Assembly (NCBI RefSeq): GCF_003144115.1
Contig: NW_020312014.1
Span: forward strand, 98,620 to 162,619
Direction: 5' to 3'
DNA length: 64,000 nucleotides
From: Tilletiopsis washingtonensis
Lineage: Eukaryota; Basidiomycota; Exobasidiomycetes; Entylomatales
In this document: in pieces, positions 1 to 64,000 of the stretch
Layout of the letters: each line of letters starts with the position of its first letter
Numbering within the stretch: position 1 is the stretch's first letter
The notes under the pieces: model-generated
The model's input: only the letters and a program-made list of their open reading frames with translations
The model's database searches: none
Told to the model about the DNA's origin: nothing
Position numbers and translations under genes: made by a program

Positions 1-226
1 CACAGCCCCACAGCGCACAGCCAAACAGCCAACCCAGCAAGGGGCAAGACCGGCAACAACAACAACAACAACACACAACACTCACACTGCCGCGCCCCGG
101 CGCATCGGCGGCGGCGTAGTAGGCGGCGACGAACGTCTCTGCCGCCTTGCAGGCGAACTCGACGAGCGTGCGCTGCTCGGCCTGCGCGTCGGACTGCGGC
201 TGCTGCTGCGCAGAGGCGGCGGCCAT
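1..226 (-). CDS. NTF2-fold protein (Mtr2/NXT-like), 5' exon only
   Basis: The first coding exon is 86-226 on the minus strand: 47 codons starting MAAASAQQQPQSD. It ends at a gtgagt donor (intron from 85 leftwards, cut by the window edge). The stretch RTLVEFACKAAETFVAAYYA matches the first helix of NTF2-fold proteins, where an AC.AA..Fv..YY pattern is typical of the Mtr2/p15 (NXT1) mRNA-export partner and of NTF2 itself. Only about 30 diagnostic residues are present, so NXT1/Mtr2 cannot be separated from other NTF2-like proteins. The start is the only ATG in frame and lies just inside a (GA)n tract that forms the 5' flank. The family acts in nuclear pore transport; that role here is inferred from the fold. 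Confidence 0.6.
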   Translation of the reverse strand, partial: MAAASAQQQPQSDAQAEQRTLVEFACKAAETFVAAYYAAADAPGRGSVSVVCCCCCCCRSCPLLGWLFGCALWGC

Positions 227-231
227 GGCCG

Positions 232-259
<28 letters not shown>
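232..259. repeat. (GA)14 microsatellite
   Basis: An uninterrupted GA dinucleotide run lies 6 bp upstream of the ATG of the minus-strand NTF2-like gene. On that strand it reads as a (TC)n pyrimidine tract in the 5' leader, a common feature of leaders in this window. Confidence 0.95.
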
Positions 260-262
<3 letters not shown>

Positions 263-2546
263 GCGCGCCTACTCTCTGGGCTCGGAGCGCCACACGTGCG
301 AGAGCGCGCGTAGCGACGGCGTAGACGGGCAGACGGACGCAAGCGAGTGGCCCCACACACACACGCTCAGTCTCGCGAGTGGACGTGCGCGAGCGCCAGG
401 AGCGAAGCAGTTGGGTAGTGGTGCAAGGATGGGGAAGAGGTGGGATGGATGATGATGATGGAGGACAGCAAGCAAGCTTCGTCCGTGCTGCGCTCCGCGC
501 GATCTGACAATGGCGCGTGGGACACATCTGGCGCGGCGCGATGCTTATGTCAGCATGATGCGCGCGCGCGCCGCGCGGCGGAGGCCCCTTGAGCAGTAAG
601 AGTCTTAGTGCAAGAAGCCGGCGGGCGGGGGGGCCTCCGACGAGCAACGTCCGCACGGGGGCGGCAGTGGCATGGACCCCTTCTCTCGGCGTTGGCAGTG
701 CCTTTTTCTGTATAGCCTCTGTTTCGAGCTGGATCTTAGAGCTCAGGCTCTGATCTGTGTGGCGACGTCATGTCTGGAGCGGTCAGGCCTTGCGCCCGCC
801 GGCGCGCCATCTCGCACCGAGCCGCGTCGGGCCGCGCACATGGGGCCACACAGCGCAAGGTGGTGCTGCCGACGGGGAGCCAAGCTTGGCCACACCGCCA
901 TGCACATTCTGCTACCTCACTCACACTGCACCTGCAAACGCCGAAGATGAGGGCCCCAACGCCCGGGCCACGCGCGCCCAGAGCAGCGGTCGCTAACGGC
1001 TCGGCGCGCGCGTGCAGCGTGAGGCGCGCGAGGGGGGGCCTCCGAGCTGTGCGTCTGCTCGGCCATGTGCCGTGCACCCTGCTGAGCATTCCTTCCTTTG
1101 GCCCCCCGCACTGGAGGTGTTCCTTCATGACGCGGCCTGCGATCGGGTTCTTGGTCACTTGTCTCTGCCAGCCGCGCGCTCGGCTTGCCAGGCCGAGGCG
1201 GACGCCGGGTCAAGCGGGGGCATGCCGCACCCGGCTGCTGCCGGCGCGCGCGCGTCGCTGGCCCCGCCCGTTGCGCGTCTCGTCTTGCGGTGCTCCCAAG
1301 AGTTGCTCGTCCCACTAGGCTGTTGAGGAGAGCAGCATGCAGATGCGCGTTGCGTCGTGAAGTTGCGGACCGTCGGCGTTCAGACTCAGCACAAGGAACG
1401 CACGGCGCGCGCGCGCGCGTGGGTTATGCCCGCACGCCGTGGTAAGGTCAGCGGGCGCCGCTGTGCCGGCAGGTACCAAGCTGCGTGGGGCCGCTCGGCG
1501 AAGGCAACTTCTTGCCTTTCGCAAAGAGGTCTCGCGACTCTCCTCCTCTGAGGGCCTGTGATGCTGGAGCCGTAGCTTGCGCAGCTGTCGTCCGTCCGCT
1601 CAGGGTTCAAGCGCGTGCCACGCGCGGGCGCGCCGAAGTCGACGCAGGCCCTTGCGCCTCTGCTACGTAAACTCGCCGAGCAGGCGACCACGCCCACAAC
1701 TTGCTCTGGCTGAAGCCAAAGGGGTCCAAAGGCCGCAGCCGGTGACGTGGCGTATGTTTGTATGTAGTTTGCTCTGCCCCCTCCGAGGACCCGTGAGCGC
1801 TCTGGGCGGCTGTGGCTAAGCAGGAGAGCCGCTCGCGCGTGGTGCCGAGCGGTCCCCATGCAGGCGGGAGGGGCGCCTGGCTTGTCGTACCGAGCCCCGT
1901 CTCTGCCAGCTGCAGCTGGAAGAACAACATCCGGCGTTGACCCTCGCCGAGAGCAGGCTTGATCAGCCCTCCTCGGCCTGCAGAGCCAAGCCAAATGGCC
2001 GCATTGGGAAGTGCTGGCCATCCCCCGCAGGGCCCCACCGGCGCTGAGGCGGGCGACGCAGCCGCGGCACACACAAACGCGCGCAGCGGGCGCCGAGCCG
2101 CCGCCGCCGCCGCGCCATGCCCGTCGACCGTTGGAGGCGCGGCCGGCCCTTGGAGTTGGTCGTCCCACTCGGCGTGCATCACATGTGTGTGCGCCAGCCC
2201 GCTCAGCTGCTGCTTTGTGCCAGCCCAGACTACATAGGCCGCTGCCTGCTTGTGCCGCTCCTGGCCCCCTCCCGGCTTTCTGTCCTACCACCACTTCTCC
2301 CTTCTCTTGTTCCCGGCACCCTCTCTACTTCTTTCTTAACCCTTCTCCACACATTGGGGCATCTTCCCCCCGCTCGGATCCTCACCTGTCGACTGGCTCG
2401 ACAGACCGCATCCGCATTCTCCTTTACCTTTTCTTACCGCCGCCTGGCCTTCACTTTCCTTCGCTCTCGCCAGCAGGCCATCCACACTCTCTACTTACTG
2501 TTCCCCTTAGCTCTTGAAGAGCATAGCCTCCGCCCCCAGCATCGAC
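260..2546. other. Intergenic, no supported gene
   Basis: About 2.3 kb lies between the divergent NTF2-like (-) and Prm10-like (+) genes. It is GC-rich with scattered open frames on all strands, but none has splice-consistent extension, family motifs or a convincing start. From about 2270 to 2515 the plus strand is pyrimidine-rich (ctctctac, ttctcc, ttacctttt), which fits a promoter and 5' leader for the downstream gene. I see no RNA gene or repeat apart from short homopolymer runs. Confidence 0.6.
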
Positions 2547-5500
2547 ATGCAGCCTCGCAACAACAGCAGTGCCACTGCCTCGCCGCGCCGCGCGCGCTTC
2601 GACGAGGAGGACTCGCCGCCGCCGCCGCTGCCGCTGCCCGCCGGCGGCCTGGACCACGAGCTGATGCGCGCCGCCTTCGAGTCGCAGGCCAAGGTGCAGC
2701 GCGACTCGCAGCAGCAGGCGCAGGCGCAGCAGCAGCGTCTCTCGGCCGCCGCAGGCCCGCCGACGATGGCAAAGGCAAGCAGCACGCCTCGTGGCAGCGG
2801 GGCGGCGGCTGCTGCTGCTTCTGCCAAGAGCGCCCCAGAGCAGCCCGGCGTGGCCTTCAATGCCAGCTCGCCGTTTGCCCCCGGCTACTCGCTCGCGGCG
2901 AGCGGCGATGCGGAGCGCTCGCGCCGCAGCCTCATGGCGCAGGACGTCAGTCCGCTCGAGCCCGTGCCCGCCACGACGGCGCGCGCGGCGGCGGCGCACT
3001 TCCAGATCGGCGACGACGACGAGGCCGAGGCGACGTCGGACGGCGAGGGCGTGCACAACTGGCAGTCGTGCAAGGGCCGCCGCTCCACGGCCGCCTTCAT
3101 CGACACGCCCTTCGGCCCGCAGCAAACGCCGCAGCACGGCACATGGCAGTCGGCACACAGCGGCCAGCACACGAGCCTGCAGGCGCCGCCCAAGGGCCAC
3201 AAGGCGCCGATCGGCCTCGGCCTCGGCCACCACCCGTCGTCGACGGCGCCGCAGCAGCAGCAGCAGCACATGCCGCAGCGCCCGCCTCCCACGGCGACGG
3301 TGGCGCACCTGCACCAGCCGGCGCACAACTTCTCGCCGCGGCCTCTGGGCGGGCCCTTCTCGCCTCGGCCCAGCGGCGGCGGCGGCGGCGCACAGCACTG
3401 GCAGGCGCCGCCCGGCTCGCCGCCCAGCGCCTCGACGCCGCACATCCAGCGCTACGACCCCTTCTCGTCGCCGTCGATGGTGCAGCCCTTTTCGCCGCGC
3501 GTGCTCTCGAGCGGCAGCATCAAGTCGCCCGGCCTCAAGCCGGCGCTCATCCGGCGCGAGCAGAGCGTGGAGAACTTCCGCGCCGCCGACGCCGGCGACC
3601 CGTGCGAGCGCGGCGTGGTGCGCGAGACGGACGCGCAGGACGTGCGCCGCATCTACAGCGGCCAGGGCGGCTTCACAAAGGCGCTCGTCGGCCTCTACGG
3701 CGCCGTCACCGCGCCCGGCGACGGCACGGAGCGCGCAGGCCTGCAGCACCCGACGCTGCGCGAGCGCGCCAGCAGCCAGAGCCTCGGCGGCGACACGCTG
3801 CGCGGCGACGACGACGACGACGAGGGGGCCACGTACGCCAAGGAGAAGCGCGCCTCGGCCGACTCCGTCGAGCGCGGCGTGCCGCGCACCGAGCGTCTCA
3901 TGTCGCTCTCCGCCAACGCGCCGTTTGCCGTGGCGCGGCGGCAGAGCATGGCGTGGACGCTGGGCGAGGACGAGACGGAGCTGGATCCCGACGACCCGCG
4001 CCTCACGGGCAAGATCCGCAAGAGCATGCAGCTCAAGCGCGAGGCGCAGTACACGCACCGCCGCTCCAGCTGGTCGTCCGAGACGGGCGACCCCGACGTG
4101 CCCATGCGCCGGCGCCCCGCGGCGCCGCGCCGCCTGAGCTTTGCGTCGATCCGCGACTTTGCCAACGGCGGCGGCGGCGGCGCCGAGAACAACGGCGAGG
4201 AGGGCTATGCGAAGCCGCGCCGCAAGTCGTTTGACCGCCGCAAGAGCACCACGACGATCACGGCCAACACGGCGCACGTCATGCATCGCCAGAAGTTCAT
4301 CCTCAAGCTCGCCAAGGCACTGATGCTCTTTGGCGCGCCGTCGCACCGCATCGAGTCGCAGCTCAACGCCACGGCAAACGTGCTCGAGGTCGACGCGCAG
4401 TTCATCCACTTTCCCGGACTCGTCATTGCCTCGTTTGGCGACGTCGACAAGCACACGTCCGAGACGCACTTTGTCAAGAGCAAGTCGGACCTGGCCCTCG
4501 GCCCGCTGCACGACGTGCACATCGTCTACCGCCGCGTCGTGCACGACGAGATTGGCGTCGAGGAGGGCACCGAGGAGCTGAACCGCCTGCTGCGCGCCGA
4601 GGCGTGCTGGAGCGAGTGGAGCCGCATCGGCTTTGCCGCCATCCGCTGCTGGCTCATGGCGCCCATGTCCTTTGGCGGCAGCTTCATCGACGCCTTTGTC
4701 GCCGCCGCCTTTGGCGCCATGCTGACATTCCTGCAGCTGCGCGTCACGCGCAAGAACGCCATGTACTCCAACGTGTTTGAGATCTCGACGGCCATCATGA
4801 TCTCGTTTGTGGCGCGCGGCCTCAGCACGACGGGCCTGTTCTGCTACCAGTCGATTGCGTCGTCGGGCCTGATCCTCGTGCTGCCCGGCTACATCATTTG
4901 TGCGTGCCGAGTGTTCCATGTCGTGGTGCTGCATCGCTGACCTTTCTCTCCTTGCCCCCTCTCCCCCCTCCCTCCCCTCCAGTGTGCGGCTCGCTGGAGC
5001 TCGCGTCGAAGAACATGATCGCCGGCTCGGTGCGCATGGTCTACGCCATCATCTACTCGCTGTTCCTCGGCTTTGGCATTGCCATCGGGTCCGACGTGTG
5101 GTTCCTGCTGGATCCGGCGTCGCGGCAGTCGATGTACGTGCCGCTCGAGTCCTCCACCAAGGTCGACGGCAGCTTCATCCTCGCCAACCAGACGCTGCCG
5201 CTGTGGACGGGCAGCTTCACCTTCACCAACGGCACGAGCAACGCGCTCAACGCCGGCACGATCAACTGCGAGCGCCTGCCCGAGTGGCCGTGGTACCGGC
5301 AGCCCGTGTCGCCGTGGTTCAACTTCCTCTTTGTGCCGACGTTCTCGCTGCTCTCCTGCTTCAACCTGCTGCAGCCGATGCGCAGCTGGGACCTGCCCGT
5401 CATGGTCTTCATCGCCTGTGCCGGCTGGACGGCCAACATGGCGGCGAACCACTTCGTCTTCAACCGCTCCGACGTCGTCAGTGCCATCGGCTCGTTTGTC

Positions 5501-5835
5501 ATCGGCATCCTCGGCAACGTCTACTCGCGCGTCTTCCGCGGCACCGCCTTCACCGCGACGGCCGTCGCCGTGCTCTTCCTCGTGCCCTCGGGCATGGCCA
5601 TGGCCGGCGGTCTGGCCATGACGTACAAGGGCTCCGACGGCGACCTGTACTCCAACGGCCTGAGCTTTGCGCTGCGCATGGTGCAGGTGAGTCGAGCAGA
5701 GGCCCACGGCTGCAGAGCTGCGACTCACCCCTTGCCCCACAGGTCGCCATCGGCATCACTGTCGGGCTCTTCATGTCCGCGCTCGTCGTCTACTCCGTCG
5801 GCCGCAAGAAGGGCGGAGCGCTCTTTGCCTTCTGA
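2547..5835 (+). CDS. PRM10: Pheromone-regulated membrane protein 10-like (ThrE family)
   Basis: Exons 2547-4899, 4983-5686 and 5743-5835 encode 1049 residues. Residues 1 to about 570 are low-complexity and disordered, rich in Ser, Pro, Gln and His with poly-Gln and poly-Asp tracts. The conserved part starts near 4270 with RQKFILKLAKALMLFGAPSHR, followed by IHFPGLVIASFGD and then about ten hydrophobic segments ending in GRKKGGALFAF. This is the fungal ThrE (DUF1212) plus ThrE_2 (DUF3815) arrangement of Prm10-type proteins. Bacterial relatives export threonine and serine; the fungal role is not established. The start chosen is the first ATG of the frame (MQPRNN); the frame is open a little further upstream but without an ATG. 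The first intron (4900-4982) has a long C/T-rich tract. Confidence 0.85.
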
Positions 5836-6076
5836 GTGCGCATGGCGAGGCGAGGCGCGGCGCGGCGTGGCGCGGTGCTCGGCAATGGCATGCTTTCTCG
5901 ACTACTGTGTGTGAGAGGGGGGGGGGGTGCAGAGCATTGACAGCGTGGCATTGATGCGGTTGAGACGGGTGGGGAGCTATGTACAGCGCGCAGAGGCGCA
6001 TTTGGTATTTGGGAGAGAGGCATAGGCATGCACAGAAGCACTCGGCGAACAGTCGCGTTCGACTGACGCTCGCGAC

Positions 6077-7775
6077 TTACGCGCTGGAGCCGGAGCTGCC
6101 GAGGTGGCGCGTCACTCCCACGCCCCCCTGCTCCTCGTCCTCGCCAGCGTGCGGCAGACGGCCGCCGTTTTGCTGCGCGGCGTAGGCGTCTGCGCGTGCG
6201 CGGGCCGCTGCTAGAGCGGATGCCAGCGTCAGCACGGCAGCAGCTGGAGCCTAGCACTCGCTGCAGACTCACCAGCCTCGGCCTCGGCCTCCTGCAGCCG
6301 CGCTGCCGCATCATCCTCCGAGCCGAGACGGATGCGCCGCTGCTCGCGCTGGTGCGCAATGTACTTGTGCGCATACGAGCCGAGCAGCGCCGTGCCCTGC
6401 AGTGCGATGCTGCAGATGATCGCCGCGGTGCTGCATTGCGAGGTCAGCCATGCGCTTGCCGCAGCTAGGTGTTTCCTTGCGCCACTCACACCTCGGCGGG
6501 CCGCGCATGCCGCGGAATCTTGGGGTGCGCCAGCAGGGCGAGGTTGAGCACAATGCCCGACGCTGCCCATGTCAGGTCGCTGAAGGTGAAGATCCAGAGC
6601 GAATTGAAGGCGCCGACGCCCATGAGCGTGTAGAATGTCGGCCAGACGGACGCGTCGAGGTCGTGCCCCTTGCCGCCGTCCCACTCGAGCGCCATGAAGA
6701 GCTGCTGCCCAAAGTCGACGGCAATCATGCTCACGAGCAGCATCTTGATCGGCACGTGCACAAAGAGCCAGTCGAGGCTGCAAGGGCCTGCGTCAGCTCG
6801 GCAACACTGGCCAGGCCCTGGCCACTCACGGGTGGCGCGAGTCGGCGGGCAGCCAGAAGGCCAGCAGCCCGGCGGTAATGAGCAGCACGAGCGTGATGGC
6901 TCCGAGCAGCGACGTGCCGACGATGAACGACACGTGCGTATTGATGATCCACGACACGGCCCAGCCGGCGAGCAGGAAGTTGACGCTGCGGAGGGGTGAG
7001 CGACGGGCAAGTGCGGCGGCTGCGCAGGCACCACTCACAGCGCAAGACGCACTCCGACGCCGGACGCCAGCAGCTTCTGCTCGGAAAGGAGGGTCAGTAA
7101 GAGGGCCAGCTCGGCGTGGAGATCGGCGACAGCTGCGAGGCACCGCGCTGCACGGACCTCTGGGCGACAGCCCGCCTTCGGCCATCGATGCGCGGCCAAG
7201 CTCTGCTGGGCGTCCAGGACCTCTGGCGCGACTCCACGCTGCGGGCGCAACGGCCGCGCGCTACCAGGCATCCGCTCCGGCTGCGTGCGACTCGGCACTC
7301 CACCCACCGGCTGCCCGGCAAGCAGCGCCATCAGCAGCGCCGCCACTCTGTGCCAGGTGTCCACGCGCTCGCCTCTGCTAGCGTCATCCCACCAATTGGG
7401 TCTTTCCTCTTACCCCACCACTGCCCTGCCGTGCGTTGGGTCCTTGCTCACCTTGGTCTCGGGCTTCTGGCCCACGACACAGAGCAGCGCAAAGCCAATC
7501 TGGCAGAGGTAGATGACGCTCCAGTAGGCCATGAGCCACTTTGCGTTGGGCGTGAGGTAGGTGGGGTGTGCCTCGCTGACGTCGTTGAGGCGCGGGCGCG
7601 TGAGGATGCTCGTGACGATGAGCGTGCCGGCGCTGACGAGGATGCTGAGCGGCGTGAGCACCTGCACGCGCGTCATGGCCGCCGCCGACACGACGGGCGC
7701 GGGCGCAGGCATGCCGGGATCGCCCTGCACAGGACGGTAGACGTGGTCGGCGAAGCGAGACGAGGGACGAGACAT
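6077..7775 (-). CDS. Multi-pass membrane protein, function unknown
   Basis: Six exons (7775-7452, 7076-7039, 6985-6830, 6777-6490, 6430-6273, 6207-6077) give 364 residues in one continuous frame. After a short N-terminus (MSRPSSRFADHVYRPVQGD) there are about seven hydrophobic spans, including VLTPLSILVSAGTLIVTSIL, WLMAYWSVIYLCQIGFALLC, LLGAITLVLLITAGLLAFWL and FVHVPIKMLLVSMIAV. The tail is acidic and Ala/Gln-rich. The motif TYLTPNAKWLMAYWSVIYL in the first third resembles uncharacterised fungal membrane proteins, but I cannot name a family safely. Intron 1 is unusually long (375 nt) while the others are 52-65 nt, and exon 2 is only 38 nt. It is transcribed towards PRM10, with 241 bp between the two stops. 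Confidence 0.75.
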
Positions 7776-8940
7776 GGAGGAAGGTGGATGTGGTGAGAAG
7801 GCAAGAGAGAGGCGCGCAGCCGAGGCATGCCAAACGCACCCGCTCCGCCGCGCCGCCGCCGCCGCGTCGATCTGCACCCGCATGGCCCGCCGCACAAGCT
7901 CCACACGCCGCCGCCGCTGCCCGCGCCAGGCGCGCGACATGCACCGCTCACCGCTCAGCCAGGCCGCCGACGCAGCACAGGCATCAGCATTTGCTGCCTC
8001 ACTGTCTACTGCTTCATGCTCGCGAAACATGCTCACTCGCTGCGCGACTGCGGCGAGGAGGAGGGGGGAAGGCGAGGCGGCGGCGAGGAGCGCAGCAGCC
8101 CGCGCGCCGCCGCGCTCGAGGCGGTGATGTCACCTCGCCGCTGCCGCCGCGCGGCGCCAGATCTCGATCGCCTGCCTCGCGCGCTGCTCCCACGCTGACT
8201 CCTCCCGCCTCGCTCCTTCGCTGCTCGCACTGCGCCAGAGGCCTTGCAGCATCGCATGCAGAGAGGCTCAGAATGAGGATGTACGCTCTGCGATCAACAG
8301 CTGGCGTGTGCGTGCGCACCTGCTCACCTGCTGCAGCTCCTGGCGCGGCGCACGAGCCGGCGCCTCGCCGCGACGACGCTCTGCCAGCAGCAGCAGCGGC
8401 CGTTTCCCACGCACGTCGGCCGTCCGACGCGAAGCCGCATCTCCAGAGGGCGCTCGCGACGCTTTCGTGCGAGCAGCACAACTCTTCAACTAGCGCAGAA
8501 GATGCGCAGGCTCACGATGCACACGATGCGAAAGAAGCGGAAGCGAGAGGACGTCTCTGCAATTTCTGGGCGCAACGCCCGTCTGACGACGTCCGAAGGA
8601 CACGCTCGAGCGCGCGTCGTGTTAGGGGTCTGGCCGCCTCGGCCTCGGCTGCGTCACCTCCTTGAGTGGCCGACCGCTGCGGTCGGCGGCCTGTCTCCGC
8701 GGGCCGACGACCGTTACGCAGGCGGAGAGTCTCTCCCTCTGATGGGCGCTGCTGAAGCTTGCTTTGAGCAGCGCCGAAGGGTCGAGCAAGCGCGACACGG
8801 CTCGCGTGCCCTGACTCGACCCGTGTCGCCTGCCCGTCAAAAGGGAGCCCCGCCGCGCCCCGCTGCTTCGCCGCACCTGCCTGCTGCCGCGGCTCTGCTG
8901 CGGCACGCCAGCACAGCCCCGCCCGGCCTGCTGCGCACCG
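7776..8940. other. Intergenic and promoter region, no supported gene
   Basis: This is about 1.2 kb upstream of the minus-strand membrane-protein gene. The open frames on both strands have Arg/Ala/Ser-rich compositions expected from shadow frames in very GC-rich DNA. I found no splice-consistent gene. The right end carries a TATA box at 8941 on the plus strand. Confidence 0.55.
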
Positions 8941-8946
8941 TATAAA
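8941..8946 (+). promoter_or_regulatory. TATA box candidate
   Basis: A TATAAA hexamer lies in very GC-rich surroundings. Starting about 60 bp downstream there is a series of intron-like pieces (gtgagc near 9033, cag acceptors near 9092 and 9255). It is therefore a plausible core promoter for the transcription unit in the next 3 kb. No transcript evidence is visible in the sequence. Confidence 0.4.
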
Positions 8947-9117
8947 GGCTGCGCCCCCGGCGCTGCCCCCTGCCTCCCGCCACCACCCTCTCCCGCTCCC
9001 CTGCGGCGCTCCGCCTCGGCCGTGTCGTGCAGGGTGAGCAGAGGCAACACAGCGCCCGCCCGAGCTGCGCTGAACTGATGCCTGCACCTCAGCCTCCTCG
9101 CTCCAGCGCCTGGAGGC

Positions 9118-9157
9118 CGTCGTCGCCGCCGTCGTCGTCGCCGCCGTCGTCGTCGCT
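9118..9157. repeat. Imperfect (CGT/CGC)n trinucleotide repeat
   Basis: A run of cgt and cgc triplets. In one plus-strand frame it encodes a hydrophobic Val/Ala stretch (EAVVAAVVVAAVVVAARVAP), in another poly-Ser/Pro. It may be part of an exon of the uncertain transcription unit here. Confidence 0.7.
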
Positions 9158-9659
9158 GCTCGGGTGGCGCCTGTTGTGAGCACGGCCGCGACTGCGCATG
9201 CGCTGCACTTGACTGACGCCTGCCCCCGGCCCCCTTCTCCTCTCTCCCGCGCCCAGCCGCTGGCACCTACGCTCTGTCCACTGCCACGCACCGCCCTGCC
9301 GCTGCCGTTGATCGCTCCTCGCCCCCACCCCATCCCACGCTGCCACGTGCGTCGCCGTGGCACCTGTCGCCTCCTGCTGCAGTGCTGACTACCTGCCCCT
9401 CATCAGGTCCGGCGCTGGATGTCTCGTGCCGTGGCCATCGCGCCCCGCGCTGAGTGTGCGCCGCTGCTGCTCGCAACATGCCACGAGCGCATCGCTGACC
9501 CTCCCTGCCTCAGCTCGCCGTCCGCGCACGTCGCACGCTACTTCACTCCACCCCCAATCTCACTTCACACGCTCCTTTGCCTCTGCCCCCCGCCACCACA
9601 CACCACACACATGTAACAGCGCATTACAAGCGTTGTCAGCACATCCCCCCAGCGGGGAT

Positions 9660-11880
9660 GATAATGCGAGACCCCTTCTCGTCCTGCGCTTCGCGATCGT
9701 TTGAGCGGATCCATCGCTGTGCCCATCGTCGACTTCGGCTCTTCGTCGTCGCCTCCGACATGCCGTCGTCGTCTTTGTCGTCATCATCGGCCGCGAGGAG
9801 CGCGAAGTGATGCAGCATCAAAGGTAAGGAAGGAGTCGCAGTCGATGGCGCAGCGACCTTTTTGCTGACACTCTCAATCATCGTCAGGTTCGACTCGCCC
9901 GCCCGCGAGTCTCTCTTCGTCGTCAAGCCGGCCGACACTCGGACATCGTCGCGTAGATATGGTGACCGAGAGTGACTGCAGCGGCGACCTGCAGCTATGG
10001 GTGCATTGCTCGCGAGCCGTGCTCGTGCTCAATGGATCCATGAGTTGCCGGGGTTCGCTGCAGTCGTCTTGGACATGAACGTCGCCGCCACGCAAGCCGA
10101 GCAAGGCGTGCAACGGGTGGAGGATGCTGCATCGCGCAAGGTGAGAGCCGTGCTTTTGAGGTAGCAAAGGTGCCCCTAGCTGACACTACTCAGCGGCGCA
10201 GGCTCAACCTCACCGTCCACTTCGAGCTCTCCGCCGCCAAGCTGACTCGCCGGAGGTCGTCGCGGAGTGGACACACGTCGAGGTGTACGATGTTGAGCGC
10301 GTGTCAAGTCGAGGTGGTTCTACACACAAGCGTGTGTCACGCCCAAGACTTGACCTGTGACCGTCGCGATCATCTCGCAGTGCTTCACTCCGCCATGCAA
10401 GCCGGTCGAGAGCAGCGAGGAGAGGAAGACGCGACGTCGCTGACGGTGAGCACAATGCCTCGGACATGCGCGTAGCTCGTGTGACCGTCGCTGACTCTCT
10501 CCGTCAGCGCCGAATACGACGACAACGAGCGCTCTTCGACCGCCGAGCCGTCTGCTTCAGGACGTCAGTTTGCGCTGCTTGTCTGCGATGGCTGCATCTC
10601 GACAGAGACGAACGAGCACGAGCCGAGACCGTGTTCGCCTCATCTCTGTCGGGTTGTAGCTCATTGCAGACCTCTCGGGCAAGCTCATCGCCGTCAAGCA
10701 GGCCGACTGCCAGCAACACAAGACCGGCTCCTCGACGTCGCTGCGCCTGTACGAGAGCCACTAGACGCATGCGGCCGTCGAACTTTGGTGCAGACTCGGT
10801 AGACCAGCGCTTGGCCGCCTAGCAGTCACGTTTTCACGTGGCTGCTGAGCGCCCAGCCGTTGCTTCTTCCGGTTCTGAGCCACTCTTCGTCGGTGTCATG
10901 CGTGGAGCGGCCGCTGTGGACAGGCGCTGCTACGATCGCCTTCATCGAGTCCTCGCTCATCGACTCGACGCTGTGCATCGCTCTGGAGCTCGCTATCGCC
11001 CGGCGCTGCTCCGGCTGAGATTGACTTCGTCCTCCCATTCGAGGACCACGCAAGCGTCGCCACGTCGGCGTTTGCTTTTTCCTCGGGATGAGAGTTTGTC
11101 TTCAATCTCCGCCGGCGCGACGCCAAGGCCCAACTCGCCGGACTTTGTCTTCGTCGCCGTCGCCGCCTCGACGGAGTCTTCTGGCGCTCGAGGACGACTG
11201 GCTCGGCGCTGCACGAAAGTGAGCTCTGCATCATCAGGCTGAGCTGCACAGTGACCCGACCGCTGACGCTCGTGCAGCACCGGCAGCGGCCTGTGACGTA
11301 GTGGCAGAGTGCACTGTAGAAAGAATTTTGTCATCCATCGCTGGACAGAGAGGTCTGGACTCCAGGCGTCTCTTCTCAGCGGAGGATCGCCTTCTTCTTG
11401 CTACAGTGCAGACTGTCTCGACGCCGCCGAGAGGCAGAGAAAATCACGTCGACCTCGAGCTCAGCTTCGCTGCCGGTGCCGCATCGGATGTCGCCCAGCC
11501 CTCTGTTCAAGATCGCGGCAAGGAGAGCATGCCGGCGTTGCGATGGTCGACTCATCGGCCTTCGCACGCCCGGCAAGCTTCCTTCGCTGCTTTCTTCGAC
11601 TCATGTTCGGTCTCATCCGAGCGCGTCATCAAAACTCGCCTCGTACGCGTTGGTCTTCTGTACGGTCTTCGACACGTGCCGACTCGCAAGACCGTTTGCG
11701 TCGCCATTCGCTACGGCGGCGAGCAGGTGAGCTTCACATTTCGCAGCGCTTTGAACAGAGAGCTGACAGCACCGAGCACAGCAACCGTCATCTCTTCCGG
11801 TCAGAAGCTTGCTCGCGCCCGTGCCATTCCCCGCGGACGGATGCCATCGTCTCTCGAGGCCAGCAAGCAGAGTGCGTGAT
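9660..11880 (+). pseudogene. Decayed or very fast-evolving spliced gene, identity unknown
   Basis: This stretch is visibly lower in GC than its neighbours and contains at least five intron-like units with gt..ag ends and ctgac-type branch sites: 9824-9887, 10141-10193, 10447-10507, 11219-11277 and 11727-11781. Between them lie protein-like segments such as ARESLFVVKPADTR, LIADLSGKLIAVKQADC, IDFVLPFEDHASVATSAFAF and RLVRVGLLYGLRHVPTRKT. I could not find one open frame running through all of them, so the locus is either a degenerate gene or a real one with splicing I misread. No family was recognised. The TATA box at 8941 and intron-like pieces from 9033 on may belong to the same unit. Confidence 0.35.
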
Positions 11881-12249
11881 CAAGAAAGAAACCAGCACGC
11901 AGTGCCCGCTCACGCCAGCCCAGATCTTCGCTCGCAGCAGCCTCATCGTACACGGCTCGGCTCCCTCCCCTGTCTCAACTGCTTCCTCCACACGAAGCTC
12001 GAATAGTGATGCATTCTTCTTTCGTGCTGCCCGCTGTCATGCTACAGACTCGAGCGAGACGCTGCGCTCTGCCTTGGCGTGGAGGGGCGCGCGAGCGCGG
12101 ATGGAGAGCGTGGGAAAGGAGCGCCTCGTCCGCTCGGTCTGTGCGCACCGCCGCGCGCCGCTCGAGCAGCCTTGCCCTCGCTCCACATCTTCCAGCGCCA
12201 TCTCGGCCTGCTGTCCCTTTCGCTGCTTCCACTCGCACGCTCTCCCGTC
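11881..12249. other. VPS11 upstream region
   Basis: 369 bp separate the uncertain locus from the VPS11 start codon. C/T-rich segments just before the ATG are typical of leaders in this window. No gene or repeat seen. Confidence 0.5.
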
Positions 12250-15200
12250 ATGCCCGTCGCCAACGGCGGCAGCAGTGCCGGCGGCAGCGATGCGGCGCAC
12301 GCCGCCGCGCCAGCCGGCTCCTCGTCTGGCGCACCGGCATACCGACAGCTGCAGTTCTACGAGCCCGCTCGCATCCGCGATGCCGCCGACCTGGCGCGCC
12401 CGCCCGCTGCGCTGCGCCAGCCCAACCTCATCGCTGCGCTCTGTCGTGCGCCCGTCTGCCCGCCGCTGCCGCCCGCGCCAGTGCCTGCAGCTGAGGCTTC
12501 AGGCTCGGGTGCGCCCGAGGCCCAGCCGAACGCCGCACCGCCCACCGCCGCAGTGCTGCTGGCCGACATCTCGGGCGACGTGCATGTGCTCCATCCGGCC
12601 ACGTACGCCCCGCTGGCGCGCTGGAGCGCCTACGCACACGGGCGCGTGACGCACCTCAGTGCCGATGCGCGTGGGCGTGTCGTCACGCTCGGCGAGGAGG
12701 ACGGCGTGCGCTTCCCGGTGCTGCGGATCTGGGACCTGCGGGTGCTGCAGAGCGGTCCCGAGTGGGCGCCGCGTCTGTTGTGCGAAGGAAAGGTTCAGCA
12801 TGGCAGCAGACCGCATCCGGTGAGTGCAGAGGCGGGCAGGCAGGGCGTTAGGCAGCGTTGTGCTGCCCAGCGCCGGGCGAGACACACCCGCGGCTGACTC
12901 TGCTCGCTGCGCAGGTCGCGGCGCTCGCGCACACACCCTCGCTCTCGTACCTCTCGCTGGCGCTGGCCGACGGCTCGGTGCTGCTCCTGCGCTCGCTCGA
13001 CGCCGTGCTCCAGACGGCCACGACAGCGGCACCCGGCGGTGCGCAAGCGCCCGTCGCGCCACTGCCCAAGTTCAAGGTCGTCTACCAGCCCTCGAGCGGC
13101 TCGTCGGCGGGCGGCACTGAGCCCGTGACTGCGCTCGGCTTCTCCGAGACTCTGCCGGCTGCCGCTCCCGCCGAGGCCCCACGGCGTCCGCGCGAAGCCT
13201 CCTCGCGGCGTCGGCCAGCCCGTGCAGCTCCGCCATCGGCGTCTGCCGCTCCACCAACAGCTGCCATTGCAGTGCAGCTCTTCATCGTCACGCTCACGCG
13301 TACACTGCGCTACAACGTCCTTGGCAGCGGCGCTGGCAGTCCCGCCGCTGTCATCGACGACGTCGGCTGCGCGCTGGGCTGCGGCGCCGTCGTGCCTGGC
13401 GCGTCCGCTGCGGCATCGGAGCTGGCTGGCAAGATGGTCGTCGCGCGCGAGGAGGCGATCTATGTCGTTGGCCCTGACGGGCGAGAGGTCTGCCTGGCCT
13501 ATGAGGGTGAGTGCCGCGGGAGTCACGGCAGCCGCACCCTGCTGACTTCAGCACAGGCCCCAAGTCGTCAATACACCTCAACAACACGCAGCTGGTCATC
13601 GTCTCGCCTCCCATGGCGGCCTCGGCCGCCTCGGCATCAGCAACGGTGCGCAACCACGTCAATGCACGGGATCGGCAGGGTCACAACTCTCCGCTCGGCG
13701 TGTCGCCAGCGGGCCGACCGCCGCCGCTCAACGGTGCTGCCGGCCGGCGAGGCAGTGCGGCGCCGAGCGAGGTCGCCAAGGTCACCGTCTTTGACCTGGA
13801 CAACAAGCTCGTTGCGTACAGCGGCACGTTTGAGGGCGGCGTGAGGCTCGCCTGGACGGGCGAGAACGGCGAGGTGCTCGTGCTCGGCGACGATGGCACT
13901 GTGAGTCTGGAGCTCCGCTGCTGCAGACACCCGCGCTGACACGTCTCTGACAGCTCACGCGGCTGGAGGAGAAGGCGCTGCGCGCCAAGCTCGACCTGCT
14001 GTTCCGCAAGTCGCTCTTCCTCGTCGCCGTCAGCGTGGCGCGCTCGCACGCGGCCCGCAGCGCCGCGTCGGCGCCGAATGGCGAGGCGCCGCCGATCGAT
14101 GCGCTGCTCGGCGACATCTTCCGGCGCTACGGCGACCACCTGTACACCAAGGGCGACTTTGACGGCGCCATGGCGCAGTTCGTCAAGACGATTGGCGTCA
14201 CGCAGCCGTCGTATGTCATCCGCAAGGTGCGTGGCGCACTGCGGAGCCAGGCGCTGCAACTGACATGCCATTACCGGCGCAGTTCCTCGACGCTCAGCGC
14301 ATCAACAACCTCACGACGTACCTGCAGGAGCTGCACGCGCGCGGCCTGGCGAACTCGGACCACACGACGCTCCTGCTGAACTGCTTCACCAAGCTCAAGG
14401 ACGTAGCATCGCTCGATCGCTTCATCAAGCGTCCCATGCCCGGCAGCGCAGGCGGCCACGAGCATGGGCCGCACGAGGTGGATGCCGACGGCGAGACGCC
14501 GCGCGAGGAGCTGCCGTTCGACCTCGCCACGGCGATCCGCGTGTGTCGGCAGGCGGGCTACCACGGCCACGCGGCATACCTGGCCAAGCGCTACCACGAG
14601 CACGACGAGTACATGCGTATCCAGCTCGAGGACGCACATGACTTTGAGGACGCGCTAGGCTATGTGCGCAGCCTGCGTGCGGCCGATGCAGAGCTGTACC
14701 TGCAGCGCTACGGCAAGCTGCTCCTCGCCGAGCTGCCGGACGCCACGACGGACTTGCTCATCGAGCTCTGCTCTGGTCTCTTTAGCCCCAAGCCCATTGC
14801 CGTCGGCGCGGGCATCGCAGCAGCGCAAGAGCGCTCGGTCGCTGCGGCGTACCTCTCCTATCTGCAGGTCGGGCACTATGGCAAGCCAGCAAATGCCTCG
14901 GCGCAGCAAGAGGCCACAGGCGGCGCCGGGACCAGTGCGTCGACGCCAAGCATGCCCGCGCACACGTCGGAGAGAACCTCGCTGGCCATTGAGCCGTACC
15001 ACCTCGACGGCGTGGCGGAGAGCAACGGCGCTCAGGCGCCAGCCGACGCGTACCACACGCCGTCGCCGCGCACGTTCTTTGCGCACTTCATCCGGCATCC
15101 GGCGCACTTTGTGCGCTTCCTCGAGACGGTCGCCCTGGCGCGCTGGGGGCAGAGGGTGGACATGGACACGCACGCTGCGTCACACGAGCCGCTCTCGGCC

Positions 15201-16403
15201 GGCGCACTGGCGCCGCTGGCTGCCACGGCGGGCAGCGATGACGAGGTCGAGCGTGCGCTGCGCGAGCTGGGCATGGAGCCGAGCGACGACGTCTTTGTCG
15301 ATGAGGACCACAAGGACCAGTGCGCCATCTGGAACACGCTGCTCGAGCTGTACCTCGCCTCTGCGCGCGACAGCAACGCCGACCCCGACGCGCCGGCCGC
15401 ATTGCTGCTGCACGTCGAGCACGGCCTTGACGGCGCTCAGCGAGGCGAGCGGCGCGAGCGTGCGCTGCACCTGCTCGAGCAGCACGAGCAGCTGCCGTAC
15501 GACATTACGCAGGCCCTGGTGCTGTGCTCCATGGAGAGCTTCACCGAGGGTCTCGTGCTGCTGTACGAGCGCATGGGCATGTACGAGGATGTGCTGCGCT
15601 TCTGGATGGACGCCAGCACGGCCGCAGGCGCCCGCGACGAGGCCAGCGCCAAGGTCATGGCTGCGCTCTGGCGCTATGGCCCGTCGAGTCCGCAGCTGTA
15701 CCCCATGGTGCTGCGCTACCTCGTCTCGTCGGAGGCGATCCTGGAGCGCCACCACGCCGATGTCGCAAAGGTGCTCAAGCACATCGAGGATGAGGGCCTC
15801 ATGGGCCCGCTCGAGGTCGTCCAGGCGCTCGGCCGCACTGGCGTCGCGAGCGTGGGCATCGTGCGCGAGCATCTGACGCGCGCAGTTCTGCAGGAGCGCG
15901 AAGAGATCGAAGCCGTGAGTGTGCAGGGCAGTGCCTGCATATGTGCTGTGCCTGATACATGCTCTGCAGGACCGCCGGCTCATCGACTCGTACCGCGGCG
16001 AGACGGCCAAGAAGCTGGCCGAGGTGGCCGAGCTGAGCGACGCCGATGCGCCGCGCGTCTTCCAGCTGACGCGCTGCAGCGCCTGTGGCGGCCAGCTCGA
16101 CCTGCCGAGCGTGCACTTTATGTGCAAGCACAGCTACCACCAGCGCTGTCTGGGCGACAACGAGGCCGAGTGCCCCAGCTGTGCGCGCTCGCATGGCGTG
16201 GTGCGCGAGATTCGCAGGAACAACGAGGCGCTTGCGGATCGGCATGAGCTGTGAGTCGAAGGTGCCGCAGATGTGACGCGCGCAGGCTGACCATGTCCGT
16301 GCTTCGCAGCTTCATGCAAGAGGTCGAGGAGGCCGACGACGGCTTCGATGCGGTGGCACGCATGTTCTCCAAGGGCATGTTTCAGGCTGGCCCAGCGCAG
16401 TGA
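12250..16403 (+). CDS. VPS11: Vps11, HOPS/CORVET tethering complex subunit with RING domain
   Basis: Seven exons (12250-12819, 12915-13506, 13557-13900, 13954-14226, 14283-15914, 15970-16250, 16310-16403) encode 1261 residues. The N-terminal third is a beta-propeller region (ADISGDVHVLHP, LRIWDLRVLQ). It is followed by an alpha-solenoid: GDIFRRYGDHLYTKGDFDGA is the clathrin-repeat signature conserved in Vps11 and Vps18, and DATTDLLIELCSGLF and WNTLLELYLAS continue it. The C-terminus is a RING-type zinc finger, CSACGGQL ... HFMCKHSYHQRC ... CPSC. Vps11 is a core subunit shared by HOPS and CORVET and tethers endosomes and vacuoles before fusion. The protein is longer than yeast Vps11 (about 1030 residues) because of Ala/Ser-rich insertions in the propeller. 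Start: the ATG at MPVANGG. Confidence 0.93.
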
Positions 16404-17189
16404 TGTCGGGGGGGGGGGGGCGTAGCAATCACCGATGCGCTGGACAGCTATACTCCTCTGGCTTCCATAGGGGCGCGAATTGCGCATCACCGGGCCTTCT
16501 GTGGCCGGGCAGAATGAGCACGGCGCCTCTCGAGAGCTCCGGCAGGTGCCTTCTGTAGCCAGGAGATAGGAGCTGGAGCACCGCGACTATGCTGTCTGGC
16601 TTGTGCACGTCGCATCGCACGTCGCAGTTGCTGCTCACCGCGACTCGACTCGCTTGACGGTACGCCGGGCGGCGCGTGGCGCCTCGCTTTCACACCAGCG
16701 CGCCGCCGCATGAGGGCGCCAAGGCTGCGTGCCAGCGTGTCGCTTCCCACGCCCGACGCTGCAGCAACGGGCACGGCTCACGCCGGCTCAGCCAGCAGCG
16801 AGTCGAGATACGGGTTGAGGCCATGCCTTGAGCTCAGCTGCTCGAGGGTGCGCAGAGCTGTGAGGCGCTGAGATCGGCCCAGCGGGAAGTCGTCGGCGGC
16901 AGCGCTGCGGTGCGGAGAGCGACTCGCCGGTGCCGAGAGCTCGCAGCGCGCGTCCGGCTCGCGCGGGCCGGCGCCGGTGGCCGTGCGTTGACCCTTGTGC
17001 TGGCGTTGTGCCTCACGCCAGCCAGCCAGCCAACACGCGCTCCCCCGCACACAGGCAGCGTGCCGGCGTGCCTCGATGCGGAGAGCTGCGAGCTCGAGCA
17101 CGCCTCGCTTCGCGGCGCCCGCCTCATCCTCGCGCCCGCCAGCGTTGCTCTGCTCAGCTCCACCATCCCAGCACCCCTCATCGCTCACC
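16404..17189. other. Intergenic with poly-G run, no supported gene
   Basis: This 786 bp stretch holds the 3' flank of VPS11 and the promoter of the acyl-CoA synthetase gene. A run of about a dozen G starts near 16411, just after the VPS11 stop. The open frames here have no supporting motifs. Confidence 0.6.
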
Positions 17190-19859
17190 ATGACTGCGCA
17201 CTTTCCCGACATGCCGGAGGTGTGAGTGGTGCGACGCGCGCGCGCTCCCGTGCAGGCCGCTCACCCGTCTCGCAGCTGGCCGCTGCAGCAGCAGTCCGTC
17301 GAGGTGCCCGGCTCGCAGCAGCCCGGCTTCTCGCCCATCATCCGCAATGCCGTCGTGCCCGAGCTGACGACGACCGAGACGTTCTACGACCTCTTTGCCA
17401 TCGGCCGCGACCGCAACCCCAGCGCCCACTACCTCGGCCGGCGCCCCTGGGACGCGGCGAAGCGCGACTTTGCGCCCCACTTCGAGTGGCTCACCTATGC
17501 GCAGGTCGAGGAGCAGCGCACGGCCCTCGGCAGCGCCATGAGCCAGCTGCAGAAGGACGGCGTGCTGGGCGACGGCTTCCCGGCCACCGACTGGACGCTG
17601 GCCACGTGGATCCAGAACCGCCCGGGTGAGTGCAAGTGCAGTGGGGGGTGCATGGCCTGGTCTGGCATTGTGCAGGCAAGGACAGCCACTCACACTCTGC
17701 CTAGAGTTCCAAATCGTGGAGCACGCCGCTGCAGCGTACTCGCGCCGCACCGTCGGCCTGTACGAGTCGTACGACAAGGAGACGGCGCTCTACGTGCTGG
17801 AGCACTCGGACGCTCGCGTGAGTAGAACTGCCGGTCTCTTCGCATGACGCACCCCTGACCCCCTGCACAGGTCGTGTTCACGACGTCGTCGCACGTGCCC
17901 GCGCTGCTCTCGGGCGCCGAGGAGATTCCCAAGGTCAAGCTCATCGTGCTGCTCGACGCGCCCTCGGGCCCGGCCACGGGCCCCGGCGAGCTGAGCCGCG
18001 ACCAGCTGCTGCTGCAGTGGGCCAAGTCGAAGGGCATCACGCTGTCGACGTGGGACGAGACGCTGGCGTACGGCCGTGCGCACCTCACGGCGCACAACCC
18101 GCCCAAGTCCAACGAGGAGATCCTCGGCTTCTGCTACACCAGCGGCACGACGGTGAGTCGAAGCGATGGTGCGATGGCGAATGGCGATGTGGGGAGCTGC
18201 CGTATATCAGCACTGCCGCTGCTGACACGCTCTGCAGGGCAAGCCCAAGGGCGCGCTCGTGGCGCACCGCCAGGTCGCCATCGCCGCCGCGTCGACGTCG
18301 CTCTTCTTCAAGGACCCCAAGGTGATGATCTCGTACCTGCCGCTGGCGCACATCTACGAGCGCGTGCTCGAGTGTCTCATCACGCGTCTCGGCGGCGCCA
18401 TCGGCTACTTCAGCGGCGACGTGCTGCGCCTCATGGAGGATGCCCAGGTGCTCAAGCCCGAAATCTTCCCCGGCGTGCCGCGCGTCTTCAACCGCATCGC
18501 CGCGCAGATCCAGGCGCAGGCCGACGGCCCGGGCCTCAAGGGCAAGCTCCTCACCACGGCCCTCAACGCCAAGATCGACTGGCACGACAAGACCGGCGAG
18601 GTCACGCACGCCTTCTACGACCGCCTCGTCTTCCGCAAGGTCCGCGCCGTCCTCGGCGGCCGCGTCGAGTTCATGGTCAGCGGCTCGGCCCCGATACGCC
18701 CCAACGTCCTCAAACTGCTGCGCGTCGCCTTCTCGGCGGACATTCGCGAAGGCTACGGACGTGAGTCGTCCTCTGTTCTTCGATGGCTCGTCGCTGACCC
18801 GTGATGCAGAGACGGAGAACGCCGGCTCGTGCCTGATCATGTTCCCCGGCGATAAGAACCTCGGCTCGTGAGTCAAGGTGGAAAGAGGGGAGGATCGGGG
18901 AGACGCTGAGCCCTCCATTCCCTTCAGATGTGGTCCTCCAGTGCCTGGCACCGCGCTAAAGCTGCGCGATGTCCCTGAGCTGGTGTGTATCACCTCTTCC
19001 TCCTCGTGCGTTAGCTGACCCCGGCGTCTTCGCAGGGCTACACGTCGGCCGACAAGCCGTTCCGCCGCGGAGAGATCCTCTCCAAGTCGATGGCCAACAC
19101 GCCCGGCTACTACAAGGACGAGGAGAAGACGCACGAGGCGCTCACGGAGGACGGCTTCCTGCGGACCGGTGACATCGGCCTCATCGACGAGTTCGGCCGC
19201 GTCAAGATCATTGACCGCGTGAAGAACCTCGTGAAGCTGAGCCAGGGTGTGTCTTCTCTGGGCGACAGAACTTCTCTCCCCATCTGACGTCAGCCTTTCA
19301 ATCGGAGGCGAGTACATTGCTCTGGAAAACGTCGAGCAGCTGTTCTCGAGCTCGAAGCTCGTGGCGCAGCTCTGGCTGTACGGCGACTCGACGGAATGTG
19401 AGTTGGGCGCGCCGCGCGGACGCGTACGCGTCTCACAAATATTTCCGCAGCGCACCTTGTTGCGATCGCCGTGCCAGACCCCGAGACCTTCGCCCCGTGG
19501 GCGTCGAAGATCGTCGGCAAGGCTCTTGCACCCACGGACGTCGCCGCGCTCGAGACAGCATGCCAGGACCCGGCCGTCGTCAAGGCATTCCTCCTCGATC
19601 TGGTGCGCGTCGGCCGCGAAGCCGGCCTCAAGGGCTTTGAGTTCCCTCGCGCGCTTCTCCTTCGCATGGAGCCGTTCACCGTGGAGAACCAGCTCATCAC
19701 GCCAACTTTCAAGCTGCAGGTGCGTTATTCGTCTCTCTTGGAGCCTGGAGAGAGCGCTGACACGTCTTGTAGAGGCACAAGGCGAAGGTCATCCTGGCAA
19801 AGGAGCTCCAGCACCTCTACAGCCTCCCGCCGGCCGAGATCGGCAGCTCGAAGCTCTAG
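17190..19859 (+). CDS. FAA2: Peroxisomal long-chain acyl-CoA synthetase
   Basis: Eleven exons (17190-17221, 17276-17625, 17705-17817, 17871-18152, 18238-18760, 18810-18867, 18928-18982, 19036-19246, 19308-19397, 19451-19719, 19773-19859) give 689 residues. The AMP-binding signatures are intact: YTSGTTGKPKGALVAHRQ, LPLAHIYERVLE, FMVSGSAPIRPNVLKLLR, GYGQTEN, LRTGDIGLIDEFGRVKIIDR and KNLVKLSQGEYIALENVEQL. It activates long-chain fatty acids to acyl-CoA with ATP. The last three residues are SKL, the canonical PTS1 signal, which points to the peroxisome and beta-oxidation, as for yeast Faa2; there is no N-terminal membrane segment. The eighth intron (19247-19307) ends in gag rather than cag; only that acceptor preserves the conserved SQGEYIALE motif. 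Confidence 0.93.
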
Positions 19860-20143
19860 GCGCGGCTTCTTCACGTCTAGACAAGGCTTTCCGCACAGCA
19901 CAATGTACAATTTAGGTGATGGCTGTGAGGAAAGGGCTCAGGGAGGGTGGTGCGCGAGGAGGTCCGCGAGACGCGTCACGCGCGCCGCGCGGCGGCACTG
20001 CGCGCTGCGCCGCGCTCTGCAGCGGCCGCGCACGAGGTCCGTGCTGCTGCGCGCATGTGGCGAGGTGCGATGAAAGCAGAGTATGATTGCACACGTCCGG
20101 TATCTAGCAGGACCACAGAGAAAGGGAGACGATGTGCAGCTCG
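19860..20143. other. 3' intergenic between convergent genes
   Basis: 284 bp lie between the stop codons of the acyl-CoA synthetase (+) and the HAM1-like gene (-). No gene, RNA or clear terminator structure is seen. Confidence 0.6.
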
Positions 20144-23100
20144 CTAGGCCTCATGTCGGTCGACGGCGCGCTCGAGGCGCTCGACCTGGTCGCTCGTCGA
20201 GCTGTCGCGGCGCATGGCCTGCGCGCCGGCCTCCGACTCCATGGCCTGCGTTGCCTCTTGCGCACGCTGCGCCTCGACTTGCTGCAGGTCGGCCTCTGCC
20301 TGCTCGACGGTAGCGAGCGTCGTGGGCCCGTCCGGCTTGCCTCGGTACGCCGCCTCTTGCGGCGTCTCCTCGACCTGCTCGGCGTCCTCCGGCGGCGGCG
20401 TTGGCGGCGCTTGCACCGTCTCCTCGCCGATCTTGTCGAACGCCGTCGAGCGCCACTCGTGCCGCACGACGGGCCGCTTGCCCGTCTCGAGCACCTGGCC
20501 CTTGACCCACTTGACGGCATGCGCGTCTTCCCAGCCCTTTTCGTTCTGCGGGTCCTCCTCCCGCGTGAAGTCGAGCTCGAGAGTGCCCGCCATCTCGTTG
20601 TATTTGCGCAGCAGGTCGCGCCTGAGAGAGGGTCAGTATGGGCAGCACAGTGCGGCCGGCACACGCACAGCTCGGCCATCTTCTTGCGCATCTCCTGCAG
20701 GCTGATGTCGCCCCTGGGTGGACGTCAGCAGCTGCGGCATAGCACGCCGGCACGCCACTCACTGGTCCTCCTGCCGCTCGAGGCGCGACGCCATCAGCGC
20801 GACGTCGAGCTGCTTCAGCCCGATGGTCACGCCCATGGCAATGAGGTGGCGCACTGCAGGGCGTGTCAGCGCAGCACCTCCAGTGCTGGGAAGTCGGCTC
20901 ACAGATGCGCTTCGTCAGGTAGCTGTTCGCCAGCGCGCCGGCAATGTGGTGCATGATGCGGTGGTTGCTCTTGTGCACCTTGACCTGCAGCGTGCCGAGC
21001 TTCGCCTTGACCTTCTTGACGATGAAGTAGTGCGGCCCGGGGTCCTTGGGCACGTCCAGCCGGATCGAGACGCCAAAGTCGCCGACCAGCAGATCCGCAA
21101 TGCCGCGGTCCTTGAACGGCAGGCCCTTCTTGAGCTTCAGTGCAAAGGCCAGCTTGTGCACGCGGAGGCTCATGCCCTTGATCTTGATCTTCACCGAGTG
21201 GCAGTGCGACGAGCTCTTCGTCTTTTCAAAATCCCACTCGACGTCGTTGGACATGTGGAAGCCGACCATCTTGGGCAGCAGATTCTTGAGCTCTGCGGCG
21301 ATAGTCAGCATGTGTCACAGCCTGACGTGCGGGAAGACGCACCGATGGCGATGTTCTCCACGACCAGGTCAAAGTCCGGGTGCGTGTACTTGATGCGCGG
21401 CACCGGCAGCACGCCGACGCGCGCAAACACGGCCGGCAGAATCGTCATGCGCAGGTCCTGCCAGAGCGCTCTTGACGGGAGCATGTTGCCCTCTCGACCG
21501 ATGCTGACGTCCTTGAGCAGCGCTTTCAGTGTGCGGCTGAGCTCCTTGAGCAGCGGATCTTGGGCCAGCGCCTGCATAAAGGCCGTGGCGTCGGCCACCA
21601 GCCGTGCAACGCTCTGCCGGTACGCGGCGTCCATGGCCTCGAAACGCTTGAGCATGTCGCGCCAGGCCTGCTCGCACGCGGCCTCCATGGCGTAGCCCTC
21701 TTCGAGCAAGGAGCGTCGCAGGAGCGCGTCGGCGTCGCGCCAGATGGCCAGCAGCTCGGGATTGTCCTTGGCGCCGAGGGAGAGCGAACGAGCAAGCTCG
21801 AGGATCGGCCGCAGTTGCCGCCCGCCAGCGAACTGCCGAGCCAGTCAGCACAAGCAGAGGACTGCTGTCTGCACCACTCACGTTCTCCAGCAGACGCAGC
21901 AGCGGCACGACGGCCTCGTCCAGCGCGCCGTCGAGCGACGTGCTTGGCTTCTCGAGGTTCCGCTGCGTCGTCTGCACGAGCGTCTCGGTGCGCGTGATGA
22001 ACCACTCGAGCGCGTCCTTGTACTCTGCGTTGCTTTGGCAGTCCACCGCAAGCTGTGAAGCAGTCAGCACATGCCGGTCTCGGCCTGTTACGCCACGCAC
22101 CTTTCGCAGGCGCCGGATCAACTTGGCGCGCCGCTCATCGGTCCAGGCATCCTCGGCGTTCTTCTTGGCGTCTTTCGCCGCCTGCCCGACCACTTCCTTG
22201 AGCTTCGCCGTCTCCGTCAGATGCAGCGACGGGTTCGCAACGGCCAGCATCTGCACTGCATCAACGAGATCCGTGGGATCGATGGCGCCCGCCTCGCCCG
22301 GCTTGCCCAGCAGAGCAGTCCGCAGCTCGTCGGGGATGCCGCCATTCATCGCTTCTCCCTTCAGCCGCTCCAGCTGCGCCGGCGACGTCGCAATCTCGGC
22401 AGAGGCGGCGTGTATTTGCGCCTGCAGGTCCTTGAGCCGCGGCACGGCATCCTTGTTGGCCAGCTCGGCCTCGATGACCTCCTTGCTTGGCAGGCCGCTC
22501 TTGGCCGTGAGCTTCAGCTGCGTGCGCAGCGCATCGAGCGCCGGCATGCCCTTCGTGGCGCCCTCGCCGAGCTGCCGCAGCGCCTCCTTGCCGCCCTGCA
22601 CCGCCTCGATGCCCTGCGGCACGTCCTGTCGGGCGGCCTTCGCCGCCGCCAGCGCTCGTGCAGCGACGTTCTGAAACGTGCCAGTGGCCGACTTGACCTG
22701 GCCCATCGTGCCGCGCGCATCGTCGAGCGTCGAGCCGGCCGTCTTGTCCAGCACCTCTGCCAGCAGCAGGCCGCCATCAGACAGGATATGCCGCAGCTCG
22801 GGCTGCACGAGCAGCAGACGCGCGAGCGTGCGCAGATGCTTGAAGGCTAGTGTATGGCGTCAGCCGCTCCGTCACTGTGGCGCATGTCGTGGGGGCTCAC
22901 CCTGGTTGCCGTCCCTGGTGACCACCTGCGCCGCCTTGGCCGTGCTGCGAGACAGCGAGGCAGCCTTCTGCTTCTTGTTTGGCGCCGTGCCCTGCTCCTT
23001 CTTCGCCAGCTTCTCCTGCAGTTTCCGCTCCGCCTCCTCTCCCACCGCTGCGGTGATGCCGGCGGCGCCCGCCGCCCGCACGACGCCGCGGCTCTTCCAC

Positions 23101-23321
23101 CAGAACTCCTGCGCCTCTTCGCCGCCGTTGCGCTCCAGCACGATGCGGTCCGTCAGCTCGACAAGATGCCGCACGTCGGCGATCAGCGTGGCGCCCGACG
23201 GCGAGAGGAGCTGCGTCTCGAGCAGCGACGTGGAGAGCAGCACCTGCAGCGCCCGATGTGCCTGCGCGTTGGTCGGCAGCGCACCCTCGGAGAGCGCCGC
23301 GGCAATGTCGATGAGCGTCAT
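20144..23321 (-). CDS. HAM1-like protein (BPI/LBP-type lipid-binding fold)
   Basis: Eight exons (23321-22901, 22846-22101, 22052-21882, 21832-21343, 21292-20903, 20853-20763, 20713-20669, 20621-20144) encode 943 residues. The N-terminal half is helical and Ala/Lys/Glu-rich, with LVELTDRIVLERNGGEEAQE and long coiled segments. The C-terminal half carries WQDLRMTILPAVFARVGVLP, IKYTHPDFDLVVENIA, LKNLLPKMVGFHMSNDVEW and DFGVSIRLDV. These are the marks of fungal HAM1-like proteins, whose C-terminal domain resembles bactericidal-permeability/lipid-transfer folds. The family is named after Neurospora ham-1-like genes; its molecular role is poorly known, with lipid binding inferred from the fold. The last about 110 residues are charged and disordered. 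I chose the ATG of MTLIDIAAALSEG; the frame is open 18 codons further upstream without a clear alternative ATG. Confidence 0.82.
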
Positions 23322-24867
23322 GCTTGCGGCGAGGTCGTGGTGGTGGTAAAGGAAGCGCTGTGCGCTGCGAAGCACTCTAAGACAAGAGACACGGGCCCGC
23401 GCCGGCGTGCGGAGCTGCCAAGCGTCGGCACCAGAGCCCTTGAGTGCGGGGACGGAGCGAAGCGGCGGGACCTAGATTTGGGTGTGCGGCACCGCGCCCG
23501 AAGCGGCGTCTGCCATGGGGTCGGCTGCAGCCGCGCATCATCCGCATGTGCGGGCGCCGGCGCTGCAGCAGCGCACCTGCGAGATTTGCGGCAGCGTGTA
23601 TGCGCCTCGCCGATCCTCTCGCGCTGTGGCTGCATCCCAGCAGAGCGCAGCGAGAGGCCTTTGGCCCGCGCCGTCAAGACGGGCATCCTTGAGTGCTGCG
23701 CTTGCCGAGTTGCCGGCTGCGCTGGGAGCGCCTCGCGTCCAGGCCATCCGCCTTCGCACGTGCTCTCCCAGCGTACCAAGCACCCTCGCGGCCTGCTCGC
23801 TCGCCGCCGATGCCTATGTAGAGGCTTGACCGCCGCGCATCCTCGATGTGTGCGTCCTGTGGTGCTTGACGCTGGCACCAGGCCCTGCAGACTGACAAGC
23901 ATGCTAGGCTAGCTGGAGCTGTGAGCAGGGCGACGAAGAGCAGGACTGAAGTGCGAGAATGGTGTGCATCGAGGCGCTCGACGGCCTGCTGCTGCGCGAG
24001 CTCTGCTGGACGTCAGCTTCCCACCTGTCACTGAGGCTTTGCGCAGGCCAATCAGTGCGCTCCGGGCTGCCGATGGCACTGGCAGCCAGCTCTGAGAGCG
24101 GCAGAGCGCAGGCCGCACCTCTCAGGCAAGAGCTGCTGCTGCTGCGAGCCGCGGCCGCCAGCATCGCCGCAGCTGCCGGCGGTCGGCTAGCCACGAAGCA
24201 GACGAGGCGGATGCTGCCGCTCTCTGTGCCTGCGTCAGCCCGTCTTAGCACCACGCCGGACGCCGACGTGGGAAGGAGCCGCCCTCGTCTCCGCTTCTTG
24301 CTCTCCATGCGCCGCGGCGCTGGCCTCACCCCGCACGCCGAACGCTGCCCATGTTCTGTACGTTGCGGCGCTCAGCGAGCGTCTGCGGATTATGCGACCT
24401 GCGCGAGGCCTTCAAATCGGGCCAGCAGGCGTGAGGCGCTGCTGCGCCAGCGGCCCCAGCGCGGCAGGGGCCAAGGCGCGACGTGCGCTCTGCTCGGCTG
24501 CGCGGAGAGGAGAGGCCGCGCGAGGCGAGAGGCGAGAAGTGCGTCTGGCCCGCCGGCTGCGGCGGCGGCGGCGTGTCGATGTGTCGGATGCCGGCAGGTC
24601 CCGCTGCCGCCAGCTTCTCCACCACCCCCACCCGCTCGCTTGCTCATCCGCCTCGCCGTCGCGCCTGCCAGGCAAGCCTTCGCCTCTCGGCACTGGCCGC
24701 TGCTCCTGCCTCGGCGCCGGCAGCAGGCGCGCGCCCGCCGCGTCGCTCTCTGCTCGCCCGCACGCTGCGACCCTGAGCGCTGCTGCTGCGCCTGCTACCT
24801 GTCGCGTACCCTCCTCCTACTGCGTGCAGGACACATCGCACTCGCACCGTCTCCTGCGACACTCGGC
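23322..24867. other. Divergent promoter region between HAM1-like and TRK genes
   Basis: 1.5 kb separate two divergently transcribed genes. A plus-strand frame is open from an ATG at 23959 through to the TRK start, in frame with it, for about 303 codons. Its composition (Arg, Cys, Ala-rich) and lack of family motifs argue against coding. No RNA gene or repeat seen. Confidence 0.5.
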
Positions 24868-27800
24868 ATGGCGCCGACGCTCACCGGCCTGCCTGGCCCT
24901 CCAATGTCCGCCGGCGTGCGCTCCCGCTCGCGCTCCTCGAGCGCCTCGTCCAACGTGGCGCCGCGCTCAGGCGGACCGCTACCGGCCAGCGCCACACAGC
25001 AGCCGCAGTCGGGCACGTCGGGCGAAGGCATGCGCCGCGGCCGCGTGCGCACACTCAGCGTCAGCGGCTCCATGTCGGTGCCGCACTTCCTGCGCCCTTC
25101 GGGCTCGCCGCTGCGTGCGCGCTTCAGTCGGTGGGCTGCAAAGCATCTGAACTTTTACGTGAGTGTCTTGAGGAGCGCATGGGAGACGCGAGACGTCAGG
25201 TGCCGGCGGTAGGCCGAGGTGCACCGATACGGACGCTGCCGGTGGCAGGTCAAGCTGGACTGGCTGCCAATCGAGCGCTGCTCTTGCCGCACAGCTAACT
25301 CCTCCGCCCAGCGCGTGCACGTCCTCTACTTCGTCTTCACGCCGCTCATTGCGTCGGGCATCTTCTACGCCGCCAACGAAGACGTGCGCGTGCCGTACAT
25401 CGACTGCCTCTTCGTCTGCGTCTCGGCCATGACGGTTACCGGCCTCGCGACGATCAACATCAGCACGACGACGACGTTCCAGCAGTTCATCCTCTTCTTC
25501 CTGATGTGCATCGGCAACCTGACGGCCGTGAGCGCGACGATGGTGTGGACGCGGCGCCGGTTCTTCCGTCGCAAGTTTGAGGACGTCGTTGCGCGCTCCT
25601 CGCGCGCACGCAAGCGCATGCGCGATGTGGAAGACGCCGAGCGCCGCGCAGGAGGCACGCTCGGCAAGGTCAAGCGCCTGCTCCACATGCAAGAGGGCGA
25701 GACTGGAGAGAAGTCGCTCGGCGGCAGCTCGGGCAGCACCGACGACTTTGTGCCCTCGGGCGCCACGTCGCCGCGCAGGCCTCACCCGGCGCACAAGCAC
25801 TCGGCCAAGCGCAAGGGCCCGCTCACGCTCGACATGATCCGCCGCGTCGACGAGCCGGCCGTGCTCGTCAATCCGATGGGCATGCCCTCAATCGCGCACT
25901 ACGACTCGCGCGAGGCCAACCGAGCGAACGAGGCGCCTCCTTCCGCTGAGGAAGCGACGCCTCGCGGCATCCTCAGCTCCGGCGCAGAAGACTCGCCGAA
26001 CAATGCCAATACCGGCAGCATCCGCATCGCCGAGCCGACGCGCTTCCTGCGCGGGCCCATCATCGTCGAGTCGCCTGCAGAGATCGAGAGCCGCGAGGGG
26101 CTCGACAACGGCAGCGCTCTGTCTGACCAGGATGGCCGCGCGCTGCCGCCGCTGTCCGCTGGCCGACGCACCTTTGGCGAGAACGGGCCGCCTAGCGGCG
26201 ACGGCCTGCGCACACGCTTCGACGAGCCCGCCATGCGTCGGCGCCGTCTCTCCGACCCGCCTGAGCACGCAGGCAGCCGCATGCGCCGCGGCTCTGACGG
26301 CGCACTGGCCAACGCACACCGCGGCCTGCGTCCGCCCGCGCCCGACTTTCCGCGCTCGCAGACCGTCGAGTTTGCCGATCCGCCGCGCGCTGACCGCACG
26401 CCGACGGCGCCCGAGCGCGCTGCCACGACGGCCTTCTCGCCGAACACGCAGGGCCTGCGCTACCGCGGCACCGGCCTGGAGTTTGAGAGGAGTGAGCAGA
26501 CCCAGCTGTATTGCCGTTGGTCGCCTACTGACCCCCCGCACAGCACAGACGATGTACACGAACCGCTCGTACGGCCGGCGCAGCTCCGTCGGCGGCTCGG
26601 CGCTGGCACGCGTGCCCACGGCGTCGAAGGAGCGCGGCTTCGGCGGCTTCCCGACGCCCATCGAGCTGGCCGGCTCGCTGATCAAGCGCGTGGCGCCGTC
26701 GGTGCAGCGCACCATGACGCGCTCCATGACGATGCCGCGCACAAGCACCATTGCCTCGATGCAGTCCGGCGGCGGCGCCACCGACGCCGGCGTGCGCAGT
26801 GCGCCGTATCTCAGCTTCGACGTGACGGTGAGCCGCAACTCGCGCTTCCACGAGCTGAGCGAGGCGCAGCGCGAGGAGCTCGGCGGCGTCGAGTACCGCG
26901 CCATCGACATGTGAGTGAGGCGAGAGGCGTGCGCACTGCAAATGCTGACCCCTTGCAGGCTCTGCTGGCTCGTGCCGGCGTACTGGCTGCTGATGAACTT
27001 CTTCTTCATCATCCTCGTCGCGCCCTGGCTCGCCACGCCCTCGGCCGCGCAGAACTTCTACGCCGTGCGCGAGACGCAGGCGCCGCACACGCCCAACTCG
27101 ACGTGGTTCTGGTTCTTCCAGGTCGTCTCGGCCTACACCAACACGGGCCTCTCGCTCATCGACACGAGCATGATCCAGCTGGCAGACCAGTACTTTATGC
27201 TGATACCCATCGGCACGCTCATCATGGCCGGCAACACGGCCTTTCCCATCATCCTGCGCTTCTTCATCTGGACGCTCTCCAAGATCGTGCCGCGCGGCGG
27301 CCGCTCATATGAGACGCTGCACTTTCTCCTCGACCACCCGCGCCGCTGCTTCGTGTATCTCTTTCCTAGCGCGCAGACGTGGTTCCTGCTCTTTGTGCTC
27401 GTCGTGCTCAAGTGAGTCGGCCGATGCAGCCTCGCCCTGCCCCGCTGACGCCCTGCAGCTGCACCGACTGGATCGCGTTCCTCGTGCTCGACATCACGAA
27501 CCCCGTCATCCAGGCGATTCCGACGGGCCAGCGCGTCTTCGACGGCCTCTTCCAGTCGATTGCCGTGCGCGCTGCCGGCTTCCAGGTCGTGTCGCTGCTC
27601 TCGCTCGCGCCCTCGGTGCAGTATCTCTACGTCATCATGATGTACATCTCCGCCTACCCGATGTGAGTGCCGTGCTGCTGCAGCCCGCCCACAGCTGACG
27701 CCGCCTGCAGCGCCATGTCGGTGCGCAACACCAACGTCTACGAGGAGCGTGCGCTCGGTGTTTACGACGAGGAGCCCGACGACGACGACGACGCGCCGAC

Positions 27801-28813
27801 GCGCGGCGGCGCCAAGGTGTGGGGCACGTACCTCGCCGCGCACGCGCGCCGCCAGCTGGCGTTCGACATCTGGTGGCTCGGCTTCGCGCTGTGGCTCATC
27901 ACGATCATCGAGAAGACGAACATCGAGGACCCAGCGACCAATGGCTGGTTCACCATCTTCTCGTGCCTGTTCGAGCTGACGAGCGCGTACGGCACCGTCG
28001 GCCTGAGCACCGGCACGCCCGTTGACAACTTCTCGCTCTCGGGCCGCTTCCGCACGCTCTCGAAGCTCGTCGTCTGCGCCGTCATGCTGCGTGGCCGCCA
28101 CCGTGGCCTGCCCGTCGCCATCGACCGCGCCGTGCTGCTGCCGAGCGAGCTCGAGATCGAGGACGCTGGCCGTGCACCCACGAGCAACGGCGACGACGAC
28201 ATGCTCGCCAGCACCGGCTATGGCACCAACAGCATGCGCGCCAGCACTGGCATCGGCATGCCGCTCACGCGCACATCGACGGGCGGCGCCTTCCGTTTCG
28301 ACGAGAAGGACGACGGCGAGACAGGGCAGTACGCTGGCTACCCCGACGTCAGCCCGTTTACGCAGGGCCTCGCGCCGATCAAGGAAGGCACGCCGTCCGG
28401 CACGCCTGCGGGCACCGGCAGCGCCTCGGCGCAGCAGCTCGGCAGCTACTCGGAGCAGCAGCAGTCGCAAGACACCAGCATGCGTATCCGCCGCTCGGAC
28501 AGCCCGGACAGTATGACGGGCGAGAGCAGCTCGGCTTCAGGCCACAGCAGCGCGCCGAAGAGCAAAGGCGCGGCAGGCGAGCTCGATGTGCCGCACCTCG
28601 ACGCCGGCTCGACGGCGCTCGACCCTAGCAACGTGAGTGTCGCGCGCGCCATGCCCTGCATCTGTGCTCACTCTCTCGCTTGCACAGCCCTCGCACAGCA
28701 GCCACTCGGACGAGTCCGGCCCTAGCCGTGCCTCCGCTGCTGCAGCGCCGACGACTGCACCAAAGAGCAGCGTCTCCACAGACCAGCCGCAGCACGCGGC
28801 CGCACCGCAATAA
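24868..28813 (+). CDS. TRK1: TRK-family potassium transporter
   Basis: Seven exons (24868-25158, 25312-26491, 26544-26910, 26959-27411, 27459-27662, 27711-28632, 28688-28813) encode 1180 residues. Four pore-loop repeats are visible with their selectivity-filter glycines: SAMTVTGLATI, SAYTNTGLSLID, VRAAGFQVVS and SAYGTVGLSTGTP, each flanked by hydrophobic helices. Between the first and second repeats lies a disordered cytoplasmic loop of about 400 residues, as in yeast Trk1. The C-terminal about 200 residues are also Ser-rich and disordered. It imports K+ across the plasma membrane, driven by membrane potential. Intron 1 (25159-25311) is drawn as one 153-nt intron; an in-frame internal exon near 25249 is possible but would lengthen the first membrane region away from the family pattern. 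Confidence 0.92.
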
Positions 28814-29319
28814 CACGACGAGCGGGAGGCGCCGGCTGGCTGGATCCTCAGCTCGCGTCTTCTGTCACCGACTCGGCCTCAATTGTTCATACGTCTCGAC
28901 CTTGGACCATACATTCGTTATGCATGACATTTGCGCGAGTCGCTTGTGAACGACGACAGCGTGTAGCGAAGTGAACGTGGCTGCGAGTGGCTGGCTCGAG
29001 CCCTCTACGATGAGGCGCGGTGCAGCGCAGCGCGCGCCTCACCCCCAGAGGAGCAGACGCGCTCCAGGGGCTCGCCCGCGCGGCACGCGTGTCGAAGAGC
29101 TCCTGACGCTCTGTCAGGCACAGAGTGCTGCTCTTCAGCATCGCTGTCGACCATTCAGCTGCGACTGGCGCTGCTGCGCGCCGTGGGCGCCTGCGCCGGC
29201 ATCGAGGTGCCGCCGCGAGCTCGCGCCTACCTGCGCGGGGAAAGGCCGTCTGCGCGGCGCGGCGCGGCGCTTGGGCCTGCTTCCCAACCACGACTACCGC
29301 CGCTCCGGCAGCATCTGCG
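28814..29319. other. Intergenic between two plus-strand genes
   Basis: 506 bp between the TRK stop and the next ATG. The frame of the downstream gene is open upstream of its chosen start, so the true start could lie further left. No other feature is seen. Confidence 0.5.
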
Positions 29320-31181
29320 ATGCCCATCAAGCCAAGCCCGTCGCCCGCACGCAGCAGCGCTGCTCCGTCGCACGCGGCGGCAACGGCGTCACGCTCTTCC
29401 GTCTCTGCGCACTCATGTCGCTCTGAGCTGAGCTCGGCATCGCTGCCCAAGCGCGCGGAGCGCAAAGAGAGCGCCGCAGCGTCGGAGCGCGCCGAGAGCG
29501 CTGCGGCGCGGCTCTGCAAGCGAGACGAGAGCGCTGCGCCGTCAGATGTTGGCGCCGCATTGCCAGCGCTTGCACGGGCGTCGTCGGCTGCTCCGTCAGG
29601 GGCACGGTCGCCGTCAGCCGCGCCCCGGTCAGGCGCAAGCTCGCCGCTGCTGCCTACGGCTGTCATCGGCCCTGCCTCCAGCTCGCCATTGGCCTCGCCC
29701 AGCGTCAAGAAGTCCGGATCACGGGCACCAACGCCAGTGGTGATTGCGCCGCCGCCGCCGCCTGTGCGTCGCTCTCATCGCGCTCGTCACTCGCAGCGCG
29801 AGATCTCCGTCATCAGCTTGCTCGACGACGACGAGCCTGAGGATGTGAAGCCGTCAGCGACGGCACACGGCAAGAAGCGACAGCGCTCGAGAGCCAGCAG
29901 CAGCGACGGCAGCTACACGAATGACGAGACGCCTGCGCCAAAACGACGGCAAAGGCAGCTGCGTCGCTCGCGTCGCTCGACAAATTCCATCATTCAGCCG
30001 CTGTCTGACGAGGAAGAGGACGAGCTCAAGGACAGCGGCAACGAGGCAGCGCCGCCGCCCGCGGCAGCACTGAAGCGGAAGCCGGGGCCCGCAGAGCAAC
30101 AGCGGATGAAAGCCGAAGTTGCCGAGTTTGACGAGGGGTGGGACGAGGAGAGGCTGCTCTCCGAGACGGACGACGACGGCGTCGCTGCTGCTGGTGAGGC
30201 AGAGAAGACCGACTCTGCTACAGTCGCACAGCTGACACCGCAACAGCAGACGCAGAGGAGACTCAGCCGAAGAAGACGGCACCGACGACGACGACGGCGG
30301 CAGCTCCGTACAGCCATCTAACGGCAAGAAGCCAGCAGCAAAGCCGTATCCGCCCGAGAAGGCTCATCTGCTCGTCAAGGCCGTCGGAAAGCACCCCGAG
30401 CTCGTTCGCTTCATCAACAACCGCAACGAGCCGATGACTGCGGAGATCCGCCAGAAGATCCACCGCATCGAGCAGAAGACGTGGCCCGAGAGAGTCAGCA
30501 AGCCACATGGGCCGGCGTACCGACTGCGCTACCGCATAGCCACTCGCTTCTTTGCGTTCGGGGGGCGCTTCGGCATCCATCTGCTCTCTCGCCCGCTGAA
30601 AGAGTGGCCAAAGCGCGAGCAGCGCGAGATGCGCGAGATCATGGTGAAGCACCTCCTTCCGTGGTGGGAAGACTTCCAGCGCCTGTTTGCGCTGGTGCCC
30701 GGCGGCGTCTATTATCAGAGGTCGGCGCCGCCCATCGCAGGACCTTCGAACGCGAAAGGCGCAGCGCAGACGACGTCAAGCCGTGCGATGTCTCCGACGT
30801 CAGCAGTCAGGCTCGACCGCATGCAGCAGGTGCTTCGCAAAGTGCAGAGCTTGACGCAGTCGCTCCTCACGAGCAGCAGCGCGGACAAGACTGCGAGTCA
30901 GGCGATGCTCTCGCTCTCGTCGGTGAGTCGCTGCGAAGAGCTGGCGTCGCTCGCGAAGAGGCGGCGTGCTTTGCATGTCCTGACGCCGCTGCCTGCAGGA
31001 GCTCATCGACCTCGACGCCTTTGCTGCTGACGTCAGTATCAAACAAGCAACCCTCGCCATGGTCAAGCTAGGCAAGACTGGCCTCAAGCTGACCGTAGCG
31101 GAAAGTGCGGGCTGCGACAGGATCCGCAGCTTAGCGCTCGAAGCGCTCAGCACGTTCGAGGAGGAGGAGGAGGAGGAATAA
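29320..31181 (+). CDS. Putative nuclear protein, member of the new C-terminal-module family
   Basis: Exons 29320-30193, 30267-30922 and 30999-31181 give 570 residues; I do not recognise a described family. Residues 1-300 are Ser/Ala/Pro-rich and disordered, with basic clusters that look like nuclear signals (GKKRQRSR, KRRQRQLRRSRRS) and acidic patches. The conserved-looking middle contains EKAHLLVKAVGKHPELVRF and PWWEDFQRLFALVPGG. The last exon encodes QATLAMVKLGKTGLKLTVA and DRIRSLALEALSTF, then a run of seven Glu. These C-terminal blocks align with the three intronless genes at 53.4-58.5 kb. The first intron acceptor (30266) is the only one that joins the two open frames. It converges on the R3H-SUZ gene, with 76 bp between the two stops. 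Confidence 0.65.
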
Positions 31182-31257
31182 TGCCATTGCTTGCGCACGC
31201 GATGCTGTCGCGCCGCACGGCGAGGACGAGAAGTTGAGAACGTCGTGTCGACGACGC

Positions 31258-33662
31258 TCACGAGGCGCCTCCGAGCGGCGGAAAGTCGGCGCTCGAGCGC
31301 GACGGCGGGCCGTTCGATGAGACAGTTCGCGGCGTCGGCGGTAGCGAAGCGCTCGCTGGCGGGCGAGGCAGCGACGACGGCGAGCTGCGCTCGCCTGTCG
31401 GACGACGAACGTGAGGCGCGGGCGAAGGCGCCACGGGCGCATCCCACGTCAGCGTCGGATTCGGCGGCAGATGCGCTGCGGCTGCGGCTGCCGTGCTCGA
31501 TGATGTCGAGCCCGAGCTGGAGTGATGCGGCGGATGTGGCATGTGCGGCGGCCGAGGTAGGCTGCTGACGCCAGACGGCGTCGAGCGCCCTGATCTCGCG
31601 CCGCTGGCTACTGATGCGCCGCTCGCAGCCGACGCGCCATCTCTGCTAGTCGGCCCTGTGCTGCTGCTGCCGCTGCTCGACGAGCCCGGCGTCGAGATGC
31701 TGGGCGCCGCACTAGCCGTCGGCGGCGTGACCGTGACCCAGTCGGGCCGAGCTGGAAGCGAGGGATGCGGCAGCACCTTCGAGCGGCGACCCTGACTGCT
31801 CGACGGACTCGCGGCGCCGGGACTGGTGTTGCTGCTGCTGCTGCCCGCGCTCGCTGGCGTTGAGGGCATGACGAACGTCGGCGGCAGCGTGCGCATCACT
31901 GGTCCGGAGACGTGTGCCGGGCGCAGAGCTGGCGATGCATTGCCGGAAGTGTTGGCCGAGCTCGCAGCGGTCTGTCAAGCCTGGCGTCAGCAGCGATCCT
32001 CAAAGTCAGCTTCTCGCGCGACTCACCAGTCTGCCAGACAGACCTGTGCGGCTTTGCGAGTCGCCGCCGCTCGAATTCGGGTCGTACAGCCGGCCAGCGC
32101 CAGCCTGCTGCCGTCTGCCGAGCGCGCCCGGCAGGTCGAGACGCGAAGCAGGCGTCGGCTGCTGCGCGTCGCCATACGCCACGCCCATCGATGTTGGCGG
32201 TGGTCGCGACGGCCCTGCGCCGCCGCTCCAGCCACCTGGCTGCATATGAGGCGGCGGGACGCCCCACGGCGCATGTCGCTCGGAGCTCCACTGGCTTCCG
32301 TTCTGCGGTGCGCCTTGCGCTCCTGCGTGGGGAGCAGTGGCGCCTGGCGGCGGCCAGTACGTGCCAGCAGGCCCGTAGCCTGGGTGCGCAGCGCCGTACG
32401 ACTGTCGAGTGTCCCCGAACGAAGGGTCGTAGTGCTGTATCCGCGCGTCTGGATACGCCTCAGCTGCCGCGCCAGCGCTCGGAGCCAGCCCAGAGCTCTC
32501 GGCACTAGCGCTACGCGATGTCGGCGCTGATGGCGCAAAGGGCGAGAAAGCATCGGTGTCGCCCGAGGCGCGCACATCGCCAGTCGCAGCCAGCGGGTAG
32601 CCAGTCCATGCGCTCGCTTCGTGTGACAGCTCGCCTTGACTCTGCGTAGATGGTTGCGGCGATGCGCGAGCGGCGCGAGCTTCCTTGCGCACGCTGCTGC
32701 TGCCACTCGCTGCGGCAGTCTCGGCATCCTCGGCGCTCGGCGCGCCAAAGATGCGCTCGCGCGCTGCTCGGTATGCGGCTTCGCGCTCGCTAATGCTTGG
32801 CGGCGCGGGACGAGACGCGGTACTTGACGTACGCGACGAGGAGGAAGCAGGTGCACGACGCATGATCTGCAGTGGTGCGCCTGCACTGATAGCGGTCGAT
32901 GGGCCTGGTGCAGCCGGCGCATCGCTGCTGGCTCCTGGGCGCGGCAGAAGCCGCATAGCAGGCGGCGACGGCGGCGCGAACATCTCGATGACGGGCGTCG
33001 GGTTCCTGCGAGGACAGTATGAGTGTGTGCTGCGACTCATGAGGGCTCACCCTACGCACAGTGCAGCCGTCGTCCGCGAGATGAGCAGTGTGGAATCTCC
33101 GTTGCTCTCGGAAGCCCTCAGACGCATGAGCGTCGCAAGCGACGTGAGCAGGGCTCGCTCATGTGCAGGGCTTGGCGGGTGCGACCAACTGTGGAAGCAT
33201 ACGTCAGCCTCTCCCTCATCGTTTGAATGCATCGCATGCGCGGCACAAAGACAGCCTCGGAAAGTCGGCTCGCGCATTGCGAGAAAGAGCTCATGAATGG
33301 CCCGACGAGTTCGATCAAAAGCAGCGCCGGCTTCGCTGTGATCGAGCGGAGCCGAGAGCCGATGCTCGCGCTCAGACAAGAGGCCTGACGTCGAGTCCGC
33401 GCTGTTCCGTCCGAGATACTCACCTCGGCGCAGCACTAGCCCGTCTCCACTCCTCTTCCGTGCGCAAGAGTAGAGCGCGGTCCCTCGGCACGCGCAGCGC
33501 CGAGCGCACATGGCTCGCAGCTGCGAGATGCTCGGCGCTGGGGGTGCCGCTCTCTGCCTCTCGCCCGACCGGCGGCGGCAGAGCGGGAAGCAGCTCGCCC
33601 AACGAGAGCGCGGTCGACGTCGCGGCGGGCGACGCGGCGCCGAGAGGAGGAGAGAGAGTCAT
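31258..33662 (-). CDS. R3H-SUZ domain protein
   Basis: Four exons (33662-33424, 33335-33051, 33005-32027, 31971-31258) encode 738 residues. The N-terminal part contains an R3H-like region, SPAHERALLTSLATLMRLRA followed by NGDSTLLISRTTAA, which fits the single-stranded nucleic-acid-binding R3H fold. The Arg of the R...H signature is present, but the His position is Thr. Some 85 residues later comes a clear SUZ motif, SISEREAAYRAARERIFG, the RNA-binding element that follows R3H in fungal and animal R3HDM-type proteins. The remainder is Pro/Ser/Gly-rich and disordered and ends in SADFPPLGGAS. A role in mRNA binding is inferred from the R3H-SUZ pairing. Start: the first ATG (MTLSPPLG) that leads into the R3H exon. 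Confidence 0.75.
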
Positions 33663-34374
33663 CTCGCGAGAGCGCGAGACGCGGCGGAGGAGAAGTGGGA
33701 AAGGGGTGTCGGAGCTGTTGGTGAGGCACTGCGACGCGGCTCAGTGCTGCATGATAGAGATGGGCTGCGGCTGAGGAGAAAAGGATGGTGGGAGAGAGCA
33801 AGGAGCGACAGAGACACACGGCGAGCTCCGCCTTTCGCCTCGCGCTCGAGTCGGCGAGAAGATCCGCGGCGGCACGTGCAGGGCCGGCGCGTCACTTCCC
33901 ACGCCCTCTCGCTCGGCCAACGCCCCTCTCCGCTCGACCCCCGTCTGAGGCTCTGCTACGAAGTCAGGACCACATCACCTTGTGGCGGATGAGCCTGCTA
34001 ATGCCTGGCTCGCAAAGTGAAGCCTAGCCTGGGCACCCGTGCTCGCTGATTCGCACTGAAGAGGAGTCGCGTCGCGGTGACGTGGAGACGCCTCCCCGCT
34101 TGCGCGCACGGCGCGCGCATCGCGCGCGCCTCCGTGCAGCAAGCGCGGCAGAAGGGAGCGCCGGGTGTTGCTCTGCTCCAGCTTCTCAACCACCTCCTCC
34201 TTGCCTAGACAAAGCGCGGCCCACCCTCACTCACTGTCTCACTGGCCCTTGCACTCTCGGAGACAACGACGGCGCCGCACTACCGTGCTCGCCGAGCGAC
34301 CTTGCGCACACCCTGATTCGGCTCGGCCGCTGTCCAGTGACTAGAGCGCCTCGACGATCCATCGCTGCTCAAGC
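33663..34374. other. Divergent promoter region, R3H-SUZ and GEA genes
   Basis: 712 bp between two divergent start codons. No coding frame with support, no RNA gene and no notable repeat. Confidence 0.55.
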
Positions 34375-37300
34375 ATGTCCGGGCCGGCGAGGAGCGAGGC
34401 TCTCGAGCGCGGCGCTCAGCCGCGCCTGTCGGCGCTGCACCTCGTGCACGGCGAGATCACGGCCGTGACGTCGGCGATGCGCAAGCAGCTCTTCATCAGT
34501 GCCTCGTCGTCCTTCCTCGGCGGCGGCTCCGGCTCCAGCGGCAATCTGGCCGTCGGTGCTGGCACCACTGCCGCTAGTCTCACTCGCGCTGCAGTTGCGG
34601 CTGCTGCCGCCAGCTTTGCGCCGCCTCCAACAGAGGCGACGCCTGCGCTCAACGGAGCTGCCTCAGATCTCGGCTCGAGCCTCGGCCTGCGCACGCCTGG
34701 CGCCTCGGCCGTGGCATCTGGCTCGCGGGCGGCGCAGGCCGGACGGCGCGCGCCGGCATACCCAGGCGAGCGTGACGAGGGCATGGCTGGCCTCTTGAAT
34801 GGCTTCACTGTCCTGCGGGCGCAGCTGCGCGAGCAGCCTGGTGAGTGCGCCGCGAGTCGTGAGCAGGAGGCGAGCCACTGACATGCCGGTGACAGACCTG
34901 AGCACCTTCCCGCTGCCGGTCCTGCTCTCGCCATTCTTGCGCGTCATTCTCTCGCCTCGCGTCACTGGTCCAGTGACGTCTGCTGCGCTGCAGTCGCTCC
35001 ACAAGATTCTCATCCACGGCGTCGTCAAGGTGCCGGCAGCGACCGGCGAGCACGGCTACGCCGCGGACCCCCAGAGCGCGCTGCTGGCCGTGGCAGAGGT
35101 GGCGCACGCCGTCTCGCACTGCCGCTTCGAGGCAAGCGATGCTGCTACAGACGAGCTGGTGCTGCTTCGCATCCTCGCCGTGATGCGCGAGCTTGTCTGC
35201 GCCGACGGAGGCGAGGCGGAGGGCAGAGAGCCGCTGGCGAATCGGTTAGGCGACGAGAGCATCTGCGAGATGGTCGAGACGGGCCTGAGCATGTGCTGCC
35301 AGATGCGCCTCAGCGGTGAGTGAAGCGGCAGCGTCCTATACAGGCGCCGACGCTTCGCGGCAGAGCTGACACTGAGCTGCGTACAGATTTGCTGCGCCGC
35401 ACTGCCGAGCAGTCGATGATCGCCATGGCGCGCAAGCTCTTCTCGCGTTTGGCGCAGCTGCCGACATCAGACGATGAGGCATGGTCGTCTGACCCGAACG
35501 ACCCGACTGCCGAGCCCGAGCATGCCACGCTGGCGGCCGAGCCGGTGGGCACGGACGGCCAGGACGACGAGCGCCGGCTGCGGCGCATGACGATGCCGGA
35601 TCCGAAGAGCAGCGAGGTGCCTGCAGCTGCGGCTGCGGCGCTGCAGGAGCTGAAGGCCATCGGCGAGGCAGAGGAGCAGGAAGAGCAGGAGGGAGAGGCT
35701 GCTGCAGCAGACGCAAGCGGCACAGAGGGGGTCGTTGCGCCAGAGCCCGCCGAGCCAGACGCCAGCAGCGAGCAAGACGCGAAGCTGAGCGAGAAGCCGC
35801 ATAGCGACAGCACTGCACAGCCCTCGCAGCCAAGCGCTGTCTCGGCGCACGAGAGTAGCGTCTTCGAGCGGCAGCAGCAGACAGCTGCAGCTCTGGCTGT
35901 CGAGCCATATGGCCTGCCGGCGATCAAGGAGATCCTGCGCGTCGTCGTCTCGCTGCTCGACCCACAAACGACGCAGCACACCGAAGCCATGCGGCTGCTC
36001 GGCCTGGCCATGCTGTCGTCCATCCTCGAGCTTGCGAGCCACTCGATTGCTCGCTTCCCCTCTCTGCGCGCCATCATCCAGGACTCGGCGTGCAAGCACC
36101 TCTTCCAGCTGGCGCGCTCTGAGCACTCGCGCATCCTGGCGCTGGCGCTGCGGGCGATTGCCATCCTGTTCGAGACGATGCGCGAGCATCTCAAGCTGCA
36201 GTACGAGCTCTTCCTCACCTTCATGCTCGACCGCCTTGCGCCGAACTTCCCCATCGCGCTCGAGCCGTGGAACGACGAGACGCAGGGCGCTGTCGCTGCC
36301 AAGCGGGCGAAGCTCAGCGACGGGCCTTCGCGGACAGGCACTCCGGAGCCAGCTGCCAAGGGCGCACCGCCGCCGCCGCCTCCGCCGCCACCGCCGCACC
36401 CGAAGACGTCCGACCGCGCGCCAGCAACGGGCGAGACGCGCGAGGTGATGCTCGAGACGCTCAGCCTGCTCTTGCGCACGTACGAGGGCCAGCGGCCTGG
36501 CAGCTCCGACGCGCTGGTCCAGCTCTACGTCAACTTCGACTGCGACGTCGACTGCGAGAACATGTTTGAGCGCTTCATCCACTTCCTCTGCCGCAGCGTG
36601 TACGCCAGCAACCCGCAGTTTCCGTTGCAGCAGGACAGCACGCAGGTGCTGGCGCTTGACGCACTGCTCAACTTCGTCGGCATGATGACGGCGCGGCAAG
36701 AAGGGCTGAATGGCGCATCGGACATCGAGGACGCGACGATCGACAACGCCGACGGCCTGGCCGCGCAAAAGGGCCAGAAGGCGGCGATCCTGGCTGGCGC
36801 TGCACGCTTCAACGCCAAGCCAAAGGACGGCCTCGCCTTCCTCGAGGCGCAGGGCTTCATCGATGCATCTGGGAAGAACGGCGAAACGCGCGCCCAGAGC
36901 ATCGCCAAGTTCCTCAAGGACTGCCCGCGCCTCGACAAGAAGCTGCTCGGCGACTACATCAGCCGGCCAGACAACCTCGAGGTGCTTGTGGCATTCATCA
37001 ATCTCTTCGACTTCCGCGACAAGTCCATTGCCGAGGCGCTGCGCGAGCTGCTCGAGACGTTCCGCCTGCCCGGCGAGTCGCAGCAAATCTCGCGCATCAC
37101 CGAGACATTCGCCTCGGCCTACTTTGCCGTCGGGCCAGCCGAGATCCGCAACGAGGACGCTGTCTACGTGCTCGCATACTCGGTCATCATGCTCAACACG
37201 GACCTGCACAACCCGCAGAACAAGCGGCGCATGAGCGTCGAGGACTATCGCCGCAACCTGCGCGGCGTCAACGACGGCAAGGACTTCGACCCCGAGTACC

Positions 37301-39896
37301 TCGGCGCCATCTACGACGTCATCCGCAAGCGCGAGATCGTCATGCCCGAGGAGCACGTCGGGCAGCTGGGCTTCGACTATGCCTGGAAGGAGCTGCTGCG
37401 GCGCTCGCGCAAGGCCGGCCCGCTGCTGCTGCCGCACACGGCCGTCTTTGACCGCGCCGTGTTCGAGAGCTGCTGGCGGCCCGTCGTCGCCAGCATCGCG
37501 CATGCCTTCTCGTCGTACCGCGACGAGCACCTGCTGGAGCGCGCCATTGGCGGCTTCCGCCAGTGCGCGATCCTCGCCAGCCGCTTCGGCATGTACGAGC
37601 TGTTCGACTACATGATCCAAGGCCTCGCAGGCGCCACGGGCCTACTCGACGACCGCGTGCCGGGCGGCGGTGCGTTGACAAACAACGCAGTCGTCGATGT
37701 TGATGGCCAGAGCATCACAGTCTCGCCGCTGTCGGTGCGCTTCGGCGCCAACTTCAAGGGCCAGCTCGCCGCCGTCGTGCTGTTCACCATCACCAACGGC
37801 AACGGCAATGCCATCCGGGCGGGCTGGGCGCCGATCTTCGAGATCTTCAAGAACCTCTTCGTCAGCTCGCTGCTGCCCGCGCCGCTCTCGCACATGCATG
37901 ACTTTGCCAAGGACGGCAGCGAGGCGGCGACGCCCGACGGGCTGATCCCGATCCCGCTGAAGCCGCGCAAGGCGCCTGGACCGCCGCCGCAGGATCCGCG
38001 TGCCCAAGGCGGAGGCCTGTTCAGCACGCTCTCGTCCTACCTGCTGTCGCCGTACTCGGCCGCCAACGAGCCCGCTGCGCCCGAGGTGATTGCCGAGGAC
38101 GTCGAGTCGAGCCTGTGCACAGTGGACTGCATCACGAGCTGCCGACTGGACGAGCTGTACGCGCAGGTCCTCGAGCTCAACGAGGAAGCGCTGCTGCCGG
38201 CGCTGCGTGCTCTCAAGGCGCTTGCCGACCGCTGCAGTGTCGAGCGTGTTACTGCGCCGGTCCACGAGCAGCACCGACTCGTGCAGGATCGCGAAGCTTC
38301 CAGCTCAGGTCGCTCTACGCCGACGAACCCTGGCTCCAGCCTTGCCGGTGCGCGTTCGCCGCTGCACTACGACCCGACGGCGATCTTCGCAATGGAGCTG
38401 CTCACGTCCGTGGCGTGCTCTTCCACGGCAGTCTCGACGGCCGAGGCATGGAACGTCGCCTCGGAGCACCTCATCGACGTGCTCAAGATGCCGCGGCTCA
38501 TGCACCCCATGCACATCGAGCGCGCAGTCGCCTCGCTGCTGCGGCTGGCAGAGAAGATCTCGCCGTCGGCCGAAGGCGCTCTGCGCGACCAGATCTTCGT
38601 GGCGCTCGACTTGCTGCGCAGCATCCCGGCCGAGCTGCGCTCCTCGATCAGCCCTCAGCTCGTGGCGGGCCTGACGCAGATCATCCGCACGGACCCTGGC
38701 TTTGCCCGCTCGCAGACCGAGTGGGGTCTCGTGCTGGCCCTCATCGCAGACCACTCTGTGACGCGCAACGCACGCGCTGCGGCGCTGGCCTCGGATGCAG
38801 TGCGGCAGATCGCGCAGCAACGGCTGACAAGCGACAACTTCGCCGGCGTCGTGTCGCTACTGCGCAGCTTTGCTGCTGGCGCCGACTGCTCCGGCTGGCG
38901 TGCCGAGGAGCAACGGCAAGGACAGCGCCGCACGCTCACGGAGAAGAAGGAGCTGGCGGACTACGAGACGCAGTGCCAGCAGCGAGGCGTGGAGGCCATC
39001 GTGGCGCTGGAGGGCATGAAGGGCTCGATCCCGCGCCTGGTCGACGCCTCGGGATTAGCAGCTGCCGATGGTGAGTCGTGGCGTCGTTGTGCATCCTCAC
39101 AGTCAGCTGACGCGCTTGCCGCAGCGTGGACACAGTTCTGGCTGCCGCTCATGACGGCGCTGTCGGAGCAGTGCGCCAACCGGCACCGGCCTGCGCGCGA
39201 GGCGGCCATCACGCATCTGCAGCGCACGCTGCTTGCGTCCGAGATTCTCTCCGGCACGGCCGCGTCGCTGCCGCAGCGCAGCACGCTCGTCTACATCTTC
39301 ACCGCCGTCGTGTTCTCCACGCTCGACGAGCTGCTCAAGCCCGAGGTGTTCAAGGCCGACGCCGAGGGCATCCTCGAGGCGCGCATCCGCATGTGCGCGC
39401 TGCTATCCAAGGTGTACCTGCACTACCTGCCGCAGCTTGCCTCGCCGGCCGACGAGCCGTTCCAGCGGCTGTGGATGCAGGTGCTGGACAACCTTGAGCG
39501 CTGTGAGTCGCGGCGTGTGCTGCTCTGTGCTCCTGACCGCTGACGCCCCGGGCTGCAGACCTGCGTGCGAGCAAGCACCAGCATGTGAGCACCCTCGCCG
39601 CAGATGTGACTCGCCCTCTGCTGACTGCTCCTCGTTCGCAGGAGTCGATACCGGAGCTGACGAAGAACGTGCTGCTGGTGATGAATGCCTCGGAGGTGCT
39701 GCTGCCGCCGCCGGCACCCGGAGCGCCAGAGCAGCGCAGCGGCGAGCAGGTGGCGCTGTGGGCGCTGACGGCCGAGCGGCTGGCGCAGTTCCTGCCGGGC
39801 CTGCTCGACGAGCTCTTCGGCGCTGCGCCAATAAGAATGCCCGAGACGGCAGCGGCCGCACCTGAGGCCGGTGCAGCCGGAGGGCAAGCTGTATGA
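34375..39896 (+). CDS. GEA1: Sec7-domain Arf-GEF of the GEA/GBF1 family
   Basis: Six exons (34375-34840, 34896-35315, 35387-39070, 39125-39502, 39559-39584, 39642-39896) encode 1742 residues. In order there is an N-terminal DCB region, a HUS box with YVNFDCDVDCENMFE (nt about 36530-36570), the Sec7 catalytic domain (about 36820-37400) and HDS repeats with GFRQCAILASRFGMYELFD. In Sec7, FRLPGESQQI holds the catalytic glutamate finger and SVIMLNTDLHNP is the second hallmark. It exchanges GDP for GTP on Arf1 at the Golgi to start COPI coat assembly. The linker between DCB and HUS has acidic and Ser-rich insertions and a poly-Pro run near 36370. The exon at 39559-39584 is only 26 nt. One long exon carries 70 percent of the protein. 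Confidence 0.95.
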
Positions 39897-40160
39897 GATA
39901 CATCGAGCGAGAGCTCAATTGCAACTACTTATCGCCTGACAGCAGAGCGGAGCGGAGTGATGCTGGTGCGAGACATGCGAGAGGGCAAGCAGAGGGGATG
40001 AACGTGTGCGCAGGGCGGGTGAACAAAGCAGCAGGAAGCGCGAGCCGATCAGGTGCGCAGCACGGCTGAGCACGGCCGCGAGAGAGGCAGAGAATGAGGA
40101 GCCGGTGACGGTGGGAAGAAACAGAAGCGACAGGTCCAGCAGAAGGAGGAAGAGAGATGC

Positions 40161-42777
40161 TCAGCATTCTGCGCAGGCGATCGCGTCAGCTGAGGCAGAG
40201 GCACGGCGGGAACTGGCTGGCACTCACCGATGCGCATGCCCGACTGGGCCATTTCGAACCGCGCGCCCAGCTGCATCTCCTCCTCCATCTCCCTCAGCTC
40301 CTCCAAGATGCGCTCCCTCATCGTTCTGGGATCGATGATGCGCGGCCTTGGCGCCGCGCCGGCGCTCTCGTCGACGCTCTCGGCCGCCTGGAACGAGGGG
40401 AACAGGGCCGTCTTGACGTGGATGATGATGAATGTCAGGCCTTGGAGCGAGCCGCGCAGCTCGGCTTCGGCGATGAAGGCTGGCGCGGCGGGCGCCATGG
40501 GCAGCGGAGGTGGCACACGGGTGCGCTGCATGCCGCTGCGTGATGGCGAGGATTCGGCGGAGAGAGGCGGTGCGGCAGCGGAGCTTGTCGCATCGAATGC
40601 ACCGCTGCGCTTCAGCGTGTCTCTCCTTCTGCGTTCGGCCACGACGCAGCGCGCCAGCGATCGCAGTTCGTCGAAGAGATGACTGACGTTGAGATGGCCA
40701 TACAGGAACGCCGTCGGATGCGAGGCGGGGAAGCTGCACTCCAGAAAGACGGCGTGCAGCTGATCGACGACGAAGCGCGAGGCTGCATGTTGCCAGACGC
40801 GCTTGTTGCGCGGCGACTGCGAGATGCTGTCCGGCTCGACATCGCCAAAGAAGAGCACGTCGGAGCCCGTGGCGCGGTTGCTGATGAAGAATGCCGTCGA
40901 GTCGAGCGCGGGAGGAGACCGATCAATGCTCACGCGTCTCGGAGGCGGCGCACGCGAAGAAGCGGGCGTCTCGCTCTGCAGTGCGTCCGAGTGCGCGGCC
41001 TTGGCCTCCATGTGACGTTCGGCGCCTTGCGCGGTGCGAGGTCGCCGCGCGCGTGGCGGGCCATTGCCGACGCGCCGCAGAGGCAGGGTGCTTTGTCCTG
41101 GCAATGGCGCGAGTGCACCGCCGTGCTCGGTGGGCGACTCGAGCGGCGCGGGAGTCGACTTGCCGGAGCCGGGCCGCGAGTCGGAAGAAGGTCCGGCTGC
41201 GGCACTGGCGCCAGCGCTGTTGCTGGCGCTCAGCGGACCCGCAGAGTCGGGCACCGCACTCCCACTCTCGCTCCAGCTCTCCTCCGACACATGGTCGCGC
41301 AGCGTCGCGCCCGTGAATGTGGCGTTCGACAGCGCCTCGCGTTCGGGGGCGAACGGCGACGTAAACGTCGGTCGCTCGCCTCCTGCCGTCGCAGGTGGGA
41401 GCGCAGAATGCATGGGACCCCAGCCCGAGAAGTGCGGCGCAGAGAGAGGCAGAGAGAAGCGCTTGTTGAAGTAGGAAGGCGGGCGGGGCGCCATGTGCTG
41501 CGTGGGCGTCGGCGGCGCGGGAGGCTGTGCGGGGTTGAGGCCGTGGGACAGTGCGAACGGCAGGACAGAGAGGCCGGGCGAGAGCGGCGTGATGCTTTGA
41601 CTCTCCAGACTTTGCTCGCCAGTGATCAGTTGCCATCCACCTGCAGCTAGGAGCGTGGCTGCCGAAGGGCCAGAGACTCACCTGCGCAAGTGATATACCG
41701 TATGCGGCTCATCCTCCTTGAAGCTCGCCAGCTTCGGCCAGATCTTGCCATTGAACACCTCGAGCAGATTCTCCAGCGTGGCGCGCAGGCCCCACACGGC
41801 ACGTTTGCCGGGCAGGCTGGCGCTGCCGAGCACGAGGCCGAGGATGTGGTCGAGATGCGCATGCGTGATGAGGAAACAGGAGGCGAAGGAGCCGATGTAG
41901 CCCGCTCGCAACGCCGCGGAGGCATGCGGGAAGGCCGTGCTGGCAAAGGCCGAGGAGGAGGAGGAATCCTCCAGCACGCGCGTGAGCGCTCCGAGCCAGG
42001 AACCTGCCAGAGCAGTGTGAGCAAGATCTCGGCAGACACTATGTGCCTGGGCCGGCGGTACGTCAAGCGGCTCGCCGTTACGAGCTGGACCGCCTAGAAG
42101 GACGGCTGTTGGGCTAGAGAGACGCCGCCGGCAATGAACAGCCCGAGTCTGCGCCGCCACACAAAGAGCACTTCCGCGCGCGCCGGCGTCTTCTGCCCCC
42201 GCAAACGGTGCGCATGCTCGTACGATGCTTCCTGCCCCGCTGCCTGCTCTTCGCCATCCCGGCCCTTGCCGACCCAAGTTCCTTGCCGAGCCATTCTTGC
42301 CCTACTCTGCTCCCTCTCGCGCGCCTACTCACCGCCCTCTACAACGGCATATCCCTCCTCCCACTCCTGTTCGTGCGGCTTGACAATGTAGCAGCTGCAG
42401 TCGCCCTCCAGCGGTCCGCCGCCCACACCTAGGCAGATCCACGTGAATCCGGCAGCCTTGCCTTGGGGCACCAGGCTCAGATGCATCGAGTCTGCACCCG
42501 CACCCGAGCCCGAGCCGAGCGACTCGCGAGCCTGCGGCTCCGAAGGCGCGGTGGAGGGGCGCCGTTCGGAGCGATAGCCTGAGCCGGGCACGGGCACGGG
42601 CGCAGGCGCGGGCGAGGCCGCGGCGGGTGTAGGCGGCGCGGCGGGAGAGAAGGAGGAGGAGGAGGACGATGCAGCGGCGGACGCAGAGGCAGCCGCCGAG
42701 GCACGCAGCGGCGTCTTGGGCGACACGGGCGCCAGGCGAGGAGGCCGCACGCCGGGCGGCGGCGGAGCGCGCGACAT
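40161..42777 (-). CDS. PDE1: Class II (low-affinity) cAMP phosphodiesterase
   Basis: Exons 42777-42333, 42003-41682, 41609-40228 and 40168-40161 encode 718 residues. The metallo-beta-lactamase-type site is plain: FLITHAHLDHILGLVLGS with the HxHxDH motif, followed by WGLRATLENLLEVFNGKIWP. Further on come SDVLFFGDVEPDS and VFLECSFPASHPTAFLYGHL, then HLFDELRSLA and LTFIIIHVKT. These are the class II cyclic-nucleotide phosphodiesterase signatures (yeast Pde1), which hydrolyse cAMP to AMP and damp PKA signalling. Disordered insertions lengthen the protein at the N-terminus and between the two halves of the site. The first intron is 329 nt; joining across it restores VVEGGSWLGAL, typical of the family. 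The last coding exon is only 8 nt; retaining the final intron would instead add 59 residues before a stop at 40049. Confidence 0.9.
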
Positions 42778-44765
42778 GGGGGCGAGGGCGAGAGGGTGAT
42801 GCGCTGAGGATGCGGCGGCGCGAGGGATGAGGAGCAGAAAGAAGAGGCACGAGGCGCAGAAGCAAGGCGAAGAAGACACGTGGGCGCCGCCGTGGAGCGC
42901 CAAGCACGAGCTGCCGAAGTGGGAAGAGGAGGGTGAGGGAGGGGAAGAGAGAGCGCGCGGTGCCGAAGTGTCGCTATTCCGAGCCGGCGCCGTGCGGGCG
43001 GGGCACAGCAGCAGCTGCAGGCGGCCGGCCGGCGGTGCGCGCGTGGCAGGCGGCGGCGGCGTAGGGCGGCGGCCGTCGCCGGCTCCGGCGAGGCACGCGG
43101 CGCTGCGGGCTTGATTGCCGCCTGGCGCTCCGCCGGCCCGCTCTTGCTGCGCTGCGAGGCTGTCTGCCTCTCTGCCCTGTGCACGCTCCTCAGAGCGGCT
43201 CCATCGAGTGTCTTCGTCTTTGCCGAGCGCGCCTCTTTCCAGCCTCCTGCCGACGTTGGGGCGAGCCGCGCCGAGCACAGCTACCCCCCCTCCGGCTCCG
43301 CAGAGTGCCGCGGCGTGGCTGGGCACTGCCGCCGGCCGGCCGTACAGCCGTCTTGGCCTTCGCACTTTGCCTCCTCGCCTCTCGCGCCGAGGCGCCTGGA
43401 CTAGGATCAGCCCGGCTCTTCCCTTCAGCACATCGCGCGGCGCCGAGAACTCGACTGTGCTGCATCCGAAATGACGGCTGCGCTGCATTCGGCCCTCATG
43501 CCGACGCCTTAACCGCGCCTTGCTATCGACCGTGAGACAGCCGCGGCGGCGGCACCGCCGGGCGCCACACGCGCGTCAAGGGCGCATGCGGATGTGGGCC
43601 GCGGCGCAGCCACAAACGCAGTGCATGCTGCACTGCTGCAGCATGCGAGCGATGGCGACGTCTAGACCGGCGGCAGAAGCGATGGACCTCGCAAAGGCAG
43701 CTTGTTCTGAACGATGCGCAGTCCGAACGCTGCTCGACGCGAGAGCTCGCCGTCGTGGGCTGCCGTGACTGCCGCTCGGCGGTTTTCTGCCCGCCGTTTC
43801 CCGTCGGGACGTCTGGCCTGCCGTGCCGAGGCTTCCTGCAGCTGCCGGCTAAATCTCATCCACTCTCTCTCTCGGCTCGACGTGCGAGTCGCATGAGTGT
43901 TCAGGCAGAACCAAGCAAAGACAAACCTGGCGGGCGAGAAAACAGAGAAATAGAAAGCCCGGGGGGCGAAGCGACGCCAGCTCGCTTTGCGAAGCGCTTC
44001 TAGGCAGAGCGGCAACGCTCTGGGCCCGCGACGAAGGCGAGCTGAGGCACACGAGGGGCCAACCAACACATGTAGAGCTGCAGGTGGCAGCGACGTAGGG
44101 ATGCAAGCAGCTGCCCAAGCAGTCAGAGTCCATCTGTCTCTCTGCCTCTGCTCGGCAGAGTCAGAGGAGCAGAGAGTGCGCAGCGGGACCTGGCAAGTCG
44201 TGATCAGTCTCTCCTGTTACGCACCTCCCGTTCCGTCGGCTCTCTAGCTCTCGCCTCCATGCGCCCGCTGCGCCCCGACGCAGACGCGTCTGACGACGAT
44301 GAGCGCCGCCGCGTGGGTCAGTGACTGCATTGGTCCCGCTGCGCGGACTTGCCTGGCTGCTCTGGCAAGTCCACTCGGCAATCTGATGAGGTGTCTTTGC
44401 TGCTTGTGCACATGAGACGGCGTCTCGGCGCTCGGTCAGCATGACAAGCCCCTGAACGCCGTGTCAGGCGCCAGACGGGCGCGGGAGCACACGCAAAGAT
44501 CAAGACACGAACAGGTTCAAGGGACGGGCATAGAGTACAGCTGGGGAACGAACGTGGGCGAAGGGAAGAAAGAGAGAGTAGTGGGCGTAATGATTGAACG
44601 TAGGAAAGAAGGCAGAGCGAGCGATGGCATGTTGGCGTGTCGAGAAGGAGCCGAGATGGCGGCCGCCGCGGCGGAGCGGATGAGAAGAGGGGTTGCGCAT
44701 GTGTGGTAGCAGAGACGCAGGAGTGAAATGGCGTGAGGAAGAGGAGCTTGCAGGGAAGTTGAGCT
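42778..44765. other. Intergenic, no supported gene
   Basis: About 2 kb lie between the PDE1 start and the ATG8 stop (both minus strand). Several open frames of 60-190 codons exist on both strands, but none shows a family motif or splice-linked extension. The part near PDE1 probably contains its promoter. No RNA gene or repeat identified. Confidence 0.5.
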
Positions 44766-45992
44766 TCATGCGCCAAACGTATTCTCGCCGCTGTACTGGA
44801 TGTACAAGAATCTGGCGCCACACCGTCTGTGTCAGCCAGATGATCTCCCTCTCTCTTGCCCTACCTCAAGCCAGTGCATGATGGGCAGGGCTGAGCGAGC
44901 GAGAGCGCAACTCACCCATCCTCATCTTTGTGCTCCTCGTAGATGGCGCTCATGAGCGCCGCCGTGGCGGGCAGCACCTCGTCGACGAAGATGAAGATGG
45001 CCTTCTCGGGCGCCAGCTGCTCCGTAGTGCAAGCAACACACAGACGTCAGCATGACTAGAGCCGGTGCTGGTGCTGCGATCGCGAGGAAAGAGGCAACGC
45101 ACCTTGATGCGCTTGCGAATCACGTAGACGAACTGTCCCACCGTCAGGTCCTGCAGAGAAAAGGCCGATCGCAGCGTGTCAGCGAGAGGATACCGACGCT
45201 GCTGCGTGTGTGTGTGCAGAGAGAGAGAGAGAGAGTAGCAAGTGTAGACTACGCACAGAAGGCACCAGATACTTCTTCTTGTCAATCGTCGGAATGTCGG
45301 TGCGGTCTGCTTTCTCGCAGATGACCTGTTGAGGGGCGAAGAGGCGTCAGCAGGCATAGCGTGATGTGCATGAAGTCGTCCGCGCGGCGCCCCGCCTTCA
45401 ATACGAGAAGTCGCACGAGCGATAGGGTGGGCAGCACAGCCATTCCAGCGAAGGGATCACGGTGGCACAAGCTGTGCCTCCAAACTCCAGCCCTGGCACC
45501 GCATGTCCCAGCGCGCACTCATTGCGACCAGCTCTAGAGCGAAGGCAGCAGAGATGCGCGGCCCCGCGCTGCAGCCGTATCTCTGCGCAAGCTCATGCAC
45601 CGATCATCTCTCGCACAGCCGCACCACCTCTGCTCTCATGCAAGCCTCCCCCTGCGGGCCTCTCTCCTCTCTGCTCCCCAGCCCTGCGCATGCCGCCTTA
45701 TCAACCCCCGCACCGCCAGCACCCTCTCTGCGACTGGGCCTTCATCACGTCGCCGCCGCGCGCGCGCTTCGTGGCCCGCACCACTCGTGTGCACGCGCCG
45801 TCCCCATACGCACCGGGATCCTGTCGGGATACTTCTGCCGGATGCGCTCGGCCTCTGCCTTGCGCTTCTCTGCTCGTCAAGGAAGCAGGAGAGGGAGACA
45901 GGGCTCGACCGTCAGCCTGCCTGTGTCGCGAAGCGAGGAGGGTGGAGAGGGAACGCACCAAACGGGTGCTCGTCCTTGAACTTGGAGCGCAT
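44766..45992 (-). CDS. ATG8: Atg8, autophagy ubiquitin-like modifier
   Basis: Six exons (45992-45959, 45869-45814, 45325-45257, 45150-45103, 45016-44916, 44811-44766) give 117 residues, the usual length. The sequence is near-universal: [73 protein letters not shown] and [14 protein letters not shown]. The glycine before the final Ala is the residue exposed by Atg4 and joined to phosphatidylethanolamine on the autophagosome membrane. Introns are long for this genome: 89, 488, 106, 86 and 104 nt. The 106-nt intron holds TG and GA dinucleotide runs (45205-45235). The gene is divergent from mL46, with 523 bp between starts. Confidence 0.97.
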
Positions 45993-46515
45993 GCTGAGCT
46001 AGACGAGGAGAGTGTGCGCCTCGAGAGAGAGCGAAGTGGAGCGGCGCAGCAGGAGTGCGCAGCAAGGGCGATACGGCGCGCGAAGCGGGTGGGAGAGCGA
46101 TGCGCGCGGCGGCACGCGAAGAGAGGAAGGGCGCTGTGGGCTGGCGCGGATGTGCAGAGGCAGTGCAGGAGGTGTGGCGGTGAGTCGAGGCGGGGTGATG
46201 GTAGTGGAGCAGCAGGGCGCGCGAGATTGGCCCCACAGCGAGCGAGGCCGCGTAGTGCGCAGCCTGAGCCCTCACCGCGCCGCGCTGCAGGGTGCGCAGC
46301 GCCGCCGCCCGCCGACCGCAACACCGCTGCGCAGAGACTGCCCGCGTGCCTCGCCCCTGGCCCAGGCGCGCGCACGGGCGCTGCAGCCGGACCACGCAAG
46401 TGCTCCCACGGCCCTGATCACGTGCCGCTTCACGCCGCGCCCTTTCGCAAGGCCGCCGCCCCGGCGAGCGGAGCGGCTTCCCTCCACCACTCCCCCTCCT
46501 CCCTCCTCCCTCGCC
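45993..46515. promoter_or_regulatory. Divergent promoter region, ATG8 and mL46
   Basis: 523 bp between two divergent start codons contain the promoters of both genes. No specific operator could be assigned with confidence. C/T-rich leader (ccctcctccctcc) directly precedes the mL46 ATG. Confidence 0.5.
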
Positions 46516-47638
46516 ATGGCGCACCTCGCTGGCACGTCGGCCTCCGCGCTCGCCGGCAGCTCGCGCAGCGCGTCCGCACTGGTGCGCCGCGCCTTCGGCT
46601 CCGCACCTCGCTCCTTCTGCTCCTCCTCGGTGCGCGCCCAGGCCTCGCCCGCCGCCAGCAGCTCCCTCTCCACCGCGCTCCTCCTCTCGCGGCCGCCGAC
46701 GATTCTGCGCGAGCCGAGTGCCTTTGAGGCGGCCTACTTTACCTACAACGCCAAGGTGGCGCGCGCACTCGCACAGCCCTTCCCAAAGGACTTCTACTTC
46801 CAAAAGGGCAGTGCCGCCGAGCAGCGCTTCGACGACGAGGAGAAGGCGCGTGCGGCGGCCCTGGCGCCGCAGACGCACGCAGAGGCAGGCAAAGGGGGCA
46901 ACGCGAAGGCTGAGCCGCCGCAGCCGAGTGCACCGACGACGACAACGTCGGAGCACGAGGCGGATCTCTACGCCACAAGCCCGCGCCGCACAGAGGCAGA
47001 TGAGCACAACGACACGACGAGCCTGCAGCGCGCCCTCGACAAGACGCTCTTTCTGCTCATCAAGGACACGCAGGGCCGCTGGCGCTTCCCCACGACGCCG
47101 CTGAGGGGCGACGAGGAGCCGCTGCATCGCGTGGCACCAAGAGCGGTGCACGAGCCCTTGGGCGAGGACATGGACATCTGGCTCGTCTCCAACTTGCCCA
47201 TTGCGGTGCTGCCGTCTGGCGCAGAGAAGGTGAGTATCTCCACGGCGCAGACATGATCGACGAGAAGTCTGGCAGACGAGGGGAAAAGCAGATCGGGCGT
47301 GAAGAAGAGAGCGGGGGGGGGGGGGGGGGCAGTAGACCAGGGCAACCAGCTCTGCTGCTCGAAGCAGCATTCGCACATCGCTTGCCTGTGCCCTTGCACA
47401 CGGAACCTTGCAACGTCTCGCCGCTCTCGGCCCTCAGTCTGCACAACACAGGCATCCCCGCTGATGCCCACCTGCCCGCTCCGCGCAGACCTACTTCCTC
47501 CGCGCCCACATCCTCGCCGGCCAAGCCTCCTCCTCCACCAAGGCCGAGTATGCGTGGCTGACGCGCGCCGAGGTCGAGGAGCGCCTCAAGGGGGACAGCG
47601 CGTACTTTGAGGGGACGCGGGAACTGCTTAGCGAGTAG
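46516..47638 (+). CDS. MRPL46: Mitochondrial large-subunit ribosomal protein mL46
   Basis: Exons 46516-47229 and 47489-47638 encode 287 residues. The N-terminus is Ser/Ala/Arg-rich without acidic residues (MAHLAGTSASALAGSSRSAS), as expected of a mitochondrial targeting peptide. The body carries YNAKVARALAQPFPKDFYF near the start of the mature domain, then LFLLIKDTQGRWRFPTTPL and DIWLVSNLPIAVLP. After the intron come YFLRAHILAGQ and EYAWLTRAEVEERL. This matches the mL46 family (yeast Mrpl17), which has a degenerate NUDIX fold in the mitochondrial 54S subunit. The intron (47230-47488, 259 nt) contains a run of about 17 G. A disordered insertion of about 50 residues (Ala/Glu/Thr-rich) sits in the middle. 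Confidence 0.88.
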
Positions 47639-47788
47639 AAGGCGGGAACGGGTGGAAGAGGAGGACAGTGGGGGCAAGGAAGGGAAAGGGAGAAGGGTAG
47701 GCAGGGAGGCAGTCGCAAGAGCGGGGGAGAGGCTCTCTGTTCGGGGGGCCAGCGCAGGGCACGCGTTGAAGGACACCGCAACGATGTA

Positions 47789-49390
47789 TCATTGTGTCTC
47801 CTTCGCCTCCGAAGCCTCCCGGAGCGCCTCTCTGAGCACCTCATACCTCCTCCTCGCAATGCCCAGCGCGAACTCGAGCGTCTGCTCATCGTCCAGTCGC
47901 GTCCCCTCCGGGTGCGTGGCAGGAGCTTCGGCGTCTGCGCGCGCGATGGTGGAGCAGACGCCTTGTTGTTGAAGCAGCACCAGCTTTGCTTGCGCAGCGG
48001 AGTCGGCAGAGGCGCCGGCGGAAGAAGACGACGAGAGAGCGAGAACGAGACTGGAGTCGAGCAGTGCCGACTCGAAAGCCGTGGGGTCTGCAAGGAGATG
48101 TGCGCTGCTCGGCTCTCGTGTGTCAGCATGTGGCAGCGCCCAGGGGAAAGGAAATGCCGGACACGCACCCCTTGTATCCGCCGAAGCTGCATGAGAGAGG
48201 CAGGCTTTGCAAGTGCAGACGCTGTTCGTCCGTTGGATTTGGCGAGCAGATGACCTGCGAGGCATCGGCGTCCCACTTGGCGCCGGGAATCTTCGCTGTT
48301 TCGAGGGAGAGAGCGACGATGGGAGCTTTAGCGTCTAGCCCGCTGAAGGCGATAGGCAGCGAAAGTGCGACTCACCGTCTGAAAGCGCGCCGCAGATCGC
48401 GAGCATAGAGGCATCCAAGACGTTGCCATCGTACGAGATGCAGACGAGATCGATGTAGAGACACCAGACGGCCTCGCCGTACTCGATGCAGAGCGCGGAG
48501 AGATCGATTGGCGGAGAGCTTGAGAAGAGGAAACGGAGCGGAGGGGCGTTAGTGAGGTGTAGGCAGGTCGTGCGGAGAGGACGGAGATGAGAGAGAGAGG
48601 CACCCGACAAGGCAGGGGAGAGATTGGAGCGCGAAATGAAACGGCCAAGTGCCGCATGGTCACGCCGAGGCCTGCTCTCCTCTCTGGCTTGGCCTCTCCC
48701 AGGCTGAGGCTTGGCTTCTCTCTCCGGCTTCCGCTCTGTCAGGCTGAGGCTTGGCTTCTCTCTCCGGCTTCCCCTCTCTTAGGCTTCCCTTCTCTCAGGC
48801 CGATGCTCCATGCAACGCCCTTCGAGGCCCAGTCTTTGCGCGAGGTGCACAGCGAGGCACAGCCTTCGCATCAACACGGTCTGCAGGGCGGGCAAGTGCC
48901 GCAGGATCGCACCTCTTGCGCTCGCTGTTTCGCGCATGCTGTCTCCTCTCTGCCCAATGCGCGCCCTCCCACTCTCGCCTCGCCAGAGCCACAGCAAGGC
49001 GCACACTCACGCATCCAGCACGGCCATGATGCGATCCAGCACCACCTGCGCCTCCTCTCCCGGCGGGCCGGGCCTGAAGCGCGGCGAGCAGAGCGGGCTC
49101 ATGTCGATGCTCGGCACCACGAAGCCACATTCGGGCGCCTCGTCTCGCGGACGTGCCACCTCGGCGCTGACGGCCGCGACGACGGTGGTGCGTCCCAGGC
49201 GCACGAGGCAGGAGCCGCGCGCCGAGGCGAGCGAGCCAAGCACGGCAGACACGGCGCGCGAGGAAGAGGGCGACCGGCCGTCGTCGCGGATGGAGGGCGT
49301 GGAGGCGAGGAAGCGAGAGAGAAAGATGTGCGGATGCAGACGCTTGAAGATGGTCGCCTCGACGTCGAGGCGGGCAGTGGAGGAAGACAT
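47789..49390 (-). CDS. RRP43: Exosome subunit Rrp43 (RNase PH-like)
   Basis: Exons 49390-49011, 48518-48376, 48334-48169 and 48107-47789 encode 335 residues. Family blocks are LDVEATIFKRLHPHIFLSRF at the N-terminus, GSCLVRLGRTTVVAAVSAEV, then IDLSALCIEYGEAVWCLYID, LVCISYDGNVLDASMLAICG and PLSCSFGGYKG. These fit the RNase PH fold of Rrp43/EXOSC8 in the hexameric exosome ring; the family is catalytically inactive in fungi. The complex processes and degrades RNA in nucleus and cytoplasm. Two introns end in aag or gag rather than cag, chosen because only they keep the frame. Intron 1 is 492 nt and contains a 40-bp tandem duplication. The gene converges on mL46 (150 bp between the two stops). Confidence 0.88.
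48700..48779. repeat. 40-bp tandem duplication in RRP43 intron 1
   Basis: Two adjacent 40-bp units begin caggctgaggcttggcttct at 48700 and at 48740 and differ only in the last few bases. A shorter related piece (ggcttccct...ctcagg) follows to about 48800. The array lies within the 492-nt first intron. Confidence 0.9.
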
Positions 49391-49938
49391 GGTGAGAGCG
49401 CCGAGGGTGTGAGGGGAGGGAAGAGGATGGAGGCAAGTGGAGTGGAGCAGCGTGCATGGGCTGCCGCGCGCGCACGTGACGCACCGCGCGCCCAGACCCG
49501 CCAGCAGGCCGCTGCGCCTCGAGAGGCGCAGCTGTTGCTCTCGGCCCACGCTCGCAGCCAGCGCACATCAGAAAGAACCGGGCTGCGCAAGCGGAGAATG
49601 GAAGCACTCAGCCCCTGCTATGCAGAGCGTTGTGGCTGACTGTAGTGATGCATGGCGAGAGATTGCGAGCCAGCGTCAAGGTGGAGTGTTGCTCGCGGCG
49701 TGCTTCTCTCTGGCGCACGCCGCGCCGCGCGCGGCGCGCGAGTGCGGGGTCGCGCCGCCTCGCCGCGCTCAGGCTTGCCTTTGCACCATCACCTCCCGCT
49801 CCTACCCACCTCGCGGCCGAGTCGCTGTCACTCGCACCTTCTCTCCGCTCTGTCTGCTCGGCCCCTGCCCCTTCCACCTGCGCGTCCCTCGCCCCAGCAG
49901 GCGCCACCTCGCCTCTGCCTCTCCATCTCTCAGCAGCC
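49391..49938. promoter_or_regulatory. Divergent promoter region, RRP43 and MATH-BTB gene
   Basis: 548 bp between two divergent start codons contain both promoters. C/T-rich leader precedes the BTB gene ATG. No specific binding site assigned. Confidence 0.5.
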
Positions 49939-52900
49939 ATGAGTGCCTCGGCGCCGTCCGAGCGCACCTCGGCGCGCAAGAAGGCCGACGGCCCGCCCTC
50001 GGAGCCGAGCGAGACGCGCAGCCTCGTCTTCGAGTGGCCGCTCTTTGGCCTGCGCCAGATGTTCGACGGCTCAAAGAGCGACACCAAGAGCAAGGTCGTC
50101 AAGAGCGTGCCCTTCGGCGGCGGCAGGTGGACGGTGCTGTTCTATGCGCAGTCGGGACACGAACAGGTGAGCGCATGCGCAGGAGGAAGGCTAGGGTGGG
50201 ACTGGTGGGTACGAGGCGGGCCCTTGAGTGATGCAAGGCTGAGGACAGTGACGAGACTGGCAGGCGCAGAGGCGGCAGGGCTGAGGACAGTGATGAGGCT
50301 GGCAGGCGCAGAGGCGGCAGGGCTGAGCATTGGCAGCACTCCGGCTTGCGCCATGCCGAGGCCCGCAGCAGTGCGTAGGGCCGAGCTGTGGCTGGCGGCG
50401 CAGCAGCAATGCTGAGGCTGGCCCGTCTCGAAAGCGGCGGCGCACGTAGGCAGATGCGCCGCGCTCGGGCTTCATGCCGCTGACTTTAGTCCCTGCAGTT
50501 CTGCTCGCTGTACCTCAACGCCGAGCCACTGGCGCACGAGCGTGTGCGTCCGCTCATCGCCGGTGTGCAGTCGCCCGCCATGAACGAGGCGCGCGAGGCG
50601 AGCGGCAGCGGCGGCGGCAAGAGCAAGAGCGGCAGCGACGGCGACGACAAGTGGTCGCGCGAGGGCCTGTTCCGCTTTACGTTTGAGATTCAGCCGCTGG
50701 ACAAGTCGGGCGCGACGAAGCTCGGCACCAAGGGTGAGTCCGCTGGATCTGCACCTACCGCAGCAGCAGCCGCTGAGCACCTTACGTGCTGCAGAGGCGC
50801 ACGACCATGCCTTCTCGCACAAGACGAGCAACTGGGGCTGGGCCCAGTTCGCCAAGCGCGACACGGTCTACTATAGCCAGCCGCAGGTGAAGCAGGCCGA
50901 CGGCTTTCTCATCTCCGTCACCATCACGGCCAACGCCGAGCGGCCACGTCCGCGTGCGCCCGTGTATCACACCGTGCCGCCCGTGCTCATCTCGGCCATG
51001 GGCTCGCTGCTTGATGATCCCGAGCACAGGTGAGTCAGACGTGCCGCGCTATCGCTCCCACCTGCTGCTGATGCATTCCTGTGCCAGCGACGTCGTCTTC
51101 CACATCGCCCAGCCGCGCGGCCGCAGTGGGCGCCGCACAGCGCCCAAGAAGATCTACGCCATCAAGAAGATCCTGGCGTCGCGCAGCGAGTACTTCGCCG
51201 ACATGTTCAATGGCGGCTTTGCGGAAGCCGAGCGTGCCGAGGACTCCGAGGAGGAGATGGAGGATGCCGGCCTGCTGCTGCGCTCTCGCTCGCCGCTCGA
51301 CAATGCGCCGGCGCATCCGCAGGGCGCGCCGGAGTTTGGCAGAGGCGCTTCGAGTGCGCAGTATGGCGAGCGTGCGGGCGAGGTGGAGGCGGACGACTAC
51401 GAGCGTGGGCCCGAGGCGCTTCTGGAAGACTCGGACGAGGAGCTCGATGACGATGCAGACTGCTGGTCGCTCGCCACGCCGCCGCCGGCCTCTTCGATGA
51501 TGGGCGGCGCCCCCGCGGCGCCGGCGTCGGGCGACGGCGGACACAAGTCGGGCGACATGAGTGAGGAGGACGAGGATGATGAGGTCGACGACGATCGTCC
51601 AGTCGAGGACGACGTGATCCAGTTTGGCGCAGGCAAGAGCACGAGCGGCGGAGGCGATGCGGGCATCAGCAGCAACATGCACTCGCCGCTCGGCGGTGCC
51701 GATGGAGAGGTAGTCAGCAGTGACCAGGGCCGCAGTGCCAATTGGCCTGCCGGCGGCACGGCAGAAGGCACAGCGTCGACGTCTGGCGGACGCACGCCGG
51801 CCAAGCAGCAGCGCCTCGCATCGACGGCACTGCAAGTGACGGGCGATCGCTCCATGTCCGGCAACGTCACGCCCTCGCGCCCCGCCGTCGCTTCGTCGTC
51901 GGCACACGCCGAGGGCGTCACGCGTGCACTGCTGCAGAGCGGCAGCGCCAAGCGTGATCGGCCGGATGTCGCAACGACGCGCAATCGCTCGGCCTCGGAT
52001 AGACGGAAGCGTCGCAAGGTGGTGAGTGGTGCTCGTCCCCTTCCGCTCCGCTCTCCCCCTTCCTTTCTTGCGTCGAGCGTGCTGTCGCCCACACTGCCTC
52101 TTCTTCCCCCCCTTGCCCCTCTCCCCTTTGCTCCTCTTCGACTCTCGCCGCGCGCCGTGACTTACATCTAGCGCGACGCTGCCTCTTCTCCCGTGCGTTT
52201 CCGACACGTGCAGGTCGTGCGCGACTCTTCCTACGCCACGTTCAAGGCTCTGCTCTGTGAGTGTCTCTTCCCTGTCCCATCGTCGCCGCAGCGGCTCAAT
52301 GATTGCTCGCGCGTAGTCTTCCTCTACACCAACGCCATCGAGTTTGCGCCCCTCACATCGTCCTTCCTGCCGCCCGACGTCTCGGATGACGCCTCGAGCG
52401 ACAACACGCCGGCGCTACTAGCTGGGCGCGAGGCGTCGAGCCGCGGCGGCTTTCTCGAGGAGATCGTGCGCGCACACAAGAAGTGAGTGGTGCTGAGTGC
52501 CCGAGCGACGTCGACCTGCTGCTGATACTCGTTTCACGTCGATGAGGCGCCAGATGGTCATCGATCAGTACTGCGCCGAACACCCTGACAAGCCGGCGCC
52601 GTGCTCGGCAAAGGCGATGTACAAGCTGGTCAGTGCTTGACGCGCAAAAGCTGATTGCGTCATGCACTGCTGACGCGAGTGCGGCAGGCGGACAAGCTGC
52701 AGATCGAAGACCTCAAGAAGCGCGCGCAGGAGCACATTGCCAGCAGCCTGACCGTGCAGGTGCGTGTCTCTGCTCTCACGGCAGCATGCGCTTGCTGACC
52801 CCTTGTCGCCATCAGAACATCGTCTGGGAGGCCTTCTCCGGCTTCAACGCACAGTACCCGGACATCATGCACGTGCGTACATGCCTCTCGCACACCGCAG

Positions 52901-53179
52901 CGGCGCTGCCCCGCTGATACTTGGCGCTTGGCAGATGGAGATCGACTTCCTGCTCAAGCACTGGGCCTCCGTCAAGAAGGCGACGGTGATGCAGACGATC
53001 TTCACGCGTCCCACTGCGCATCCGGGTCTGGCATATGGTGCGTTCTGCTCGCACCATCCCTCGCTCGCACGACTGACGCGCGCTCGTCACCAGTCTGGCC
53101 GCTCGTGCTGCAGCACCTCTCCGTCAACGCAGACGAGGAGGCCGCGGCCGAGGACAGCCGCGCCGTCATCACTCTCTGA
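49939..53179 (+). CDS. MATH-BTB domain protein with long insertion in the BTB domain
   Basis: Eleven exons (49939-50166, 50499-50733, 50795-51029, 51088-52021, 52214-52256, 52317-52482, 52547-52628, 52688-52759, 52816-52872, 52935-53037, 53094-53179) encode 746 residues. The first third looks like a MATH/TRAF-type beta domain (FEWPLFGLRQMFDG, WTVLFYAQSG, WGWAQFAKRD). A BTB domain starts SDVVFHIA and reaches ILASRSEYFADMFNGGF. The BTB helix SSYATFKALLFFLYTNAIEF resumes only after an acidic, Ser-rich insertion of about 300 residues. The C-terminal helices (LADKLQIEDLKKRA) follow. MATH-BTB proteins are usually substrate adaptors of Cullin-3 ubiquitin ligases; that role is inferred. Intron 1 (332 nt) contains a 42-bp tandem repeat. 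The sixth intron (52483-52546) ends in gag. Confidence 0.85.
50237..50320. repeat. 42-bp tandem repeat in the first intron of the MATH-BTB gene
   Basis: Two units begin ggctgaggacagtga at 50237 and 50279 and differ at a few positions. A third, short copy starts at 50321 (ggctgagcat). The array is wholly inside the 332-nt intron 50167-50498. Confidence 0.9.
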
Positions 53180-53399
53180 GCAGTCTCTTTGCGCATCCCT
53201 CCTGCGCCCTCACGACCCTTGTACAGTATCTTACTCACGACGCCGCCATGACACATATTCCCGCGTTCTGATCGTCATCACGTCTCTGGCACTGCTCGCG
53301 GCGGGCTCGCATGGTCTCATTGCAGGTCGACGAAGCGCGATTTATGAGCAGCGCGCGGGCGAGAGCGAGCCGCCTCAGTCGGAGAGCGAGCTTTGCGCC

Positions 53400-54662
53400 T
53401 CAGTCGAGATCCTTCATAGCAGCGAGAGCGTCCTGACCGAGAGCGTGGATGAGCTCGTAGGTGTCCGACTCGGCGGATCCGAGGTCGAGCGACACCTCGA
53501 ATGCGAGCTCGACGAAGCGGTACAGCGCCTTCTTGGCGCGCTTGTACGAGCACTTCGTCGGCTCTAGCACGCCGTCCTCCTCGAGCGAAGAGAGAAAGAG
53601 CAGGAACTCATCGAGCTTGTCGCTGCCGCCGTCGCCGCGAGGAATGCGGCACGAGAGCTGAAAGAGGCGCTTGTGGTTGAGGATGGCGGAGACGCTCGTC
53701 GGGAGCGACGGGTCCTCGGAAGTGGGCGCAGCAGTGGATGGCGCACGGCTTGACGAGGCGACAGCGCGGACGGGCGGCTCGGCCTCGGTGCGAGGTCGCT
53801 TGGCGGGCATGACGGCGACGGCAGCGCCGGACGCAGGACGAGTGGCGGCAGATGCAGAGCGCTGCTGCTCGAGCACCCACTCCTGCGTGGCCCGCGATGC
53901 ATCCGCCTCGAGCTCTAGCAGCTGATCGTATGCTCCAGGACTCGCCTCGGGCCCCTCCTCCTCCAATGCAGCCTCCTCGGCGACGTCCTGCTCCTGCGCC
54001 ACTGCCTCGGACGCAGCCATCTCGGATGCGGCTGCTCGACCGATCTCCTCGCCCTGAGAGTTCAGCGCTGGAAGCTTAACGAGCGAAGCGCATGGCGAGG
54101 ACTTGATGAGCGTACGCGGAGCCTTGAGCGCTGCAGGCAGCGCGGCAATCTGCTTGGTCGGCGGGAGAAGAGCGGCCGCGGAAGACGTGGCGAGGGCAGC
54201 GCGGCCAGCGGCCGTCGAAGAGATCACAGGCTCGCTGGGCGGCACGAAGACGAGCTTGAGGCGGATGTGGTCGTGCCACAACGGCAGCCACGGCGCGCAC
54301 GGGTCGCGGGCGAGTGCCTCGCGAGCTTGGCTTGGCCACTCGGCAAACGGCGTGCTCCACACTTTGACGCAGCCGTCCAAGACCTTGATCTTGCGCATCG
54401 CCTCCATGTACCATCCCCTCATGTCAGTGATGACCACCTCAACGGTATGCTCGGCCAGCGAAGGGCCTCCCGCCTTCAGCCAGGCGCGATTGGCGTCCCA
54501 TAAAGCATCATCAAAAGCGCGCAGGCCTCCTTTGGTGCGGCCGCCCCACTCAGCCCATCGTATGATGCATGCGTGAGGAATGGTCTTCTCGAGAAGGACG
54601 CGAAGCTGTCGCGGACCGTAAGAGCGACGCCGGCAGTCGGCTGGGCCGAGCTTCTTGGGCAT
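53400..54662 (-). CDS. Unknown family protein, intronless copy 1 (420 aa)
   Basis: A single exon of 420 residues starting MPKKLGPADCRRRSYG. I recognise no described family. Residues 1-140 are Trp-rich and partly helical (IIRWAEWGGRTK, GWYMEAMRKIKVL) and end in PWLPLWHDHIRL at about 124-134. Residues 150-320 are Ala/Glu-rich and disordered, with a basic nuclear-signal-like AKRPRTE. The last about 95 residues form a helical module: ILNHKRLFQLSCRIPRGDGG, RAKKALYRFVELAFEVSLD and ELIHALGQDALAAM. That module is shared with the next two genes and with the gene at 29320-31181, and the W-L-P-L-W-H-D motif with the 419-residue copy. Its intronless structure is unusual here. Two palindromic direct repeats lie 51 and 70 bp upstream of the ATG. 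A DNA-associated role is a guess. Confidence 0.75.
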   Translation of the reverse strand: MPKKLGPADCRRRSYGPRQLRVLLEKTIPHACIIRWAEWGGRTKGGLRAFDDALWDANRAWLKAGGPSLAEHTVEVVITDMRGWYMEAMRKIKVLDGCVKVWSTPFAEWPSQAREALARDPCAPWLPLWHDHIRLKLVFVPPSEPVISSTAAGRAALATSSAAALLPPTKQIAALPAALKAPRTLIKSSPCASLVKLPALNSQGEEIGRAAASEMAASEAVAQEQDVAEEAALEEEGPEASPGAYDQLLELEADASRATQEWVLEQQRSASAATRPASGAAVAVMPAKRPRTEAEPPVRAVASSSRAPSTAAPTSEDPSLPTSVSAILNHKRLFQLSCRIPRGDGGSDKLDEFLLFLSSLEEDGVLEPTKCSYKRAKKALYRFVELAFEVSLDLGSAESDTYELIHALGQDALAAMKDLD

Positions 54663-55286
54663 CTCGAGCTTGGCAGAGGTCGAGGGCTACTGCGCTGTCG
54701 GTGGAGTGTGGCAGTGCGCACTTCGAGTGGCAGTGCGCACTTCGATGTCTGGAAAGAGCGGAACGACGTAGAGGAAGTGAGAGAAAGAGAGCAGTCGCGA
54801 GGAGGCAGGGTAGTGATGGTGCTGAGACGAGAGCAGCGCGTCGCACCGTACCAGCCCTGCACACAGCAGCGCCTTATCGCTAGGGTCGGCGAAGGGAGCG
54901 CGCGGCCAGAGCAAAGTGCTCTTGATCACAAGGAGAGAGCTCGTCGACGCGACGCGACTCTAAACGAGCTTCACGCCCTCTTCAGTGATCACGCTCAGGG
55001 GCTCGGAGGCTCGCGCGACGCATGTTTTGCCCCCTGACGAGCGACGCGCGCGGCGTGTGCCCAGCGGCCGCAGCCCTCCCGCATGTGGACGCCTCAGCGG
55101 CGTGTCCGTCAGTGCGAAGCTGCAAGAGACTGCACTCTCGATACTACAGCGGGTCTCAGCTATGATATGATTGCCTCAAGCCTGGCCAGGTGACATCGAC
55201 GCTCGAGCACGGCTCGCGCTTGCGAGCGACATGTAGGCGACGGACGCACGCTGCACGTCGATTGCGCTTCACGACGCGCCTCGCGA
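54663..55286. other. Intergenic, upstream region of intronless copy 1
   Basis: 624 bp between two minus-strand genes. It holds the putative promoter of the 420-residue protein, including a 19-bp direct repeat described separately. The plus-strand open frames here show no support. Confidence 0.55.
54708..54745. promoter_or_regulatory. Two direct repeats with AGTGCGCACT palindrome
   Basis: The 19-bp unit gtggcagtgcgcacttcga occurs twice in immediate succession. Each copy contains the perfect 10-bp palindrome AGTGCGCACT, at 54713-54722 and 54732-54741. They lie about 51 and 70 bp upstream of the start codon of the minus-strand 420-residue gene, a position that suits a transcription-factor dimer site. 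No factor can be named. Confidence 0.5.
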
Positions 55287-56828
55287 TCAGAGGAACTCCT
55301 GCAGCGCCTTGAGCGCATCCTCTCCGACTTCACGGATGCGATCGACCGCCATCTCCGTTGAGTCAAGCTCGTCCTCCTTTCTCGCGCTGTGATCAAAGGC
55401 CACGCGGAAGCCCACCTCGACGAGCTTGAAGAGCGCCAGCTTGGCGCGCTTGTGCACGCCTGCAGGCTCGCGCTTCTGCGGTCCGTTGAGGTCGTCGAGG
55501 AGGCCCTCATCATCTAGCTGCGTGACTGTGCGCAGGAAGTCGTCGAGGCCTTGACTGCCTTCGCCGTCGCGCGGAATCTGGCAGGCGAGACGCAGCAGAC
55601 GACGCAGGTTGAGCACGTCCGTGACGCTCTCCGGCAGCGCAGCCGGGATGCGGGGAGCCGTGATAGGCACTGCCGCTACTGCCGAGCCCGGTGCGGCGTC
55701 TGGCGCTGGAGTGCTGTCTGCAGATGCTACAGCGACGCGCTTCGATGGTCGCGGCTTCGCTGTTGGCTGCTTTGGTTGCAAGCGAGAAGCTACCGTGCCG
55801 AGACGAGGCGCCGGCACTGAGGCTACTGGTTGCGTAGACGCAGCGGCTGGTGCAGGTGGTGCCGCTGCGCAAAGCTGAGGCGCAGGCGCCGATGCTGCCG
55901 GCTGCATCGCCTCGCTCTCGGATGCGTGGCGCAGAGTGGAGGCCTGCGAGCGCTCCGCGTCGGTGCGCGTCGAGTCGTCCATTGACTCATCCTCGTCTTC
56001 GCCCTCTCCATCGTCATCCTCTCCTTCAGCATCTTCCTCATTGCCTTCCTCCTCTTCTCCATCCTGTTCATCATCATCCTCTCCCTCTGCATCCTTCTCA
56101 TCTCCCATCTCTGCGTCGCCATCGTCGTCCGTCGCGATTGGGCTCGGCGGAGGAATGACGAAAGGTTGCTGCTGCTCGGGCAGGAGTGGTGCTCCAGTTG
56201 GCGTCGTAGCTGGCTGGCGTCCAGGAGTGCGTTGGAGCTGCGTGGCGCTTGTTGTGCTAGCCGTCGCAGCGCCGTATCCACCAGACATGAGCCCAGCAAT
56301 GAAACGGTCTGCCTCAGTAGCGCCGTCGCCCTGCAGCGGCACAGGCGGAGGAGCTCCAGCATACGGTGCGCTCGTGGAAGGCCCGCCCAAGGCACCTGTC
56401 GCAATCGCCTTGCTCTGGGCCTGCATTGCCTGGGCAGGCGAGCGGCGGGGCTGCGTCGCACCTAGCGTGCTTGCTTGCGGCTCGCCAAAGATGGCTTTGG
56501 CGTCGGCAGTGGAGAACGGCGCTTGCTGCGCTCCCGGCGTGGCGACAGCACTTGAGCTCGGCGCACCGTGGCTCTGCGCCATCTGCGCCGTCTGTGCTGC
56601 TGCCGCGCTGGCCGCGGCGCCGGTGGCCACGCTTGAGCTGCGCGGCGTGCTCGCTGCCGGTCCGTGCGACGCGTCGGCATGAGCCTGCGCAGTGCTGGTG
56701 CTGGCGCTCAGAGCTGTGCTCTGCGGCATGGCAGAGGCTGCGCGCTGAGCCTGCGGCACTGCGGGCTGCTCATGCCAGTAGGTGGTGCCGGCCTTGGGTC
56801 TGGGACGAGGCGCAGTGGCGCGCGGCAT
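55287..56828 (-). CDS. Unknown family protein, intronless copy 2 (513 aa)
   Basis: A single exon of 513 residues starting MPRATAPRPRPKAGTTYWHE. The first about 400 residues are low-complexity: Ala/Ser/Gln/Pro-rich, with an acidic Asp/Glu tract around residues 230-275 and a basic KPRPSKRVAV. The last about 110 residues form the family module: VLNLRRLLRLACQIPRDGEG, RAKLALFKLVEVGFRVAFD and DRIREVGEDALKAL. The match to the 420-residue neighbour is clear (shared R.L..L.C.IPR.G.G). Unlike the two flanking copies I see no W-L-P-L-W-H-D motif, so the N-terminal domain is absent or replaced by disordered sequence. Function unknown; the composition suggests a nuclear protein. Confidence 0.72.
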   Translation of the reverse strand: MPRATAPRPRPKAGTTYWHEQPAVPQAQRAASAMPQSTALSASTSTAQAHADASHGPAASTPRSSSVATGAAASAAAAQTAQMAQSHGAPSSSAVATPGAQQAPFSTADAKAIFGEPQASTLGATQPRRSPAQAMQAQSKAIATGALGGPSTSAPYAGAPPPVPLQGDGATEADRFIAGLMSGGYGAATASTTSATQLQRTPGRQPATTPTGAPLLPEQQQPFVIPPPSPIATDDDGDAEMGDEKDAEGEDDDEQDGEEEEGNEEDAEGEDDDGEGEDEDESMDDSTRTDAERSQASTLRHASESEAMQPAASAPAPQLCAAAPPAPAAASTQPVASVPAPRLGTVASRLQPKQPTAKPRPSKRVAVASADSTPAPDAAPGSAVAAVPITAPRIPAALPESVTDVLNLRRLLRLACQIPRDGEGSQGLDDFLRTVTQLDDEGLLDDLNGPQKREPAGVHKRAKLALFKLVEVGFRVAFDHSARKEDELDSTEMAVDRIREVGEDALKALQEFL

Positions 56829-57209
56829 CGTGGAAGGCGCGTGCGCAGCGCGTGTGCGAGAGGACGGCGCGCGTGGCCGGAAATGGCAATGCGATGCGGC
56901 GCAGTGAGCAGCTTTGCAATAGGAGCGGCTGAGGAGGTTAAGGAAAGCGAAGGGAGGAGAGGAAGAATATATGAGGAAGAGAGAGGAGTGGGAGTTGAGA
57001 GGCAGGAAGAAAGGATGCGCGCTGCTGTGCGCGCCAGCGCTTGGGCCGCGTGATCATAGGGGCACGGCCGCGCACGTGTCGCGCCTCCTCTGAGCTCCCT
57101 TCTCACCTCCATCTTGTCACAGCTGCTCCCATGCATCCACTCACTCCTACAGAGAACCTTCAAGCATGTACACCTCTCTCTCGCACTCGATGCCATTGCC
57201 ACGGCTGAA
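56829..57209. other. Intergenic, upstream region of intronless copy 2
   Basis: 381 bp between minus-strand genes, containing the presumed promoter of the 513-residue protein. Nothing else seen. Confidence 0.55.
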
Positions 57210-58469
57210 CTACAAGAGAGTGTTTAGGAGCTCCTCGTTGAGCTCGTGCAGCACCGCGTGCGCCTCGCGCGCGAGATCCTTGATCCTCTCGCACGCCGCA
57301 CGCTCTGACGTCTCAGCGCCGTCGTCAAAAATCGAGTAGCCGTGCTGTACAAGCTTTGACAGACACTGGCGCTGCTGCATCACCTGCGTGCGGTGGTCTG
57401 CTGTCTCTGGCTGCGCAGCTCGCGCGTCGCAGATGCTGCGCATGGTGCTGCGGAAGCTCTCGAGCTCTGCGCTGCCCTTGCCCTTCAGCTGCGCCTTGGT
57501 GGGATACCCGAGGCTGATGGAGAGAAGGCGCAGCGGCAGCGCAGAGAGGAAGGAGTTGACACGTGCGGTGAGTTGCGCAGAGAGAAGCAGCGGCTTGCTG
57601 GCGGAGGTCGAGGGCGTCGACGCAGATAGAGGGACTGAGCTGGGAGCTGGAGGCGCTGCTGAAGAGTTGCTTTGAGCAGCCGACACCGTCCTTGAGGAGT
57701 GCAGAGCAATTTCATCATGCCAGAGCGGCAGCCAGGCAGCATATTTGTCGGTGCTGAGCCAGTGGATCACGTCGCGAGGCAGCTCTGCATACGCGCAGCG
57801 TGTCCATGGCTGCGGCGGCGCCTGCTGAAGTGCCTGGTGTACGTCACGCATGGCTTGCTCGTAGCGCTCCCACATCCTCTTGACCGCAGCAGCCAGCGAG
57901 CTTGGCTTCATAGTCGGGATGTACGGCAGGCATGTGCTCATCACGTCGCTGCAGAGCTTGTCTAGGTCGCTGCTGCTGAGACTAGCCGGACGACGTCCTC
58001 GAGTTGCTGCCCAGGTCCGCACGTCGGACTCGTGTACGCTGTGCTTGCCGCGCGTGACGTGTAAGAGCTGCTGTAGCATGATGAGATGCTCTTGCGGCGT
58101 CCACTCCCGCGGCACAGTCTTGGGACAGGGAGGCGAGGACGGACGAGGGCGAGGGCAAGACGCCGTGCGAGCCTGAGGCTGGGGTGACTGCTCGCGAGGC
58201 GACGGCGGCTCGCACTCAGCCCGCAGGGCTCGATGAGGCTGTTCAGCTTGCTGCGCATGCGGACCGTCCTTCTTGCTCTGCGAGGAGGCGCTCGGCCGTG
58301 GCTTTGGCCTGGTTTTGACTTCAGGCGGCGAGGGCTCTGGTGAGAGCACAACGTATCGATGGGAACGACGGCCACGCGCCGGCATGGTGGGCTGCTCGTC
58401 CTGCGTTGCGGCCTGCGTCGCGGCCTGCGTTGCGGCCTGCGTCTGCGGCAGTATGTCCTCAGGCTGCAT
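57210..58469 (-). CDS. Unknown family protein, intronless copy 3 (419 aa)
   Basis: A single exon of 419 residues from the ATG at MQPEDILPQT. The frame is open 20 codons further upstream, but without an ATG, and a 5' leader intron ending just before this ATG is possible. Residues 11-23 are a QAAT repeat. Residues about 121-215 contain EWTPQEHLIMLQQLL and VKRMWERYEQAM, a spacing of Trp and helices reminiscent of Myb/SANT-like DNA-binding domains (tentative). AAWLPLWHDEIALHSS at 244-259 matches the 420-residue copy. The C-terminus has QRQCLSKLVQHGYSIFDD and ERIKDLAREAHAVL, aligning with the module of the other copies but the most divergent of them. The gene sits 300 bp from the GCN20 stop. Confidence 0.72.
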   Translation of the reverse strand: MQPEDILPQTQAATQAATQAATQDEQPTMPARGRRSHRYVVLSPEPSPPEVKTRPKPRPSASSQSKKDGPHAQQAEQPHRALRAECEPPSPREQSPQPQARTASCPRPRPSSPPCPKTVPREWTPQEHLIMLQQLLHVTRGKHSVHESDVRTWAATRGRRPASLSSSDLDKLCSDVMSTCLPYIPTMKPSSLAAAVKRMWERYEQAMRDVHQALQQAPPQPWTRCAYAELPRDVIHWLSTDKYAAWLPLWHDEIALHSSRTVSAAQSNSSAAPPAPSSVPLSASTPSTSASKPLLLSAQLTARVNSFLSALPLRLLSISLGYPTKAQLKGKGSAELESFRSTMRSICDARAAQPETADHRTQVMQQRQCLSKLVQHGYSIFDDGAETSERAACERIKDLAREAHAVLHELNEELLNTLL

Positions 58470-58769
58470 GGCAAAGAGCTGAGATGGTGGTGAGTGGAAG
58501 AGAGAGCGCAGCGCTGTCACGCTGGCCAAGTGCTCCGCTACCTTGGGACGCAGCCAGGCACACAGTGCGACGCGTCGCGTGAGGGTTTCTCAGCGAGAAG
58601 CATCGCATTGCGTGCAAAGAGAGGGGCTGCGACGAAAGGGGGAAAGGGGTCGCACCGCTCATGCTCGTCTCGCGAAGGCACGCCGGTCTCGTGTCGAAGA
58701 AGACATGCCGGCGCGCGTATGCTCCCATCGCAGGCACGTCGGCGCCTCGTCGACGCGAGGCGGCGCGCT
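58470..58769. other. Intergenic between unknown gene and GCN20
   Basis: 300 bp hold the presumed promoter of the 419-residue gene and the 3' end of GCN20. No other feature seen. Confidence 0.5.
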
Positions 58770-61663
58770 CTACATCGCCGTCTGCTGCTTCTTGTTCATC
58801 TCGATGATGATGCGCTTGTACGCGTCGACGTCGCCGTGGAACTTGCGCAGCGAGCCCTGGTCGGTGACCCAGAGCTGCTCCATGCATGCCTGGATGAAGC
58901 GCTGGTCGTGGCTGATGGCGATGACGCCGCCGTTCCACGCCTTGATGGCGTCAATGAGCGCGTCGAGACCCTCGATGTCCAGGTGGTTCGTCGGTTCGTC
59001 GAGCAGAAGCACGTGCGGCCGCATGAGACTGAGCTGCGCGAAGGCCACGCGCGACTTCTGTCCTCCTGAGAGCGTGGCGATGATCTGCAGGCCCGTCGGG
59101 CCCTTGATGCCGAACGCGCCACTAGAAGAAGCAGGTCAGCAGATGAACGCCGCCGAGAGGCGTACGGACGACGCACAGATGCGAGCGGTACTCCTCGACG
59201 CTCTTGCCCGGGAACTTGGCGGCAAGGAAGGCGACAGGGCTGACCGTGAGGTCGAGCTGGCGGAACAGAGCGCGTCAGTGTCGTGCGACGCCTAGTGGAG
59301 CGCTTGGACGCACCTGGTCGATGTGGTGCTGCGAGAAGAAGCCCACGCGCAAGCGGCTGTTGCGCTTCTGGTCGCCGGTGAGCGGGTTGATGTGGCCCAT
59401 GAGCAGCTGCGACGGAGCGTCAGTGAGGTCAATTCGCGGCAGCGACGCAGCAGCAGTCGCACCTTCATCAGCGTCGATTTGCCTGGCGAGCGGGGCGTCA
59501 GCCGATGAGCGAAGCATAGCTGGTCCTGAGCTGCTCACCTGCACCGTTCGAGCCAACGACGGCGATGCGAGATTCCATCGTCACATCGAAGCTGTAGATG
59601 GCGTGAGCATGGGCACAGTTGCGCAGTGCATTGCGAGAACTCACTTGACGTCGCGCAGCAGAATCTTGTCGGCCGTGTAGCCGAACGTGACGTTGTCGAG
59701 CTGGAGCACAGCGCATCAGCAGCCGCAGCGCAGCACACCCCTCGCTCATGCTCACCTGCAGCAGCGGCGGCGCAAGCTTCTCCGTCTCGGGCAGCTTGAA
59801 GCGCACCACCTCGTCCTTCTCCGGCTCCTCGACCTCCGGCATGCGCTCGAGCTCCTTGATCTTGCTCTGTGCCTGCGCCGCACGGTTGGCATTGTAGCGC
59901 CAGCGGTCGATGAAGGCCTGCAGATGCGCCCGCTTCGCCACCGACGCCTCGTACTCGCGCAGCTGGTTCTTGCGCCGCTCCGTCCGCGTCTCGTAGAACT
60001 GCGTGAAGTTGCCCTTGTACTGAGGCAGAGATGAGCGTGGTGAGCTGCAGATGAGTGAAGAGCAGACTCACGTAGTCGAGCCGCTCAGAGTGCAGGTGCA
60101 CGATGTCCGTCGCGACAGTGTCGAGGAAGGATCGGTCGTGACTGACGACGAGCAGCGTGCCTGTCGCAGAGCGTCAGAGGCAGGCGAAGACGCCCGCACG
60201 CAGCCGACTCACCAGGCCACTCGTTGACGAGGTAGTCCTCGAGCCAAGCGATGGCGTTGAGGTCGAGCACTGCGGCGGGTCAGCATGCAGCATGTCTCGG
60301 CCTGATGCTGGTGCTGCTCACTATTCGACGGCTCATCAAGCATGAGCAGGTCAGGCTTGCAGAAGAGCGCACGTGCGAGCGCGATGCGCATGCGCCAGCC
60401 ACCACTGAAGGCTGCGAGCGGCGAGAGGTCAGCGTCGCACGCCATTGCGGTTGAGCTGGCACTTGGAGCAGCCGCCCACGCTCTCGCCCGCGCTCCAGCT
60501 CTGAGCACTCACCCGAAGTCGGCTTGGACTGGTCTTTGTCCAAGATGCCGAGACCGCTGAGCAGTGCTGCAGCTCTGCTCGGGCCCGTCTCCGCCTCCAT
60601 GTCCACCAGCTTGGCCTGCACCTCTCCCAGCCGAGCCGTGAGCTCATCACGGCGAATCTCTCGTTGCCGCGTCGGCATGTCGACCGCGCCTCCGGCCGGC
60701 GCACTGCCCTCTGCCTTTGCTGCCGCTGCCGCCTCGTTCGCTGCCTTCACGCTGGCCGCCGCTGCTGCCTCGAGTGCAGCCAGCTCAGCGTTGAGCGCCG
60801 CCTCCTCGGACATGAGCTTGTCGCGCCACACGTCGGCCTTGAGCACGGCCTCGATGGCGCTGATGTTGTCGCCTGTGACTTCCTGCTCGACGTACAGAAT
60901 GGAAATGTGCGTCGGGATCGGCACCTCGCGCAGCGCCATGTTGCGCAGCAGCGTACTCTTGCCCGTGCCTGAGCGCTACAATCAGCACTGCCTCCAGGTG
61001 AGCAGCAGGGCGTGACTCACCATTCCGCCCGATGAGGCCGTATCTCCGCCCCTGCGCCAGCGTGAGTGACGCGCCCGAGAGCAGGCGGTTCGAGCCAAAT
61101 GACAGGTCGATGTTCGGCAGGTGCACGTCCTTGTTCTTGCTCTTGTTGGCCGCGTTCTCGAGCGGGTTGACCTTGAGGAACATCTCCTCGTACGTCTCCT
61201 GCTTGCGTGCATTCTCCACGAGCTTGCTGCTCTCGTATAGGTCGCGCTGCGCACGCTTCTGCAGCTTGGCGCGCGTCTTCTCCTCCTGCTTCTCGAGCTT
61301 CTTGACGTCGACGGCACTGCGCGCCTTGGTGGTGCCACCGAGCGCCAGATCAACGCCGCCGGCCTGGTCAAAGCCGGCGGTGCGGCTCAGCTCGGTGCGA
61401 CCCATGTCGACAACGCGGTCGAGGCGCAGCAGCGGCCCTTCAGCGGTGGAAGACTCGGGCAGCAGGGCCGCCAGCTCGCGCAGCACATCGTCTACGCTCG
61501 CCGACGCCTTGGGGTCCGACGCCGTGGCGGACTCGAGGATAGCGCGCACGAGGTCGAGCACATCGTCGCGCGGATCCTCGGGCGCATCGACGTAGCCGGC
61601 GAGATACTCGACGATGGGCTCGTCGAGGTCGGGCAGGGCGCGCTCGAGCACGCGGGTGGCCAT
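58770..61663 (-). CDS. GCN20: Gcn20-type ABCF ATPase
   Basis: Twelve exons (61663-61021, 60968-60513, 60411-60322, 60269-60213, 60160-60072, 60019-59756, 59700-59645, 59591-59539, 59482-59463, 59406-59314, 59256-59177, 59121-58770) encode 750 residues. Two ABC ATPase domains without membrane spans are present. The first has [30 protein letters not shown] and LDEPSNMLDL; the second has [29 protein letters not shown] and [14 protein letters not shown]. The Ser in DEPSN of domain 1 is also found in yeast Gcn20. The N-terminus ([13 protein letters not shown]) matches the Gcn20/ABCF3 extension that binds Gcn1. With Gcn1 it helps activate the eIF2-alpha kinase Gcn2 on stalled ribosomes. The exon 59463-59482 is a 20-nt microexon. 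The gene shares a 265-bp promoter region with ATP15. Confidence 0.95.
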
Positions 61664-61928
61664 GATGATGAGTGTGGGGGTGGGGTGGTGGAGAAGGTAG
61701 AGCGAGCGCAGCCTGGACATTGCGCACAGCCATGCGGCACGTGACGCGCGCCCTGGCGCTGCGCTGGCCGTCCGGCTGGTGCCGGCGCCGTGCCCAGCAG
61801 GCACGGCAGCAGCGAGGCGCGCGCGGCGCATCGCACATGCAGCGCACCGGCGCCGCGGCCAGGCTTCCTTCTCAGCACCTCACTCCTCGACACCCGCCTC
61901 GCCTCACCACCTCTACACATCGCCCATC
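61664..61928. promoter_or_regulatory. Short bidirectional promoter, GCN20 and ATP15
   Basis: Only 265 bp separate the start codons of two divergent, conserved genes, so the promoters must overlap. The ATP15 side is C/T-rich just before the ATG. No defined operator was recognised. Confidence 0.6.
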
Positions 61929-62812
61929 ATGGCTGCTTCGTGGCGTCAGTTCTTCTCGTGAGTGTCGTCTGCTATCTCGCGCGCTTGCTCGCAGCCCGTC
62001 GCACTCCGCCGCTGCTGACTGCCGTCCCCCTGCGCACAGCTACAACAAGTTCACCTCCATCGCCGCCCGCGCCACGCGCCAGGCTCTCAAGGAGGAGGAG
62101 CGTGTCAAGGCCGAGCGCCGGGGCGAGCTCAGCCTGCGCTACCAGGAGTGGAAGGACGGCAAGGCCGGCGACCACGTGAGTAGCGCGCAGGGACCTGGCA
62201 GGCAGAGGAAGGGCTTGGGAGCAGCGTGCAGGAAGAGGCACAGTGTGGCCTCGCATGGCGAAGGCGGACAAAGAGGCGAATCCTCGTGCGAAAGGCGTGC
62301 GAGATGCTGCTCGGCGTCGTCTGCGAGTGGTGAGCGTCGAAAGGCGGACGGGAAGGAGGGCGATATGGCGAGGATGCGACGCTCTCGTGCGGGTCGGTGG
62401 GCTGCCCGTTGTCCGAGCTTCCAGGCCAGCATGGCGTATGCCCTGAGCTCAAAGGGGCTTCTGTCTCGGCCGGCAAGCACTTGAGTCGGCCAGGCCAGAG
62501 AGACTGGACGGCCGAGCGGAGCTCTTAGCCGAAGGTGCTGAGATGCGGCGGCGGCGGCGGTGAGCGTGGAGCTCAGGGGCAATCCGCGCTCTAGCGGTAA
62601 GAGCTTGTCCGCTCGCGGACCTCAGCGATGCCGATAAGCGGCGGCGAGGGCAGGGAAGACGCTGCCGCACCGCGCACGAGGGTTGTCTGTCTCCTCGATT
62701 GCCCTCGCTGTCGATCCGCTGTGCCATCGCGATCCAGCTGCAGAAGGCACGAGCGCCTACTGACTCCCTCTGCGCCCTCTCCCAGATCGTCATGGCCCCC
62801 AAGAAGGCCTAA
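61929..62812 (+). CDS. ATP15: F1-ATP synthase epsilon subunit
   Basis: Exons 61929-61957, 62040-62175 and 62786-62812 encode 63 residues, the normal size for the mitochondrial epsilon subunit. The protein reads MAASWRQFFSYNKFTSIAA, then RATRQALKEEERVKAERRGE and ends HIVMAPKKA. The pattern W+...YNK+..IAA.A.R..LK and a basic tail match yeast Atp15 and animal ATP5F1E. It sits in the central stalk of F1 on the matrix side. The gene is too short and split to stand out as an open frame. Intron 2 is 610 nt, the longest in this window, with a strong tactgac branch site and pyrimidine tract before its acceptor at 62785. The last exon has only eight codons plus the stop. Confidence 0.88.
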
Positions 62813-63620
62813 GCGTCTGCCTTTTCCGGCAGTCGAGGCATTCACACACACGCGATGAGCTAGCGGCGGCACGGAGCGGCATGCACTTAGCTTCTCCCTC
62901 CGCCGTCGCGCCGTCCGCGACAAATGAATGCTTTCGTTGAGTCCTCTGAACGCGTGATTCCGTGCGGCCGTGTGAGGCAGAGACTGAGAGGATGAAGAGA
63001 AGGCGCATGCAGACAGAGCGGCGCGCGGCACACGTCGAGCTCAACCGCTGTGTGGGGCAGATGGGTTAGGCATGATGAGCATGACCTCGGGCATCGAAAG
63101 CCGGGCGTGCCCGCCGTGCTAACCGCTGCTGGAGATAAAGCACAACAACGCGCTCTAGGCTCCCCCTCTCGCTTCTCCCTCGTCATCATGTCCTGGGGCT
63201 TCAGCAGCGCTGTGCCCGTGCTTGCCTCAAGATAGCTGCTCCGCTACTTCTGCTCCTGTCTGTCACTGTCCACCAGCTCGTGACATCGCCCGTCCGATTC
63301 GCCGCTCTAGCGTAAAATGTCTCGATTGCCACATTAGCACTGAAGCACACAGGGATAGTGCTGACCTGCCTCACTCTCTTTCCTTCGGGAGACGAGGAGC
63401 TGATGTGGAGGCCTCTGGGCCTTGCGGCGCCGTCGAGCTCATCATCGGCTGCTCATCTACAGCGGCTTCCGCCGCTCGGCTGTGCGCTACGCTCTTCACC
63501 TTCACTCCACATCAGCCAAGCCTCTCCTCCTCCCTCGCTACGCTTCGACCACAGTGAGCGTCGTCTTGCCGGTGTCTACTCCCTGACTCACATGACGCCG
63601 CAAAGCATAATTCCATCACC
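62813..63620. other. Intergenic, no supported gene
   Basis: 808 bp between ATP15 and the next plus-strand gene. Open frames of 60-150 codons occur on both strands without motifs or splice continuity. The last about 100 bp before 63621 are AT-richer and C/T-rich, in keeping with a promoter and leader. Confidence 0.5.
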
Positions 63621-64000
63621 ATGAGCTCTGCCAGCTCTTCATACGAAGCAAGCACACAGAGCGGCACGCCGCCGCCCCGAGACGACGTGGACATGGACGT
63701 ACAGGACAGCCTCTCGGACGCCGATACCGGCCGCGACGACTCTGACAACGAGGAAGCGGGCCATGATGGTGTCGACAAGTGGAAAGATGAGCAGCTCTGC
63801 GACCTCATCCGCGCCATCTCGACGTGGGAATCGCTCAAGCAATGGTTCGCCGACACGAGCAGATCGCGCCTGCCAGACCGAGCCGGCGCTCAGCTCGACT
63901 GCCTTGCTCGAGAGGTGGGCGTCAACAGAGGCGATGAGAATCTCCGGCGCGATGCTCACTGGCTCAAGAACACATTCTTCCGCCTCTTCTTCGAAGTGCC
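63621..64000 (+). CDS. Unknown protein, N-terminal part, truncated by window edge
   Basis: An open frame starts at ATG (MSSASSSYEASTQSGTPP) and runs without a stop to the end of the window, 126 codons. The first 50 residues are acidic and disordered (DVDMDVQDSLSDADTGRDD). From residue 52 a Trp-containing helical region begins: DKWKDEQLCDLIRAISTWES, LKQWFADTSR and AHWLKNTFFRLFFEV. This arrangement (acidic/Ser-rich lead, W..E.L..L, later W) resembles the N-terminal region of the 419-residue unknown protein and the middle of the 29320-31181 protein, so it may be a fifth member of the same family. The C-terminal module that would settle this lies beyond the window. Confidence 0.6.
   Translation, partial: MSSASSSYEASTQSGTPPPRDDVDMDVQDSLSDADTGRDDSDNEEAGHDGVDKWKDEQLCDLIRAISTWESLKQWFADTSRSRLPDRAGAQLDCLAREVGVNRGDENLRRDAHWLKNTFFRLFFEV

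Follow-up and report, generated by a model that had tools for sequence, protein, structure and literature searches.

The three adjacent genes A, B and C of Tilletiopsis washingtonensis are almost certainly part of a local multigene family, and not the self-contained trio described in an earlier note on the window (the whole 64,000-nucleotide stretch of DNA that was analysed). Sequence comparison recognises 19 genes of this family between 128.9 and 251.9 kb of contig C17, namely 18 ORFs with a common N-terminal domain (N-domain) together with B, and their common plan is N-domain, low-complexity linker and then, in at least eight members, a C-terminal module (C-module). As to function, we put at roughly 0.45 the probability that these are nuclear, DNA- or chromatin-associated proteins that pair through the C-module. 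The features of the window that belong to the family are as follows.

53400-54662, minus strand: gene A, 420 aa, intronless; N-domain, then a disordered linker bearing a motif that resembles a nuclear localisation signal (NLS), then C-module (ORF and homology)
54249-54635, minus strand: N-domain of A, ending in APWLPLWHDHIRL (homology, iterated profile)
53784-53801, minus strand: NLS-like motif KRPRTE in A (sequence motif)
53403-53720, minus strand: C-module of A (BLASTP, profiles)
55287-56828, minus strand: gene B, 513 aa, intronless; acidic and low-complexity, with the C-module only (ORF and homology)
55987-56127, minus strand: Asp/Glu acidic tract in B, coded by degenerate repeats of ~30/60 nt
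55290-55652, minus strand: C-module of B (BLASTP, profiles)
57210-58469, minus strand: gene C, 419 aa, intronless; low-complexity head followed by N-domain, linker and C-module (ORF and homology)
57687-58118, minus strand: N-domain of C, ending in AAWLPLWHDEIAL (homology, iterated profile)
57213-57602, minus strand: C-module of C, four predicted helices (profiles, shuffles)
30236-31027 (C17:128855-129646), plus strand: fourth member, with N-domain at 30335-30709, joining in the second iteration (i-E 5.6e-9)
30999-31181, plus strand: second half of the C-module of the fourth member, in another frame, a putative 3' exon after ..CTGCAG
63558-64000 (C17:162177-163013), plus strand: fifth member, cut by the end of the window, with its N-domain starting at 63768

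The tandem arrangement of intronless minus-strand genes proposed in the earlier note holds, each of A, B and C being open from Met to stop at the positions above, and no obvious hydrophobic signal peptide was seen by eye at the first Met of any of the three. Local duplication with fast divergence, also proposed there, is supported, with dN 0.53 and dS 0.69 between A and B by a crude NG86 estimate; A/C and B/C are saturated or almost so by the same method.

The claim that the three proteins are disordered and almost fully diverged outside their C-termini does not stand, because A and C have a common N-domain, matched by BLASTP between residues ~10-142 of A and ~113-262 of C (E = 9e-7) and scoring 26.2 bits, as against 13.2 bits for the best shuffle (0 of 2000 reach the A/C score). 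This domain, which more members share than any other part, has ~115 aa and is tryptophan-rich, with an invariant Trp in the WP region and a P.WW-type end. An iterated profile found 20 N-domains in 18 of 2563 ORFs, A and C included, all at C17:128.9-251.9 kb; none of 5126 decoys was drawn in, the single seed 163703 gave the same 20 domains, and the ORF of B, among the 2563 searched, gave no match at E <= 10. The 18 N-domains outside the trio, made into a profile of their own, find A at E 2.1e-5 and C at 4.7e-4, with the next ORF at 0.021 and the best of 5126 decoys at 0.12. No BLASTP match at E <= 1e-3 joins A or C to members outside the trio, and their tie to these is by profile only. The structure model of the N-domain of A is poor, and its structure matches are meaningless at a mean pLDDT of 46. 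A motif search allowing at most two mismatches gave 15 sites, as against 12 in a reversed control, and is thus no evidence on its own; six of these sites lie on C17 (A, C, 228451, 231945, 191065 and 572365), of which 228451 and 231945 fall in new family members and 191065 was set aside, its own ORF giving no support.

Among the 19 proteins, whose stop-to-stop frames range from 196 to 792 aa, 21 of 171 pairs match by BLASTP at E <= 1e-10 and 52 at E <= 1e-3. Block duplication is suggested by ORFs 198799 and 227341, which have two domains each and match one another domain for domain. Seven protein queries of the whole genome match this contig only, bar one match at E = 3.8, a restriction that holds at the sensitivity of queries each of which detects near relatives only. 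Within 128-252 kb the members are not significantly clustered, as 659 of 5000 random placements attain the median neighbour distance. Ordinary genes (Sec7, MRP-L46 and BTB ORFs) are interspersed with the family.

The shared C-terminus on which the earlier note was built was upheld for A and B by BLASTP (~110 aa, 38% identity, E = 6e-12) and for C by a profile of A and B, and failed for C by BLASTP, which finds no match of its C-terminus to A or B. Over 661 ORFs of the window, the A+B profile places C third, behind A and B themselves, with E 0.08 and 8.9 bits; the next ORF has 4.6 bits, and none of 2000 shuffled C tails reaches the score of C. Single-sequence tests are weaker than this profile test: B to C scores 8.2 bits (reached by 0 of 2000 shuffles, the best at 7.8), and A to C scores 1.8 bits, which 133 of 2000 shuffles reach and which is not significant. 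The helical character proposed for the module agrees with the model of C, predicted as four helices with pLDDT block means of 52-87, for which generic helical bundles are the sole structure matches (Foldseek/VIA-align). Matches of the C-module profile to TALE repeats were rejected as weak scores summed over repeats, with no single stretch passing, and so was a homeobox-like look of 'GWYMEAMRKI' in A, the Trp being absent from C.

At least eight of the 19 genes carry the C-module as their C-terminus (A, B, C and five outside the trio), and none was seen in the other 11. Outside the trio, the weak matches follow members immediately on the 3' side, in the same orientation, and have a splice-like junction in common; several members change frame there, and A, B and C read through it without a break. 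We infer that an intron splits the C-module in four of the non-trio genes. A profile of the five non-trio second halves, run over 3609 ORFs, puts A, B and C in places 6 to 8, behind its own five (E 0.011, 0.091 and 0.28; next ORF 0.93), with one shuffled decoy of 5126 at E 0.055, ahead of B and C. The converse profile from the trio recovers three of the five second halves at 9.6-15.2 bits, the best of 5126 decoys scoring 7.5 bits. For B and C taken alone, the C-module ties the trio to the other members only weakly. It is most improbable that the likeness is compositional throughout, so that a match could be had with any helix rich in Ala, Leu and Glu. The matches of C and of the non-trio members are indeed weak, and a decoy does outrank B and C, but the A/B match is far too strong for this (a compositional origin is refuted there), shuffling never reproduces the score of C, no decoy attains the three matches of the trio profile, and the weak matches come immediately 3' of family members, in the right orientation and with a common splice-like junction.

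The same regularities bear on whether the frames are partly non-functional, as decaying duplicates or chance ORFs that are vestiges of one ancestral gene. The genome (18.7 Mb) is GC-rich and high GC gives rise to many long open frames, dN and dS of A and B are close, and B is without an N-domain and has irregular codon-position GC; against this, the modules, their order and one place of exon junction recur across members, and 19 frames of such length remain open, which decay is unlikely to have kept. We consider this explanation quite improbable.

Neither module has a name in the collections searched. As the earlier note held for the C-module, no named domain was matched in Pfam, in NCBIfam (trio) or, by sequence, in the PDB; no Pfam match passed its cut-off for the trio, 10 further ORFs or 19 single domains, nor did NCBIfam match the trio or the PDB any family module. 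Names such as DotU, DUF7877, Nop14 and Phage_tail_APC (E 0.0021) did come up weakly in Pfam but are below their own cut-offs, and each name found among the 19 single N-domains matches one of the 19. In a protein database, whole A retrieved only the window's own protein (scored over the 7999 candidates with the most words in common), as did residues 316-420 of A (293 candidates), and residues 115-262 of C retrieved no relatives (213 candidates); viral and prokaryotic collections held none either. Such a family is not described in the titles and abstract openings reached by a thin literature search, the nearest of these by topic concerning orphan genes of smut fungi (PMC5897528).

That the family proteins are nuclear is probable, and is suggested by the recurrent motif KR[PR]R, present in 7 of 19 members as against 1 of 378 other ORFs, a count to be read with the pattern having been picked after the sequences were seen and the paralogues not being independent; the motif is absent from the other 12 members, B and C included. 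Binding to DNA or chromatin is somewhat less likely than not; the N-domain would then be a Myb/SANT-like domain of the trihelix or MADF type, to which the order W...Li, A..WP and then a basic [VLI]R..L.RL...F points. By eye, the N-domain resembles the consensus patterns of Myb/SANT-like (PF12776), trihelix (PF13837) and MADF (PF10545) domains in its opening Trp with a Leu/Ile-rich stretch, its A..W and its basic segment of pattern [VLI]R..[LV].RL...F; it differs from them in being longer and in giving no significant Pfam match with 10 whole members or 19 single domains, and the conserved WP and the P.WW...[YFW]..I.L end are not known from these families. Pfam, NCBIfam and the PDB lend no support to a Myb/SANT or any other DNA-binding fold; HMMER filters drop weak matches, so that the domain may still be a remote member of one of the three. 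A search of the genome with PF12776 gave no match, and as it was silent in control genomes too, this null is not evidence of absence.

The C-module, for its part, would be a helical bundle through which family members pair, a more tentative step. B, having the C-module and an acidic tract without the N-domain, would then be a partner or modulator of the N-domain proteins, and repeated duplication and divergence would have given related nuclear regulators that differ in partners or targets.

Harbinger elements are accompanied by Myb/SANT-like proteins, which the motif order of the N-domain, judged by eye, recalls, and the family might instead descend from a captured transposon accessory protein (such as a PIF/Harbinger Myb-like ORF) multiplied locally after domestication. 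This is unlikely: Pfam finds no transposase or reverse transcriptase among 20 ORFs of the window, no long terminal-type repeats surround the trio (52400-59200, where two inverted pairs of 20-23 nt are 78-80% complementary), and the matches are confined to one contig and not dispersed.

Conflict-driven families, too, commonly show local arrays, rapid divergence and extensive low-complexity regions, as found here, and the proteins could be interaction proteins that do not bind DNA, evolving under allorecognition, killer or host-interaction conflict. We hold this to be rather unlikely, since Pfam gives no domain of a catalytic, membrane or toxin-like kind over its cut-off (trio, 10 ORFs, 19 domains), A, B and C lack an obvious signal peptide by eye, NLS-like motifs are present, and the homeobox and STE3 matches are elsewhere. 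The region was accordingly rejected as a mating locus: PF05920 matches on C7 and C22 and PF02076 on C1, with none on C17 at E <= 0.1.

Three orphan genes thus become a defined family with two modules absent from Pfam as searched, and some 20 diverse aligned N-domains are enough to attempt a good structure prediction and to search fungal proteomes by profile. Should the proteins be nuclear, a compact fungal genome houses a cluster of related regulators that diversify rapidly; should they not be, the domain family is uncatalogued all the same, and probably overlooked by automatic annotation. Lineage-specific tandem families occur in fungi, for example the effector clusters of smut fungi, which the present family resembles in its local arrays, fast divergence and want of known domains; it differs from them in that the trio has no obvious secretion signal (by eye), in its nuclear-type motifs, in its two conserved modules and in being interspersed with ordinary genes. 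It is conceivable, though improbable, that these are new sequence-specific nuclear regulators of fungi, with an uncatalogued SANT-like domain and a pairing module of their own, expanded in a 123-kb region under diversifying selection, with B as a pairing-only modulator; were that so, the family would be a fungal counterpart of the KRAB zinc-finger clusters, as clustered regulators of fast turnover.

Three consecutive minus-strand genes of the window, A, B, and C (420, 513, and 419 amino acids), had been described in an earlier note as intronless and as ending in the same C-terminal helical module (C-module). Reading of the open reading frames (ORFs) bears out the first statement:

window:53400-54662, minus strand, gene A, intronless ORF
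window:55287-56828, minus strand, gene B, intronless ORF
window:57210-58469, minus strand, gene C, intronless ORF

The C-module is firmly common to A and B but only moderately supported in C, because the former pair is joined by BLASTP and the latter protein by profile and shuffle tests. A and B are homologous over their final ~110 residues (38% identity, E=6e-12). BLASTP of C against the C-termini of A and B gave no match; a profile of A and B placed C third among the 661 ORFs of the window (E 0.08, 8.9 bits; next ORF 4.6 bits), a score that none of 2000 shuffled versions of C's tail attained. Single-sequence comparison of B with C gave 8.2 bits, just over the best of 2000 shuffles (7.8 bits), and that of A with C was not significant (133 of 2000 shuffles). 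A perfect 2 x 19-bp tandem repeat (GTGGCAGTGCGCACTTCGA) lies just upstream of gene A (window:54708-54745), and a 12-bp tandem repeat near the start of C (window:58400-58449) codes for an Ala-Ala-Thr-Gln run.

A second, N-terminal domain (N-domain) is common to A (residues ~10-142) and C (~113-262; 26%, E=9e-7; 0 of 2000 shuffles), ends in WLPLWHD.I.L, and was not seen in B. Thus, the earlier view that the remainder of each protein is disordered and unrelated holds for B and the linkers only. The protein database gene call for A has 335 amino acids, not 420, and starts within the N-domain, so that the automatic annotation truncates A.

A search with the WLPLWHD motif pointed to further copies on the same contig, C17, of which the window is positions 98620-162619 (in an 18.7-Mb, 32-contig genome). 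A profile search was confined to C17:58600-282599 (8542 of 224000 positions are N, 20 of them filler) and its 2563 ORFs of at least 50 amino acids. Five domains (A, C, two of ORF 227341, and one of 231477, named by contig position) seeded the starting profile, which found new members in its first pass (best E 2.7e-23); iterated at an i-E threshold below 1e-3, it converged on 20 N-domains in 18 ORFs, with the next ORF at E 0.04. Counting B, which has the C-module only, 19 genes of the family are recognised, spread over 128.9-251.9 kb of C17. Two members besides the trio touch the window:

window:30236-31027, plus strand, additional member (128855)
window:63558-end, additional member at the window edge

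No sequence from a set of 5126 reversed or shuffled ORFs was drawn into the iteration. Started from the single member 163703, the iteration recovered the same 20 domains and no outsider, A joining at the fourth round and C at the fifth. When only the 18 non-trio domains were used to build the profile, A (E 2.1e-5) and C (E 4.7e-4) ranked directly after these domains (next ORF 0.021, best decoy 0.12). BLASTP of the 19 proteins (171 pairs) gave 52 pairs at E<=1e-3 and 21 at E<=1e-10; A-C and A-B are the only ones at E<=1e-3 to involve the trio, so A and C are joined to the other members by profile, without pairwise similarity. These sequence comparisons show A, B, and C to be members of a 19-gene family.

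The A/B/C module profile gave four weak matches (129603, 232553, 228974, and 204162; E 0.016, 0.11, 0.5, and 8.7), each immediately downstream of a family member on the same strand. In 198799, 203227, 227341, and 231477, the second half of the module is in a different frame and is preceded by a GTGAGT donor and a CAG acceptor, which sit at a shared position within the module; in 128855 the acceptor side alone was seen. In 231477, the first half is likewise out of frame with the N-domain, which would require an additional intron. Read from the sequence, a putative intron would split the C-module in these non-trio members; in A, B, and C the module is read through. Among 3609 ORFs, a profile built on all five second halves placed A, B, and C directly after its own five (E 0.011, 0.091, and 0.28; next ORF 0.93), the best of 5126 decoys (E 0.055, 11.5 bits) beating B and C and falling below A (13.1 bits). 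The trio profile placed three of the five second halves next (129603, 232553, and 228974; E 0.0022, 0.03, and 0.13; next ORF 0.74), its best decoy (7.5 bits) lying under all three. Given these reciprocal matches and the position of the second halves 3' of members, the C-module is a feature of the family, at least 8 of the 19 genes ending in it.

Seven whole-genome queries (A, B, C, the N-domain of C, the C-module of B, and members 163703 and 227341) matched C17 at 152-229 kb only, apart from one match on another contig at E=3.8. Such queries reach near relatives only (just B and C with A as the query, six other members with 163703, and four others with 227341), so diverged copies may exist elsewhere. 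An unrooted tree of the 20 N-domains, in which 3 of the 17 inner branches have strong support, separates the first domains of the two-domain genes 198799 and 227341 from their second domains and groups each domain with its counterpart in the other gene. This pattern indicates duplication of a two-domain gene between the 198-kb and 227-kb groups. The second-domain group also takes in A and C (support 94/92), which pair with each other at 82/45, and C has a long branch. Terminal branches are long, with a median of 0.99 changes per column, and a crude NG86 estimate for A and B over 106 codons is dN 0.53 and dS 0.69. The two arrays, at C17:198-204 kb and 226-232 kb, appear to be duplicates of a single block, with 198799/227341, 201197/226694, and 202635/229793 as cross-matching pairs.

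The surrounding genes are of ordinary kinds (Sec7, class-II phosphodiesterase, MRP-L46, BTB, and ABC-transporter-like ORFs); the BTB-domain gene adjoining A (window:50891-52483) is apparently broken by short introns, the trio being intronless. No transposase was seen among 20 window ORFs scanned, and the trio has no long flanking repeats. C17 has no homeobox or STE3 match. Homeobox_KN matches on the two strands of contig C22 (40649-42433), separated by about 1.5 kb, look like a divergent bE/bW-type homeodomain pair, although the plus-strand match is under the family cut-off. Contig C1 (611503-612780) carries an STE3-type pheromone receptor gene in exon pieces.

No fitting family was found in Pfam for the members and domains scanned, in NCBIfam for the trio, or among PDB sequences, in agreement with the earlier remark that no named domain matches the module. 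AlphaFold2 modelling of C from a three-sequence input gave a C-module of four helices (block means 52-87 pLDDT) and a poor N-domain; the N-domain of A modelled alone reached pLDDT 46, and structure matches of the models were generic or empty. A basic motif, KR[PR]R[LVTFIM][DSTE], a pattern picked after the family had been seen, occurs in 7 of 19 family ORFs versus 1 of 378 others of at least 196 amino acids (Fisher p=1.3e-9), and a looser pattern in 8 of 19 versus 11 of 378. Our best guess is that the family encodes nuclear proteins, probably DNA- or chromatin-associated, which may pair through the C-module; B, with a C-module and no N-domain, would be a pairing-only member. By eye, the N-domain appears to follow the motif order of Myb/SANT-like domains.
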